A stretch of 53,805 bases of DNA from Coriobacteriia bacterium (GCA_030603745.1 JAUVXE010000014.1:1-53805), one strand, 5' to 3'; counted from the first letter of the stretch, positions 1-53,805 are shown. Numbers and translations are program-made. The notes: a model not told the origin generated them from the letters alone.

Positions 1-93
1 CCGCATCGGCGCCACTCGTCGCTCGGGAACTTGTCACCGGCGGAGTTCGAACGCAGACTGGAGCAGGAGCGGCTGTCAGCCGTAGCGTCCTAG
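1..93 (+). CDS. IS3-family transposase OrfB, C-terminal end (partial)
   Basis: The first 30 codons of the window read in frame 1 and end at a TAG. They encode RRHSSLGNLSPAEFERRL, the usual C-terminus of the DDE integrase of IS3-family OrfB proteins (family pattern RRHSxLGxxSPxEFE). The rest of the gene lies left of the window. The catalytic residues cannot be seen, so activity cannot be judged. It marks the left limit of the visible genomic island and probably arrived after or together with it. Confidence 0.8.
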   Translation, partial: PHRRHSSLGNLSPAEFERRLEQERLSAVAS

Positions 94-126
94 TTCCCAG
101 GTATCAACGGAAACGGGGCAACTCCA
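1..126 (+). mobile_element. Right end of an IS3-family insertion sequence
   Basis: After the transposase stop at 93, about 33 bases remain before the sequence character changes. They finish with GGGGCAACTCCA at 115-126, which resembles the terminal inverted repeat of actinobacterial IS3 elements (5' end TGGAGTTGCCCC). The exact end and any target duplication are inferred, because the left end of the element is outside the window. The bases just after the inferred end repeat ACTCCA. Confidence 0.5.
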
Positions 127-380
127 ACTCCACTACGCTTACGCCGTTCCCCTAAACAAGTCGTCTTCGAATTGATTCCTTCAAGTGTGGTGTGCTGTCC
201 CTGAAGGCTGGTCGATTACCTAGCTGCACGACGGCGCGACATGCCGCGCCCTCTTGAAGGCTAGATCGACTTCGACGATGACACGGTGATGCCGAGTGTG
301 TGGTCCAGCTCGAGTCTCGGAGGGGCTGGCGGCTGACTCTGTCGCTGTAGCTATGCGCCCCTCGTGGGATCCGAGCAGCC
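127..380. other. Non-coding or decayed stretch next to the IS
   Basis: No intact gene is supported here. On the minus strand, short coding-like fragments occur in more than one frame downstream of the DUF4420 gene (for example RVIVEVDLAFKRARHV), each ended quickly by stops. This would fit a decayed gene cut off by the IS3 element, but the fragments are too short to name. Systems of this kind often carry an AIPR-family gene here; none can be recognised. Confidence 0.35.
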
Positions 381-1394
381 CTAAGATGTCCGGTCTCGTT
401 CACGAAAGACCGCCGAAAACAGGCCGCCCTGGTCTGCGAGTGCCGTGGACTTGAGAGTCGGCGCTTCGGTGAGTTCAGCACTGAAATGGACATCCCGTAC
501 CTGCGAGGGAAGGTCGGGGTCAACGCGCGGTATATCCTTCGAATCATAAAGTCTTCTGCTGAGTTCGGCTGACCGTCGCTCATAGCGCACGCGGGTGGAC
601 TTTCGCCAGTCCGACCCAAGGCTTGACGCGATGATGCGGAATGTCCGCTCCTTCGTGGCCGCAGAAACGACTGGGGAGGAACGAATCTCCTCCCAGAGGT
701 CCTCGACTGAATCACCAGATATGGACTGAGTAAGCATGTAGGAAACTACGACCAGCTGAACGCCGGACTGAGGTAGCAGTTGTGCCAAGCTGAAGTGATG
801 AGCTCGTATTTCTCGAGTGGTCGACTTGACCTCTATCTGCTGTACCCCGCCAGTGAAATCGTGCTGGTCTCTTGGGTCGCGGTGCCAAGACCTGACGGCT
901 GCTGCGATATCTGCCGACTGGAGGATCAGAAGGAGTTCGGCCCAAAGGCCTTGGACCGATGTCCTTGACGGGAGAGACAGCGAGCGAAAGAGTTCAGCAA
1001 GGCGCTCCACGGCCACCGCGAGTTCTCGAGTGGTCGGCGCTTCGGAGAGAGCTGGAACCATGCCGCCGATAGCGTATAGGAAGTACTCCCGTAGCTCCCG
1101 ACTCTCGAGAGCGGAGGAGAGCACTGATAGCGACTCGTCGGCTTGCGATCCGGCACTCAGGACTCGGCACAGACACTCTGGCCGGAAGGTCAAGTTCGAG
1201 AGGATGATTGCAGGCTCTCGAGAGCCGACCGCATCCACTGTTCTAACAAGGAGGGCGGGATTCCCGGCGGCATCCTTGCCCAGCCTGACCCGGTCGGTGC
1301 CTGGTATTGGACACACGGAGTAGGAGTTCGCCGAATTGTCCGGCGATGGCAGTGTGTCAAATAGCGAGACGAGAGTCATATCAGTCGTCGTCAT
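381..1394 (-). CDS. PD-(D/E)XK nuclease-like protein, DUF4420 type
   Basis: Last gene of the defence operon, 337 aa. It is probably the DNA-cutting subunit. A restriction-endonuclease-fold active site is visible: Glu153 in GLWAELL, Asp179 in HDF, and Glu188-x-Lys190 in the strand QQIEVKST, which is the E-D-ExK pattern of this fold. This matches the DUF4420 'PD-(D/E)XK motif protein' family known beside Z1 and MORC-like genes. Its ATG overlaps the end of the Z1 gene by 14 nt, so translation is probably coupled. GC is clearly lower than in the core genes to the right. The family call is strong; the role in restriction is inferred from family and context. Confidence 0.85.
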   Translation of the reverse strand: MTTTDMTLVSLFDTLPSPDNSANSYSVCPIPGTDRVRLGKDAAGNPALLVRTVDAVGSREPAIILSNLTFRPECLCRVLSAGSQADESLSVLSSALESRELREYFLYAIGGMVPALSEAPTTRELAVAVERLAELFRSLSLPSRTSVQGLWAELLLILQSADIAAAVRSWHRDPRDQHDFTGGVQQIEVKSTTREIRAHHFSLAQLLPQSGVQLVVVSYMLTQSISGDSVEDLWEEIRSSPVVSAATKERTFRIIASSLGSDWRKSTRVRYERRSAELSRRLYDSKDIPRVDPDLPSQVRDVHFSAELTEAPTLKSTALADQGGLFSAVFRERDRTS

Positions 1395-3555
1395 GGATCA
1401 GAAAGTCCTCTGGCTTCGGGATTCTGATTGCGACAGCAGGGACATCCGCAACGTGCGTCGTTTCTTCCTCCAGAGTGAGCGTGTGTATCTGCACCGTAGG
1501 GACGCTCCTGTCAGCGAACGCGCGATCCCCTGGATACGATTCCGAGCCCGCGCTAGAGCGGCCTTGGAAGAGCTGCGGGATTGCACCATTTGACAGTCTT
1601 CTCACTCGCTGGCGGCCACTGTCCATTCTGTAAATCAAGCAGGTTGCGTCTGGCTCTCGCTCCAACAAACTCTCTAGGCAGCAATTCACGTAGCACAGTC
1701 CCACCGAGTCCCTATCGTCCAAGTAGGACCAAGGCACTAGCACCCTCTCGAAAACGTCCCGCAGGTGACAGACCGCGAAATGATGCTGCGGATATTGTTC
1801 ATTTGGGCGGAAGACAACGTCTTTCAAGGCACCAAGGAGTTGCCGGTTCTCGGACCCCTCGCCGCCCGACAGCTGGGGAGAGCGCGGAGCGAACCAGCCG
1901 TCTGATAGCCGAGGACGATCGTAGGGGCTCGCTAGAACGTTGCGGCGAGTCGGTGCAAGGCGACGATCAAGGTAGAAGACTCTGCGCCACTCCTTCATCG
2001 GTAATCCTTGGTGGTCACGAATCCGATTCCGCATGTCTTCTTCGTGGCGAATATAGGCGGTGAACGCCGCCTGTACATCAGGATGCAGGTAGACCCTGCA
2101 GAACCCAAGGTAGTCCGAGTGGTAGCCGAAGAACCTCGCCCGTTGCTGGATAGTGTCTGCGGTCCAACCTCCCGGAGAACGCGGCATGTAGGTCACCGTC
2201 AGTCCTTTAACGGTGTAACCGCGGCCGAGCTTCTCCCCGCCGACGAGTATGTGGGAGTAACCGTTGTCCCACGAGATCTCGCGGCCGTCGATTGAATTGA
2301 CCAAAGCGACTGACGTTTGATTGATTGCCGCAGGCAGCTTCTTCACAATTGCCTCGAACGGCGGCAAATCGCCAGCTGTGCACGCTATATCGTCGTGTGC
2401 GGCTTTGAACTCATCGAGGAGCTCTTCCCGGTCCTGCTCGCCCACTGCCAACAGCACACGGTGCCAATTGTCCTTTAAGAGATTCGCCCATTGATGGTAC
2501 CTCTGGTGGGTCGCAGTAGCCTTCGACGGATGAATAAGCATCGATCTGTGGCCGTTAGCGTTAGCGTATCGACCAGCAGCAACCCCAACAAAGAACAACT
2601 GGAGCGCTCGTATCAGGCTCTTCGGAACCTCATCGGGTAGCTGGCCGTCACGAAACACTTCAGCTGGCGGAATACGCTCGACGTAAGGTGATTCGCCTGC
2701 GAAGAATAACTGCCCGCCGACGTACCCGCCTCCGGGGGAAACCAGCTCGGCGAAGTCTGCAGACAGAGCGTCAATACGCGCGATTAGGAGCGGGGCTTGA
2801 GGAGTTGCGGTGTACTGGAGATAGGCGTGTTTCTGCAACGCAGCACGAAGCTCAAGGATGCTTCTATACGTCGTGCTCAAAGATGGATCATTAGGTCGCG
2901 TGTTCAAACTTGCCTGGTCGGCCTCATCATCGAACAGAATTGCTGGAACTTCACTGAGATCCACCGCGCTCAGGAGTTCGCAAAGGTTCCTGAGATGCAC
3001 GTGATTCTTCATGACGGTGATGAATAGCGTTCGCCGGTCCGCTTCGTCGTAAGCACTACTGCGCCACTCCTGAAGCAGGCTCTCTATGTCGTTCTTGTCT
3101 CTGAGTTTCGGGTTCGCCTTCATGATCCATGTCCACTCGGGCGCCGCTGCTCTGAGTTGAGTCTCCATCCGCTCGCGGTTTTGCCCGACGAGGTTAGTGG
3201 TAGTGCCGGCAATCAAGATGATGACGCGGTATCCGTTGTCCCTCGCCAAACCAGCAACAGCGGTCATCGACGCTGTCTTGCCGCTTTGAACGTAACCGCA
3301 GACAAGGCCTGTCGTCGGGTGCAATGCGTTGGGTGGCCCGCAACGTGAGAGAACGGTAAGGGCCTCCGAAATAATCGTGTCACTTTCTGAATCGGGAATG
3401 CCCGCGCTCTGAGTGAAGTACTGTCTCAGCCGTGACCCAACTTCACCAATGATGGGCCGCCAGTCATGAACGTGTGAATTGTCAATGATGTCAATCGTCT
3501 CGTCACTCGGCAATGTGAATTTCTCCCCCCTGAATCGGCCCAGATAGGGCACCAC
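1381..3555 (-). CDS. Z1 domain-containing helicase-like ATPase
   Basis: A 724-aa P-loop ATPase of the superfamily-II-like Z1 family. Walker A is GYVQSGKT (residues 87-94). Walker B is LFDDEAD (about 207-213). A motif-III-like TATPQA follows at about 249-254, and an arginine-finger-like QQRARFFGY at 470-478 lies in the block that defines the Z1 domain, with GGEKLGRGYT just before it. It probably uses ATP to move on or remodel DNA for the partner nuclease. The frame begins 53 nt inside the MORC-like gene; a later start is possible but no better ribosome site is obvious. Order and overlaps tie it to its neighbours as one operon. Confidence 0.9.
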   Translation of the reverse strand: MVPYLGRFRGEKFTLPSDETIDIIDNSHVHDWRPIIGEVGSRLRQYFTQSAGIPDSESDTIISEALTVLSRCGPPNALHPTTGLVCGYVQSGKTASMTAVAGLARDNGYRVIILIAGTTTNLVGQNRERMETQLRAAAPEWTWIMKANPKLRDKNDIESLLQEWRSSAYDEADRRTLFITVMKNHVHLRNLCELLSAVDLSEVPAILFDDEADQASLNTRPNDPSLSTTYRSILELRAALQKHAYLQYTATPQAPLLIARIDALSADFAELVSPGGGYVGGQLFFAGESPYVERIPPAEVFRDGQLPDEVPKSLIRALQLFFVGVAAGRYANANGHRSMLIHPSKATATHQRYHQWANLLKDNWHRVLLAVGEQDREELLDEFKAAHDDIACTAGDLPPFEAIVKKLPAAINQTSVALVNSIDGREISWDNGYSHILVGGEKLGRGYTVKGLTVTYMPRSPGGWTADTIQQRARFFGYHSDYLGFCRVYLHPDVQAAFTAYIRHEEDMRNRIRDHQGLPMKEWRRVFYLDRRLAPTRRNVLASPYDRPRLSDGWFAPRSPQLSGGEGSENRQLLGALKDVVFRPNEQYPQHHFAVCHLRDVFERVLVPWSYLDDRDSVGLCYVNCCLESLLEREPDATCLIYRMDSGRQRVRRLSNGAIPQLFQGRSSAGSESYPGDRAFADRSVPTVQIHTLTLEEETTHVADVPAVAIRIPKPEDFLIHDDD

Positions 3556-5047
3556 GCAGGATCTGATTCAAGTTCATGCGGATAGTGCCTGCCTGGCGCA
3601 CACCAATCTCGCGTGCCGTAAGTTCTGAAATTGCCAATGCAGCCGCCAGGCGCGTGAAGGGAACCACCTCATCCCCTTGCGGAGAGACAAACCTGACCAT
3701 GAACGGGTGACCCAGGTTCACCCTAATGTGGACTCTGGTTTCGCCGCCTGACTCCAACCTCTCGGCGACTTCATACCAGTCCTCTCGTGTGCCGTCGTTG
3801 ACAAGTTCGATTGCGACACGCCACGTTCTGTGGGCGTGTTCCAAGGCAAGACTGACTTCTTCTCGTCGAGCCTGGCCAGTCGCCGGGCACTCGAGCATGG
3901 GAGGTGGGGGCGCCTGACTCGGCTGCCGTGAAAGCTGATCGGTGATCAACGGGGGCAGGTGCTGCGCAATCGACGCACTCGTATCCCGCGCGGCCTCAAT
4001 AAGGACATCCTTGGCAACAGTCGCACGCGCACGATAGTTGTCCGCCTGTTGAAGAAGAGGCAGCGGGCTTGAGTCCAGCTCTATCTTCAACCAGTGGAGA
4101 ATATCCTCCTCCCAATCATCCCACTGGAGGCCGTCCTTCGTATGACTGACGCTGAATCCTTCGACTGCGAGTTCGCCAATGAGGCGCTGGTAAATGAACT
4201 TGTTCGACGGCCCGAAAATCGACTCCGGGCGATAACCCTCCCCGGGACTACCGAGAATCAGTCGCCTTCGGCGAAACACGGCGAATCCAGCGTTCGCCAC
4301 ACTTGCACGAGCAAGGAGCCCTGCCCATCCGGTTATTCGGTGTCCGTCACCTAGGTCAAGATTGATGTCCTTGCGCCAGACGACAGGCGGCTGTTCGGGG
4401 GTGGCGTAGAACGGCACCTCCAGCAAGGTCGGAAGCTCATAACTCAGCGGCTCACCGTTGAACCGAAGCTCGAGAATCCCGTCCCTGAGGAATAGACGGT
4501 AGATGCTGGAGAGATGCTCCTTGATTTTTCCTATTGTTCGCCCGCGTGGCCTAACGTTGAGGTCGTAAATCTTGATAGTGGTGTAGTGGGCATTCGGCTC
4601 GACGCTGCGAACTGTCGGCTGCAGGCTCTCGCAGTGAGTGTCAACGATTAGGGGAATGTCAAACGTTATAGTGCTCTCTTGCGCCTCCTCGATGGCGCTG
4701 GTGCGCACGGACCACTTGCGACCGAACCAGCTGGCGGCCGCCTTCATCCCCAGCCCGAATTCTGAGAGACCCGAAGTGTCTGGGGGCGGGCATGCGGGAA
4801 GGAACGCCCGGTCGTAATCGGGTTCGGCTATGCCCGCCGCGTTGTCTCGTATCTCAATGCAGTCTTCACTAACATCTATCTCGACGACCACTCGATAATC
4901 CCCGCCGTGTAGTCTGGCGAGTTCCCGATAATTGGCGAGTCCGCTTTGAAGCGAGTTGTCTACGAACTCAGCGAGCGCGTACCACGGGCGGTAGTTTAGA
5001 CGAGCGAAGGCCGCATACATCGCAACCTCGGGCCGAATCATCACCAT
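3503..5047 (-). CDS. MORC/MutL-like GHKL ATPase
   Basis: 514 aa. The N-terminus carries a GHKL (HATPase_c_3) ATP site: N box EFVDNSLQS (Glu27, Asp30, Asn31), G1 box RDNAAGI (68-73) and G2 box EFGLGMKAAAS (97-105). This arrangement is typical of prokaryotic relatives of eukaryotic MORC proteins, which Iyer, Abhiman and Aravind placed in restriction-modification gene clusters. The rest has no motif I can name with confidence. It starts 15 nt after the methyltransferase stop and overlaps the Z1 gene. It likely acts as an ATP-gated clamp or switch with the Z1 ATPase and DUF4420 nuclease; that role is inferred. Confidence 0.88.
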   Translation of the reverse strand: MVMIRPEVAMYAAFARLNYRPWYALAEFVDNSLQSGLANYRELARLHGGDYRVVVEIDVSEDCIEIRDNAAGIAEPDYDRAFLPACPPPDTSGLSEFGLGMKAAASWFGRKWSVRTSAIEEAQESTITFDIPLIVDTHCESLQPTVRSVEPNAHYTTIKIYDLNVRPRGRTIGKIKEHLSSIYRLFLRDGILELRFNGEPLSYELPTLLEVPFYATPEQPPVVWRKDINLDLGDGHRITGWAGLLARASVANAGFAVFRRRRLILGSPGEGYRPESIFGPSNKFIYQRLIGELAVEGFSVSHTKDGLQWDDWEEDILHWLKIELDSSPLPLLQQADNYRARATVAKDVLIEAARDTSASIAQHLPPLITDQLSRQPSQAPPPPMLECPATGQARREEVSLALEHAHRTWRVAIELVNDGTREDWYEVAERLESGGETRVHIRVNLGHPFMVRFVSPQGDEVVPFTRLAAALAISELTAREIGVRQAGTIRMNLNQILRGALSGPIQGGEIHIAE

Positions 5048-5062
5048 TGACTCTCTCCAAAC

Positions 5063-6304
5063 CTAGTCCGTGCTGCGAACGGGCCGAGCGCGACCGGGAC
5101 CCTTCCCTACGCCTGGGTGCGGCGCGTGCTCGCCCCGCATAGAAAGGAACTGCTGTTCAACAGGCTGAGTGGGTTGAGGCTCAGGCACGGGAAGGCGGCG
5201 CTGAGGAACAAAACTTCCGCCTGCAGGGAGATGCTCATGTCCCAGCAGCTGCCTGCGAATCTCTAGCCCGAGTAGTTCAGCAAGCGCGCACGGTACCGCG
5301 TTGCCAACCTGGCGATGTGCGGACCTACGATCGCCTACGAACTCATAGCTGTCCGGGAAGGTCTGAAGCCTGGCGAGTTCGCGCGTCGATAGCATTCGGT
5401 TTCGCCAGTGAAACGGGCCTGTGGCTGGGCCGGGCGCAGCTTGGATCGTCCAAGAAGGAAGCGTCTTCGCGAGCTTGAGCAGAAACGACCAGTACCGGGT
5501 TCGATGCCCAAACAGAGGCTCGCCGCCCCCTGATGACGTATGCCAAAGGTAGTTGTGCCCCTCTGGGATGCTTGGGAGCAGCTGGGCCCACTTACCCTTT
5601 AGAGCTAGTTCCTCGGGCCAGACATCCGCGTCGAGATCGCCTATGGCGTCCCAAGTGGTCCGAATAGCAGACATTCCCGGGTCTTGCCCGTGGGTGGGCG
5701 GCGGAAGCTCGAGCTGGCGTCCATCAATCGTTGCTACTACAAAGAGCCGCTCGCGTCTCTGTGGGACGCCGTACTCTGCCGCGTTGAGATGTATTACCTG
5801 TGGATTGTAGGCGGTCCCCAACGTCTCGTTAAGACGACGTACGCCTTCGGATAGCAACTCCACGCCGCTTCGCTCGCCGCCAGTGGCGATTCCCCTGACG
5901 TTCTCGAGCAGCAAGACCTGGGGCTGCACAGCTTCGACGACGTCAAGATACGCGTTCAAAGTCCGAGCGCGCGGGTCATTCAGTCCCCGACGCCGGTTGG
6001 CCCAGTTTGCGGACATTGAGAACGGCTGACAAGGAGGTCCACCAGCGAGGAGCTTGACTTCCCCAGGTCGTCGGCCCGCTTCAGCCAACAACTGCTCTGG
6101 TGCGATTTCGTGGATGTCTCCCTGTTCGAGCAGCAGCCAGTCGGGACGATTGAGCTTGATTGTCTTACGACAGTGGTCATCGATCTCAACGCATGCGCAA
6201 ACGTCGAACCCTGCAGACTCGAGTCCAAGGTCGAGTCCGCCAGCCCCCGTGAATAGAGAGATGACTGACGCGTCTTGCCTGAGCGACAGCTCGTGCTCTT
6301 TCAC
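5063..6304 (-). CDS. dcm: DNA (cytosine-5-)-methyltransferase
   Basis: 413 aa. It transfers methyl groups from S-adenosylmethionine to C5 of cytosine at a target site and probably marks self DNA for this defence system. All key motifs are present: motif I SLFTGAGGLDLGLESAGF (16-33), motif IV GGPPCQPFS with catalytic Cys92, motif VI ENVRG (134-138), motif VIII QRRERLF (182-188), and motif X RQVGNAVP (about 331-338). The segment between VIII and X, where the target recognition domain lies, is about 120 residues, short to average. The last ~65 residues are proline-rich and look disordered. It is the first intact gene of the operon, 15 nt before the MORC-like gene. Confidence 0.93.
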   Translation of the reverse strand: MKEHELSLRQDASVISLFTGAGGLDLGLESAGFDVCACVEIDDHCRKTIKLNRPDWLLLEQGDIHEIAPEQLLAEAGRRPGEVKLLAGGPPCQPFSMSANWANRRRGLNDPRARTLNAYLDVVEAVQPQVLLLENVRGIATGGERSGVELLSEGVRRLNETLGTAYNPQVIHLNAAEYGVPQRRERLFVVATIDGRQLELPPPTHGQDPGMSAIRTTWDAIGDLDADVWPEELALKGKWAQLLPSIPEGHNYLWHTSSGGGEPLFGHRTRYWSFLLKLAKTLPSWTIQAAPGPATGPFHWRNRMLSTRELARLQTFPDSYEFVGDRRSAHRQVGNAVPCALAELLGLEIRRQLLGHEHLPAGGSFVPQRRLPVPEPQPTQPVEQQFLSMRGEHAPHPGVGKGPGRARPVRSTD

Positions 6305-6379
6305 AGATGTAGAGGTCTCCTCACTTGGCGGCTCTCAGTATCGTAAAGCAAGACAGTCCTCGACCCAAGCCTCCCGTGC

Positions 6380-6772
6380 CTAAGGCTGGCTTTGGCAATC
6401 AGCCAGGAGTCGCCTGAGGTCATCGATGCTGCGAGGCTCGCATACTGCGTGCAGCACGCGATGGCAGCAAGCGCAGACCAAGGCTAGATCATCGAGGCGG
6501 GTTTCCGATTCGCCGTCGAGTTCAGCGAGCGGAACGATGTGATGGCATTCGAGAGCGGCTCGTCCAGCTTCGCCGTAGAGATCATACGGCCGTAGACCAC
6601 ACACCCTGCATTCGTATGAAGCTGACTGCAGCGCCTCCTCCTTCAGGGTCTCCGCGAGGTCTCGATTCCGTTCCCGGACAAGGTGATTAGACACGCGGAG
6701 AGCGTTCTCCTTGACCGACAGGGCGCCGCGCGACTTGGCATGCTCAAGACCCGGCCGGGGGTGCCAGTGCAT
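6380..6772 (-). CDS. HNH endonuclease domain protein (probable C-terminal part of a broken gene)
   Basis: 130 aa from ATG 6772. It contains an HNH nuclease of the McrA-like, zinc-binding type: Cys pair CRVCG, then ECHHIVPL (metal and catalytic His), and LVCACCHRVLH with the second Cys pair. This start is doubtful. It has no clear ribosome site, and the codons before it look coding in the +1-shifted frame. I read it as the 3' part of a longer gene damaged by frameshifts (next entry), although the nuclease domain itself is whole. It lies 75 nt upstream of the methyltransferase in the same direction and could have been an accessory nuclease of the system. Confidence 0.7.
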   Translation of the reverse strand: MHWHPRPGLEHAKSRGALSVKENALRVSNHLVRERNRDLAETLKEEALQSASYECRVCGLRPYDLYGEAGRAALECHHIVPLAELDGESETRLDDLALVCACCHRVLHAVCEPRSIDDLRRLLADCQSQP

Positions 6773-7107
6773 GTCCCTTCAGGAGTTCCTCTACGGCATC
6801 GGGATTACGCTTCAACAGAGACAGCCAAGCACCTGCGTGGGCCTGAGTACTTGCACTCCCTCGCACGCCCCAGTTGCCCTTAGAATCACTGAACCCAACG
6901 TAACTGCCAAGAGTGGGCGCTGTGGGGTGTTGAATCGGCCAACAGACGTGCGACTTCGGCGGGCAGGCTGCGCCGGCCACGCTTTACGCAATATTCCTCG
7001 AAGAGCGTTACGGCCAGAGCCCAGTCAGAGTCTGTATAAGCGTTGACCACACTATTCTCCCAGTGAGCGCGCTTCTGGATTGACTTGCCCAGCCTGTTAG
7101 AACAATG
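6773..7107 (-). pseudogene. Frameshifted 5' part of the HNH endonuclease gene
   Basis: Reading leftward from 7107, one frame gives coding-like sequence (for example WENSVVNAYTDSDWALAVTL and LFEEYCVKRGRRSLPPAEVA) up to a stop near 6882. Just before that stop, the +1 frame opens with YVGFSDSKGNWGVRG and LLKRNPDAVEELLKGH, and stops at 6744. It overlaps a third frame, the HNH entry, at a run of five Cs. Three successive frames without strong internal starts suggest one ancestral gene with two +1 shifts. The alternative is sequencing error in this low-coverage-looking lower-GC part. No convincing ATG is seen at the upstream end; GTG 7050 is the first plausible start. Confidence 0.5.
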
Positions 7108-7173
7108 TTAGAAGATGCGTCCGACAAACAAAACAGGCCAGCCACTTCAACGTGACTGACCTGCGATGATACT

Positions 7174-7250
<77 letters not shown>

Positions 7251-7340
7251 ATATCCAGTTCGCCTCGCGGCGGATTCGCAGGTTATCACAAGCGCCACGG
7301 GCGTGACAACCGCCCCGGCGCCGCGGCCCGCGAACGTCGG

Positions 7341-7727
7341 CTACTCCTTGGTCCCGCCCTCGGCGGGGGCGTCCTGCGCCGGCGCGCCGGGAGGCGGCGG
7401 CGCGGGGTCGGTCGCCCGCGGCGTGCGCCCCGCGATCGCCTCGGCGAACCGCTTGAGGCCCTCACCGAACTCGACCGCGGCGGTCTCGGCGGCGGCTCCG
7501 GCCTGCTTGAGCGAGGGCTTCGCCTCGTCCCACGCGTCCTTCATCGCCTCGCCCGCCCGCTCGGCGGCCTTCTCCGCGGCGTGCAGCGCCTCCTCGAGCC
7601 GGTCACGGGCGGGCTCGGTCTCGTAGACGCCCGAGATCTGGTCCGCGCCGTGCCCTTTGACGCATCCGCCGTCCTCGGCGAGCCATGCGTACGCGCCGCA
7701 TCCGGCGCACCATCCTGCCTGTGGCAT
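7341..7727 (-). CDS. Small zinc-ribbon and helical protein, function unknown
   Basis: 128 aa from ATG 7727, chosen because GGAGGG lies 8 nt upstream; a longer frame back to 7853 lacks this support. The N-terminus has a possible zinc site (WCAGCGAYAW then GGCVKGHG). The middle (about 35-105) is Ala/Glu/Lys-rich and predicted helical, resembling an amphipathic or coiled-coil repeat of about 11 residues. The C-terminus is Pro/Ala-rich. I do not recognise the family. It is divergent from the NlpC/P60 gene and stands alone. Confidence 0.6.
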   Translation of the reverse strand: MPQAGWCAGCGAYAWLAEDGGCVKGHGADQISGVYETEPARDRLEEALHAAEKAAERAGEAMKDAWDEAKPSLKQAGAAAETAAVEFGEGLKRFAEAIAGRTPRATDPAPPPPGAPAQDAPAEGGTKE

Positions 7728-7872
7728 GTCGAGTCCCTCCAACGTCGTCCGGTCGCGCGTCGGCCCGCGACGCCGCGTCGATGGTCCGTGATGATGGTAC
7801 CCGACCCTGCTGTGGAGATACCGTGTGACCGTGCCGAACAGGGCGTTTGGCAACTGTTTTGCATCTGTTTCG

Positions 7873-7881
7873 TGCTACGAT
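7873..7881 (+). promoter_or_regulatory. Possible extended -10 promoter for the NlpC/P60 gene
   Basis: TGCTACGAT fits an extended -10 (TGn plus TACGAT), with a poor -35 (CTGTTT, 16 nt upstream). A start near 7888 would give a leader of about 75 nt before the ATG at 7964. The 236-nt divergent region 7728-7963 holds no other clear element; I looked for a c-di-AMP (ydaO) riboswitch and did not find its conserved parts. Confidence 0.3.
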
Positions 7882-7963
7882 GTCTACTTGGATTCGAACC
7901 ACGGCGCGTAGGGGTACCACGGGGTCGCGCCAAGGATCCGTTTCCGGCACAGAAGGGTACGGC

Positions 7964-9226
7964 ATGGCGGCTGGGACCAAGGTCTCGCTGGGATATCGCA
8001 CGTGCGCTGCGGCACTGTCTCTCGTGTTGCTGACCCCTGCCGTCGTGGTCGCCGCCCCGGAGACCACCTCCACGCCCACCCCCTCGCAGCCCCGCCGCCC
8101 CTCGGCCACCGCGCCGGTCACCCCCCTTGGCCCCACGCGAGCGCCTGCGCAGAGCGAGGCCGAGCCGGTCGACGTCCCGCTCGACGAGGAGACCATCCGC
8201 TTCCGCGAGGAGCTCGAGCGGCGCCAGGCGATGCTCGACCAGTTCCTCGCGCAGCTCGACGCCCTCGACCGTGAGCTGGCGCTCGCCGCCGAGGCCTACA
8301 ACGCCGCGGTCGACCGTCTCGAGGCGACCAAGAACCGCGTCGCAGTCGCGCAGGAGGACCTCGTCCACGCCGAGGAGGCCTACGAGATCCAGAACGAGCT
8401 CCTCGGCAAGCGCGCCACCAGTATCTACAAGCACGGCGGCTTCGCGGCGATCGAGCTCGTGCTCGAGGCCAAGAACCTCGCCGACTTCATGGCGCGGATC
8501 AAGTTCCTGAACACGCTCGGCCTCGCCGACGCCGAGGTCGCCAAGAGCCTGCTCGCCCAGAAGGAGCTCGTGGAGCAGACCGCCGAGCGCCTCAAGAACG
8601 CCGAGTCCGAGGCCGAGGCACTCGAGTTCGAGCTGCGCGCCCGCCAGATCGAGATCATGCTCCGCATCCAGGAGCGCCAGCAGATGCTCGCCGACGCGCA
8701 GATCGAGCTGCTCGAGCTCCTCGACGAGGAGGCGGCGCGCCGCCAGGCCGAGGAGTCCGAGCTGCTCCGCCAGATCCTCTCCGGCGCGAGCGACGCCGGC
8801 ATCGTGATCGAGCCCAACTCGCCCATCGAGACGGCGCTCGCCTACCACGGCATACCCTACCTCTGGGGCGGCAAGACGCCGGCCGGGTTCGACTGCTCCG
8901 GCCTCGTATTCTGGGTCTTCAAGCAGCACGGCGTGGTGCTCCCCCACTACTCCGGGAGCCAGTTCCTCATGGGCGAGCGCGTCGCGCCGGCGGCCCTGCA
9001 ACCGGGTGACGTGGTGTTCTTCGGCTCGCCCATCCACCACGTGGGCATCTACATGGGCGCGGACTACTTCATCCACGCGCCGAGGACCGGCGACTTCGTC
9101 CGCATGGCGCGCCTGTCGGCCCGTCGCGACTACGCGGGCGCGCGGCGCTACGACTGGGTTCCTCGCGTGGGCGCGCCCGAGGGCGTGGCGACCCCCCGCG
9201 CGATCTCCCCGGCCGAGGTCCGCTGA
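7964..9226 (+). CDS. Secreted coiled-coil NlpC/P60 peptidoglycan endopeptidase
   Basis: 420 aa from ATG 7964, which places a signal peptide (core LGYRTCAAALSLVLLTPAVV, cleavage after VVAA) at the start; an upstream in-frame start at 7847 would bury it. After a Pro/Thr linker comes a long coiled coil (about 75-290) of the PcsB/CwlO type. The catalytic NlpC/P60 domain is C-terminal: Cys in GFDCSGLVFW, His in HHVGIYMG, and third residue His in YFIHAP. The enzyme should cut cell-wall stem peptides (usually D-Glu-mDAP), and the coiled coil usually contacts FtsEX. A paralogous coiled coil heads the M23 protein at 39786. Confidence 0.92.
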   Translation: MAAGTKVSLGYRTCAAALSLVLLTPAVVVAAPETTSTPTPSQPRRPSATAPVTPLGPTRAPAQSEAEPVDVPLDEETIRFREELERRQAMLDQFLAQLDALDRELALAAEAYNAAVDRLEATKNRVAVAQEDLVHAEEAYEIQNELLGKRATSIYKHGGFAAIELVLEAKNLADFMARIKFLNTLGLADAEVAKSLLAQKELVEQTAERLKNAESEAEALEFELRARQIEIMLRIQERQQMLADAQIELLELLDEEAARRQAEESELLRQILSGASDAGIVIEPNSPIETALAYHGIPYLWGGKTPAGFDCSGLVFWVFKQHGVVLPHYSGSQFLMGERVAPAALQPGDVVFFGSPIHHVGIYMGADYFIHAPRTGDFVRMARLSARRDYAGARRYDWVPRVGAPEGVATPRAISPAEVR

Positions 9227-9367
9227 TCCGCCCTCCGGCACCGGAACGACCCTCCCGCGAAACCCACCTGGCGCGCTATCCTGAGATACTGCGGGCCTTG
9301 GGGTCCGCTGGAAGCACCGAGACGACCGATGCCGGCACCCGCTGCCCGCATCGCCGAGGGGGAACGC

Positions 9368-10810
9368 ATGCGTGATCTGGTGATGGCGGCGCTCGACGCC
9401 GCGCTCGCCTCCGGGGCCGACTAGGCCGACGCGCGAGTGACCGACTCGCGCGAGGAGTCCGTCACGGTGGCCAACGGCCGCGTCGAGGGCGTGGAGTCGA
9501 GCGGCTCGCTCGGGCTCGGGGTGCGGGTGCTGGCCGGCGGCTCATGGGGGTTCGCTTCGAGCTCCGAGATGACGCTCGCCGCGGCTGCCGGGGTCGGGCG
9601 TCAGGCGGTGGCGGTGGCGCGCGCGGCCGCGCTCGTGGGTGGCGCCCCGGTCGAGCTCACGCCGGTCGAACCGCGTGAGGCGACCTGGTCGGGCCCGTGC
9701 GCGGTGGACCCCTTCGAGGTGGCGCTCTCCACCAAGATCGACCTGCTCCTCGCCGCCGATGCGGCGATGCGCGCCGAGCCGGCGATCCGGCTCACCAAGG
9801 CCCACCTCGGCTTCTTCCGGGTGCACAAGTACTTCGCGTCCTCCGAGGGCAGCTACATCGAGCAGACCCACACCGAGTCCGGCGGCGGGATCGTGGCCAA
9901 CGCGATCGCGGAGGGCGAGGTGCTCACCCGCTCCTATCCCAACTCGCACGGCGGCAACTGGCTGCAGGGCGGCTGGGAGGTGATCGAGGCGTTCGACCTG
10001 GTGGGCAACGCCCCGCGTATCGCCGAGCAGGCGGTCGCGCTCGCGAGCGCGGCGCCGTGCCCCTCGGGACCCACCGACCTCATCATCGACGGCAGCCAGC
10101 TCGGGCTTCAGGTGCACGAGTCGATCGGGCACCCCACTGAGCTCGACCGCGTCCTCGGCGACGAGGCGGCCTTCGCGGGCACCTCGTTCCTCGGCCTGGG
10201 CGACCTCGGCGTGCTGCGGTACGGGTCGGAGCACGTGACCGTGACCGCCGACGCGACCGTGCCGGGATCGCTCGGCAGCTTCGGATTCGACGACGAGGGG
10301 GTGCCGGCGCAGCGCGACCCGATCGTGACGGAGGGGCTCTTCACCGGGTTCCTCACCTCGCGGGAGAGCGCGGCCGCGATCGGGCGCACGAGCAACGGGT
10401 GCATGCGGGCCGACGGATGGAACCGCATCCCGCTCATCCGCATGACCACCGTCTCGCTCGAGCCCGGCGGCTGGTCGTTCGACGACCTCGTCGCGGACAC
10501 CGAGGACGGACTCTACATCGAGACGAACAGCTCGTGGTCCATCGACGACAAACGGCTGAACTTCCAGTTCGCGTGCGAGATCGGCTGGGAGATCAAGGAC
10601 GGGAAGCTCGGCAGGATGGTGAAGATGCCCAACTACACGGGGATCACCCCCCGCTTCTGGAACTCGTGCGACGCGGTCTGCTCGGCCGAGCACTGGCAGG
10701 TCTGGGGGTTGCCCAACTGCGGCAAGGGAGAGCCGATGCAGGTCGCCCACGTCGCGCACGGAGCGGCGCCCGCGCGGTTCCGCGGCGTGCGGGTGGGGGT
10801 GGGACGATGA
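9368..10810 (+). CDS. tldD: TldD-family metalloprotease, interrupted by an in-frame TAG
   Basis: TldD forms a heterodimeric metalloprotease with TldE/PmbA that degrades unfolded peptides and matures some RiPPs. The zinc motif HESIGHPTELDR (HExxxH) is present, and the C-terminus is typical (QVWGLPNCGKGEP). The natural start is ATG 9368, with AGGGGGAA just upstream. Codon 19, at 9422-9424, is TAG. It lies in GAD-stop-ADARV, where the family usually has Tyr or a similar residue (GADYADVRV). As read, only GTG 9437 gives an open frame of 457 aa, but that start has no ribosome site and loses a conserved segment. It may be a real nonsense mutation, a TAC-to-TAG sequencing error, or readthrough. It overlaps tldE by 4 nt. 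Confidence 0.85.
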
Positions 10811-12162
10811 GCCGTCTTGACGCCGCACACGCCGCCGAGCTCGCCCGGCGGGCGGTGGAGCTCACCTCCGCAGACCAGGCCGAGGCGATCGTCGCCTCCC
10901 ACGACAGCGCGCTCACCCGGTTCGCGCGCAACCGCATCCACCAGAACGTCACCGAGACCGACACCACGGTGACCGTGCGCGCGGTGCTCGGCACGCGCTC
11001 GGGGACCGCGTCGACCAACCGGGTCGACGAGGCGGGTCTCGCGGCCTGCTGCGCCGCCGCCACCGCGGCCGCCGAGGCCGCGCCGCCCGACGACGGGTTC
11101 CCCGGGCTCCCGGGGCCTGCCGCGCACGGCGCCGGCGCGCACGCCCCCGGTCGCGACGACCCGGCGGTGGCCGCGTTCGGCCCCGAGGAGCGGGCGCGCA
11201 CGGTGGGCTCGATCGTCGAGCAGTCGGCGAGCCGGGGCCTCGAGGCCGCCGGGACGGTGGGCTCCTCCTCGCAGACGGTCGCCGTGGCGAACTCCCTCGG
11301 CGTGACCGCGGCGATGTCCGCGAGCTCGGTCCGCGCGACCGTGCTCTCGATGGGCTCGCCGAGCGGCACGGGCTGGGCATCGTACTACGGCGCGGGGCCG
11401 GCCGGCCTCGACGCCGTCTCCCTCGGCGACACGGCGGCCACGCTCGCGCAGCGCACGGCCGACCCGCGCGACCTCGAGCCCGGCACCTACACCGTGGTGC
11501 TCGCGCCCGAGGCGGTCGCCGACATCATCGACTTCATGGGCTATCTCGGCTTCTCGGCGCGCGCGGTGGAAGAGGGGCGCTCGTTCATGAGCGGGCGCCT
11601 CGGCGAGCGGATCGTCTCGGAGCGGGTGGCGATCGTCGACGACGCACTCGCCGAGGACTCCCTCGGCCTGACGTTCGACTTCGAGGGGGTCCCCAAGCAG
11701 CGGGTCGCCCTGATCGAGAACGGCGTTGCGGTCGCGCCGGTGACCGACTCGTACTGGGCGGCGCGGACCGGTCGAGCGAACACCGGGCACGCGCTGCCCG
11801 CGCCCAACTCCTACGGGCCGCTCCCGCTCGACCTGCGCATGGAGGCCGGCGACGCGTCGATCGACGACCTGATCGGCTCGGTGGGCCGGGGCGTGTACGT
11901 GACGCGCTTCCACTACGTCAACGTGGAGGACCCGGTGCCCGCCACGCTGACCGGCATGACGCGCGACGGCACCTTCCTGATCGAGAACGGACGCCTCGGC
12001 GCTCCGCTCAAGAACCAGCGGTTCACGCAGAGCGCGATCGCCGCGCTGGGGGCGGTGCGCGGCATCACGGCCGAGCGCGCGTTCTTCGACGTGATGCTCG
12101 GCACCGTGCTCGCGCCCGGGCTGCTGATCGAGGGCTGGAACTTCACCGGGCAGACCGAGTAG
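10807..12162 (+). CDS. pmbA: TldE/PmbA-family protein
   Basis: 451 aa from ATG 10807, which overlaps the tldD stop (ATGA); a longer frame upstream is an artefact of high GC. It is the non-catalytic partner of TldD and lacks the HExxxH motif, as expected. It shows the family N-terminus (AEAIVASHDSALTRFARNRI) and C-terminal block (VNVEDPVPATLTGMTRDGTF and GAPLKNQRFTQS). Tight coupling implies a 1:1 complex with TldD, so the amber codon in tldD, if real, would matter for this protein too. Confidence 0.93.
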   Translation: MSRLDAAHAAELARRAVELTSADQAEAIVASHDSALTRFARNRIHQNVTETDTTVTVRAVLGTRSGTASTNRVDEAGLAACCAAATAAAEAAPPDDGFPGLPGPAAHGAGAHAPGRDDPAVAAFGPEERARTVGSIVEQSASRGLEAAGTVGSSSQTVAVANSLGVTAAMSASSVRATVLSMGSPSGTGWASYYGAGPAGLDAVSLGDTAATLAQRTADPRDLEPGTYTVVLAPEAVADIIDFMGYLGFSARAVEEGRSFMSGRLGERIVSERVAIVDDALAEDSLGLTFDFEGVPKQRVALIENGVAVAPVTDSYWAARTGRANTGHALPAPNSYGPLPLDLRMEAGDASIDDLIGSVGRGVYVTRFHYVNVEDPVPATLTGMTRDGTFLIENGRLGAPLKNQRFTQSAIAALGAVRGITAERAFFDVMLGTVLAPGLLIEGWNFTGQTE

Positions 12163-12172
12163 GCGGCGCGCG

Positions 12173-12256
12173 GCGGCGCGCGGAGAGCGGACGCGCGGCG
12201 GCCGCTTGGCCGCGGGCCGGGCGCCAGCGCGCTGCGGCGCGCGGAGAGCGGACGCG
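12173..12256. repeat. 23-bp direct repeat pair after tldE
   Basis: The same 23 bases occur at 12173-12195 and 12234-12256, separated by 38 bp; the core is GCGGAGAGCGGACGCG. The space between is GC-only sequence with inverted pieces. It lies between the tldE stop and the terminator hairpin. No function is apparent. Confidence 0.75.
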
Positions 12257-12260
12257 ACAC

Positions 12261-12290
12261 GAGCCCCGACGGTATCTCACGCCGGGGCTC
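12261..12290 (+). terminator. Terminator hairpin after tldD-tldE
   Basis: GAGCCCCG at 12261-12268 pairs with CGGGGCTC at 12283-12290 across a 14-nt loop that can form extra pairs. There is no T-run, as is common in GC-rich genomes. Its position about 100 nt after the tldE stop fits an operon end. Confidence 0.6.
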
Positions 12291-12348
12291 GTCGCTTGAG
12301 CGCAGCCCGCACAGTGGAGGGGCACCACACGGAAGGACTGCCCTCTGT

Positions 12349-12379
12349 CAGGAGGCTCGTGTGTCCCTGACACCTCCTG
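12349..12379 (+). other. Inverted repeat holding a Shine-Dalgarno sequence, with possible 40-aa upstream ORF
   Basis: CAGGAGG (12349-12355) is mirrored by CCTCCTG (12373-12379). The first arm is a perfect ribosome site for a GTG at 12361, which opens a 40-codon frame ending at 12483 (starts MSLTPPVSAYATQDLSILL). A hairpin would hide that site. The peptide has no cysteine and is not a recognised leader. It precedes the promoter proposed for cysK, so a link to cysK would need an earlier transcript start. Confidence 0.25.
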
Positions 12380-12511
12380 TATCGGCGTACGCGACGCAGG
12401 ACTTGAGCATCCTCCTTTCTCGCACTCTCCGCACTCGATATGTGCGTAAACCCTCCTTGTCCCCCTCGGCGCCCGCGGGGTAGACTCCTCGTACCGCGCT
12501 GTCTCGCAGTA

Positions 12512-12539
12512 TTGGCATCGTTTTACTGCGTGTTATCGC
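12512..12539 (+). promoter_or_regulatory. Putative promoter of the cysK-cooS-ABC operon
   Basis: TTGGCA (12512-12517) and TATCGC (12534-12539) are 16 nt apart, about 38 nt before the cysK start, with AAGGAGG in between. This is the most AT-rich patch of the region. Consensus match is moderate. Confidence 0.4.
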
Positions 12540-12576
12540 CGGACCAGACGGACGGCCCGACTCCAAGGAGGACGTC

Positions 12577-13527
12577 ATGGCACGGATCCACTCCGACATC
12601 ACCGCCACGATCGGCGGCACCCCCCTCATCGCGCTCCGCCGGCTCTCGAAGGACCTCCCCGGCCGCGTGGTGGCCAAGGTCGAGGCCTTCAACCCCATGG
12701 ACTCGGTCAAGGACCGCATCGCGCTCGCGATGATCGACTCCGCCGAGGAGGCCGGGCTCATCGGCCCCGGCACCGAGATCATCGAGCCAACGAGCGGCAA
12801 CACCGGCATCGGGCTCGCGATGGTCGCCGCCGCGCGCGGCCACCGCCTCACCCTCGTCATGCCCGAGACGATGAGCGTGGAGCGCCGCCAGGTCATGGCC
12901 GCCTTCGGCGCCCGGCTCGTGCTCACGCCCGGCCCGGAGGGCATGAAGGGCGCCGTCGCGCGGGCCCAGCAACTCGCCGCCGACTCGCCCGACGCGTTCG
13001 TCCCGCAGCAGTTCGCCAACCCCGCCAACCCCGAGGTGCACCGCCGCACCACCGCCGAGGAGATCTGGGCCGACACCGACGGCGAGGTCGACGTCCTCGT
13101 GGCGGGCGTGGGCACCGGCGGCACCATCACGGGCGTGGCGAGCGTCATCAAGGAGCGCAAGCCGGACTTCCGCGCGATCGCGGTCGAGCCCGCCGAGTCC
13201 CCGGTCCTCTCCGGAGGACAGCCCGGCCCCCACCGCATCCAGGGGATCGGCGCGGGGTTCGTGCCCGAGGTCCTCGGCGTGGACCTGATCGACGAGGTCG
13301 TGACCGTGAGTGTGGATGACGCGGCCGATACCGCCCGCGCGCTCGCCCGCGAGGAGGCGATCTTCGCGGGGATCTCCTCGGGGGCCGCCGTTGCCGCGGC
13401 GCTCCGGGTGGCGGCACGCGAGGAGATGGCCGGCAAGCTGATCGTGGTCGTGCTCCCCGACACGGGCGAGCGCTACCTGTCGACCGGACTGTTCGCCGCC
13501 GAGAACGAGCAGGTGCCCGGCCGATGA
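12577..13527 (+). CDS. cysK: Cysteine synthase A (O-acetylserine sulfhydrylase)
   Basis: 316 aa, PLP-dependent, cytoplasmic. It makes cysteine from O-acetylserine and sulfide. The PLP lysine lies in [12 protein letters not shown] (about residue 46), the substrate loop is [12 protein letters not shown], and the PLP phosphate loop is [13 protein letters not shown]. The C-terminal [13 protein letters not shown] block is also present. AAGGAGG precedes the ATG. The stop overlaps the ATG of cooS (ATGA), an unusual and suggestive pairing of a sulfur-assimilation enzyme with CO dehydrogenase. Confidence 0.95.
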
Positions 13528-15479
13528 AGTTCAACAAGCACCTCAACCAGCCGATCCCGGAGAAGGACGACGTCCGGGCCAAGACCCCGAACCCGGCGAC
13601 CGTGCAGCTCATGGACAAGCTCGAGTCCGCCGGGTGCGAGACGGTCTTCGACCGCTTCGCCGCCCAGCAGCCCCAGTGCCCGAGCGGCCTGCGCGGGACC
13701 TGCTGCCGCATGTGCCAGTGGGGGCCCTGCCGGATCTCGGACAAGGCGCCTCGCGGCGTGTGCGGCCGCGACATGAACCAGGTCGTGATGGCCAACATCG
13801 TCCGCCAGCTCGCCGCGGGCATGTCGGCGCACGCCCGCCACGCGCACGAGGTCATCCTCGCGCTCATCGCCGCCGCCGAGGGCACCGCGACGATCACGTT
13901 GAAGGGCCGCGAGCGCGCGCTCGAGCTCGCCGACCGGTTCGGCATCGATACCGCGGGCCGCACCGAGGACGAGGTGATCGCCGCGGTCGCCCGCGCGCTC
14001 CTCGACGACGTGGGCCGCATGACCGCCGACCCGATGCACACGCTCGAGGCGTTCGCCCCGGCGGACCGGCGCGAGGTCTGGGAGGGGCTCGACATCCTCC
14101 CGCGCTCGGCCTCCTACGAGAGCATGGAGAGCCTTCACATGACCACGCTCGGGGCCTGCTCGGACTGGACGGCGCTCGCCGACCAGGAGCTGCGCAGCGC
14201 GCTGGCGTACTGCTACGGCACGCTCTACACCTCGTCGCTCGCGACCGAGGTGCTCTACGGCGTGCCCACGCCCAAGCTGACCGAGGTGAACTACGGCGTG
14301 CTCAAGCCCGGCTACGTCAACATCCTGCTCCACGGCCACTCGCCGGTCATGGTCGAGAAGGTCATCGAGAAGGTGCGCTCGCCCGAGATCGAGGCGCTCG
14401 CCCGCGAGGCCGGCGCCGAGGGGATCGTGCTGGGCGGCATGTGCTGCACCGGCGACGAGCTGCTCGCGCGCTACGGCATCCCCACCGTCACCAACATCAT
14501 GGGCCAGGAGCTCGCGCTGGGCACCGGCGCGGTCGACGCGGTCATCGTGGACATGCAGTGCGTCATCCCCGGACTCAAGATCGTCGCCGACTGCTTCGGC
14601 ACGGAGATCATCACCACCTCGACCTCCAACCGCATCCCCGGCGCCACCCACATCCCGTTCGACCCGGAGCGCCCCGAGACCCTCGACGAGGACGCCGAGC
14701 GCGTCGCCCGCGCCGCCGTGGCGGCGTTCGGCACCCGTGACCGCTCCAAGATCGAGATCCCCGAGCGCGTGACGACCGCGATGGGCGGCTTCAGCTACGA
14801 GGCCATCCTCGAGTCGTTCGGCGGTGCCGGCGCGCTCGCCGAGGCACTGCGCGACGGCCGCATCCGCGGCGTCGCGACGGTCGTCGGCTGCAACACGCCC
14901 AAGGTCGCCTACGAGAGCGCGCACGTGGGCATCGCCCGGCGGCTCGTGGAGGGCGGCGTTCTCGTCACGACCACCGGGTGCGCCTCGCACGCGCTGCTCA
15001 ACGCCGGACTGTGCGACCCGGCGGCGGCCGCGCTCGCGCCGCAGCCCCTGCGGGGGCTCCTGGAGGCCGCGGGCGTACCGCCGGTGCTCGCGGTGGGCGG
15101 CTGCGTCGACAACGTACGCTCGCTGCGACTCTTCATCGCGCTGGCCGAGGAGCTCGGGGTGCCGCTCGCCGATCTGCCCTACCTGTTCGTGGGCGCCGAG
15201 CCGGGCAACGAGAAGACGGTGGGCCAGGGCGCGACCTTCCTCGCGCACGGCATCAGCGTGCTCTCCGGGTTCCCCGCCCAGATCCCCGTGGCCGTGCCCC
15301 GCACCGGGCCCGACGGCGAGCTGCTCGACGGCCGCAACGACATCACCGAGTTCTTCGCGGGCGACGGCCTGCTCACGACCGTCGGCGCGAAGATCTACAC
15401 CGAGACCGACCCCGCGTGCGCCGCCCAGACGGGTCTGCTGCACCTGCGCCGCAAGCGCCAGGCGCTCGGGTGGGGGTGA
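13524..15479 (+). CDS. cooS: Anaerobic Ni-Fe carbon monoxide dehydrogenase, catalytic subunit
   Basis: 651 aa. It interconverts CO and CO2, passing electrons to ferredoxin-like carriers. All metal ligands are recognisable. The D-cluster cysteines are Cys52 and Cys60, and B-cluster cysteines follow (Cys61, 64, 69, 80). C-cluster ligands are His in HGHSP (270-274), Cys308 in GGMCCTG, Cys346 in DMQCVIPG, Cys456 in GCNTPK, Cys486 in GCASHA and Cys527 in GGCVDN. The catalytic lysine Lys564 is in EKTVGQG. The enzyme should therefore be active. No cooC, cooF, cooJ or acetyl-CoA synthase gene lies nearby. Instead it is fused by overlap to cysK and followed by an ABC importer, so this is a stand-alone CooS, possibly for CO oxidation or redox balancing. 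Confidence 0.95.
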
Positions 15480-15557
15480 GGCGGACCGACCCCACTCACG
15501 AGACCGACCCGCGACCTGCCGCCTCGCCCCCGCTACCCCACCAAGGAGGAACCGCCC

Positions 15558-16562
15558 ATGAAGTCCCGCTCCCGACTCCGCATCGCCGCGATATCCGCGC
15601 TGCTCGCCGCAGCGCTGGTCATCGCGGGCTGCTCGACCACCGACCCGCCGGCCGCCGATGACGCCCCCGACGCTCCGGCCGCCACCGAGCGCCGCGACAG
15701 CGTCAAGATCGGCTACCTGCCCATCACCCACTCCGCGCCCCTGTTCGTCGCCGATGCCGACAACAGCGGGGTGATCGACGGCGTCGCCCTCGAGCTCGTG
15801 CCCTTCGCCTCGTGGCCCGAGCTGACCGAGGCGCTCAACTCCGGCTCGATCGACGGGGCCGTCACGATGCTCGAGATCGCGCTCGCGGCCGTCGAGAAGG
15901 GTCTCGACCAGCGTCTCGTCACGCTCACGCACCGCAACGGCGACGCGTTCGTCGTCCGCGAGGGCATCACGTCCGTCGCCGAGCTCGCCGGCGAGCGCTT
16001 CGCCATCCCGCATCGCCTCTCAGGCCACAACATCCTGTTCCTGCGCGCGCTCGCCGACGCGGGCCTGACCGCCGACGACGTCGAGTGGATCGAGATGCCG
16101 CCGCCCGACATGCCCGCCGCGCTCGCCCGGGGCGAGATCGCCGGCTACATCGTGGCTGAGCCCTTCGGTGCGCGTTCCGTGACCGAGGGCATCGGTACCG
16201 ACCTCTACCGCTCCGAGGACCTCTGGCCGAACTGGCTGTGCTGCGGCCTCGTCGTGACCGGCGCACTCGCCGAGGAGGACCCCGAGACCGTGGCCGCCCT
16301 CGTCGCCGCGCTCTCCGACGCGGGCGCCCGGATCGACGCCGACCGCGAGGCCGCCGCCGAGACCGCCGCCGCCTACACGCAGTACGGCCCCGAGCTCTGG
16401 CTCGCCTCCTTCGAGCTGGGGATCGAGTACCGCGACTTCACGCCCACGATCGAGGAGCTCGATGAGCTGATCCAGGCGCTCGTCGACCTCGATCTGATCG
16501 AGGGCACCGTTCCGGCCGACGTCTTCTATGACGCGTCCTTCTCGGAGGGCTCGGCCCGGTGA
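15558..16562 (+). CDS. ABC transporter substrate-binding lipoprotein, NMT1/TauA type
   Basis: 334 aa. The N-terminus is a lipoprotein signal with lipobox VIAGC (Cys about 24). The mature part is a type-II periplasmic-binding fold of the NitT/TauT/SsuA class: KIGYLPITHSAPLFVA at the start, LNSGSIDGAVTMLEIAL in the first lobe, and YIVAEPFGARSVTEG at the hinge. This class binds nitrate, sulfonates, thiamine precursors, cyanate and similar small anions or heterocycles; the ligand cannot be told from sequence. AAGGAGG precedes the ATG. Its stop overlaps the permease GTG (GTGA). Confidence 0.9.
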   Translation: MKSRSRLRIAAISALLAAALVIAGCSTTDPPAADDAPDAPAATERRDSVKIGYLPITHSAPLFVADADNSGVIDGVALELVPFASWPELTEALNSGSIDGAVTMLEIALAAVEKGLDQRLVTLTHRNGDAFVVREGITSVAELAGERFAIPHRLSGHNILFLRALADAGLTADDVEWIEMPPPDMPAALARGEIAGYIVAEPFGARSVTEGIGTDLYRSEDLWPNWLCCGLVVTGALAEEDPETVAALVAALSDAGARIDADREAAAETAAAYTQYGPELWLASFELGIEYRDFTPTIEELDELIQALVDLDLIEGTVPADVFYDASFSEGSAR

Positions 16563-17317
16563 CACGCACCCTCCGCATACTGCTGCCGCTCGCTGCCACC
16601 GCGGTCCTCGTGACCGCGTGGCATGCGGCGGCCGCACGCGTCGGCTCCGCGCTGCTCTTCCCCTCACCGGGCGCGGTGCTCGCCGGCGCGCTCGAGACCG
16701 CCGCCGAGGGGAGGCTCCTCGGTGACGTCGTCGCGAGTCTTCGCCGGTTCGCCATCGGCTACGCCGCCGGCGTGGCCGCCGGCGTGCCGGTGGGGCTGCT
16801 CCTCGGCCTGAGCCTGCATGCCCGCAGTGCGCTGGACCCCATCATCCAGGTCCTGCGCCCGATCTCGCCCATCGCGTGGTTCCCGCTCTTCACGCTGTGG
16901 TTCGGCATCGGGGAGCTGCCGGCGATCGCGATCGTGTTCATCGCGGCCATCTACCCGATCGTGCTCACCACCGCCAACGCGGTCCGCGAGATCGACCCGC
17001 TCTACCTCAAGGTCGCGCGCACGTTCGGCGACTCACGCGCGGGCACCATCGCGCGTGTCGTGCTTCCCGCCTCGCTGCCCGGCATCGCGGTGGGTCTGCG
17101 GATCGCCGTGGGCACGAGCTGGGTCTTCATCGTCGCGGGCGAGATGCTCGGCGTCACCTCGGGCCTCGGCTACCTCATCATCGACGCCCGCAACTCGCTG
17201 CGCACCGACCTCGTCCTCGTCGCGATGGTGCTCATCGGCCTCCTCGGCCTGAGCATCGACCGGGCGCTCCGACTCGCCGAGGCGCGGGTGCGCCGGCATT
17301 GGGGCGGTGCGCGATGA
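16559..17317 (+). CDS. ABC transporter permease, SsuC/TauC type
   Basis: 252 aa, about six membrane helices, GTG start overlapping the previous stop. It carries the binding-protein-dependent permease signature (EAA loop): KVARTFGDSRAGTIARVVLP, followed by GLRIAVGTSWVFIVAGEM, both typical of the NitT/TauT group. It forms the inner-membrane channel with the ATPase encoded next. Confidence 0.93.
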   Translation: MTRTLRILLPLAATAVLVTAWHAAAARVGSALLFPSPGAVLAGALETAAEGRLLGDVVASLRRFAIGYAAGVAAGVPVGLLLGLSLHARSALDPIIQVLRPISPIAWFPLFTLWFGIGELPAIAIVFIAAIYPIVLTTANAVREIDPLYLKVARTFGDSRAGTIARVVLPASLPGIAVGLRIAVGTSWVFIVAGEMLGVTSGLGYLIIDARNSLRTDLVLVAMVLIGLLGLSIDRALRLAEARVRRHWGGAR

Positions 17318-18099
17318 GCGCCGCGGCCATCACCTTCGACGCGGTCACCAAGACGTTCGACACCACCTCGGGCCAGGCGCACCGGGCGGTGCACGACGTG
17401 TCGCTCACCGTCGCGGACGGCGAGTTCGTCTGCCTCGTGGGCCCGAGCGGGTGCGGCAAGTCGACCCTGCTCGCGCTCGCCGGCGGCTTCGAGCGGCCCA
17501 CCGACGGCCGGGTCCTCCTCGGCGAGGCCGAGGTGTGCGCGCCCGGAGCCGGATCGGTCACGGTCTTCCAGGACTACGGGCTCTTCCCGTGGCGCTCGGT
17601 GCGCGAGAACGTCGAGTACGGGCTGCAGGTCCGGGGCGTGCCGGCGGCCGTGCGGCGCGAGCGGGCCGAGGCCGAGCTCGCGGCGGTCGGGCTCGCGGCG
17701 CACGCTGACCGCTACCCCCACGAGCTCTCCGGCGGGATGCGCCAGCGCGTGAGCATCGCCCGCGCGCTCGCGGTCGACCCCGGCGTGCTGCTGATGGACG
17801 AGCCGTTCGGCGCGGTCGACGCCATCAACCGAGCCCGGATGCAGGAGGAGCTCGAGCGGCTGTGGCGCGAGCACGAGCGCACGGTCCTGTTCGTCACCCA
17901 CGACGTGGACGAGGCGATCTACCTCGCCGACCGCATCGTGCTCATGACGCCCGGCCCGGGCCGCATCGCCGAGGAGATCGAGATCTCGCTGCCGCGGCCC
18001 CGTGCGCGCGGTTCGCGCGAGTTCTTCGAGGTGCGCACCCACCTCCTCGAGGCGCTCCACCTCGCGGGCAGCGAGCAGCCGCCCGAGTTCGAGATCTGA
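17314..18099 (+). CDS. ABC transporter ATP-binding protein, SsuB/TauB type
   Basis: 261 aa from ATG 17314 (ATGA overlap with the permease); a longer in-frame extension upstream is a GC artefact. Walker A GPSGCGKST, Q-loop FQDYGLFPW, signature LSGGMRQRV and Walker B VLLMDEPFGAVD are all present, with switch His in FVTHDVDEA. Last gene of the cysK-cooS-ABC operon, converging on the V-ATPase operon. Confidence 0.94.
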   Translation: MSAAAITFDAVTKTFDTTSGQAHRAVHDVSLTVADGEFVCLVGPSGCGKSTLLALAGGFERPTDGRVLLGEAEVCAPGAGSVTVFQDYGLFPWRSVRENVEYGLQVRGVPAAVRRERAEAELAAVGLAAHADRYPHELSGGMRQRVSIARALAVDPGVLLMDEPFGAVDAINRARMQEELERLWREHERTVLFVTHDVDEAIYLADRIVLMTPGPGRIAEEIEISLPRPRARGSREFFEVRTHLLEALHLAGSEQPPEFEI

Positions 18100-18139
18100 A
18101 CACGGCGCGGCGCGCGGGTGCGCCCGCACGGTGCGGGGA

Positions 18140-18772
18140 CTACCGCTCGCCCTGGGCCTCGATGATCTCCTTGACCTTCATCAGGCGGGTCAGGTTGCTC
18201 CGCTCCGCCTCTTCGAGCTTCATGCCGATCCCGCGGATCGCCTCGTCGAGCTGCGGGATGAGCACATGCTCGAGGGCGTTCACCCGCCTGCGCGTCCGCT
18301 CGATCTCGGCGGCGAGCAGCTCGATGGCCTTCTCGCGCTCGGCGAGCTCGATGAGCCGCGGCGCGACGCCGGCGAGGGAGTCGAGCGCCGTGTCGAGCAC
18401 GAGCGGGGTGGTCACGAGCGAGTAGCCGCCGGGGTCGGGGAGCTCGGCCACCTCGAACTCGGGGATCCGGACGCTCATCACGTTGCGCTCGCGCACCTCG
18501 AGCAGGTCGGCCGGCGTGCCGCTCGCGAGCGCGGTCGCGAGCGCGGCCCGTCCCGCCTCGCCGCGGGCGATGGCGAACACGCCGTACGCCGCGAGCAGCT
18601 CCGCCTCGACCTCGGCCCGCAGACGCCGGCTCGCGCCGATCCGTGCGAGGAACTCCTTCATGAGCTCGTCGAGCTTGTCCTTGAGCAGCTTGTGGCCGCG
18701 CTGTGCCACCTGGCGCCTGCGGCGGAGCTTCATGAGCTCCATGCGGTTCGGGTTCACGCGAAGCGCCGGCAC
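18140..18772 (-). CDS. ntpD: V-type ATP synthase subunit D (central stalk)
   Basis: 210 aa, GTG start immediately after the stop of the small membrane protein. It forms the coiled-coil rotor shaft inside the A3B3 ring. The N-terminus (RVNPNRMELMKLRRRRQVAQ) and C-terminal helix (RTRRRVNALEHVLIPQLDEA) are conserved family blocks. It is the last gene of the operon. Confidence 0.95.
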   Translation of the reverse strand: MPALRVNPNRMELMKLRRRRQVAQRGHKLLKDKLDELMKEFLARIGASRRLRAEVEAELLAAYGVFAIARGEAGRAALATALASGTPADLLEVRERNVMSVRIPEFEVAELPDPGGYSLVTTPLVLDTALDSLAGVAPRLIELAEREKAIELLAAEIERTRRRVNALEHVLIPQLDEAIRGIGMKLEEAERSNLTRLMKVKEIIEAQGER

Positions 18773-18961
18773 CTACCCCACCCACTTCCAGAACGCGAAC
18801 ACGACCACGCCCGCCACGGCCGCGACGTTTGCGGCCCGCAGGCCGAGGACCGCGCCCGACGGGCGCACGCCCCACGACTCGAGCGCGCGCACGCCCACGA
18901 CCTGCAGCGCGACGAGCGCCGCCACGAGTCCCGCGACCGCTGTCCACAACACCCAGCTCAC
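18773..18961 (-). CDS. Uncharacterised two-helix membrane protein inside the V-ATPase operon
   Basis: 62 aa from GTG 18961, overlapping the ntpB stop (GTGA). Two hydrophobic segments ([20 protein letters not shown] and [18 protein letters not shown]) flank a short Arg-bearing loop ([12 protein letters not shown]). It does not match a standard ATPase subunit that I know. Its coupling to both B and D makes it a candidate assembly factor or accessory rotor/stator subunit, although it could also be an unrelated small protein. The start rests on the overlap and on the frame ending at TAG 18773. Confidence 0.7.
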
Positions 18962-20370
18962 GATGCGTCCATCGCCACCTTCACGGCCATCGCCTCGGCG
19001 GCCGGCAGGTACCGGTCGACGTAGGCGTCCTTGATGCGCTTGAGCTCCCCGCGCGGCAGCAGCGTCGCGAGCTCCCACCCGATGCCGAGCGTCTCCTCGA
19101 TCGTGCGGTCGTCGTGCTCGCCCTGGCGGATGAAGCGGTCCTCGAACGCGTCGGCGAACGCCGCGAACGCGGTGTCGGCCTCGGAGAGCGCCGCCTCGCC
19201 GAGGATGACCGCGAGCTCCTTGGCCTGGATGCCGCGGGCATACGCGCCAAAGAGCTGGTTGGAGAGGTCGGCGTGGTCCTCGCGCGTCTTGCCCTCGCCG
19301 ATGCCCTTCTGCTTGAGACGCGAGAGCGAGGGCAGGACCGCGACCGGCGGATACACGCCGCGCCGGTGCAGGTTGCGGTCGAGGATGATCTGCCCCTCGG
19401 TGATGTAGCCGGTGAGGTCCGGGATCGGGTGGGTCTTGTCGTCCTCGGGCATCGTGAGGATCGGGATCTGGGTGATCGAGCCGGCCTTGCCCTTGATGCG
19501 GCCCGCGCGCTCGTAGAGGGTCGCGAGGTCGGTGTAGAGGTATCCCGGGAACCCGCGGCGGCCGGGGACCTCCTTGCGGGCGGCGGACACCTCGCGGAGC
19601 GCCTCGCAGTAGTAGGTCATGTCGGTGTAGATCACAAGCACGTGCATGTCGCACTCGAACGCCAGGTACTCCGCGGCCGTGAGCGCCATCCTCGGCGTGG
19701 CGATGCGCTCGACGGCGGGGTCGTCGGCGAGGTTGAGGAAGAGCACCGAGCGCTCGATGGCCGCCGTCTGGCGCAGCTCGGTCATGAAGAAGTCCGCGTC
19801 CTCGAAGGTGATGCCCATCGCGGCGAAGACCACGGCGAACTGGCCCGCGCCCTCGCCGGTCACCGTCGCCTGCCGCGCGATCTGGGCGGCGAGCTGGTTG
19901 TGCGGCAGGCCGGAGCCCGAGAAGATCGGCAGCTTCTGGCCGCGCACGAGCGGGTTGAGCCCGTCGATCGAGGAGATGCCGGTCTGGATGAAGTCGTCGG
20001 GGAAGTCCCGCGCGGTCGGGTTGATGGGCGATCCGTGGATCGAGACGCGCCGCTCGGGCAGGATCTCCGGGCCGCCGTCCTTGGGCCTGCCGAGGCCGTC
20101 GAAGACGCGTCCGAGCATGTCGCGCGAGACGCCGAGCGTCATCCCCTTGCCGAGGAACCGCACCTTGGTCTGCGACGGGTTCGACCCGCGCGTGCCCTGG
20201 AACGCCTGCACGAGCGCGACGTCCTCGTTGACCTCGAGCACGTTGCCGAGGCTGCGCGTCCCGTCGGGGTACTCGAGCTCGACGAGCTCGCCGTAGGTCA
20301 CGTCGGCGACGTCCTCCACGAGCAGCAGCGGACCGACGATGTCGCGGGTCGTCATGTACTCGCGTTCCAT
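18958..20370 (-). CDS. ntpB: V-type ATP synthase subunit B
   Basis: 470 aa. The non-catalytic nucleotide-binding-type subunit of the A3B3 hexamer. It has the degenerate P-loop region [19 protein letters not shown], which replaces a true Walker A as in other B subunits, and the conserved block [20 protein letters not shown]. It follows ntpA directly. Confidence 0.97.
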
Positions 20371-22206
20371 CTAGCGGACACCTCCTCGGCGGCCTTCGCT
20401 CACGAGCTGGGTCTCGATGTCGCTCTCGATCTCGCCCAGGACGTGCATCTGGTCCTCGGCGAGGTACTTCGCCCGCGCGAGCCGCTCGCGGACGGGAGCG
20501 GCGAAGAGGTCGGCGAGCTCCGCGCCGTCCTGGAAGGCGGCGAGCGCGCGCTCGTGGAAGAGCAGGATCGCCTTGAGCAGCCGGTCCTGCTTGGCGAGCG
20601 AGGTGAACTGGTCGTCGTCACGGAACGCGTTCTGCTGGAGGAAGTCCTCCCGGATCGTCTTGGCGGTCTCCATGATGATCTGCTCCTCGGGCGAGAGCGC
20701 GTCGACGCCCACGAGGCGCGCGATCTCGGCGAGTTCGCTCTCGCGCTGCAGGAGCTCCATGCAGCGGTCGCGGCGCGAGCGGTACTCCTCGCCCACGTGC
20801 TCCTGCCAGTACGCGGTGATCTTGTCGAGGTAGAGCGAGTAGCTGTTGAGCCAGTCGATCGCGGGGAAGTGACGCTGGAAGGCGAGCGTGTCCTGCAGCG
20901 CCCAGAAGACCTTCACGACACGCAGCGTGTTCTGCACCACCGGCTCGGACAGGTCGCCTCCGGGCGGCGACACCGACCCGACCACCGACACCGACCCGAT
21001 GCGCGGGCGCGGCGCGTCGTCCTCGGCGGTACTGGCGGCGGGCACCTCGCCGGCAGGCGGCTCCCCTTCGCCGAGGGTGACCACCTTGCCCGCCCGCTCG
21101 TAGAACGCGGCGAGCTTGGTGCCGAGGTAGGCCGGGAAGCCCTCCTCGCCGGGCATCTCCTCGAGCCGTCCGGAGATCTCGCGCATCGCCTCGGCCCAGC
21201 GCGACGTCGAGTCCGCCTGGAGGACCACGCTGTAGCCCATGTCGCGGAAGTACTCGGCCATCGTGATGCCGGTGTAGACGCTCGCCTCGCGCGCGGCCAC
21301 CGGCATGTTGGACGTGTTGGCGACGAGCACCGTGCGCTTCATGAGCGGCTCGCCGGAGTAGGGGTCGATGAGCTCGGGGAACTCCATCAGCACGTCGGTC
21401 ATCTCGTTGCCGCGCTCCCCGCAGCCGATGAACACGACGACCTCGGCGTTGGACCACTTCGCGATCTGATGCTGCGTGACCGTCTTGCCGGCGCCGAAAG
21501 GACCCGGGATGCACGCGACCCCACCCTTGAGCAGCGGGAAGAAGGTGTCGATCACGCGGGTGCCCGTCACGAGCGGCTCGTCGAGCGAGAGCTTGCGGCG
21601 GTAGGGACGCGGCACGCGCACCGGCCACGACTGCATGAGCAGGAGCGGGTGCTCGGCGCCGGAGTCGTCGACGAGCGTGCCCACCGGGTCGGTCACGGTG
21701 AACGTGCCGCTGTGGATGCCGGTGATCGTCCCGGCGAGACCGGGGGGCACCATGATCCGCTGGGAGATGAGCTCGTTCTCCTCGACGATGCCGATGATGT
21801 CGCCGCCGGCGACCCGGTCCCCCTCGCTCGCGGTCGCGTGGAAGTCCCACCGGCGCTCGCGGTCGAGCCCGGGCGCCGAGACGCCACGGGTCAGGAACGC
21901 GCCGGTCTTGGCCTCGAGCGCGTCGAGCGGACGCTGCACGCCGTCGTAGACGGCGCCCATCATGCCCGGGCCGAGCTCCACGGAGAGCGGAGCCCCGGTC
22001 GAGACGACCGGGTCGCCCGGGCCGATCCCCTCGGTCTCCTCGTAGACCTGGATGGAGCAGCGTGAACCGCGCATCTCGATGATCTCGCCCATGAGGCCCT
22101 CGTCGCCCACGCGCACGAGATCGTACATCCGCGAGCGCACGAGGCCTTCCGCCACCACGAGGGGGCCCGCGACCTTCGCGACCCTCCCCTGCTCAAGATC
22201 TGCCAT
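20371..22206 (-). CDS. ntpA: V-type ATP synthase catalytic subunit A
   Basis: 611 aa. The catalytic subunit that makes or hydrolyses ATP. Walker A is GPFGAGKT (235-242), then [19 protein letters not shown] and [16 protein letters not shown]. The usual segment before [14 protein letters not shown] carries an extra Pro/Ala/Glu-rich stretch of about 20 residues (about 380-401, [20 protein letters not shown]), absent from most homologs I know. It is probably a surface loop. The gene abuts ntpF and ntpB. Confidence 0.97.
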
Positions 22207-22545
22207 CTAGCCGTCCTCTTCTCTGATGAACGCCTTCGTTCCGAGCGCCCGCTCGATCGCGGCGTCGAGCCGCGCCTGGCCCACCCCGCCCGTGCTCCCG
22301 GCCCCGGGGATGACCGTGATCGCCGGCACCATCTCGTCGGCGCGGGCCACGACCAGGTCCTCGATGTGCCGGTAGACGCCCTCGGTGACCAACACCACGC
22401 CGTACTCCCCGCCGACGAGCTCGCTCCACGCCTCGCGCGCGAGCGTGGGCGCCTCCACGGCGAACACCGAGAACCCGAGCGGACGGAACCCCGCCACGCT
22501 CGTGCTCTCGCCCACCACCGCGACTCTGGACGCCCTCGGCAGCAT
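22207..22545 (-). CDS. ntpF: V-type ATP synthase subunit F
   Basis: 112 aa, a small central-stalk subunit that binds subunit D. The N-terminus VAVVGESTSVAGFRPLGFSV is the family signature. Its start directly follows the ntpC stop. Confidence 0.92.
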   Translation of the reverse strand: MLPRASRVAVVGESTSVAGFRPLGFSVFAVEAPTLAREAWSELVGGEYGVVLVTEGVYRHIEDLVVARADEMVPAITVIPGAGSTGGVGQARLDAAIERALGTKAFIREEDG

Positions 22546-23547
22546 CTAGACCACGCACCTGATGCGCTCGCGCAGGCGGTCGGCGGGCACGCCTGCGAGC
22601 GAGCCGACGAGCAGGGTGCGCAACGCCCGTACCTCGGCCTGGCGCTCCATCACGTAGCCCACCACGGGCTCGGGGCCCATCGCGGTCATCCGGCTCGTGC
22701 GGACCACGCGCGCCACCAGCCGGGCGGCCTCGACGTCGAAGCGCGCGGGGTCGGCGATGGCCGCCGCGTCCACCCCGGCGAAGGCGCCGTGGGACCCGAG
22801 GCGCAGGGCAGCCTCGGCGGGAGGGAGCCGGTAGATGCTCACGAGACGCGGCAGCGCGATCGAGCCGCCGGGGACGAACCGGCGCTCGACCTCGGCGACC
22901 GGCACCATGCGGGCGCGGGCCCGCACGAACGCCCGGACGTTGCCGATGTCGGCCTCGAGACGGAAGAGCCGCGCGAGGAAGTCGCTGCCGGATTCGCGGG
23001 CGATCTCGCCGAGGGCGGTGAACAGCTCGGTGTCCACGGCATCCTCGACCGCGTCGGGGTCGAGCGAGCCGTCGGCCTTCTCGACCGCGGCGCGCACGCG
23101 CCTCTCGGCGTCGCGCACGCGCTCGGGCAGGCGCTCGCGCGGGCCGGCGAACGCCTCGGCGGGCACGCTCCCGAACCGGTTCAGGAGCTCCTCGGCAGGG
23201 GTGTCGAGGGCCTCGGCCTTGAGGTACGCGGTGAGGTTCTCGAAGTCATGCCGGGTGCGGAAGTAGTCGATGAGCGGCCGGGGCAGGTTGGCGTGCTCGA
23301 GGAAGTCGTCGTAGAGGTCGGCGAGCGCGGCGTCGAGACCGCGCTCGACCCCCTCGGCGGTGTGCGCCATCTCGAGGTAGCCGCCGTAGACCGTGTCGGC
23401 GAGGATCCGGCGCATCTGGTCGAAGGTGTGCGCGTCGAGCAGACGCTCGAAGGTCGCGCGCGAGAGCAGGCGCGTCTCGAGCACGCGCACGCGACCCACC
23501 GCGAACCCGTAACGGATCGGGTCGTATATGACGCGGGTCCGCGTCAC
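22546..23547 (-). CDS. ntpC: V-type ATP synthase subunit C
   Basis: 333 aa, mainly helical. It couples the central stalk to the K ring. The N-terminus (YGFAVGRVRVLETRLLSRAT) and ENLTAYLKAE are typical. It overlaps ntpE by 4 nt. Confidence 0.92.
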   Translation of the reverse strand: MTRTRVIYDPIRYGFAVGRVRVLETRLLSRATFERLLDAHTFDQMRRILADTVYGGYLEMAHTAEGVERGLDAALADLYDDFLEHANLPRPLIDYFRTRHDFENLTAYLKAEALDTPAEELLNRFGSVPAEAFAGPRERLPERVRDAERRVRAAVEKADGSLDPDAVEDAVDTELFTALGEIARESGSDFLARLFRLEADIGNVRAFVRARARMVPVAEVERRFVPGGSIALPRLVSIYRLPPAEAALRLGSHGAFAGVDAAAIADPARFDVEAARLVARVVRTSRMTAMGPEPVVGYVMERQAEVRALRTLLVGSLAGVPADRLRERIRCVV

Positions 23548-24137
23548 GGGCCCTCCCCCTCCTCGCCAAAGAGCGACCCCGCCACGATCTCGACGAGCCG
23601 GTCGCGGTGCGTCTCGATGAGCGCGGCGGCCGAGACCTCGACCCGCATCCGCTCGCCGAGGAGCACCGCTCCGCGCTCGATCGCGCCGGTCGCGCCGACG
23701 AACTCGGGGCGGACCCCGAGCGCGTCGAGCGCCGCGGGCAGGTGGCTCGCCAGGCGCGGGGCGTCGGCCTCGCCGTAGGCGAGCCGCTCCCCGCCACGGG
23801 CCACCCGGGCGACCTCGCGGGCGATGAGCGCCGCGTACTCGGCGTCGGGCAGCGCGTGGAGCTGCGCGGTGACCTCGGCGAGCACCCGGTCGATCGCCTC
23901 GCGCTTCGCCGCCAGCTCCCGGTCGCGGGCTGCCAGGCGTGCCGCGGCCACACGCGTGCGCGCCTCGGCGAGCGCCCCGGTCCGCGCGCGTGCCACGGAC
24001 CGCTCGCGCTGCGCGTCCGCGAGCGCCTGTGCCTCGCCGCGCGCCTCGTCGGCCGCCTCGCGGGCCTCGAGCACGACGGCGTCGGCCTCGCGGGTCGCGT
24101 CGGCGGCGATGCGGGCGATGATGTCAGCGAGCGCCAC
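23544..24137 (-). CDS. ntpE: V-type ATP synthase subunit E (peripheral stalk)
   Basis: 197 aa. The N-terminal half is a long Ala/Glu/Arg helix (peripheral stalk coil) and the C-terminal half a globular domain that caps A3B3. High Ala content makes the match by sequence weak; order and size support it. It starts 6 nt after the ntpK stop. Confidence 0.85.
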   Translation of the reverse strand: MALADIIARIAADATREADAVVLEAREAADEARGEAQALADAQRERSVARARTGALAEARTRVAAARLAARDRELAAKREAIDRVLAEVTAQLHALPDAEYAALIAREVARVARGGERLAYGEADAPRLASHLPAALDALGVRPEFVGATGAIERGAVLLGERMRVEVSAAALIETHRDRLVEIVAGSLFGEEGEGP

Positions 24138-24143
24138 GGCGGC

Positions 24144-24632
24144 CTACCCCTGCACGAAGAGGAGCATGAGGATCGTCACGATCAACGAGAACACCGCGTA
24201 GGTCTCGACGAGCGCCGGGAAGATGAGCGCCTTGCCCGCGTCCTCGTCGCGCCGGGCCACCATGCCCGCCGCGCCGACGGCGGTCGCGCCCTGGTAGATG
24301 CCCGAGACGAGGCAGAGGAACGTCACCGGCAGGCACGAGTAGAACACCCGCAGGCCCTCGGCGGCGGTGAGCTCGGCCTCCCCGCCGAAGAACCCGAAGA
24401 AGATGAAGACGAGCAGTGCGGTGATGAACCCGTAGATGCCCTGGGTGCCGGGCATGGCAGCCAGCGGCAGCACCTTGCCGAACTTCTCGGCATCCTCGGC
24501 GACGATGCCGGTCGCCGTGTTGCTGATCGAGGTGATGCCGATCGCCGAGCCGATCCCGCCTCCGATCGCCGCGAACGCCGCTCCGAGATAGGCCCACTCG
24601 AGACCCGACATACCGAGGATCACATCGTTCAC
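24144..24632 (-). CDS. ntpK: V-type ATP synthase membrane rotor subunit K
   Basis: 162 aa, four membrane helices (a duplicated hairpin), with one ion-binding carboxylate, Glu143 in ALVETYAVF; the first hairpin has TQGIYGF instead. Thr63, Gln64, Tyr67, Gln114 and Glu143 correspond to Thr64, Gln65, Tyr68, Gln110 and Glu139 that bind Na+ in Enterococcus hirae NtpK; the Gln-Glu spacing is 29 in both. This suggests Na+ coupling (inference). It overlaps ntpI by 4 nt. Confidence 0.95.
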   Translation of the reverse strand: MNDVILGMSGLEWAYLGAAFAAIGGGIGSAIGITSISNTATGIVAEDAEKFGKVLPLAAMPGTQGIYGFITALLVFIFFGFFGGEAELTAAEGLRVFYSCLPVTFLCLVSGIYQGATAVGAAGMVARRDEDAGKALIFPALVETYAVFSLIVTILMLLFVQG

Positions 24633-26632
24633 GTCCGTGCCCCTCCTTCCTGCTCACCCGTGTCCGGGTGCAGCACGACAGACTTGGTCCGGGGCGACAG
24701 CGGCGCGAACGGCCGCCCACCCCCCTCGTAGAACTTGCTGAAGAACTCGACGAACTGCAGGCGCGTCGGGTGGACGAACGCGCCGAGCAGGTTGATCACG
24801 ACGTTGAACGTGTGCCCGACCACGAGGATGAGCGCCGCGGCGAGCAGCCCCACGCCAAAGGGGATGTCGGAGACGAGTCCCGCGAGCCGGTTCATCACGT
24901 CGCCCACGAGCAGGCTCGCGAGCCCGAGCGCGGCGAGTCGCGTGTAGGAGAGGAAGTCCGAGGCGTAGCCCACCAGGCCGTAGAGGCCGAGCAGCCCCTT
25001 TCCCACGCCGAGGAGCACGCCCTTGGCGGAGCGGCGCAGCACGATCTCCTCGGCGACGCGGCCCTTGAAGACGATCGCGAGCCCGAACGCCCAGGGGAGC
25101 AGCCAGCCGATCGTCTCGGGGCGCCAGACCACGAAGCCCACGACCGCGAAGAGCGCGATGGTACTCAGGTCCTCGAGGACCGCGCCCGCGACGTCCCCCG
25201 CACGGACCTTGCGATACGCGCTCACGCACACGCCGAACGACACGTGCACCACGCCGAGGCCGACGGACACGAGCAGGAGCGTCATCACCTGGTCGAGCGG
25301 GTCGATGAGCGGCCGGTAGCGCAGGAACGGGGGCAGCGCGGTCTCCGAGAGCGCGAAGTAGCTGCGGGTCGCCACGCCCACGAGCATCGAGGCGACGCCG
25401 CCGAGCATGAGCAGGTCCATGAACTTGCGCACGCCCGGCCCCACGTCGAGGCGCGACTTGATGAGCCACGCGGCGACGATGAGCATCAGGCCGTACCCGA
25501 CGTCCCCGATACACATGCCGAAGAACAGGAAGAAGAAGCCGGCGAGCAGCGGTGTCGGGTCGAGGTCGCCGTAGCGTGGGCGGCCGTAGAGGTCGGTGAG
25601 GACCTCGAAGGGACGCAGGAGCCGCGGATTGACGAGCTCGACCGGGACGCGGTCGCCGGGCCGGGGCGGCTCGAAGGTCAGGTCGACGTCGCCGCCCACC
25701 GGCGCGAGCGCGGCGACGACCTCCTCGCGGCGTCGCTCGGGCACCCATCCGGTGACGACGAACGCCCGCTCCGAGGAGTCGATGTGCGCGCGGACCTCCT
25801 CGGCGTCGCGGCGGGTGAGCAGCGCCTGCACGAGCGGCGCGGCATGGCGGAAGTGCCGGGCGGCGAGCTCACGCGCGCGCGCCGCGAGCGCGTCCTCCTC
25901 GAACGCGAGCTCGTCCATGAGCGCGAGGGCCCGGGAGCGTTCCTCGGCGGGGTAGTCCTCGAGGGCCTCGTCGAAACGGACCTCCTCGAACTCGGTGAGC
26001 GCGAGCAGTCCCCGGACCTCGTCGAGCGCCTCGCGGTGGGCCATCACGACCCAGGCCTCACGCTCGCCGGCGCGGCCCGCCTCGGCCACGCTCACGAGCT
26101 CGACGGCTTCGCGGAGCGCCTCACGGACACCGGCCGAGGCCTGCGCCGGGACGGTGCCGGTGAAGAGCGCGACGTGCTCGGTCCCGCGCCACTGCGACAT
26201 CTGCAGGCGCAGGTCGGCCCAGGGCTCGAGGTCGTGCGCGAGCCGCTCGAGCCGCGCGCGCTCCCGCTCGAGGTGCGCGATCTCTGCCGAGATCGACTCG
26301 CACTCGCGGTAGAGCGCCTCGAATGACTCGTCGGACTCGAGCGCTTCGAACTCCGATCGCGTGAGGTGGACCTTCTCGGAGACGAACGTCGAGAGCGCCA
26401 CGTCGGGCTCGCGGTACCTGCCGAGGAAGTCGCGGACGAACACCGCGTCGGCGATGAGCGCCTCGAAGCGCTCTACCGCGTGCGGGTCGGGCCGCAGGGA
26501 GCGGACCTCCTCGGAGGCGATCTCCCCGGAGATGACTTCGATGACACCGGCGCGCTGGAGGAGCCGTACGGTGGCGTCGAGCACGGACGAATGTCCGATG
26601 ACCGACACACGCATCATCCGCGCGATGGCCAC
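24629..26632 (-). CDS. ntpI: V-type ATP synthase subunit I (a-type)
   Basis: 667 aa. The N-terminal ~330 residues are cytoplasmic and coiled. The C-terminal half has about seven to eight membrane helices with FFFLFFGMCIGDVGYGLM, the conserved start of the membrane domain, and GLYGLVGYASDFLSYTRLAA, which holds the essential Arg of the ion half-channels. It forms the stator side of ion flow against the K ring. It starts 6 nt after the subunit H/G stop. Confidence 0.95.
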   Translation of the reverse strand: MAIARMMRVSVIGHSSVLDATVRLLQRAGVIEVISGEIASEEVRSLRPDPHAVERFEALIADAVFVRDFLGRYREPDVALSTFVSEKVHLTRSEFEALESDESFEALYRECESISAEIAHLERERARLERLAHDLEPWADLRLQMSQWRGTEHVALFTGTVPAQASAGVREALREAVELVSVAEAGRAGEREAWVVMAHREALDEVRGLLALTEFEEVRFDEALEDYPAEERSRALALMDELAFEEDALAARARELAARHFRHAAPLVQALLTRRDAEEVRAHIDSSERAFVVTGWVPERRREEVVAALAPVGGDVDLTFEPPRPGDRVPVELVNPRLLRPFEVLTDLYGRPRYGDLDPTPLLAGFFFLFFGMCIGDVGYGLMLIVAAWLIKSRLDVGPGVRKFMDLLMLGGVASMLVGVATRSYFALSETALPPFLRYRPLIDPLDQVMTLLLVSVGLGVVHVSFGVCVSAYRKVRAGDVAGAVLEDLSTIALFAVVGFVVWRPETIGWLLPWAFGLAIVFKGRVAEEIVLRRSAKGVLLGVGKGLLGLYGLVGYASDFLSYTRLAALGLASLLVGDVMNRLAGLVSDIPFGVGLLAAALILVVGHTFNVVINLLGAFVHPTRLQFVEFFSKFYEGGGRPFAPLSPRTKSVVLHPDTGEQEGGART

Positions 26633-26638
26633 CCCGGA

Positions 26639-26944
26639 TCACCCCACGAGTTCTCGAAGGGCGGCGCGGACACTCGCGCCAGCGCGCTCTTCGGCGCGGC
26701 GAGACAGGACGCCGAGCTCGTGCTCCGAGGCGGACGCGATGCGTGCGGCCTCGGCGTCGGCCTCTCTGAGGATCTCCCGGCGCACCGTCTCGGCCTCGCG
26801 GCGGGCCTCGGTCGCGACGGTCGAGTGGATGCGGTCGACCTCGGCCACCGTCTCCTGGCGGACGCGGGATGCGGCGTCGTGAGCCCCGTCCACCACGTGG
26901 CGGGCGCTCTCCTCGGCGCGCAGGATCTCCTCGAGCTTCTCCAT
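26639..26944 (-). CDS. V-type ATP synthase peripheral stalk subunit H/G
   Basis: 101 aa from ATG 26944. Almost entirely one charged helix (EEILRAEESARHVVDGAHDA to AALRELVG), the partner coil of subunit E. First gene of the operon, in the position where G/H subunits occur. The much longer frame running upstream to 28150 is an antisense shadow of the CapA gene. Confidence 0.88.
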   Translation of the reverse strand: MEKLEEILRAEESARHVVDGAHDAASRVRQETVAEVDRIHSTVATEARREAETVRREILREADAEAARIASASEHELGVLSRRAEERAGASVRAALRELVG

Positions 26945-26979
26945 CCGCCCCTCGTCTCGGGACCGGAACAGTGCTGATG

Positions 26980-27000
26980 ATTGTAGCACCGAAACGGTGC
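26980..27000 (-). promoter_or_regulatory. V-ATPase operon promoter with overlapping palindrome
   Basis: On the minus strand TACAAT (complement of 26980-26985) is a good -10, about 36 nt before the first gene. Directly upstream, between -10 and -35, lies the palindrome GCACCG-AAA-CGGTGC (26986-27000), placed like a repressor operator. No good -35 is present. No terminator role is likely, because genes diverge here. Confidence 0.45.
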
Positions 27001-27040
27001 GTGACCATGGGTCGTGATGAGTGTTAACGGAGGTGAACCG

Positions 27041-27049
27041 TGCTATACT
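27041..27049 (+). promoter_or_regulatory. Extended -10 promoter for the capA-like gene
   Basis: TGCTATACT is a strong extended -10 (TGn TATACT), 40 nt upstream of ATG 27089. The -35 (GTGTTA) is poor, as extended -10 promoters tolerate. Confidence 0.45.
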
Positions 27050-27088
27050 CTCCGGCGATGTCCTGCTCCCGGATCCCCTCGAGCCGCC

Positions 27089-28318
27089 ATGCGCCGAGCG
27101 TCCACCTCCACGATCCTCCACTCCCCGCGTTCGGCCGCACGCCGCGTGCGTGAGCGGCGTGCCCGCATCCGCGCGGTCGCGGCCGTCGCAGCCCTCCTGG
27201 CCATCATCGCGGCGGCGGCACTGATCGTCCGCGGGGACGCCGGATGGGCGTGGCCTCCCTCGGCCTCCCCCGTCCCCACCTCCACCGCCGAGGCGACCGG
27301 CACCGCACCGCCTGTGGAGCCCGCCGCGCCGGCCCCGGTGATCGAGCCCGAGCCCTCGCTGCCCGCCACGCTGACCGTCGCAGCCGTAGGCGACATGCAC
27401 TTCGACCGGCGGGTGAAGGAGCTCATCGTCCGTGAGGGAGGCCTCGCGCCGCTCAAGCTGGTCGCGGAGCACCTCGCGCGGGCCGACGTCACCGTGGGCA
27501 ACCTCGAGAGCCCGCTCTCGAGCCGCGGCACGCCCCTGCCCGGCAAGGACGTGCACTTCCGCGGCGACCCGCGCGGCATCGAGGGCCTCGCCGCGAGCGA
27601 CTTCACCTTCCTCGCGCTCGCCAACAACCACATCCTCGACTACGGCACCGAGGCGCTCATGGACACGGTCGCCTCCCTCGACCTCGCCGGCATCGGGTAC
27701 GCCGGGGCGGGCATCGACCGCGCCGCCGCCTGGAAGCCCGCGGTCGCGACGTACGGCGACACCACCGTCGCGTTCCTCTCCTTCAGCCACATCCTTCCCG
27801 CGGGCTTCATCGCCGGCGACTCCCGGCCCGGGCTCGCCCCCGGGCGCACCGACATGGCGGCGGTCACCTCGGCGATCTCGGCGGCCAAGGCCGAGTACGA
27901 CTACGTGCTCGTCTCGTTCCACTGGGGCGTGGAGTACGTCGACGACGCCAACGGCGACCAGGTCCGCGACGGCCGCGCGGCGATCGACGCCGGGGCCGAC
28001 ATGGTGCTCTCCCACCATCCGCACGTCATCCAGGGCGTCGAGTTCTACAACGGCGGGCTCATCGCCTACTCCCTCGGCGACTTCGTGTTCGACCACTACT
28101 CGCGCAAGACCGGCGAGGCGTTCGTCCTCGATGCCGAGCTCGGGCCGCACGGCGTGGCGAACGTGCGGGCGACGCCCGTCTACCTGCAGGGCTTCGGCCA
28201 GCCGAAGTTCGTCTCAGGCTCCGAGGCGACCGACATCCTCGAGCGGCTCAAGCGGATCTCCGGGCCGCACGGCACCTCGGTCGTGATCGAGGGCGACACG
28301 GCGAGGCTGCTCCCGTGA
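27089..28318 (+). CDS. CapA-family metallophosphatase-like protein, membrane-anchored
   Basis: 409 aa from ATG 27089; the frame is open to 27014, but this start gives a basic N-terminus followed by one membrane helix (about residues 28-50) and a Pro/Thr/Ala linker. The outer domain is PGA_cap/CapA: VAAVGDMHFDRRV, GNLESPLSSRG, FLALANNHILDYG, VSFHWGVEY and LSHHPHVIQGVE. The family has a calcineurin-like metal fold and acts in polyglutamate capsule or cell-surface polymer export in known cases. No capBC genes are nearby, so polyglutamate production is not supported. It overlaps the next gene by 4 nt (GTGA). Confidence 0.88.
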   Translation: MRRASTSTILHSPRSAARRVRERRARIRAVAAVAALLAIIAAAALIVRGDAGWAWPPSASPVPTSTAEATGTAPPVEPAAPAPVIEPEPSLPATLTVAAVGDMHFDRRVKELIVREGGLAPLKLVAEHLARADVTVGNLESPLSSRGTPLPGKDVHFRGDPRGIEGLAASDFTFLALANNHILDYGTEALMDTVASLDLAGIGYAGAGIDRAAAWKPAVATYGDTTVAFLSFSHILPAGFIAGDSRPGLAPGRTDMAAVTSAISAAKAEYDYVLVSFHWGVEYVDDANGDQVRDGRAAIDAGADMVLSHHPHVIQGVEFYNGGLIAYSLGDFVFDHYSRKTGEAFVLDAELGPHGVANVRATPVYLQGFGQPKFVSGSEATDILERLKRISGPHGTSVVIEGDTARLLP

Positions 28319-29205
28319 CGACCCCCTTCCCCGCCGAGGAGATCGGCCCAGCCATCCGCGAGGAGGCGCGCAGGCAGCGCCGGGCGCGCCAGCGCGCAGC
28401 GGCCATGCGCGCACGCCGCGCCCGCTTCACGGCTTTCGTCACCGTCGCCTCGGTGGTCACGCTGATCGTCGCGTGGCGGGTGCTCGCCCCCGCCGAGACC
28501 GAGGCCACCCTCGACATCCCCGCCCCCGGCACCGCCGCATCGGCCACGGCGGTCTCCGCGACCACCCAGCCCGAGTCGCGCGACCCGCTCACCCCGGTCT
28601 TCGCCTCCTACCGCAGTCTGCAGCTCTACCTGCCGGTGCTCGAGGCGGACCTCACCGAGATCGCCTACCACCAGGCGTCGGGCGACCGCGCCCTGCCGAT
28701 GATCTCGCTCATCCCCGACGCCGACCCCGGCGCCGTGGCGAACAAACAGGGCACGGACCGCACCGCGCCGGGCCCCGACGAGGCCGTGCCCACGGTCATC
28801 GGCGGCGAGGCGATCCGCATGTGGCGGTCGAACCGCCGGGGAGCACCGGACACGGCCGCCGACATCGGCGCCCTGCCCGGCAGCCCGGTCTACGCCCCGG
28901 TCTCGGGCACCGTGCTCGAGGTGAAGACCTACCAGCTCTACGGCAAGCACGAGGACATCGAGATCCACATCCAGCCCGCCGGCTGGCCCGAGATCGACCT
29001 TGTGATCATCCACGTGACCGACCCCACCGTGGCCGCGGGCGACCGGGTGGTGGGTGGCGTGACGCGCATCGCCTCGGTCCGCCTGCTCTCCGACCGCGTG
29101 AACCACCAGCTCGCCGACTACACGCCTGACGCCGGCGACCACATCCACATGCAGCTCAATCGTGTGGAGAAACCAGGGGTCACGGTCCCCGCCGAGGAGT
29201 CCTGA
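28315..29205 (+). CDS. M23-like membrane protein with altered metal site
   Basis: 296 aa, GTG start overlapping the capA-like stop. A basic N-terminus is followed by one membrane helix (about 40-60). The C-terminal ~110 residues resemble a LytM/M23 fold: NRRGAPDTAADIGALPGSP then VYAPVSGTVLEV, and HIHMQLN in place of HLHFEV. The usual first ligand motif HxGxD appears as NRRGAPD, without the His, so zinc hydrolysis is doubtful and a binding or regulatory role is possible. It is probably co-translated with the CapA-like protein. Confidence 0.7.
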   Translation: MTTPFPAEEIGPAIREEARRQRRARQRAAAMRARRARFTAFVTVASVVTLIVAWRVLAPAETEATLDIPAPGTAASATAVSATTQPESRDPLTPVFASYRSLQLYLPVLEADLTEIAYHQASGDRALPMISLIPDADPGAVANKQGTDRTAPGPDEAVPTVIGGEAIRMWRSNRRGAPDTAADIGALPGSPVYAPVSGTVLEVKTYQLYGKHEDIEIHIQPAGWPEIDLVIIHVTDPTVAAGDRVVGGVTRIASVRLLSDRVNHQLADYTPDAGDHIHMQLNRVEKPGVTVPAEES

Positions 29206-29286
29206 CGCGCGGAGCGTCGACCGCGCGGCCGGCGAGCCCCGTCGCGACCCGCCCGCAGAGGTGGCGTTCGCCCGCGACCGTCCCGC

Positions 29287-29496
29287 CTACCCCGACGCGC
29301 CGCCCCGGCTCACGAACCCGCGGAACCGGCGGTCGAACTCCGAGCGCACGAGCATGACCTTGCGGCCGCATCCGCCGCAGGCGAGCCCGATGTCCATCCC
29401 GATGCGAGTGACCTGCCACTCGTTGGCGCCGCACGGATGCGGCTTCTTCATGCGGACGACGTCGCCCACCGCAACGGGCGTGATCGGCGCGGCCAT
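29287..29496 (-). CDS. DUF951-family protein
   Basis: 69 aa from ATG 29496, with GGAGG 6 nt upstream. It matches DUF951: DVVRMKKPHPCGANEWQVTR, then ACGGCGRKVML and FDRRFRGFV. Three cysteines (CG, CGGCG) suggest a metal site. The family is widespread in Firmicutes and some actinobacteria, and its function is unknown. It is divergent from the ACT-domain gene. Confidence 0.88.
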   Translation of the reverse strand: MAAPITPVAVGDVVRMKKPHPCGANEWQVTRIGMDIGLACGGCGRKVMLVRSEFDRRFRGFVSRGGASG

Positions 29497-29600
29497 GCGA
29501 GTCCTCCTCGGCGGGTGAGGGGCGTTCGGGACGTTTCGGGACACCGGCGTACGGTATATGGGAGTATAGCCCCACTCCGACCCGCCCGAAGGGAGCACCG

Positions 29601-29876
29601 ATGCACACGCCCGCCATCCTGTCGGTCCTCGGCGAGGACCGCGTGGGGATCGTCGCCGCGATCTCGCGCATCCTCGCGGACGCCGGCGCCAACATCGAAG
29701 ACATCCGCCAGACGATCATCAACGGCATCTTCTCGATGACGATGCTCGTGACCGTCGACGAGGAGCGCACGCCCTTCGACGAGCTGCAGCGCCGCCTCGC
29801 CGAGGCCGGAGAGCAGACCGGCGTGCAGGTCACCCTCCAGCGCGAGGACGTCTTCCGGTACATGCACCGCATCTAG
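29601..29876 (+). CDS. ACT domain protein, UPF0237
   Basis: 91 aa. A single ACT domain: AILSVLGEDRVGIVAAISRI and GANIEDIRQTIINGIFSMTM. ACT domains bind amino acids or related ligands. It is paired with UPF0210 as in many Firmicutes and archaea (for example the pneumococcal pair), so it probably regulates or assists that protein. Confidence 0.93.
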   Translation: MHTPAILSVLGEDRVGIVAAISRILADAGANIEDIRQTIINGIFSMTMLVTVDEERTPFDELQRRLAEAGEQTGVQVTLQREDVFRYMHRI

Positions 29877-29960
29877 GCCCCGCACCGCCCGCCTGTCCGC
29901 TCGCGGCGAGTCGAGCCGCCGCGCCGTCGTCCGCCCACTCGTCCCGAGGAGTCACCCGCC

Positions 29961-31328
29961 ATGCTCAACATCTCTCCCGAGGAGATCGTCGAGACCCTGC
30001 ACATGGTCACCCAGCAGAACCTCGACGTCCGCACCGTCACCCTCGGCCTGTCGCTCGACGCCTGCGCGCACCCCGACATCGACACGATGGCGCGCGCGGT
30101 CTACGACACCGTGACCTCGCGGGCCGAGCGCCTCGTCGCCGTGTGCGAGGCGATCAGCGCCGAGTACGGGGTGCCGATCGTCAACCGCCGCATCGCGGTG
30201 ACCCCGATCGCGCACCTCGCCGCGGTGACCCCCGCCGCCGACCTCACGCCCCTCGCGCTCGCGCTCGACCGGGCCGCGCACGAGGTCGGCGTCGACTTCA
30301 TCGGCGGGTACTCCGCGCTCGTGCACAAGGGGACCGGCGACGGCGACGCGCGCCTGATCGACTCGATCCCCGAGGCGCTCGCCGCGACCGAGCGGGTGTG
30401 CGCCTCGGTCAACGTCGCCTCGACGCGCGCCGGCATCAACATGGACGCCGTCCTGCGCATGGCCGAGGTGATCCATGATGCGGCCCGCCTCACCGCCGAC
30501 CGCGACTCGTTCGGCGCGGGCAAGCTCGTGGTCTTCTGCAACATGGTCGAGGACAACCCCTTCATGGCCGGCGCGATGCACGGCCCCGGCGAGCCCGACG
30601 CCGTCATCAACGTGGGCATCTCAGGCCCCGGCGTCGTCCGGGCGGTCGTCTCCTCGCTCCCCGACGACGCCGATCTCACCACCGTGGCCGAGGCGATCAA
30701 GGGCACCGCCTTCAAGATCACCCGCGTGGGCGAGCTGATCGCCCGGGAGGCGGCCCGCCGCCTCGGCGTCCAGATGGGGATCGTCGACCTCTCGCTCGCC
30801 CCCACTCCCGCCGAGGGGGACAGCGTCGCCGACATCATCGAGGCGATCGGCGTGGAGCGGTGCGGAGGGCCGGGCACCACCGTGGCGCTCGCGCTCCTCA
30901 ACGACGCGGTCAAGAAGGGCGGCGCGATGGGCACGTCGAGCATCGGCGGGCTCTCCGGCGCCTTCATCCCGGTCTCGGAGGACATGGGGATGGTCCGCGC
31001 GGTCAACGACGGGGCGCTCACCCTCGAGAAGCTCGAAGCGATGACGAGCGTCTGTTCGGTGGGGCTCGACATGATCGTCATCCCCGGCGACACGCCGGTC
31101 GAGACGCTGGCGGCGGTCATGGCAGACGCGTGCGCGATCGGGGTGATCAACCACAAGACCACCGCCACCCGGCTGATCCCCGCGTTCGGAAAAGGGGTCG
31201 GCGACGTGGTCGAGTACGGTGGGCTGTGGGGCTCGGCGCCGGTGATGTCGGTGAACGGATGGGCCGGCGTGAGACTGATGCGGCGGGGCGGACGCTTCCC
31301 CGCGCCCCTCGGAAGTCTCAGGAACTGA
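29961..31328 (+). CDS. UPF0210 (PFL-like, DUF711) protein
   Basis: 455 aa. Conserved blocks: [40 protein letters not shown] and [20 protein letters not shown] glycyl-radical-enzyme-related fold is described for the family without its radical chemistry; the role is unknown. Its constant partner is the ACT protein encoded 84 nt upstream. The stop overlaps the -35 of the next gene. Confidence 0.93.
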
Positions 31329-31354
31329 CGTCGGCGTGCCGATACCAGTAGAAT
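31325..31354 (+). promoter_or_regulatory. Promoter for the first secreted beta-protein gene
   Basis: CTGACG (31325-31330) and TAGAAT (31349-31354) are 18 nt apart. Transcription would begin near 31361, after the GTG at 31356, so that upstream start is unlikely and ATG 31404 is preferred. Confidence 0.5.
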
Positions 31355-31403
31355 AGTGACCACCATCACGCCCGAGACCGCCCCGGAACGGAGATCGCAC
31401 CGC

Positions 31404-32192
31404 ATGCTTGCACGCGCCCGACACGCGCTTCGCGCCCACGGACCCAAGGTCGCCGTGACCGCGCTGGCGGTATCGGTCGTGCTGGCGCTGCTTGCCCCGG
31501 CCACCGCGCACGCGATCCGCACCCAGGGACAGATCTCCGTCACGCTCAGCGACACCGCCGCGCTGCGTGTCGCCACCTATACGATCGAGCGCTTTCGCAC
31601 CGACAACAACGAGACGATCACCGGCTACACGATCGCCTTCCCCGCAGGCACGGACGTCTCCGGGGCCACATCTGCCGGGACCGGCGACTCGGTCGCTGTC
31701 GTGGGGCCCTCCACGATCCGCGTGACGCTCGGCACGGCGATCGGGCGCAACACCACCTTCTCGATCGTGATCGACGGGATCCGGAACCCGGTCGCCGCAG
31801 GCTCGTACCGCATCAGCCAGGTGACCTTCCATCGGCCCAACGGTGACGTGACGCTGCCGTTCCCCGGCACCGAGGGCTCCTACACGGTCACCCCCGAGCC
31901 GTTCCTCGCAGTCTCGATCTCGACCAACTCGGTCGTGTTCGACCTCTATCCCGAGGCAGCACCCGCCCCCCAGCAGGTCCAGCTCTCGGTCGAGTCGTCG
32001 CACGACTTCAGCATCACCCGGCAGATCACCGGCGACGCGGGGCTGATCGGCCTTATCGTCGACGGTACCGCCGTAGGCCCCAAGACCGCCGGTGTCGCCA
32101 CCTTCACAGACACGTTCACCGCGGACGTGCCGTGGACGACCGAGGGTGAGCGCTCCTACACGGCCACCGTCACCTACACGGTGGTCCAGTAG
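31404..32192 (+). CDS. Secreted two-domain beta protein with WxL-like C-terminus (paralog 1)
   Basis: 262 aa from ATG 31404 (CGGAG 10 nt upstream). Signal peptide core VAVTALAVSVVLALLAPATA, cut near AHA. The mature protein is Thr/Val/Ser-rich with few charged helices, likely two beta-sandwich domains. The second (about 165-262) shares features with the next three genes: LSVESSHDFSI (where others have VxSxxxWxL) and the final strand SYTATVTYTVVQ, which recalls the C-terminal YxxxWxL strand of WxL domains. No sortase motif and no membrane tail. It is probably surface-bound through non-covalent wall binding; this is inference. Confidence 0.65.
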   Translation: MLARARHALRAHGPKVAVTALAVSVVLALLAPATAHAIRTQGQISVTLSDTAALRVATYTIERFRTDNNETITGYTIAFPAGTDVSGATSAGTGDSVAVVGPSTIRVTLGTAIGRNTTFSIVIDGIRNPVAAGSYRISQVTFHRPNGDVTLPFPGTEGSYTVTPEPFLAVSISTNSVVFDLYPEAAPAPQQVQLSVESSHDFSITRQITGDAGLIGLIVDGTAVGPKTAGVATFTDTFTADVPWTTEGERSYTATVTYTVVQ

Positions 32193-32204
32193 CGCTCACG
32201 CTCC

Positions 32205-32289
32205 GACCGTTCGCCCCCGACGAACGGTCAATCCTTCTGGGGATTGTGCCACTCGTCACACTATTCCGCCGAACGGCATGAGACCGTTC
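32205..32289. promoter_or_regulatory. Two ACCGTTC inverted repeats before paralog 2
   Basis: GACCGTTCG (32205-32213) faces CGAACGGTC (32221-32229) over 7 nt. A second pair in opposite polarity, GAACGG (32271-32276) and CCGTTC (32284-32289), also has a 7-nt gap. The half-site ACCGTTCGT fits the published LytTR-type consensus [TA][AC][CA]GTTN[AG][TG], and a LytTR regulator is encoded 3 kb away. The first pair could also be the terminator of the upstream gene. Confidence 0.5.
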
Positions 32290-32388
32290 ACCTCGTACTG
32301 CGACGTCCCGATGTTCACGGTGTACGAGAAGACAGCTGATCCGCGGCCCGCGCCGCACAGCACGCACACCGACCAAGGAGGACACGTA

Positions 32389-32817
32389 ATGAAGAGGACC
32401 GCAGTCATCGCGACCATGATCGTCGCCCTGGCGTTCGGAGCCGTCGGCTTCGCCGTCGCCGCCGCCGAGAACGTCGTCGTGACGGCCAACGTCGGCTCCG
32501 CCTTCGAGATGACGCTCGAGGGCGACAGCGCGATCACCCTGGCCGCCGCCCCCGGCGACGCGCCCGTCTCTGACGGCTCCGCGCTCCGCGTGAAGTCGAA
32601 CCGCCTGTGGGACTTCAGCAAGGGCGTCGTCTACTCTGACGCGCTCTTCGGTACGTTCATGAGCGACAGCACCAGCGTCGCGACCGGCACCGGCCTCGGC
32701 CGCGGCGTCACCGACATCACCACCGGCTACACCCTCGACCTGAGCGGCGACGCCGCCTACTCGCTCACGAACGACGCCTACACCGCCACCTACACCTACA
32801 CGGCCGTCCAGCAGTAA
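32389..32817 (+). CDS. Small secreted WxL-like beta protein (paralog 2)
   Basis: 142 aa with AAGGAGG before ATG 32389. Signal peptide (TAVIATMIVALAFGAVGFAV, cut after VAA). The mature ~118 residues show NVVVTANVGSAFEMTLEG, LRVKSNRLWDFS (the W-x-L/F site) and the end YTATYTYTAVQQ. Nearly all beta. The longest leader in the cluster (about 195 nt) holds two CCGTTC inverted repeats, and the gene ends in a strong terminator, so it is probably an abundant, separately controlled surface protein. Confidence 0.7.
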   Translation: MKRTAVIATMIVALAFGAVGFAVAAAENVVVTANVGSAFEMTLEGDSAITLAAAPGDAPVSDGSALRVKSNRLWDFSKGVVYSDALFGTFMSDSTSVATGTGLGRGVTDITTGYTLDLSGDAAYSLTNDAYTATYTYTAVQQ

Positions 32818-32860
32818 GCAGCCTCCGGAGCGTCAAGCCGACACCTCTCGCAACAGGATC

Positions 32861-32892
32861 GTGGGGCCGGAGCATCACCGCTCCGGCCCCAC
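32861..32892 (+). terminator. Strong terminator hairpin after paralog 2
   Basis: GTGGGGCCGGAGC (32861-32873) pairs perfectly with GCTCCGGCCCCAC (32880-32892) over the 6-nt loop ATCACC: a 13-bp stem with no T-run. Confidence 0.85.
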
Positions 32893-32974
32893 GCGCATAA
32901 CGGGGACATTCAGACCTGAACGCTCGTGATGCTCCTGCGGGGAGGCAGGGGCATCGCAACGCCGGGAGCCATCC

Positions 32975-33472
32975 GTGCTACTTCGATCAGCCGATCCCCC
33001 ATACCGCCGGACCCGACTCGCCACGGCCGCACTCCTGTCGACGGCGATGATGGCGGTCGCCCTCATCGCGCCGCCCCGCACCGGGGCCGACTCCGCGAGC
33101 GTGGTGGTCACGGCGCGCATCGAGCCGACCTTCTCGCTCACCCTACTCTCGAGCGGGGTGGTCGACTTCGGCACGGTCTCGCTCGGATCCACGCACCTGT
33201 CGCGCGAGCCGCAGGTCCTTCGGGTGCGCTCGAGCCGCCCGTGGGTGCTCTCCGACTCCTCGGACCGGATGATCGAGATCGGAGACCTCACCGTGGACCG
33301 TGAGTCCATCCTGCGCCACGCCGCTCCGATGGATTTCGATGTGGTGCGCGACCCAGGGGTCCACACGATCGAGTGCCTCTTCGAACTCGACCTCGCGAGC
33401 CCGATCGCCTTCGACCTCCCGCCGGACGTGGAGATCTCGACCACCTTCGGCTACACCGCGCTCCAGCGCTAG
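32975..33472 (+). CDS. Small secreted WxL-like beta protein (paralog 3)
   Basis: 165 aa from GTG 32975 (weak GGGAG upstream). Signal peptide with hydrophobic core ALLSTAMMAVALIAPP. The mature part has SVVVTARIEPTFSLTLLSSG, VDFGTVSLGS, LRVRSSRPWVLSDSS (WxL motif) and the end FGYTALQR. It has more acidic and aromatic residues than its neighbours. Same layout as paralogs 2 and 4. Confidence 0.7.
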   Translation: MLLRSADPPYRRTRLATAALLSTAMMAVALIAPPRTGADSASVVVTARIEPTFSLTLLSSGVVDFGTVSLGSTHLSREPQVLRVRSSRPWVLSDSSDRMIEIGDLTVDRESILRHAAPMDFDVVRDPGVHTIECLFELDLASPIAFDLPPDVEISTTFGYTALQR

Positions 33473-33580
33473 TCGCCCGCCGCCCGACGGGCAGCCGGGA
33501 GCGTCCGGCCGTCTCAAACCCCCGCCCAGCGTGCCGCTCATCCGATAGTCGCGCCCAAGTGTGCGCTTGTCACACATATT

Positions 33581-33627
33581 GTACCGTTCATCCGCCGATT
33601 CCAACCGTACAGGCGGATGAAAGGTAC
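33581..33627 (+). promoter_or_regulatory. Long inverted repeat that covers the ribosome site of paralog 4
   Basis: GTACCgTTCATCCGCC (33581-33596) pairs with GGCGGATGAAaGGTAC (33612-33627), 15 of 16 positions, with a 15-nt loop. The AAAGG that serves ATG 33632 lies in the right arm, so a folded transcript would hide it. The left arm also contains ACCGTTCAT, a fit to the LytTR half-site. It may act as DNA operator, RNA switch, or both. Confidence 0.65.
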
Positions 33628-33631
33628 TGTG

Positions 33632-33937
33632 ATGGGCACCCGAACGGCATTCGTGGCTCTCGTGACCGTGGCGCTCGTTGTGGCGATACTCGGAGTGCCG
33701 GTCCTCGCCGCTGCGACGAGCGCGTCGGTGACGGTCACGTTCGTGGTCGCCCCCTCCGTCACCGCCGAGGTCGTCGATGACGGCCTGCGGGTGCTCTCCA
33801 ACGCGCCCTGGACGCTGGTCGCCGAGACCGCCGAGGGAAGCGTCACGGTGCAGGGGGACGCCACAGGCGGCGCTGGGCGCCTCGTCGAGCTCCCCGGGCT
33901 GACCGGCTACACGCTGGTGCTCGAGTCCTCCCGCTGA
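33632..33937 (+). CDS. Very small secreted WxL-like beta protein (paralog 4)
   Basis: 101 aa from ATG 33632, 7 nt after AAAGG; ATG 33617, in frame, lies inside the hairpin and has no good ribosome site. Signal peptide TAFVALVTVALVVAILGVPV, cut near LAAA. The mature ~75 residues keep SASVTVTFVVAPSVTAEV and LRVLSNAPWTLVAE (WxL motif), but the domain ends early (GYTLVLESSR), the smallest form. The 3' end overlaps the convergent DUF916-like gene by 31 nt. Confidence 0.65.
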   Translation: MGTRTAFVALVTVALVVAILGVPVLAAATSASVTVTFVVAPSVTAEVVDDGLRVLSNAPWTLVAETAEGSVTVQGDATGGAGRLVELPGLTGYTLVLESSR

Positions 33938-34989
33938 TCGGAAGCGCCCTCATGCTCCTCGGCGAGTCGCGCGCGGCGCTCCTCCCGGGTCCGCTCCTCG
34001 CGCTCGTGCTTGCGGCGTGATGAGCGAACCGCCAGCTTCCACGAGAGCCACAGCACCGGCAGCCCGATGGCGAGGATCAGCAGGATCGCGGCCCACAGCG
34101 GCACGACCCAAAACGTCCGGTCCTTGCGGATCACCTCGGGCATGACCGTCCCGGGCTCCGAGCCGGCCTCGCGGTCGTAGGCCACCTCGACACGCATGGT
34201 GAAGCGGCCGAAGCGGGCGTTGTCGAGCTTGAGCCCGCCCAGATATTCGCGCTGCCCCTGCGCGTAGACGATCGCCGAGGTCTCCACGACCGAGCGCATC
34301 CGCTCGGCCTCGTTCCCGTCGAGGACCACGAGCGAGGGCTCGTAGCGCTTGTCGATGTTGCCGTCGTTGACGACACGGAACGAGTAGGGCACGGTGTCGC
34401 CGATGTTGAAGGAGCGCACCGAGAAGGGGGCGACGTCCATCCGGTCGATGACGTCACCGGCCACGCGCAGCACGATGCGCGCACCGATGCGTCCCGAGAT
34501 CCGCGAGGTGGTCCCGGTGTCGCTCGCTGCGAACTCGAACATCTCGAAGAAGATGACCGCGTTGTAGTCGCCGGGGGTGGCGTTGCCTGGCACCCGCATC
34601 TCGAAGTCGATGTCGAGCGCCTGCCCCGGATCGAGCTCGATGTAGGGCGTGTTCGCGACGACCTTGGTGGTGTCGGGGACGCGCAGGCTCATCCAGGAGG
34701 CGGGGCTGCGCAGGAACTCGCCCGGCTCACCGGTGGGCTTCACGTAGTCAGGCTCGCCCTGCTCGTCGTAGCGCACGTCGCTCGTATAGATGAGCGCGCG
34801 TAGGGGCTCGGTGCCGTTGTTCGACACGCGGACCGAGTCGTTGGCGATGCTTCCCGGCGCGAGCGAGAGCTCGATGGTGCCGGTGTTGAGCGCGATCGTC
34901 CGCTCGGCGGGCGCGACCGCCGGGACGAGCAGTCCCACCAGGAGCACCACGCCGAGCGCGAGCGAGAGCTTCCTCGGACTCCGCCTCAT
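33907..34989 (-). CDS. DUF916/WxLIP-like membrane-anchored surface protein
   Basis: 360 aa. Signal peptide (LALGVVLLVGLLVPAVAPA), then two beta domains: first TGTIELSLAPGSIANDSVRV with RVPGNATPGDYNAVIFFEMF, second about 165-275 with YSFRVVNDGNIDKRYEP. One membrane helix (about 292-315) and a very charged cytoplasmic tail of about 45 residues follow. This layout matches DUF916/DUF3324 (WxL-interacting) proteins of Firmicutes, which are encoded beside WxL proteins; homology is judged by layout and local resemblance only. The ATG overlaps the stop of the LytTR regulator (TGATG), so the two are co-translated. The likely role is anchoring the adjacent small proteins. Confidence 0.65.
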   Translation of the reverse strand: MRRSPRKLSLALGVVLLVGLLVPAVAPAERTIALNTGTIELSLAPGSIANDSVRVSNNGTEPLRALIYTSDVRYDEQGEPDYVKPTGEPGEFLRSPASWMSLRVPDTTKVVANTPYIELDPGQALDIDFEMRVPGNATPGDYNAVIFFEMFEFAASDTGTTSRISGRIGARIVLRVAGDVIDRMDVAPFSVRSFNIGDTVPYSFRVVNDGNIDKRYEPSLVVLDGNEAERMRSVVETSAIVYAQGQREYLGGLKLDNARFGRFTMRVEVAYDREAGSEPGTVMPEVIRKDRTFWVVPLWAAILLILAIGLPVLWLSWKLAVRSSRRKHEREERTREERRARLAEEHEGASDQREDSSTSV

Positions 34990-35735
34990 CAGATGCCCAC
35001 CGCCTCGCGGAAGCCGCGCACCTGCCTGCGGGCCACCGGGATGTGGGTCTCGTCACGGTCTCCCGCGACCACGACGAACGCACCGTCGAGCCGCTGGATC
35101 TCCTTGATGCGATTCATGTTGATCATGTAGCTCCGATGCACGCGGATGAACGACTCCTTGCCGAGCTTCTCCTCGAGCTCACCTAAGGTGAGGTCCACGA
35201 GGTACTGGTTCTCGTAGGTGTGCGCGTAGGTCGACTTGTTGCGGGCCGAGAGGAAGACGATGTCGTCGATCGCGAGGAGCACCGTGCGGCCCCCCTTGCG
35301 GACCGCGAGCTTGCGGAAGTCCGACTCGCCGGCACGCATCGTCTCGCCCATCATCCTCCTCCGGCCCACTGCGAGGCTCTCGATGCGCGCGGAGAGCTCG
35401 AGGATGTTGAAGGGCTTCGTGACGTACTGCTGCACGCCCTGCTTGAACGCGAGGATCTTGGCGAGGTCCTGCGTCTTGGCGGTGAGCATGATGACCGGGG
35501 TGTCGGCGGTCATGGGGTTGTTGCGGATCTCCATGAGTGCCATCCAGCCGTCGACCCTCGGCATCATCAGGTCGAGGACGACGACATCGATGTGCTCACG
35601 GCCGAGAACCTCGATGCCCTCGGCGCCGTCGGCCGCCGAGAAGACCCGCATCCCGTCGGCCTCGAGACCCATCCGGATCATCTCGACGATCGACTCGTCG
35701 TCGTCGACGACGAGCACCGCGATGTCGTCAGCCAT
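34989..35735 (-). CDS. LytTR-family response regulator
   Basis: 248 aa from ATG 35735; GTG starts at 35747 and 35741 are possible. The receiver domain (4-125) has acidic pocket DDD, phosphorylated Asp in VVVLDLMMPRVDG, Thr in IMLTAKT and Lys in YVTKPF. The C-terminal LytTR domain (about 145-245) has ARNKSTYAHTYENQYLVDLT and ESFIRVHRSYMINMNRIKEI. It binds DNA through a beta-fold at short direct or inverted repeats. No histidine kinase is in the window. It is translationally coupled to the DUF916-like gene. Confidence 0.93.
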   Translation of the reverse strand: MADDIAVLVVDDDESIVEMIRMGLEADGMRVFSAADGAEGIEVLGREHIDVVVLDLMMPRVDGWMALMEIRNNPMTADTPVIMLTAKTQDLAKILAFKQGVQQYVTKPFNILELSARIESLAVGRRRMMGETMRAGESDFRKLAVRKGGRTVLLAIDDIVFLSARNKSTYAHTYENQYLVDLTLGELEEKLGKESFIRVHRSYMINMNRIKEIQRLDGAFVVVAGDRDETHIPVARRQVRGFREAVGI

Positions 35736-35757
35736 GTGCACCGCCACTGGGGTTCCT

Positions 35758-35807
35758 GACGAACGGCCGAGACCGCTCGTCGCCGGATGATTCGCACGGT
35801 GAGTATA
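35758..35807 (-). promoter_or_regulatory. Promoter and leader hairpin of the LytTR operon
   Basis: A minus-strand TATACT (complement of 35802-35807) is a good -10. Downstream of it, in the expected leader, lies GACGAACGG (35758-35766) against CCGCTCGTC (35773-35781), 8 of 9 pairs, 6-nt loop. The core GACGAACGG recurs at 32219-32227 and, with one change, at the spoVG leader. Confidence 0.5.
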
Positions 35808-35856
35808 CCCTACGGCGCCCGATACCGCCGCTCGTCAGCCCCACCATGCCGCTCGA

Positions 35857-37332
35857 CTACCGGCGCTCCCGCAGGTAGCGGTCCATCGCGCGTGCCGAGA
35901 TCTTCCCGGCGCCCATCGCCTGGATGACGGTAGCGGCCCCGGTGACGATGTCGCCGCCGGCGAAGACGCCCGGCAGGCTCGTCGCGCCGTCGTCGTCGGC
36001 GAGGATGTAGCCCCTGCTCGAGAGCTCGAGGTCGGGCGCCGCCTTGGCAAGCAGGGGGTTGGCCCGCGTGCCCACCGCCATGATCACGGTGTCGCACTCG
36101 ATCTCGAACTCGCTGCCGAGGACACACACCGGCGCGCGCCGCCCGCTCGCGTCCGGCTCTCCGAGCTCCATCCGGGTCGCGACGAGTCCGGTCACGAACC
36201 CGTCCTTGCCCACGATCTCGCTCGGCGAGCAGAGCATCTTGAACTCGACGCCCTCCTCCCGCGCGTGGTGGACCTCCTCGCGGCGCGCCGGCATCTCGTC
36301 CTCCGTGCGCCGATAGACGAGGAAGACCTCCTCGGCGCCCAGCCGCAGGGCCGTGCGCGCCGCGTCCATCGCGACGTTGCCGCCGCCCACAACGGCGACC
36401 TTGCGCCCACGGGCGACCGGCGTGTCGGCGTGCGGGAACTCGTAGGCTCGCATCAGGTTCACGCGGGTGAGGAACTCGTTGGCCGAGTAGACCCCGTTGA
36501 GGTTCTCGCCGGGGACACCCATGAAGATCGGCAGCCCCGCGCCGGAGCCCACGAAGACCGCGTCGAAGCCCTCCTCGGCCATGAGCTCGTCGATGGTGTA
36601 GGTCGCGCCGATGACCGCGTCGGTGACGATCTCGACGCCCATCTCGGTGAGCATGAGGATCTCGGACTCGACGATGGCCTTGGGCAGGCGGAACTCCGGG
36701 ATGCCGTAGGTGAGCACGCCGCCGGGGGCGTGCAGCGACTCGAACACGGTCACCGAGTGGCCGAGGCGCGCGAGCTCGCCGGCGCAGGCGAGGCCGGCAG
36801 GCCCGGAGCCCACCACCGCGCAGCGGAAGCCGCTCGCGGGCGCGACCTCGGGCACGCAGCGCTTCTCGAGTTCGCACGCCAGGTCGAAGTCGCCGAGCCA
36901 GCGCTCGAGGCGCCCGATCGCGACCGGCTCGCCCTTCTTGGCGAGCACGCAGGCGATCTCGCACTGCTCCTCCTGCGGGCAGACCCGCCCGCAGACCGCG
37001 GGCAGAGCGTTGCGCTCCTTGAGCACGGCCACGCCCGCGGCGTAGTCGCCGTCGATGATGTGGCCGATGAACGACTTGATGTCGATGTTGACCGGGCAGC
37101 CCGGGATGCACGTGGCGTTCTTGCACTGCAGGCAGCGCATCGCCTCCGCGCGCGCCTGCTCCTCGGTGTAGCCGAGCGCGACCTCGTCGAAGTCGGCCGC
37201 GCGCTCACGCGCGGCACGCTCGGGCATCGGCGTGCGCGGCTCGCGCGATGGGCGGTGCCTCGGCTTGTCGACCGGTGCGCGCCCACCGGCGCCGACCGAC
37301 TCGGCCCGACGGCTGTCGTCTACAGGTGGCAT
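35857..37332 (-). CDS. nfnB: NADPH-binding flavo-iron-sulfur subunit (NfnB / GltA type)
   Basis: 491 aa from ATG 37332 inside the end of nfnA (13-nt overlap); longer N-terminal extensions are artefacts. The N-terminus after a basic lead has Fe-S cysteines CLQCKNATCIPGCPVNI and CGRVCPQEEQCEIAC (two 4Fe-4S clusters). Next come FAD-binding GSGPAGLACAGELARLG, NADPH-binding VVGGGNVAMDAARTALRLG and the final FAD block GVFAGGDIVTGAATVIQAMG. It resembles the small subunit of glutamate synthase and NfnB. With the 2Fe-2S partner next door, the best call is the electron-bifurcating ferredoxin-dependent NADP+ oxidoreductase; the family also includes SudA. Confidence 0.88.
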   Translation of the reverse strand: MPPVDDSRRAESVGAGGRAPVDKPRHRPSREPRTPMPERAARERAADFDEVALGYTEEQARAEAMRCLQCKNATCIPGCPVNIDIKSFIGHIIDGDYAAGVAVLKERNALPAVCGRVCPQEEQCEIACVLAKKGEPVAIGRLERWLGDFDLACELEKRCVPEVAPASGFRCAVVGSGPAGLACAGELARLGHSVTVFESLHAPGGVLTYGIPEFRLPKAIVESEILMLTEMGVEIVTDAVIGATYTIDELMAEEGFDAVFVGSGAGLPIFMGVPGENLNGVYSANEFLTRVNLMRAYEFPHADTPVARGRKVAVVGGGNVAMDAARTALRLGAEEVFLVYRRTEDEMPARREEVHHAREEGVEFKMLCSPSEIVGKDGFVTGLVATRMELGEPDASGRRAPVCVLGSEFEIECDTVIMAVGTRANPLLAKAAPDLELSSRGYILADDDGATSLPGVFAGGDIVTGAATVIQAMGAGKISARAMDRYLRERR

Positions 37333-38159
37333 GCGCACCCCCGCGAGTACTCGGCGTCGGCCTCGCGCTCCTCCTCGGCGTAGACCCGCTGCCTGCTCAT
37401 GAGCTCCTCGAAGTCGACCGCGTGCCCGTCGAAGTCCGGCCCGTCCACGCAGCCGAACCGCGTCTCGCCGGCCACGCTCACGCGGCACGCGCCGCACATC
37501 CCGGTCCCGTCGACCATGATCGGGTTGAGCGAGACGGTGGTCGGCACCCGGAACGCCCGCGTGGTCTCGGCGCAGAACTTCATCATGATCGCCGGCCCGA
37601 TCGCCATGGCGTGGTCGATCGAGCCGCTCTCAGCGAGCCGCTTGAGCGGCGCGGTCACGAGGCCCTTCTCTCCCGCCGAGCCGTCGTCGGTCATCACGAT
37701 GAGCTCGGCGAGCGGGAGCGCTGCGAACTCATCGGCGAGGATGAGGAGCTCGGCGTTGCGCGCGCCGAGGATCACGGTGACCTCCGCGCCGGCCTCGGCC
37801 ATCGCGCGGGCGACCGGGTAGGCGACCGCCGCGCCCACGCCGCCGCCCACAACAGCGACCCTGCCGAGGTCCTCGGTGTGCGTGGGGACGCCGAGGGGAC
37901 CGACCACGTCGGCGACCGCGTCTCCCACCTCGAGGTGCGAGAGCTTGTGCGTGGACTTGCCCACGCGCATGAAGATGAAGCGGACCCAGCCCTCCTCGGC
38001 GGACCAGTCCGAGAACGTGAGCGGGATTCGCTCGCCGTCCTCGTCGACGCGCAACATGAGGAACTGGCCGGCGGCCACCTTGCGCGCGATGCGCGGCGCG
38101 GCGACCCCCATCTCGAACACGGCGTCGGAGAGCTGCCGCTTGTGAACGACCTCGAACAT
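37320..38159 (-). CDS. nfnA: NADH-binding flavo-2Fe-2S subunit (NfnA / SudB type)
   Basis: 279 aa from ATG 38159 with GGAGG 5 nt upstream. FAD domain with RIPLTFSDW, NAD domain starting VAVVGGGVGAAVAYPVARAM, and the 2Fe-2S site GTGMCGACRVSVAGETRFGC. It pairs with nfnB, overlapping by 13 nt. The complex couples ferredoxin, NADH and NADP(H), which fits an anaerobe with CO dehydrogenase supplying reduced ferredoxin. Confidence 0.88.
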   Translation of the reverse strand: MFEVVHKRQLSDAVFEMGVAAPRIARKVAAGQFLMLRVDEDGERIPLTFSDWSAEEGWVRFIFMRVGKSTHKLSHLEVGDAVADVVGPLGVPTHTEDLGRVAVVGGGVGAAVAYPVARAMAEAGAEVTVILGARNAELLILADEFAALPLAELIVMTDDGSAGEKGLVTAPLKRLAESGSIDHAMAIGPAIMMKFCAETTRAFRVPTTVSLNPIMVDGTGMCGACRVSVAGETRFGCVDGPDFDGHAVDFEELMSRQRVYAEEEREADAEYSRGCACHL

Positions 38160-38254
38160 CGGGCCTCCAGGAGCGGGCGCGCGGGGCGCCTCGGCGATAC
38201 GTCGCACAAGTATACTAGGACACGCTGCCCCTGTGACCGCCGAGGAGTACCGCA

Positions 38255-39257
<1,003 letters not shown>

Positions 39258-39271
<14 letters not shown>

Positions 39272-39617
39272 AGCCCTTGGCCAGCCCGTAGACCACGGGA
39301 ACCTCGTAGACCTCGCCCTTGAGCGCCTTGAGGATCGCGATGACCGCGAACACGAAGGCCACGAGCGCGACGATCCAGCCGATGACCGGCACCCAGCCGA
39401 TCACCCACATGATCAGGCCGAGCACGATGGCCTGAACGGCATGCGCCTTGCTGAAGTACTGGCTCTTGTAGGGGTCGAGCAGCAGCGCGATCACGGCCAC
39501 GACCCAGAACAGATACCCGAGAACGGCGAGCAGCTTGGAGGTGCCGTCCACTCCGCCTGGCGCCGGAGCGACCGGTGCGGGAGGTGCAGGAGGCGTGACG
39601 GGGGTTTCGTCAGACAT
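39258..39617 (-). CDS. Small three-helix membrane protein (DUF4870/Tic20-like)
   Basis: 119 aa. A Pro/Ala-rich N-terminus (about 25 residues) is followed by three hydrophobic segments starting near TSKLLAVLGYLFWVVAVIAL, with KAHAVQAIVLGLIMWVIG and GWIVALVAFVFAVIAILKAL. The layout and the 'F-x-K-x-H-A-x-Q' stretch fit DUF4870-like proteins; function unknown. Confidence 0.75.
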
Positions 39618-39683
39618 GGTTACTATCCTTTCGTTCGCCGACCGCTCACTTCACGACATGTGCGGGCCTGCCCCGGCCCACGT

Positions 39684-39713
39684 TTGGACTATACCCCTCG
39701 GTGCTGGTATCAT
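39684..39713 (+). promoter_or_regulatory. Promoter of the M23 peptidase gene
   Basis: TTGGAC (39684-39689) and TATCAT (39708-39713), spacer 18 nt, start expected near 39720, leader about 65 nt with GGAGG before the ATG. The same AT-rich patch holds TATAGT on the other strand (39688-39693), a likely -10 for the divergent gene. Confidence 0.55.
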
Positions 39714-39785
39714 CATGTCCGTACGAGCGCCTTCCGGGGCAGTAGCCGATCTCGATACAGAACGCCCACCGGAGGAACTGTAGCC

Positions 39786-41000
39786 ATGCATCGTAGCCGC
39801 GCATATCTCTCGTCTCTCCTCGTATTCACCTTCCTCTTCTCCTCGCTCACCGTCGCCGCCGGCACCACCCGTGCCGACATCGAGGCGTCGCGTCAGCGCG
39901 CGCAGGACGCCCGCGCGGCCGCCGCGGCCGCGGAGCAGCGCGCCGAGGAGCTCGGCAAGGAGGCCCGCGCGCTCGACGAGACCATCAAGGACCTGCAGAG
40001 CGCGATCGGAGAGCTCGAGCCGCAGATCGCCGAGGCCACGAACCGGACCGCGCGCCTGAAGGCCGAGGTCGCCGAGCTCGAGGCCCAGATCGCGACCAAG
40101 GAAGCCGAGATCGAGGCCGCCGAGGCCGAGTACGACTATCAGCAGGAGCTTCTCAACGAGCGGATGACCGCGACCTACAAGCAGGGCACGCTCATCTACC
40201 TCGACCTGCTGCTCGAGTCGAAAGACATCTCCGACCTCATCACGCGCACGACCCTCGTCCAGCGCGTCATCTCGGCGAACAACGACGCGGCCGTCGCCCT
40301 CATCCACACGCGCGAGCAGCTCGAGACGGCCCGCGCCGAGCTCGACCGCTCCCTCGCGACCGCCGCATCCAAGCGCGCCGAGGCCGAGGCCGTCGAGAAG
40401 AACCTCCGCTCCCTGCGCTCACAGCGCCAGTCGGTGCTCAACAGCCAGCAGGCGGCCCAGAACGAGAAGACCGCCCTGATGGAGAAGAACGAGGCCGACG
40501 CCGAGCGCTGGAAGGCGCAGGCCGAGGAGGAGGAGGCCGCCGCGCGGCGCATGGAGGCGCAGCTGCGCGCGAGCGCGTCCCGCGGCTCGGGACAGTACAC
40601 CGGCGGGATCATGGCGTGGCCGGTTCCCGGCGGCTCGCTCACCTCGGGGTACGGTTGGCGCACGCACCCGGTCTTCGGCGGACAGCGGTTCCACCACGGG
40701 ATCGACATCAGCCGCGGCAACGGCACGATCGTCGCCGCCGGTGACGGCGTGGTCAACCAGGCGAGCTACGGATGGAACGGCGGGTACGGCAACATCGTCG
40801 TGATCGACCACGGCGACGGCGTGACCACGCTCTACGCCCACATCCTCGACGGCGGCATCAACGTCTCGCGCGGCCAGCAGGTCACCAAGGGTCAGGCGAT
40901 CGCGAAGGTCGGCTCGACCGGCTACTCGACCGGTCCGCACCTCCACTTCGAGGTCCGCATCAACGGCTCGAGCACCGACCCGATGGCCTACCTGCGCTAG
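39786..41000 (+). CDS. Secreted coiled-coil M23 peptidoglycan endopeptidase
   Basis: 404 aa. Signal peptide SLLVFTFLFSSLTVAAGTTR, coiled coil from about 30 to 265, then LytM/M23: GYGWRTHPVFGGQRFHHGID gives His and Asp, and GPHLHFEVRING gives HxH. All zinc ligands are present, so it should be active. The coiled coil segment YDYQQELLNERMTATYKQGT parallels YEIQNELLGKRATSIYKHGG of the NlpC/P60 protein, so both are PcsB/CwlO- or EnvC-like and may be activated by FtsEX. Confidence 0.94.
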   Translation: MHRSRAYLSSLLVFTFLFSSLTVAAGTTRADIEASRQRAQDARAAAAAAEQRAEELGKEARALDETIKDLQSAIGELEPQIAEATNRTARLKAEVAELEAQIATKEAEIEAAEAEYDYQQELLNERMTATYKQGTLIYLDLLLESKDISDLITRTTLVQRVISANNDAAVALIHTREQLETARAELDRSLATAASKRAEAEAVEKNLRSLRSQRQSVLNSQQAAQNEKTALMEKNEADAERWKAQAEEEEAAARRMEAQLRASASRGSGQYTGGIMAWPVPGGSLTSGYGWRTHPVFGGQRFHHGIDISRGNGTIVAAGDGVVNQASYGWNGGYGNIVVIDHGDGVTTLYAHILDGGINVSRGQQVTKGQAIAKVGSTGYSTGPHLHFEVRINGSSTDPMAYLR

Positions 41001-41003
41001 CCC

Positions 41004-41570
41004 TCAGGCGCCGTTGAACTCGTTCATCGCGCGGGCGACCCCGTGGTCGATGATCGCGAGCGTGGCCCGAGACGCGACGAGCGCGGCCTCCCCCATCGCC
41101 TCGGCGGCCTGGCGTCCCATGGTCTCGAGCACGTAGTCCGCCGGGTCCTGGCGTCCCGGAGGCCGGCCCACTCCCACTCGTACGCGCAGGTAGTCGCCGC
41201 TCCCGAGCCGCTGGTGCAGCGAGCGCAGCCCGTTGTGTCCCCCGTGCCCGCCCCCGGCCTTCACCCGGACCGTGCCCTCGGGGAGGTCGAGGTCGTCGTG
41301 CACGACGATCAGGCGGTCGAACGGCACGTCGTAGCGCTCGGCGAGCAGCCTCACCGGGTTACCCGAGACGTTCATGAAGCTCTGCGGCTTCGCGAGCACG
41401 ACCTCGGCGTCGCCGTGGCGGACGAGGGCGGTCTTGGCGCCAGCCTCGTCCTTCCAGTACGACGCGCCGAGGTCGTCCGCGAGATGATCGATGACGATGA
41501 ACCCGGCGTTGTGCCGGGTCACCTCGTAGCGCGGGCCGGGATTGCCGAGTCCCGCGACCAGATAGGTCAC
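41004..41570 (-). CDS. pth: Peptidyl-tRNA hydrolase
   Basis: 188 aa. It frees tRNA from dropped-off peptidyl-tRNA. Catalytic His in RHNAGFIVID, with VAGLGNPGPRYEVT and KPQSFMNVSG, and HDDLDLPEGTVRVKAGGGHG. It ends the prs-rplY-pth segment, the same order as in Bacillus. Confidence 0.96.
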   Translation of the reverse strand: MTYLVAGLGNPGPRYEVTRHNAGFIVIDHLADDLGASYWKDEAGAKTALVRHGDAEVVLAKPQSFMNVSGNPVRLLAERYDVPFDRLIVVHDDLDLPEGTVRVKAGGGHGGHNGLRSLHQRLGSGDYLRVRVGVGRPPGRQDPADYVLETMGRQAAEAMGEAALVASRATLAIIDHGVARAMNEFNGA

Positions 41571-41576
41571 GTGGGC

Positions 41577-42230
41577 CTACTCCTCCTCGGCGCCGGACTC
41601 CTCGGCGGTCTCCTCGCCGATGACGGCGGGCTCGGCGATCTCCTCGGCGCCCTCCTCCTCGGCCGGCTCGAGGGTCGGGACCGTGATCGAGCAGACGACG
41701 GCCTCCGGGTCGCCGATGATCTCAAGGCCCCTCGGCGCGACCAGGTCCGCGACGGTGAGCGAGTCGCCGATCTCCATGCCCGAGATGTCGACGTCGATCG
41801 CCTCGACGAGGTCGGTGGGAAGCGCCTCGACCGCCACCTCGCGCAGCGCGTGCATGAGCACGCCGCCCGCCTTCACGCCGGGGGCGTCGCCCACGAAGTT
41901 GAAGCCGGCGACCGCCTGGAGCTTCTCGTCCATGCGGATGGCGAGGAAGTCGACGTGGAGGATGGTGCCCTTGACGGGGCTGTGCTGAACGTCCTTGATG
42001 ACCGCGTTGACCGGCTTCTTCTCGCCCTCGAGCGCGATCGACACGAGCGTGGATCCCGCGCCGTGGTGCGTCATCATGAGCTCGAAGTCGTGCCGGTCGA
42101 GCGCGATGGCCATCGTGTCCCGGCCCGCTCCGTAGAGCACCGCGGGGATCTTGCCTTCGGATGCGAGGCGACGGTTCGCCTTGCCGAGGACCTCACGGGG
42201 CCAGGCGCTGATCGCAGTGGTCTCAGTCAT
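41577..42230 (-). CDS. rplY: 50S ribosomal protein L25, general stress (Ctc/TL5) form
   Basis: 217 aa. The N-terminal L25 domain binds 5S rRNA (REVLGKANRRLASEGKIPAV, LYGAGRDT); the C-terminal ~120 residues are the TL5/Ctc beta domain with an acidic Glu-rich tail. It lies 6 nt upstream of pth. A small GGCATC-GTCT-GATGCC hairpin (42249-42264) is in its leader. Confidence 0.95.
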   Translation of the reverse strand: MTETTAISAWPREVLGKANRRLASEGKIPAVLYGAGRDTMAIALDRHDFELMMTHHGAGSTLVSIALEGEKKPVNAVIKDVQHSPVKGTILHVDFLAIRMDEKLQAVAGFNFVGDAPGVKAGGVLMHALREVAVEALPTDLVEAIDVDISGMEIGDSLTVADLVAPRGLEIIGDPEAVVCSITVPTLEPAEEEGAEEIAEPAVIGEETAEESGAEEE

Positions 42231-42285
42231 CGTGCGTGACTCCTTCCTGGCATCGTCTGATGCCGGGTGGCTGACGGTTCTAGAC

Positions 42286-43248
42286 CTAGAGCTGGAAGTC
42301 CGGATCGAACAGTTCCGATACCGAGTCGTCGTTGTAGACGTTCTGGATCGCCCGTCCGAACAACGGCGCGACCGAGAGCACGCGGATCTTGCCGCCCCGC
42401 TGCTCGCTCGGCACGGGCAGGGTGTTGGTCACCACGACCTCCTCGATGGGGGAGTTCGCGATGCGCTCGTATGCGGGCGGCGAGAAGATACCGTGGGTCG
42501 CGGCCACGTAGACCGCCTTGGCGCCCTTGTTCACGAGGCTCTTGGCCCCCTCGGTGACCGAGCCGGCGGTGTCGATCATGTCGTCGATGACGATGCAGGT
42601 CCGCCCCTCGACCTCTCCGATGACGTGCGTGATCTCGGCGACGTTGTGGTCGGGGCGGCCCTTGTGCATGATCGCGAGACTCGCGCCGAGCATGTCGGCG
42701 AACTTCTTGGCGACCTTGACGCGGCCCACGTCGGGCGAGACGACGCACACGTCGTCGAGCGGCAGGTTCTCGAAGTAGTCCGCGAGGATCGGGAGCGCGG
42801 TGAGGTGGTTCACCGGCTGGTCGAAGAAGCCCTGGATCTGACCCTGGTGCAGGTCCATCGTGATGACGCGGTCCACGCCTGCGGTGGTCATGAGGTCCGC
42901 CATGAGCTTGGCCGTGATCGGCTCACGCGCAGCGGACTTCTTGTCCTGGCGTGCGTACCCGTAGTGGCTGATGACGGCCGTGATCGTCCGGGCGCTCGCG
43001 CGCTTGGCCGCATCGGCCATGATGAGGAGCTCCATGATCGAGTCGTTGACCGGCGGGCACGCCGACTGGAGCAGGAACACGTCGGCGCCTCGCACGCTCT
43101 CGAGGTACCGGACGTAGATCTCGCCGTTGGCGAACTTCGAGATCTTGACGTTGCCGAGCTCGATCCCGAGGTGTCTCGCGACCCCCTCGGCGAGCTCCGT
43201 GTTGGAGCATCCCGCGAACACCATCATCCGCTTGCCGGTCTCTGTCAT
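42286..43248 (-). CDS. prs: Ribose-phosphate pyrophosphokinase
   Basis: 320 aa from ATG 43248. It makes PRPP from ribose 5-phosphate and ATP. Blocks: MMVFAGCSNTELAEGVARHL, KFANGEIYVR, the PRPP loop CIVIDDMIDTAGSVTEGAKS and the flexible loop YARQDKKSAAREPITAKL. It follows glmU by 46 nt as in Firmicutes. Confidence 0.97.
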   Translation of the reverse strand: MTETGKRMMVFAGCSNTELAEGVARHLGIELGNVKISKFANGEIYVRYLESVRGADVFLLQSACPPVNDSIMELLIMADAAKRASARTITAVISHYGYARQDKKSAAREPITAKLMADLMTTAGVDRVITMDLHQGQIQGFFDQPVNHLTALPILADYFENLPLDDVCVVSPDVGRVKVAKKFADMLGASLAIMHKGRPDHNVAEITHVIGEVEGRTCIVIDDMIDTAGSVTEGAKSLVNKGAKAVYVAATHGIFSPPAYERIANSPIEEVVVTNTLPVPSEQRGGKIRVLSVAPLFGRAIQNVYNDDSVSELFDPDFQL

Positions 43249-43294
43249 CGGTCGCCTTCCGCTCGATGCTCCCCCGGCATGCAGCCGGGCCGTC

Positions 43295-44668
43295 CTACGG
43301 TGCGCCGTCGCTCCGGCGCCGCTCGGCCCACCCCGTGACCTCACGCTGCTCGCTCCGCTCGATCGCGAGCGAGCCGGGCGCGACGTCCTTGGTGATCGCG
43401 CTCGCCGCGGCGGTCACCGCGCCGGCGCCGATCGTCAGGGGGGCTACCAGCATGGTATCAGAGCCGATGAACGCGCCGTCCTCGATCACCGTCCGATGCT
43501 TCCGCACGCCGTCGTAGTTGCAGGTGATGGTGCCCGCGCCCACGTTGACGTGCTCGCCGATCGTCGCGTCCCCGATGTAGGAGAGGTGCGGCACTTTGGA
43601 ACCTTCCCCCACCGTCGTGTTCTTTATCTCGACGCACGCGCCGGCCTTCGACCGCGCCGCGAGCACCGCGCCCGGACGCAGGTACGCCACCGGCCCGACC
43701 GTCGCGCCCGGCCCCACCTCGGCCTCCAAGAGGATCGAGGAGTCGACGACGGCGCCGTCGCCCACGACCGAGTCGGTCACCCGGGCCGACGGGCCGATCA
43801 CCGCGCCCTCCCCGACGACGGTCCTGCCGAGGAGGAAGGTCATCGGGAGCAGCTCGCAGTCGCGGGCGAGCTCGACGTCCGGCCCGATCCACACCAAGTC
43901 AGGGTCGACCATGGTCACCCCGGCGAGCATGTGGCGCTCGTTGATCCGGCGCTGCATGACGCGCGCGGCCTCGGCGAGCTGGACCCGCGAGTTCACGCCG
44001 AGGGTCTCGAGCGGGTCGCCCACCGTGACGGAGGCGACCGCCAGGCCCTCATCGGCGAAGAGCGCGACCATGTCGGTCAGGTAGAACTCGCCTTGGGCGT
44101 TGTCGGTGTCGAGCCGGTCGAGGTGCTCGAAGAGCACCGCCGCGTCGAAGCAGTACGTGCCGGTGTTGACCTCGTCGATCGCGCACTGCTCGCGCGTGCA
44201 GTCCTTCTGCTCGACGATTCCTTCGACCGCACCGGTGTCGGCACGCACGATCCGTCCGTAGCCGGTCGGGTCGGGCATCCGAGCGGTGAGCAGCGCCACG
44301 GCCGCGCCCGCTCGCTCGCGGGCCTCGATGAGCGCGGCGATGGTCTCGGGGCGGATGAGCGGAGAGTCGCCCGAGAGCACCACGAGCGAGCCGGTGGCGT
44401 CGGCCAGCGCCTCACGCGCGCACATCACCGCGTGCCCGGTGCCGAGCTGCCGGTCCTGGCGCACGCACTCGCACGCCGGGACGAGCGCCTCGACGGTCTC
44501 CGCGCCGTGACCGGTGACGGTCACCACACGGTCGCAGCCGGCCTCCTCGGCGGCACGGACCACGTAGGCGACCATCGGCACGCCGAGGATGCGGTGCGCC
44601 ACCTTGGGCAGCGCGGACTTCATGCGGGTACCCTCGCCGGCGGCGAGGACGAGTGCCGTCGCGCCCAA
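43295..44668 (-). CDS. glmU: Bifunctional UDP-GlcNAc pyrophosphorylase / GlcN-1-P acetyltransferase
   Basis: 457 aa with a TTG start at 44668, supported by AAGGGGG 8 nt upstream. The uridyltransferase domain has LVLAAGEGTRMKSALPKV; the left-handed beta-helix acetyltransferase domain holds hexapeptide repeats (VNVGAGTITCNYDGVRKHRT). It makes the activated precursor of peptidoglycan. Confidence 0.97.
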   Translation of the reverse strand: MGATALVLAAGEGTRMKSALPKVAHRILGVPMVAYVVRAAEEAGCDRVVTVTGHGAETVEALVPACECVRQDRQLGTGHAVMCAREALADATGSLVVLSGDSPLIRPETIAALIEARERAGAAVALLTARMPDPTGYGRIVRADTGAVEGIVEQKDCTREQCAIDEVNTGTYCFDAAVLFEHLDRLDTDNAQGEFYLTDMVALFADEGLAVASVTVGDPLETLGVNSRVQLAEAARVMQRRINERHMLAGVTMVDPDLVWIGPDVELARDCELLPMTFLLGRTVVGEGAVIGPSARVTDSVVGDGAVVDSSILLEAEVGPGATVGPVAYLRPGAVLAARSKAGACVEIKNTTVGEGSKVPHLSYIGDATIGEHVNVGAGTITCNYDGVRKHRTVIEDGAFIGSDTMLVAPLTIGAGAVTAAASAITKDVAPGSLAIERSEQREVTGWAERRRSDGAP

Positions 44669-44726
44669 CTGTGACGCCCCCTTCGCATCGCGGGTGACCG
44701 GGCGGGTCGCCCGACAGGATCAGAGG

Positions 44727-44801
44727 TGGCTGGGGCGGTAGGATTCGAACCTACGAGTGGCGGATCCAAAGTCCGCTGCCTTACCGCTTGGCTACGCCCC
44801 A
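44727..44801 (-). tRNA. tRNA-Gln (anticodon TTG)
   Basis: 75 nt including encoded CCA. Acceptor TGGGGCG pairs with CGCCCCA; the anticodon loop CTTTGGA gives anticodon TTG; the T-arm GTAGGTTCGAATCCTAC is intact. It lies between glmU and spoVG in the same direction, where Firmicutes often also place tRNA-Gln. Confidence 0.96.
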
Positions 44802-44864
44802 GAGCACACCGAAGTGTAGGGAAGCCGCACGCGGCAGGTCAAATGGACGACGGCGCCCGTGACC

Positions 44865-45170
44865 CTAGGAGACGGGCTCCGCGACGTGGTCCTCGGCGGC
44901 CTCGCCGAAGGCATCGAGTCCGCCCTCTTCGCTGAACTGGTCGAGCACGGCCTGCTGGATCCGGTCGCGCGCCTCGCTGTTGATCGGGTGGCAGATATCG
45001 CGGAAGTCCCCGTTGGGGAGCTTGCGCGACGGCATCGCCACGAACAGCCCCTTGTCGCCGTTGACCACGCGCAGATCGTGAACGACGAACGCGTCATCGA
45101 TCACGATGCTCGCGATCGCGCACACCTTGTTCATGGCGACGGAACGCAGCGTGACCTTCGTGATCTCCAT
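44865..45170 (-). CDS. spoVG: SpoVG-family RNA/DNA-binding regulator
   Basis: 101 aa from ATG 45170 (AAAGGGGGAG upstream); the longer frame lacks support. Family blocks: MEITKVTLRSVAMNKVCAIA, FVVHDLRVVNGDKGLFVAMP, DICHPINSEARDRI. SpoVG is a site-specific nucleic-acid-binding protein that affects septation and envelope genes in Firmicutes. The C-terminal tail is acidic. Its leader holds the GACGAACG hairpin. Confidence 0.95.
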   Translation of the reverse strand: MEITKVTLRSVAMNKVCAIASIVIDDAFVVHDLRVVNGDKGLFVAMPSRKLPNGDFRDICHPINSEARDRIQQAVLDQFSEEGGLDAFGEAAEDHVAEPVS

Positions 45171-45217
45171 CGGACTCCCCCTTTGTGCGCGATGATGTGC
45201 GGCAGACACGCGAAGCA

Positions 45218-45240
45218 CCGTTCGTCCGCCCCGACGAACG
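45218..45240 (-). promoter_or_regulatory. Leader inverted repeat of spoVG
   Basis: CGTTCGTC (45219-45226) and GACGAACG (45233-45240) pair perfectly over 6 nt; the left arm extends to ACCGTTCGTC. It lies 48 nt upstream of spoVG and just after the stop of the preceding gene, so it could be a weak terminator, an attenuator or an operator. The core repeats that seen at 32.2 and 35.8 kb. Confidence 0.5.
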
Positions 45241-45259
45241 ATCCCGAACCCCCACTGCT

Positions 45260-46039
45260 TTATTCGGTACCCGTTCCGCGGTTCCTACCTTCGGCCCGCT
45301 CGTAGAGGACCTGCTCGGCGACGATCACGTCGACCGGCTTGTCCACGTCGGCCCCGATCGACGCGTGCGTGGTGAACACGGCCGCCCCTGTCCCGCCGAT
45401 CAGTTGGCCGAGCTTCTCCTCGACCTCGCGCGTGGTGAGCCTGCCGAGGGCGAGGCGGACCACGAAACGCAGCCCGATGACGCGCGCCATGGCGAGCGGG
45501 TTCTTGCGGGTCGCGAAGACCCGACCGCCGATCTCGCGGTTGCGCTCCACGAGCGCGGGATCGACGAGCATCATGTTGCCGCCGGTCACCCGCCCGTCGG
45601 CGATCCGGACGAAGGTGCGCTTGCTCCCCGGAAACGCGTCGACGATGTCCGCCTCGCGGATGAGCGGGTAGGTGACGCTCGCACCCGTCTCGAGACTGCG
45701 GCGCACGAAGTCGTCGACCGCTTCGGGAGTCAGCGCCGGGATGTCGCCGGTCACGAGCAGCACCGGCCGGTCCACCCGAAACGCGCTCACGCCGGCGACG
45801 ATGTTGTCGATGAACGACCCGTCGGAGACCACGATCTTGCCCGCCCGGTCCACCCACGAGCCGAGGTTCTCCGCCGAGGGGACCACGACCGCGACCTCCT
45901 CGATGGTCCCGGCGGCGTTGAGCGCGTCGAGCACCCACTCGACCATCGGCTTGCCGGCGATGGGCAGCAGGCCCTTGAACCGGCTCGTGGGGTCGATGAC
46001 CGCCCCGTCCCCGCCCGCGAGTACCACCGCGTCGACCAC
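45260..46039 (-). CDS. Nucleotidyltransferase (MobA-like NTP transferase fold)
   Basis: 259 aa from GTG 46039, 2 nt after the ispE stop. The N-terminus VVLAGGDGAVIDPTSRFKGL then LPIAGKPMVEWVLDAL is the NTP-binding site of the GlmU/MobA/sugar-1-P transferase fold, with VTGDIPALTPEAV as metal site. A C-terminal part binds no known substrate by motif. It occupies the place of purR/yabJ in Bacillus. The substrate may be molybdopterin-like, a sugar phosphate or another phosphate; this cannot be decided. Confidence 0.8.
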   Translation of the reverse strand: MVDAVVLAGGDGAVIDPTSRFKGLLPIAGKPMVEWVLDALNAAGTIEEVAVVVPSAENLGSWVDRAGKIVVSDGSFIDNIVAGVSAFRVDRPVLLVTGDIPALTPEAVDDFVRRSLETGASVTYPLIREADIVDAFPGSKRTFVRIADGRVTGGNMMLVDPALVERNREIGGRVFATRKNPLAMARVIGLRFVVRLALGRLTTREVEEKLGQLIGGTGAAVFTTHASIGADVDKPVDVIVAEQVLYERAEGRNRGTGTE

Positions 46040-46041
46040 GG

Positions 46042-46950
46042 CTACCCCTCCTCCTCGATGTACGCCCGGATCCCATCCGGCCGTGATGTCGCCGCCTCGG
46101 CCCACCAGCCCCGTTCACGAGCGGCGGCGGCGAGCCCGCTCGCGGCCTCTTCCGACGCGCAGATCGAGAACACCGCCGAGCCGCTGCCCGAGACCTCGGC
46201 GCCCAAGACCCCCTCGGCGGACCGAAGCCAGCCGAGGACCTCGCCCGCCTCGGCGACGATGCCGACCGCCGCGGGCGCGAGGTTGTTGTAGAGCGCCTGC
46301 GCGACCTCGGCGGGTTCGCCCGCGGCGCACGCCTCAAGCACCTGCCCGGCTCCCGGCGCGGGCCCGACCGGCGAGCGGTCGAACGCAGCGTAGGCCGCCG
46401 GGGTGGAGACCGGCGCCGCGGGCTTGACGACCACCAGCTCGAGTGGCGGCGTGGGCACCGCGCCGACCAGCGCGTCTCCCCGCTCGCCGAAGAGCGCGGT
46501 ACCTCCGCCGAGGAAGAACGGCACGTCGGCGCCGAGCGAGGCCGCGACCCGGTCGAGCAGGGGGCGGTCGGCGCCCGCGGGGTCGAGCCCCGCGAGGAGC
46601 GCGAGCCCCACGAGCACGGCGGCGGCGTCCGCGCTCGCGCCCCCGAGCCCGGCGCCGGCCGGGATCCGCTTGTCGATCGCGATCCGCACCGCGGCCTCGC
46701 CGCCGGTCGCCTCGGCGAAGGCGAGCGCCGCGCGGTGCGCGAGGTTCTCCTCGGCGGGGAGGTCGAGTTCGGGGGTGCAGCTGACGCCGAGCGTGTCGGC
46801 GGGCGTGAGCGTGACCGTGTCGGCGAGCGAGATCGCCTGCAGCACGGTGGTGACGTCGTGGTAGCCGTCCGGGCGAAGCGCTCCCACGCCGAGGTAGAGA
46901 TTCACCTTGGCGGGCGCCTCGAGCAAGATGCGCCGAGCGCGGTGCCCCAT
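46042..46950 (-). CDS. ispE: 4-diphosphocytidyl-2-C-methyl-D-erythritol kinase
   Basis: 302 aa from ATG 46950. GHMP kinase of the MEP isoprenoid pathway. Catalytic Lys in EAPAKVNLYLGVG, ATP loop IPAGAGLGGASADAAAVLVG, and the C-terminal GSGSAVFSICAS motif. An upstream extension of the frame crosses the terminator and is not used. Confidence 0.95.
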   Translation of the reverse strand: MGHRARRILLEAPAKVNLYLGVGALRPDGYHDVTTVLQAISLADTVTLTPADTLGVSCTPELDLPAEENLAHRAALAFAEATGGEAAVRIAIDKRIPAGAGLGGASADAAAVLVGLALLAGLDPAGADRPLLDRVAASLGADVPFFLGGGTALFGERGDALVGAVPTPPLELVVVKPAAPVSTPAAYAAFDRSPVGPAPGAGQVLEACAAGEPAEVAQALYNNLAPAAVGIVAEAGEVLGWLRSAEGVLGAEVSGSGSAVFSICASEEAASGLAAAARERGWWAEAATSRPDGIRAYIEEEG

Positions 46951-46971
46951 CCCCCTGCCCCCTACATGAAA

Positions 46972-46996
46972 GCGCGGAGCCGGCAGGGCTCCGCGC
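46972..46996 (-). terminator. Terminator hairpin after veg
   Basis: GCGCGGAGCC (46972-46981) pairs with GGCTCCGCGC (46987-46996) over 5 nt: a perfect 10-bp stem between veg and ispE. Confidence 0.75.
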
Positions 46997-47026
46997 AGAT
47001 CGATCGTGCCTGGTACCGGGAGAGCG

Positions 47027-47308
47027 CTAGTTGAGCCACGGGAGCAGGTTCTCGCCGCTCTCGCAGTGGGTGAGCTCCACCGTGCCGGTGAGGACATCCA
47101 CGTAGCTGTAGGAGACACGCGCCGTGCGCTCACGCTTCTCCTCGACCTTGACGACGAACAGGCTCGGGTGCGTCTGCTCGAGGACCCCCTCGCGCTCCAC
47201 GATCTTGGAGCGGCCCATGTTCGCCTTCAGACGCATCCGGGTTCCCATGAGACCCTCGAGATCCATGCGGATACGTCCGACGACCTCCGTCTGACGTGCT
47301 ACATCCAT
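47027..47308 (-). CDS. veg: Veg family protein
   Basis: 93 aa from ATG 47308 with AAGGAGG upstream. Blocks: GLMGTRMRLKANMGRSKIVE, GVLEQTHPSLFVVKVEEKRE, RVSYSYVDVLTGTVEL. Veg is a small protein that stimulates biofilm gene expression and affects spore outgrowth in Bacillus; its place between rsmA and ispE is conserved. It is rare outside Firmicutes-like genomes. Confidence 0.95.
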   Translation of the reverse strand: MDVARQTEVVGRIRMDLEGLMGTRMRLKANMGRSKIVEREGVLEQTHPSLFVVKVEEKRERTARVSYSYVDVLTGTVELTHCESGENLLPWLN

Positions 47309-47361
47309 ACAACAGCCTCCTTCAGTACGAACGCGTAGTATAGCGGAAGGTGCTGGAAAAC

Positions 47362-48228
47362 TCAAGGTAGAAGCCCGTGTCGGCGGGCCGAGGAGCCGAG
47401 GCGGAGAAACTCCTGGACTGAGAGGGTTTCCGCCCTCCGCCCTCCCTCGATCCCGCTGTCGGCGAGCACCTCGTCGAGCCGCGCGCCGTCCACGCCGAGG
47501 GCGGAGCGCACGGAGTTGCGGAGCGTCTTGCGGCGCTGCGCGAAGGCGGCCTCGGCCATGCGGGCGGCGGCGTCGACCTCGCCCGCGGGCGCCGGGTGCT
47601 CGACGCGTTCGAGCCGCAGGACCGCCGAGCCGACCCGGGGCGGCGGCATGAAGCATCCCGGGGGCACCCCGAACCGCCCGGCCGGGCGCGCCCGCAGGTG
47701 GAGCTTGACCGTGTAGGCGCCGTAGTCCTTGCCGCCGGGGGCGGCGGCCATACGGGCGGCGACCTCGGCCTGGACCATCACCACCGCGAACCGCAGCTGC
47801 GGGAGCTCCTCGAAGAAGCGGAGCACCACCGTCGCCGCCACCGCGTAGGGCAGGTTGGCCACGAGCGCCACCGGCGGACCGAGGGGCGTCACGAGGTCCG
47901 CGACCGGTACCGTGACCGCGTCGTCGTGGACCACCGTGAGGCGATCGCACCCCGCGGTGGTGTCGTCGAGCACCGGGAGCAGCCGGTCGTCGCGCTCCAC
48001 GGCGACGACCGCCCCGGCGGCCTCGCAGAGCGCCACCGTGAGCGTGCCGATACCGGGCCCGATCTCGAGCACGGGCTCGTCACCGCCGAGGTCGGCGAGC
48101 GCGAGGATGCGCCCCACGATGTTGTCATCGACGAGGAAGTGCTGCCCGAGCGCCTTGCGGGTGTGGATGCCGTGCGCGCGAAGCACCTCGGCGGTCGCGC
48201 CGGGCGAGGCGAGACGGGAGTGGGGCAT
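47362..48228 (-). CDS. rsmA: 16S rRNA dimethyladenosine transferase
   Basis: 288 aa. It dimethylates A1518/A1519 of 16S rRNA. SAM loop VLEIGPGIGTLTVALCE, catalytic NLPY in VANLPYAVAATVV, and N-terminal RKALGQHFLVDDNI. It follows the yabE-like gene directly. Confidence 0.96.
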   Translation of the reverse strand: MPHSRLASPGATAEVLRAHGIHTRKALGQHFLVDDNIVGRILALADLGGDEPVLEIGPGIGTLTVALCEAAGAVVAVERDDRLLPVLDDTTAGCDRLTVVHDDAVTVPVADLVTPLGPPVALVANLPYAVAATVVLRFFEELPQLRFAVVMVQAEVAARMAAAPGGKDYGAYTVKLHLRARPAGRFGVPPGCFMPPPRVGSAVLRLERVEHPAPAGEVDAAARMAEAAFAQRRKTLRNSVRSALGVDGARLDEVLADSGIEGGRRAETLSVQEFLRLGSSARRHGLLP

Positions 48229-48243
48229 GCCGGCCTCCGGACC

Positions 48244-49266
48244 CTACGGGAGGATGGTGATCGTGACCGTCCGGCGTCCCCACGCGAGCGCCTCGGCGCG
48301 CGTGTCGAAGCACAGGTCGATCTTGGCGCCGGAGATCGCGCCGCCGGTGTCGGCCGCGACGGCGTTACCGTAGCCCGGGATGTAGACCCGGGTGCCGAGC
48401 GGGATCACCGAGGGGTCGACCGCGATGACGCCGTAGGTCGCGCGCGCCCCGGTGGCCGTGCGGCTCCCCACACCCGGATCCGCCGAGGAGTACCCCGTGG
48501 CGGTCACCGTGAGGGTACGGCCCTGGGCGGGCGGCTCGGCGGCCGCTGCGCGGGCACGCGCCGGCACCTGGCCCGACGCGCGCTTGGTGCCCACGAGGAC
48601 GACCTCGGACACCGGCTCGGCGACGACGCGCTCCTCGACGAGCGTGCGGGCGCTCTCCTCGCCGCCGCTCACGAGCACCCGGTAGACCCGCACGCCGCTG
48701 CCGGCCTCGCCGTGCCGCTTGATGGAGCGGGTGCCCTGGGGCAGGGTCGGGTCGTTCTCGGTCACGACGTCGTAGGGGATCTCGAAGCGCTCCTCGGCCG
48801 CTCTCACGAGCACGTCGGTGGTCTCGATGACCATGCCGGGATAGAGCGGCGCGTCGAGCGGCGGGGTGACGGTGATGCCTCGACCCGGGTCGAGGCCGGC
48901 CGCGACGAGCGCGTCGGCCACGGTCGAGCCGATGACCTCGAGGGAGATCTCCTCTCCCGCGATCGTGACGGTGACCGGGATGGCGTGACGCACGACCACG
49001 GTCATGCCGTCGGTCACGGGCGTCGCGGGGGAGGGGGTGACCACATCGGCGGGACCGACGGGGATCTCGGCCTGCTCGAGCAGGGCGCCGACGGTGTCGG
49101 CCCCCGTTCTGACGTAGCGGGAGTCGCCGTCGACGACGACGGTGACGCCCTTCTGTGCCCATGCGAATCCGGTGATGCTGGCTACGATGACGAGTGCTGC
49201 GACGAGTGCTGCGACGATATGGTGGGTCCGGAGGAATCGAGCCGGGCCGGCCGGCGAATCTCCCAA
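48244..49266 (-). CDS. YabE-like secreted protein: DUF348 repeats, G5 and 3D domains
   Basis: 340 aa with a TTG start at 49266 (GAGGG 5 nt upstream). Signal-anchor helix (HHIVAALVAALVIVASITGF), two to three DUF348 modules (GVTVVVDGDSRYVRTGADTV is one), a G5 domain (about 165-235), an Ala linker and a C-terminal 3D domain: YGVIAVDPSVIPLGTRVYIP then AADTGGAISGAKIDLCFDT with the Asp residues of MltA/RpfB-like murein enzymes. Known YabE/RpfB-type proteins remodel peptidoglycan. Same locus as yabE in Bacillus. Confidence 0.93.
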   Translation of the reverse strand: MGDSPAGPARFLRTHHIVAALVAALVIVASITGFAWAQKGVTVVVDGDSRYVRTGADTVGALLEQAEIPVGPADVVTPSPATPVTDGMTVVVRHAIPVTVTIAGEEISLEVIGSTVADALVAAGLDPGRGITVTPPLDAPLYPGMVIETTDVLVRAAEERFEIPYDVVTENDPTLPQGTRSIKRHGEAGSGVRVYRVLVSGGEESARTLVEERVVAEPVSEVVLVGTKRASGQVPARARAAAAEPPAQGRTLTVTATGYSSADPGVGSRTATGARATYGVIAVDPSVIPLGTRVYIPGYGNAVAADTGGAISGAKIDLCFDTRAEALAWGRRTVTITILP

Positions 49267-49372
49267 TACAACCCTCTCATCGGTGGTCTGTCAGTCGCGC
49301 GAGCGCGAGCCTTGATTATAGCCAAGCGATCCGGACGCGCCAAACGCCGAGGTCGCCACGGAACGGGTGCGA

Positions 49373-49969
49373 CTACCCTGCGCGACGCGTCGCCGACCCG
49401 AGCGCGGCGCCGATCGCGGCGGCCCGCGTCAGCGCCTCCGGACGCCCCTCGATCTCCCCGGGCGCGTCGACCCCCTCGACCGCGAGCTCATGGGCGTAGT
49501 CGAGTCCGAGGACCGCGAAGACGCTCCGCGTGGTGTCGACCGCGGCACGGATCCCGAACGGATCGCCGCCCGAGCGGACCACGAGGAGCGCGCCCGGCCT
49601 ACGCCCGGGAGGCGCCTCGCCGAGGACGTGGACCCGCGCCCAGTACGGCTGCATGCGGTCGTAGAACGCCTTGAGGACCGCAGGCACGGTCGCGAAGTAG
49701 ACCGGGCTGGCGACCACGATCGCGTCGGCCGCGTCCACGCGGCCGTAGACGGTGGTCATGCCGTCGCGCACGACGCAGGCGCCGGTCCGAGAGCACGCGT
49801 TGCAGCCGCGGCACGCCGAGATGCCCGCATCGGCGACGACGAGGACGTCTGGTTCTCCTCCGGCGCGCCGCACTCCCTCCATGCACCGCTCGAGCAGGGT
49901 GTCGCTGTTGCCGTGGCGGCGCGGGGAGCCCGCCACGCACAGGACGCGCGCGCCTGACGGGGTGCTCAC
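49373..49969 (-). CDS. Iron-sulfur flavoprotein (NADPH-dependent FMN reductase family)
   Basis: 198 aa from GTG 49969, overlapping the tatD stop (GTGA). FMN phosphate loop VAGSPRRHGNSDTLLE; compact cluster motif CRGCNACSRTGAC (CxxCxxCx5C) as in archaeal and clostridial iron-sulfur flavoproteins; SPVYFATVPAVLKAFYDR is the flavin-fold helix. Electron carrier or detoxifying reductase in anaerobes. Not usual in this housekeeping block. Confidence 0.88.
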   Translation of the reverse strand: MSTPSGARVLCVAGSPRRHGNSDTLLERCMEGVRRAGGEPDVLVVADAGISACRGCNACSRTGACVVRDGMTTVYGRVDAADAIVVASPVYFATVPAVLKAFYDRMQPYWARVHVLGEAPPGRRPGALLVVRSGGDPFGIRAAVDTTRSVFAVLGLDYAHELAVEGVDAPGEIEGRPEALTRAAAIGAALGSATRRAG

Positions 49970-50835
49970 CGTGCGGCCCCCCTCCCGGCGGCGCCGAAGA
50001 GCGCCTCGGCGTTGCGGGTGCTCACCGACGCGAACTCGGCGTCGGCCACGCCCTTGGACTCGGCGATCACGGCGGCCGTCAGCGTGACCCAAGCCGGCTC
50101 GTTCGTGCGGCCCCGGTAGGGCACCGGCGCGAGGAACGGGCAGTCGGTCTCCACGAGGATGCGCTCGAGCGGGATCGCGGCCGCGGCCTCGCGGATCTCC
50201 TCGGCCTTCTTGAAGGTGGTCGGGCCGGCGAAGGAGATGTGGCAGCCGAGGTCGACGAAGCGCCCGGCGAGCGTCGCGTCCCCGGTGAAGCAGTGGATCA
50301 CGCAGCCCGCCGGCGGCAGGCCGGCCTCGGCGAGGGTGGCGAGCCCCTCCTCGTGGGCCTCGCGCAGGTGCACCACCACCGGCAGATCGAGTTCGCGGGC
50401 GATGTCGAGCTGCGCCCGGAAGACGCGCCGTTGGTCGTCGCGGGGCGAGTGGTCGTAGTGGAAGTCGAGTCCCGCCTCGCCGATCGCCCCCACGCGCGGA
50501 TCGCGGGCGAGTTCGCGCAGGCGCGCCTCGGCGGCGGCGTCGAACGCGGACGCGTTGTGCGGGTGGCAGCCGACCACGATGCGGGTCGCCGGAGGCCGCG
50601 GCGCTCCCGGCGCGGCCTCGAGTCGCTCCTTCGCCGAGGCGACCCAGCCCGCAAGCCCGTCGAACGTCGTCTCCGGCTCCTCGGTGACGTCCGCGACGGT
50701 GACCACGAGCCCGCGTCCGGCGAGGGCCGCGCGCTCGAGCGCGCCGGCCGGGTCGTCGAGCATGTCGAGGTGCGCGTGCGTGTCGACCACGGGGGCACCG
50801 AGGTCGGGCAGCGTCACGGAGCGGTCATCGGCCAT
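49966..50835 (-). CDS. tatD: TatD-family metal-dependent DNase
   Basis: 289 aa. TIM barrel with metal ligands VVDTHAHLD, Glu in IGEAGLDFHYD, VVHLREAHEE, CVIHCFTGD and ETDCPFLAPVPYRG. It degrades DNA 3'-5' and acts in repair or quality control. It lies 19 nt after metG as in Bacillus. Confidence 0.95.
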   Translation of the reverse strand: MADDRSVTLPDLGAPVVDTHAHLDMLDDPAGALERAALAGRGLVVTVADVTEEPETTFDGLAGWVASAKERLEAAPGAPRPPATRIVVGCHPHNASAFDAAAEARLRELARDPRVGAIGEAGLDFHYDHSPRDDQRRVFRAQLDIARELDLPVVVHLREAHEEGLATLAEAGLPPAGCVIHCFTGDATLAGRFVDLGCHISFAGPTTFKKAEEIREAAAAIPLERILVETDCPFLAPVPYRGRTNEPAWVTLTAAVIAESKGVADAEFASVSTRNAEALFGAAGRGAAR

Positions 50836-50854
50836 GGGAGTCCTTCCCGCCCGC

Positions 50855-52423
50855 TCAGGCGTCCTCGTAGATGCGGGGGAAGAGCGGCTCGCCCTTCTCG
50901 ACCCGCGCGCCCTCCGGCAGCCCGCCCCACGTCGCGGCGGAGGCGACGTCGGTCACGGCGTGGATGTCGCCGAGGCCGATGCGGCGCCAGACCTCGGCGG
51001 AGGTGAGCGGCATCACCGGCGCGCAGAACAGCGCGGCGATCCGCACCGCCTCGAGCGCGTTGTAGAGCACGGCGGCCAGGCGCGGGCGGGTCTCCTCGGC
51101 CTTGGCGAGGTTCCAGGGCGCCTCGTTCTCGATGTAGCGGTTCGCGTCCTTGATGAGCTCCCACGCCGCCTCGAGCGCCGTGCCGTAGTCGAGAGCGGCC
51201 ATGGCCTCCTCATAGCGGCCGGGCAACGCCGCGGCGATCGCGCGCATCGTCTCGTCGGCGGCGGTGGGGGCGTCCGCGGGCGGCGCGGGCACCACGCCGT
51301 CGAAGTACTTCTCGGTCATGTTGAACAGGCGTGAGCAGAGGTTGCCCCAGTCGTTGGCGAGGTCGCCGTTGTAGCGCTGGACCATCGCCTCCATCGAGAT
51401 CGACCCGTCCTCGCCGAAGCGGACGTCGCGCAGGAAGTAGTAGCGATAGGCGTCCACGCCGAAGCGCTCCACGAGCGAGGCCGGCGTCTGGGCGTTGCCC
51501 TTGGACTTGCTCATCTTCTCGCCCTTGGTGAGCAGGAAGCCGTGGGCGTAGACGCACTCGGGAACCTCGAGGCCGGCCGCCATGAGCATCGCCGGCCAGA
51601 TCACGCAGTGGAACCGGATGATGTCCTTGCCCACGAAGTGGTACTGGGCCGGCCACCTGCGCGCGAACTCCTCGGCCCGGTCCGGGTCGCCGTAGCCGAT
51701 CGCGGTGATGTAGTTGAGCAGCGCGTCGATCCACACGTAGGTCACGTGGCGGCCGTCGCCGAAGGGCAGCGGCACCCCCCAGGTGAAGGTCGTGCGCGAG
51801 ATGGAGAGGTCCTTCAGGCCGCCCTTCACGAACGAGAGCACCTCGTTGCGCCGGGTCTCGGGCCGGATGAACGGGCGGCCCTCGGCCTCACGGGACTCGT
51901 AGAGGTCGAGCAGCTGCTGCTCGAACGCGGAGAGCTTGAAGAACCAGTTGTCCTCGCGGATGAACTCCACGTCACGGCCGCACGAGGGGCACTCGTGCTC
52001 CATGACCTGCTCCTCGGTGTAGTAGGTCTCGCACGGCACGCAGTACCAGCCCTCGTAGTGGCCCTGGTAGAGATGTCCCGCGTCGTGAAGCGCCTGCCAG
52101 AACGCCTGGACGCCCCGCTTGTGGCGCTCCTCGGTGGTGCGGATGAAGTCGTCGTTGGTGACCGAGAGCATCTCCCACGCCTCGACGAACTTGGGCGCGA
52201 TCGAGTCGCACCACTCCTGGGGGGACATGCCGGCCTCTTCGGCGGCCTGGGCGACCTTCTGCCCGTGCTCGTCGAGCCCGGTGAGGAAGTGGACGTCGGC
52301 GCCGGTCATGCGGCGGTAGCGGGCGAGCGCGTCGGCCGCCACGGTGGTATAGGCGGTGCCGAGGTGGGGCACCGAGTTCACGTAGTAGATGGGGGTGGTG
52401 AGGTAGAACGACCGGTCGCTCAT
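50855..52423 (-). CDS. metG: Methionyl-tRNA synthetase
   Basis: 522 aa from ATG 52423; the longer frame upstream is not used, because MSDRSFYLTTPIYYVNSVPH is the usual start. HIGH-like site PHLGTAYTT, zinc knuckles CVPCETYYTEEQ and ECPSCGRD, and KMSKSKGN. The C-terminal EMAP-like tRNA-binding domain is absent, so it is the short form. Confidence 0.96.
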   Translation of the reverse strand: MSDRSFYLTTPIYYVNSVPHLGTAYTTVAADALARYRRMTGADVHFLTGLDEHGQKVAQAAEEAGMSPQEWCDSIAPKFVEAWEMLSVTNDDFIRTTEERHKRGVQAFWQALHDAGHLYQGHYEGWYCVPCETYYTEEQVMEHECPSCGRDVEFIREDNWFFKLSAFEQQLLDLYESREAEGRPFIRPETRRNEVLSFVKGGLKDLSISRTTFTWGVPLPFGDGRHVTYVWIDALLNYITAIGYGDPDRAEEFARRWPAQYHFVGKDIIRFHCVIWPAMLMAAGLEVPECVYAHGFLLTKGEKMSKSKGNAQTPASLVERFGVDAYRYYFLRDVRFGEDGSISMEAMVQRYNGDLANDWGNLCSRLFNMTEKYFDGVVPAPPADAPTAADETMRAIAAALPGRYEEAMAALDYGTALEAAWELIKDANRYIENEAPWNLAKAEETRPRLAAVLYNALEAVRIAALFCAPVMPLTSAEVWRRIGLGDIHAVTDVASAATWGGLPEGARVEKGEPLFPRIYEDA

Positions 52424-52567
52424 CTGTTTAGGACTCCCCTGGTTGGGTAATCTTGGAAGTATCTGGGCGGAGGCGGAGGCGTGCCCGTCCTCAAGCCACG
52501 TCTGTGATTCTAGCGAAACATCCGTGACAGCGGGCAGGAGCCCGCGTCGGCGGCGGGGGGAGTCGTG

Positions 52568-52810
52568 ATGGGAGACACCGGTATCGTCAGGAGGGTCGAC
52601 GACCTGGGGAGGATCGTCATCCCGATGGAGCTCCGCAGGACACTCGGCATCCAGGTGAAGGACCCGATGTCGATCTCGGTGCAAGGAGAGCGGATCATCC
52701 TCCAGAAGCACCACGACGCGTGCGCGATCTGCGGCAGCACGGAGGATGTCGCCGAGGTCAAGTCACGCCCCGTGTGCGCCGACTGCATCGCGACCATCAA
52801 GCAGCGCTAA
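52568..52810 (+). CDS. abrB: AbrB-family transition-state regulator with zinc ribbon
   Basis: 80 aa from ATG 52568 (GGGGGGAG upstream; GTG 52565 in frame is an alternative). N-terminal AbrB DNA-binding fold GIVRRVDDLGRIVIPMELRR and C-terminal CAICGSTED with VCADC, as in clostridial AbrB. Lies between metG and rsmI, the same place as in Bacillus, but on the opposite strand. Ends 4 nt inside rsmI. Confidence 0.93.
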   Translation: MGDTGIVRRVDDLGRIVIPMELRRTLGIQVKDPMSISVQGERIILQKHHDACAICGSTEDVAEVKSRPVCADCIATIKQR

Positions 52811-53679
52811 TCCCGCCCGCCGCCCTCGCGGCCCTCGCCCGACGGCGGATCGACGTGGGCGATACGGTAGACCTCGTTGCGAGGCACTCCGCGCTCCTCG
52901 GCCACGGCGCGCACCGCGGCCGAACGCGACGCTCCGGCCTCCATCAGCTCGCCGAGGCGCGCGCGGACGGCATGGGCGTCGACCTCGGCGCGCGACCCGC
53001 GCGCTGGCGGACCCACCAGCAGCACGACCTCCCCTTTGAGCGACTCGCGCCCCGCGAGATCGGCCGCGAGGTCGTCCACCGGCGCGCGGACGACCTCCTC
53101 GTGCACCTTGGTGAGCTCGCGTGCCATGCACGCCCGCCTGCCCGGGAACGCCTCGGCCAGCGCGGCCGCGGTGCTCGCCGCGCGCCGCGGCGACTCGTAG
53201 AACAGGAGCGTGGCGTCGAGCGTGGCGAGGTCCGCCAGGCGGCGCGACCGTTCGCCGGCCTTCCTCGGCAGGAAGCCGCCGAAGTAGAACGCGTGGGTGG
53301 GAAGCCCGCTCGCCACGAGCGCGGTGATGATCGCGGACGGCCCGGGGAGCACCTCGACCTCGAGGCCGGCGGCGGCGAGGGCCTCGACGAGGTGGGCGCC
53401 CGGGTCGGAGACGCCTGGCGTGCCGGCGTCGCTCACGAGCGCGAGGTGCGCGCCCGACGCGATGCGCTCGACGAGCGCGGGCGTCCGGCGCTCGAGGTTG
53501 TGGGCGTGGTAGGCCTCGAGCGGCGTGGCGATCCCGTGGCGCGCGAAGAGCTTCGCGGTCACCCGGGTGTCCTCGGCGAGCACGGCGTCAGCCCCAGCGA
53601 GCGTCTCGAGCACCCGCAGCGTGACGTCGCCGAGGTTGCCGATCGGCGTGGCGCAGACCGACAGGCGGCCGGTACCCAC
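52807..53679 (-). CDS. rsmI: 16S rRNA 2'-O-ribose C1402 methyltransferase
   Basis: 290 aa with a GTG start. N-terminus LSVCATPIGNLGDVTLRVLE, SAM region LVSDAGTPGVSDPG, and FYESPRRAASTAAALAEAFP: all typical of RsmI. The C-terminal tail is Arg/Gly-rich. It begins 4 nt after the preceding gene's stop. Confidence 0.96.
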   Translation of the reverse strand: MGTGRLSVCATPIGNLGDVTLRVLETLAGADAVLAEDTRVTAKLFARHGIATPLEAYHAHNLERRTPALVERIASGAHLALVSDAGTPGVSDPGAHLVEALAAAGLEVEVLPGPSAIITALVASGLPTHAFYFGGFLPRKAGERSRRLADLATLDATLLFYESPRRAASTAAALAEAFPGRRACMARELTKVHEEVVRAPVDDLAADLAGRESLKGEVVLLVGPPARGSRAEVDAHAVRARLGELMEAGASRSAAVRAVAEERGVPRNEVYRIAHVDPPSGEGREGGGRD

Positions 53680-53683
53680 CGCG

Positions 53684-53805
53684 CTACTCCCGCTCGACGG
53701 GCGGGCCCTCGTCGTTCGCGATCGGCGGGCCGGACGGCTCGGGCGCGGCTGGCGGGGTGGCGGGCGGCTCAGGCGCCGCGGGCGGCGCCACGGGCGGCCC
53801 CGGAG
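53684..53805 (-). CDS. C-terminal end of an unknown proline-rich protein (partial)
   Basis: Only the last ~40 codons lie in the window. They read PGPPVAPPAAPEPPATPP and onward to PPIANDEGPPVERE before the TAG at 53684. The Pro/Ala/Glu composition suggests a disordered tail or linker. It is 4 nt upstream of rsmI, so probably co-transcribed. The rest of the gene and its identity are outside the window. Confidence 0.6.
   Translation of the reverse strand, partial: PGPPVAPPAAPEPPATPPAAPEPSGPPIANDEGPPVERE

Follow-up and report, generated by a model that had tools for sequence, protein, structure and literature searches.

We found that a locus in a Coriobacteriia bacterium encodes four secreted proteins (P1 to P4) and a membrane protein (DUF) that form one unit, gained or lost together within a Coriobacteriia order. 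The unit lies beside a LytTR-type response regulator (RR) that appears to be older than the unit and to switch it as a neighbor. Judging from profile comparisons, DUF is a divergent relative of the DUF916/WxLIP proteins, and we consider it likely that the locus specifies a divergent surface assembly of the WxL/WxLIP type, held by DUF, with P1 at its tip, and switched by RR.

All six genes proposed in a first-pass annotation are present as open reading frames of the window, by which we mean the whole 53,805-nucleotide stretch of DNA that was analyzed. Four lie on the plus strand. P1 (31404-32192; 262 aa) has a signal peptide, an N-terminal domain and a C-terminal WxL-like module homologous to P2. 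P2 (32389-32817; 142 aa) and P3 (32975-33472; 165 aa, GTG start) are stand-alone secreted modules, and P4 (33617-33937; 106 aa) is a shortened one. These genes converge on a minus-strand operon of RR (34989-35735; 248 aa) and DUF (33907-34989; 360 aa), which are translationally coupled at the sequence TGATG, where the RR stop overlaps the DUF start. The 3' ends of the P4 and DUF genes share 31 bp. While this arrangement is as annotated, the description of four small secreted proteins needs amending for P1, which is not minimal: it carries the extra N-terminal domain and has orthologs of up to ~1000 aa. The claim that the proteins shrink to ~75 mature residues holds for P4, counted past its predicted signal peptide. 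Among the motifs said to be shared, VTxxV is reported here for P2, P3 and P4 only, and the W-x-L/F site is found as LWDF in P2, PWVL in P3 and PWTL in P4, but the P1 residue in this column is F (HDFSIT). The Tyr-rich final strands are there in P1, P2 and P3, as TYTVVQ, TYTAVQQ and GYTALQR, respectively. Pfam and NCBIfam searches of the six window proteins put a name to the regulator alone.

The evidence that these genes form a unit comes from their distribution. When 99 relatives were searched with the membrane protein, DUF was found in 43 genomes, all of them within the window's order (69 genomes examined), and in none of 30 genomes elsewhere in the class Coriobacteriia. The named relatives that bear it are "Coriobacteriia bacterium" and "Actinomycetota bacterium" MAGs, and a scan of public contigs returned two loci only. 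The common gene order, based on gene calls by our own script using GC frame, in which starts are approximate, is a DUF711/PFL gene, P1 (260 to ~1000 aa) and P2, followed in some genomes only by P3 and often by P4; DUF and RR come next, in convergent orientation, and nfnAB-like genes last. Both flanks of the locus are visible in 38 genomes: DUF and modules occur together in 25 of them and are both missing from the other 13, with no mixed genome. At the 13 empty sites, the ends of the PFL and RR genes are -3 to 47 bp apart. Likewise, P1-P4 and DUF are absent at the locus in all 15 fetched genomes in which RR had been detected but DUF had not. On a tree of RR, which represents one protein and makes the count approximate, the trait must have changed state 11 times or more; four independent co-change pairs lie on supported branches, every one of them concordant, and the number is ten when all branches are used. 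Because the module profile finds no further copy outside the locus in five whole genomes, the window's own included, and because the genes keep their arrangement in relatives across the order, we regard this association as beyond chance. The secreted proteins behave as obligate partners of DUF.

The reading of DUF as a DUF916/WxLIP-like membrane protein is borne out by its orthologs. PF06030 (WxLIP_PGBD) matches 31 of 38 orthologs, with a best E of 1.7e-7, and passes Pfam's curated cut-off in eight genomes, always at this locus. The support from this family lies in the orthologs, as the window's own copy has no match to the PF06030 / DUF916 model; the 25 families listed as matching the orthologs do not include PF11797 (DUF3324/HBD), the second family suggested for DUF. 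In a profile-profile comparison (hhalign), the 38 orthologs matched nine Firmicutes WxLIP proteins with 96.8% probability (E 2e-10, 222 columns), against at most 20.7% for reversed and shuffled controls. The Firmicutes WxL/WxLIP clusters were fetched from plasmids with a WxL consensus query, which enters no comparison. Split by domain, the first Ig-like domain of DUF matched at 95.2% and the second at 12.6%, in colinear fashion. A PDB profile search with the orthologs ranked the E. faecium WxLIP first, weakly, at E 0.25. Separately, kinase matches of the window's DUF in the PDB (phmmer) were rejected as spurious.

DUF also has the signal peptide and C-terminal transmembrane helix looked for in a WxLIP, along with its two predicted Ig-like domains. 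In the window copy, hydropathy peaks near residues 295-313 and a basic tail follows; the 38 orthologs have a median of six K/R in the 20 residues after this peak. A positively charged tail is also found in Firmicutes WxLIP proteins. This shared feature suggests that DUF is anchored in the bacterium's own membrane, contrary to the published suggestion that WxLIP inserts into the host membrane (PMC10599100).

The secreted proteins are related to each other. Sequence comparison places the P1 C-terminus, P2 and P3 in one module family, and the P4 family matches this family in a profile-profile comparison (96.4%, E 1e-9). The PWxL site of P4 is essentially invariant in its orthologs (W in 20/20, L in 19/20), and the corresponding column holds F, W or Y in 41 of 55 members of the wider module family. 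The first W-x-L motif is retained in P2-P4 as W-x-L/F, with F/W/Y in most of the family, while the second is replaced by a Y-T-V type; two W-x-L motifs on adjacent strands, as looked for in a WxL domain, were not found in the modules. PF13731 (WxL) matched none of P1-P4, none of 53 modules, none of 20 P4 members and nothing in the window's whole genome, and a direct hhalign comparison of the modules with Firmicutes WxL gave a non-significant 3%. A relationship is suggested by way of actinobacterial WxL-like proteins, to which the module profile aligned with 67% probability (E 5e-5), colinear over 110 columns. Jackknife runs ranged from 31 to 91%, about half of them spanning the full length. 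Reversed controls gave at most 1.1%, but some P1 decoy windows reached 23-41% in alignments of 22-30 columns. In addition, one module ortholog (L070) matches the actinobacterial WxL profile at 3e-6. The modules are probably compact WxL relatives by these comparisons; the proposed resemblance to minimal WxL domains is likely by this indirect route, with no support from PF13731 itself.

Published WxL clusters comprise a small WxL protein, a large WxL protein and a WxLIP (PMC10599100). The present locus resembles them in layout and co-occurrence, with modules that are uncertified as WxL. By analogy, P1 would be the counterpart of the large WxL protein and P2 that of the small one. The N-terminal domain of P1 is DUF2808-like in one ortholog (L036, which matches PF10989 over the cut-off), and P1 orthologs of ~850-1000 aa bear Ig-like arrays (FixG_C, Ig_VWA7, MG2), with NIDO and fn3 in one case. 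Such arrays would be in keeping with a large WxL protein's adhesive head.

Structural comparison leaves room for a different account, in which the modules are pilin- or TasA-like and polymerize into a donor-strand surface fiber by exchange of an N-terminal VTVTATV strand, with DUF as its membrane-tethered PapD-like chaperone and base. The AF2 model of DUF, built from 3-4 input sequences and weak (pLDDT 58, helix at 298-350), retrieved PapD-like chaperones (CfaA, FimC, Caf1M) alongside WxLIP (9i25, 9i1y) in Foldseek at ~1e-6 to 1e-5. These matches are supporting evidence only, because Ig-like folds are common. The P2 model, from equally few sequences, is also weak (pLDDT 60) and had no significant Foldseek match, its best ones including the CfaB pilin, CsuE and TasA/TLP fibers; in the module profile search of the PDB, a TasA-like protein came third at E 0.63. 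We consider a fiber unlikely, as every module match is non-significant, usher, sortase and signal peptidase genes are absent from the unit, and a P1 that joins a large head to a C-terminal module suits the WxL arrangement. In the conserved neighborhood of the locus, no recurrent gene encodes a beta-barrel of usher size.

The same commonness of beta-rich folds raises the question of convergence, that is, whether unrelated secreted Ig-like proteins and a generic Ig-like anchor only look like a WxL/WxLIP set. The failure of PF13731 to match any of the 53 modules would be expected in that case, and Foldseek matches among Ig and MSP folds are unspecific. We nevertheless think convergence quite unlikely, given that PF06030 passes its curated cut-off in eight genomes, that reversed and shuffled controls are far lower in probability, and that the gene set of large protein, small protein and WxLIP is the same and strictly co-occurring.

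We next turn to the regulator, which has a receiver domain (PF00072, 3.3e-27) and a LytTR domain (PF04397, 3.1e-25). The first-pass annotation took RR to be the system's own, and this does not hold: RR is found in 60 of 69 genomes of the order, with 69-86% identity among full-length matches, and is kept where DUF and P1-P4 are absent. Its idea that the system is regulated gains support, at the level of DNA sequence, from LytTR-type sites upstream of P2, P4 and RR, the genes that three of the window's four exact half-sites precede. Upstream of P2 is a conserved 30-bp promoter element, GCCACTCGTCACACTATTCCGCCGAACGGC (32248-32277, plus strand), with two LytTR-type half-sites ~20 bp apart. The corresponding bipartite 30-bp pattern (half-site, TCACACTATT-like spacer, CCGNRCGGC) was matched 12 times across 477 kb of locus DNA, each time ahead of a P2-type gene. 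Upstream of P4 lies a direct repeat on the plus strand, ACCGTTCAT-12 bp-ACCGTACAG (33583-33613), with an exact RCCGTTCRTC at 33583, and 16 P4 upstream regions of relatives hold 14 direct-repeat pairs. Upstream of RR are inverted half-sites, GCCGTTCGTC on the minus strand and ACCGCTCGTC on the plus strand (35758-35781). The inverted pair ACCGTTCGCC/ACCGTTCGTC (the latter on the minus strand; 32206-32228), directly 3' of P1, could be either LytTR-like half-sites or the P1 terminator, as it is also a perfect hairpin; being ambiguous, it was not counted as a binding site.

These sites are conserved. In relatives, the regions upstream of P1, P2, P4 and RR are rich in RCCGTTCRTC half-sites, and direct repeats with a 20-21 bp period number 32 in 103 upstream regions versus 3.7 in random stretches drawn from these loci. 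Published LytTR repeats consist of ACC half-sites 11-13 bp apart, mostly 12 bp (PMC6193735), and the relatives' repeats match them in their ACC core and 11-12 bp spacing. Genome-wide, a strict LytTR pattern has no match in the window's genome, and a relaxed one has 14 in 21 genomes versus three for the reversed pattern. A site lies within 175 nt of RR in 25 of 31 unit-bearing and 9 of 13 unit-free genomes, compared to 11.8% of random windows. RR is thus probably autoregulated, and because the upstream sites also occur in unit-free genomes, autoregulation looks ancestral and the unit looks to have been recruited by RR. That DUF is instead the membrane inhibitor or sensor of RR, with the secreted proteins as targets, in a LytTR Regulatory System is very unlikely: the TGATG coupling and the likely autoregulatory RR promoter do resemble published operons of that kind (PMC6193735), but the receiver domain of RR is complete, DUF is a WxLIP relative with an ectodomain and a single membrane-spanning helix, and obligate pairing of the regulator with a membrane inhibitor is rejected by the 15 fetched genomes that keep RR without DUF.

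Altogether, an assembly analogous to the WxL model best explains the large/small/WxLIP gene set, its strict co-occurrence and the relationship of DUF to DUF916 proteins. In that model, WxLIP inserts a beta-hairpin strand into a gap of the WxL sandwich, which for enterococci is a prediction (PMC10599100). In the WxL/WxLIP-type assembly that we favor, DUF would be anchored by its C-terminal helix in the cell's own membrane with its two Ig-like domains facing outward, and would hold the P1 C-terminal domain, P2, P3 and the short P4 by supplying a beta strand that completes the beta-sandwich of each. The small modules would form the base and P1 the functional tip, where an N-terminal part that varies among relatives (NIDO, fn3 or Ig-like arrays) may bind a ligand or surface. 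RR would switch the P2 and P4 promoters and drive DUF as its operon partner. We infer that the locus functions as a regulated surface adhesin assembly. A bolder version, which we hold to be doubtful, is that this is a minimal membrane-chaperoned strand-donation system in Gram-positives, in which incomplete Ig-like subunits, the smallest of 75 residues, are completed by a PapD/WxLIP-like membrane protein that also presents a variable adhesin, the LytTR regulator having recruited the unit.

To our knowledge, nearly all described WxL/WxLIP systems come from host-associated Firmicutes and have been read as virulence or adhesion devices. Contrary to what had been implied, such systems are not new to actinobacteria in general: PF06030 occurs in 27 of 296 sampled Actinomycetota genomes, where the secreted neighbors are often WxL relatives (98.2%, E 6e-14), two of which (L128, L134) pass the PF13731 cut-off. 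The claim of novelty holds only for the compact form; the unit structure, compact modules and LytTR link were not found in the literature searched, of which coverage was incomplete. The compact unit in a Coriobacteriia order and the full-size pairs in other actinobacteria suggest a wider range, and perhaps a greater age, for the WxL/WxLIP kind than has been assumed. The unit also provides naturally minimal domains with which to test how partners are held by WxLIP, and strand donation, if true, would unite WxL systems and chaperone-usher pilins in one mechanistic theme.

Among known systems, the chaperones of chaperone-usher pathways (PapD/FimC/CfaA) share with DUF tandem Ig-like domains and Foldseek matches, but DUF is membrane-anchored, has no usher and shows no sequence similarity that we could find. 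RR resembles response regulators of the AgrA/ComE/YpdB type in its receiver and LytTR domains and in its ACC-core repeats; unlike for these, no kinase gene was recognized at the locus, and the half-site is CCGTTCRTC. The Actinomycetota pairs (L128, L129, L130, L134, L139, L144, L145) likewise have a DUF916-like gene adjoining secreted WxL-like proteins, but their WxL-like domains are full-size, some fused to HtaA, GH18 or fn3, and no LytTR partner was seen. Finally, the WxL clusters of Lactobacillales and Bacillales (WxLIP = DUF916-DUF3324-TM; Enterococcus faecium loci, elr operon) likewise combine in one cluster a large protein that ends in a module, at least one stand-alone module and a single-pass membrane protein with two Ig-like domains, of which the first in DUF is homologous to WxLIP_PGBD and the second is uncertified. 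In contrast to those clusters, the present locus has no LPXTG protein, its modules are ~100-110 aa long instead of 160-190, with P4 shortened to ~75 aa, the second WxL motif is replaced by YTxV, and a LytTR response regulator is linked to the set.

LytTR direct repeats also precede a conserved gene for a small membrane protein in three genomes (locus L085 in genome G063, L086 in G045 and L092 in G061), and at each of these loci a gene for a large membrane protein stands ahead of the small one. This conserved small membrane-protein gene is likely a second target of the LytTR regulator. The genome that the window comes from also has a LytTR direct repeat (L095, G000:C14:73412-73441), flanked by a Crp/Fnr-like gene on one side and by the adjoining gene cluster on the other. 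Of the four exact LytTR half-sites within the window itself, the last to be placed, ACCGTTCGTC, adjoins ATCGTTCGTC in inverted orientation; it lies at 45217-45242, directly upstream of a SpoVG-like gene on the reverse strand (44865-45218), which is possibly a further member of the LytTR regulon.

The left end of the window (1-7000) has a G+C content of 56-62%, compared to about 71% elsewhere in the window. Because of this low G+C content, which stops close to a tRNA-Met gene (7174-7250), and because an ORF at 5063-6304 resembles a cytosine DNA methyltransferase, this stretch may be a foreign restriction-modification island.

Away from the main locus lies a second DUF-like gene, L071 (G047:C32:73533-74399), which is distant (26% identity, E 1e-7) and adjoins a NarL-type two-component pair. 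In the plasmid search that retrieved genuine WxL/WxLIP clusters, one match (H52) was a WxL-like stretch in a Klebsiella plasmid record, CP069367.1; this appears to be a contaminant that entered the assembly from a Gram-positive source. DUF916 genes with WxL-like proteins alongside are widespread in Actinomycetota (L128-L145), and in certain of these proteins HtaA, GH18 or fn3 domains are fused to the WxL-like C-terminus.
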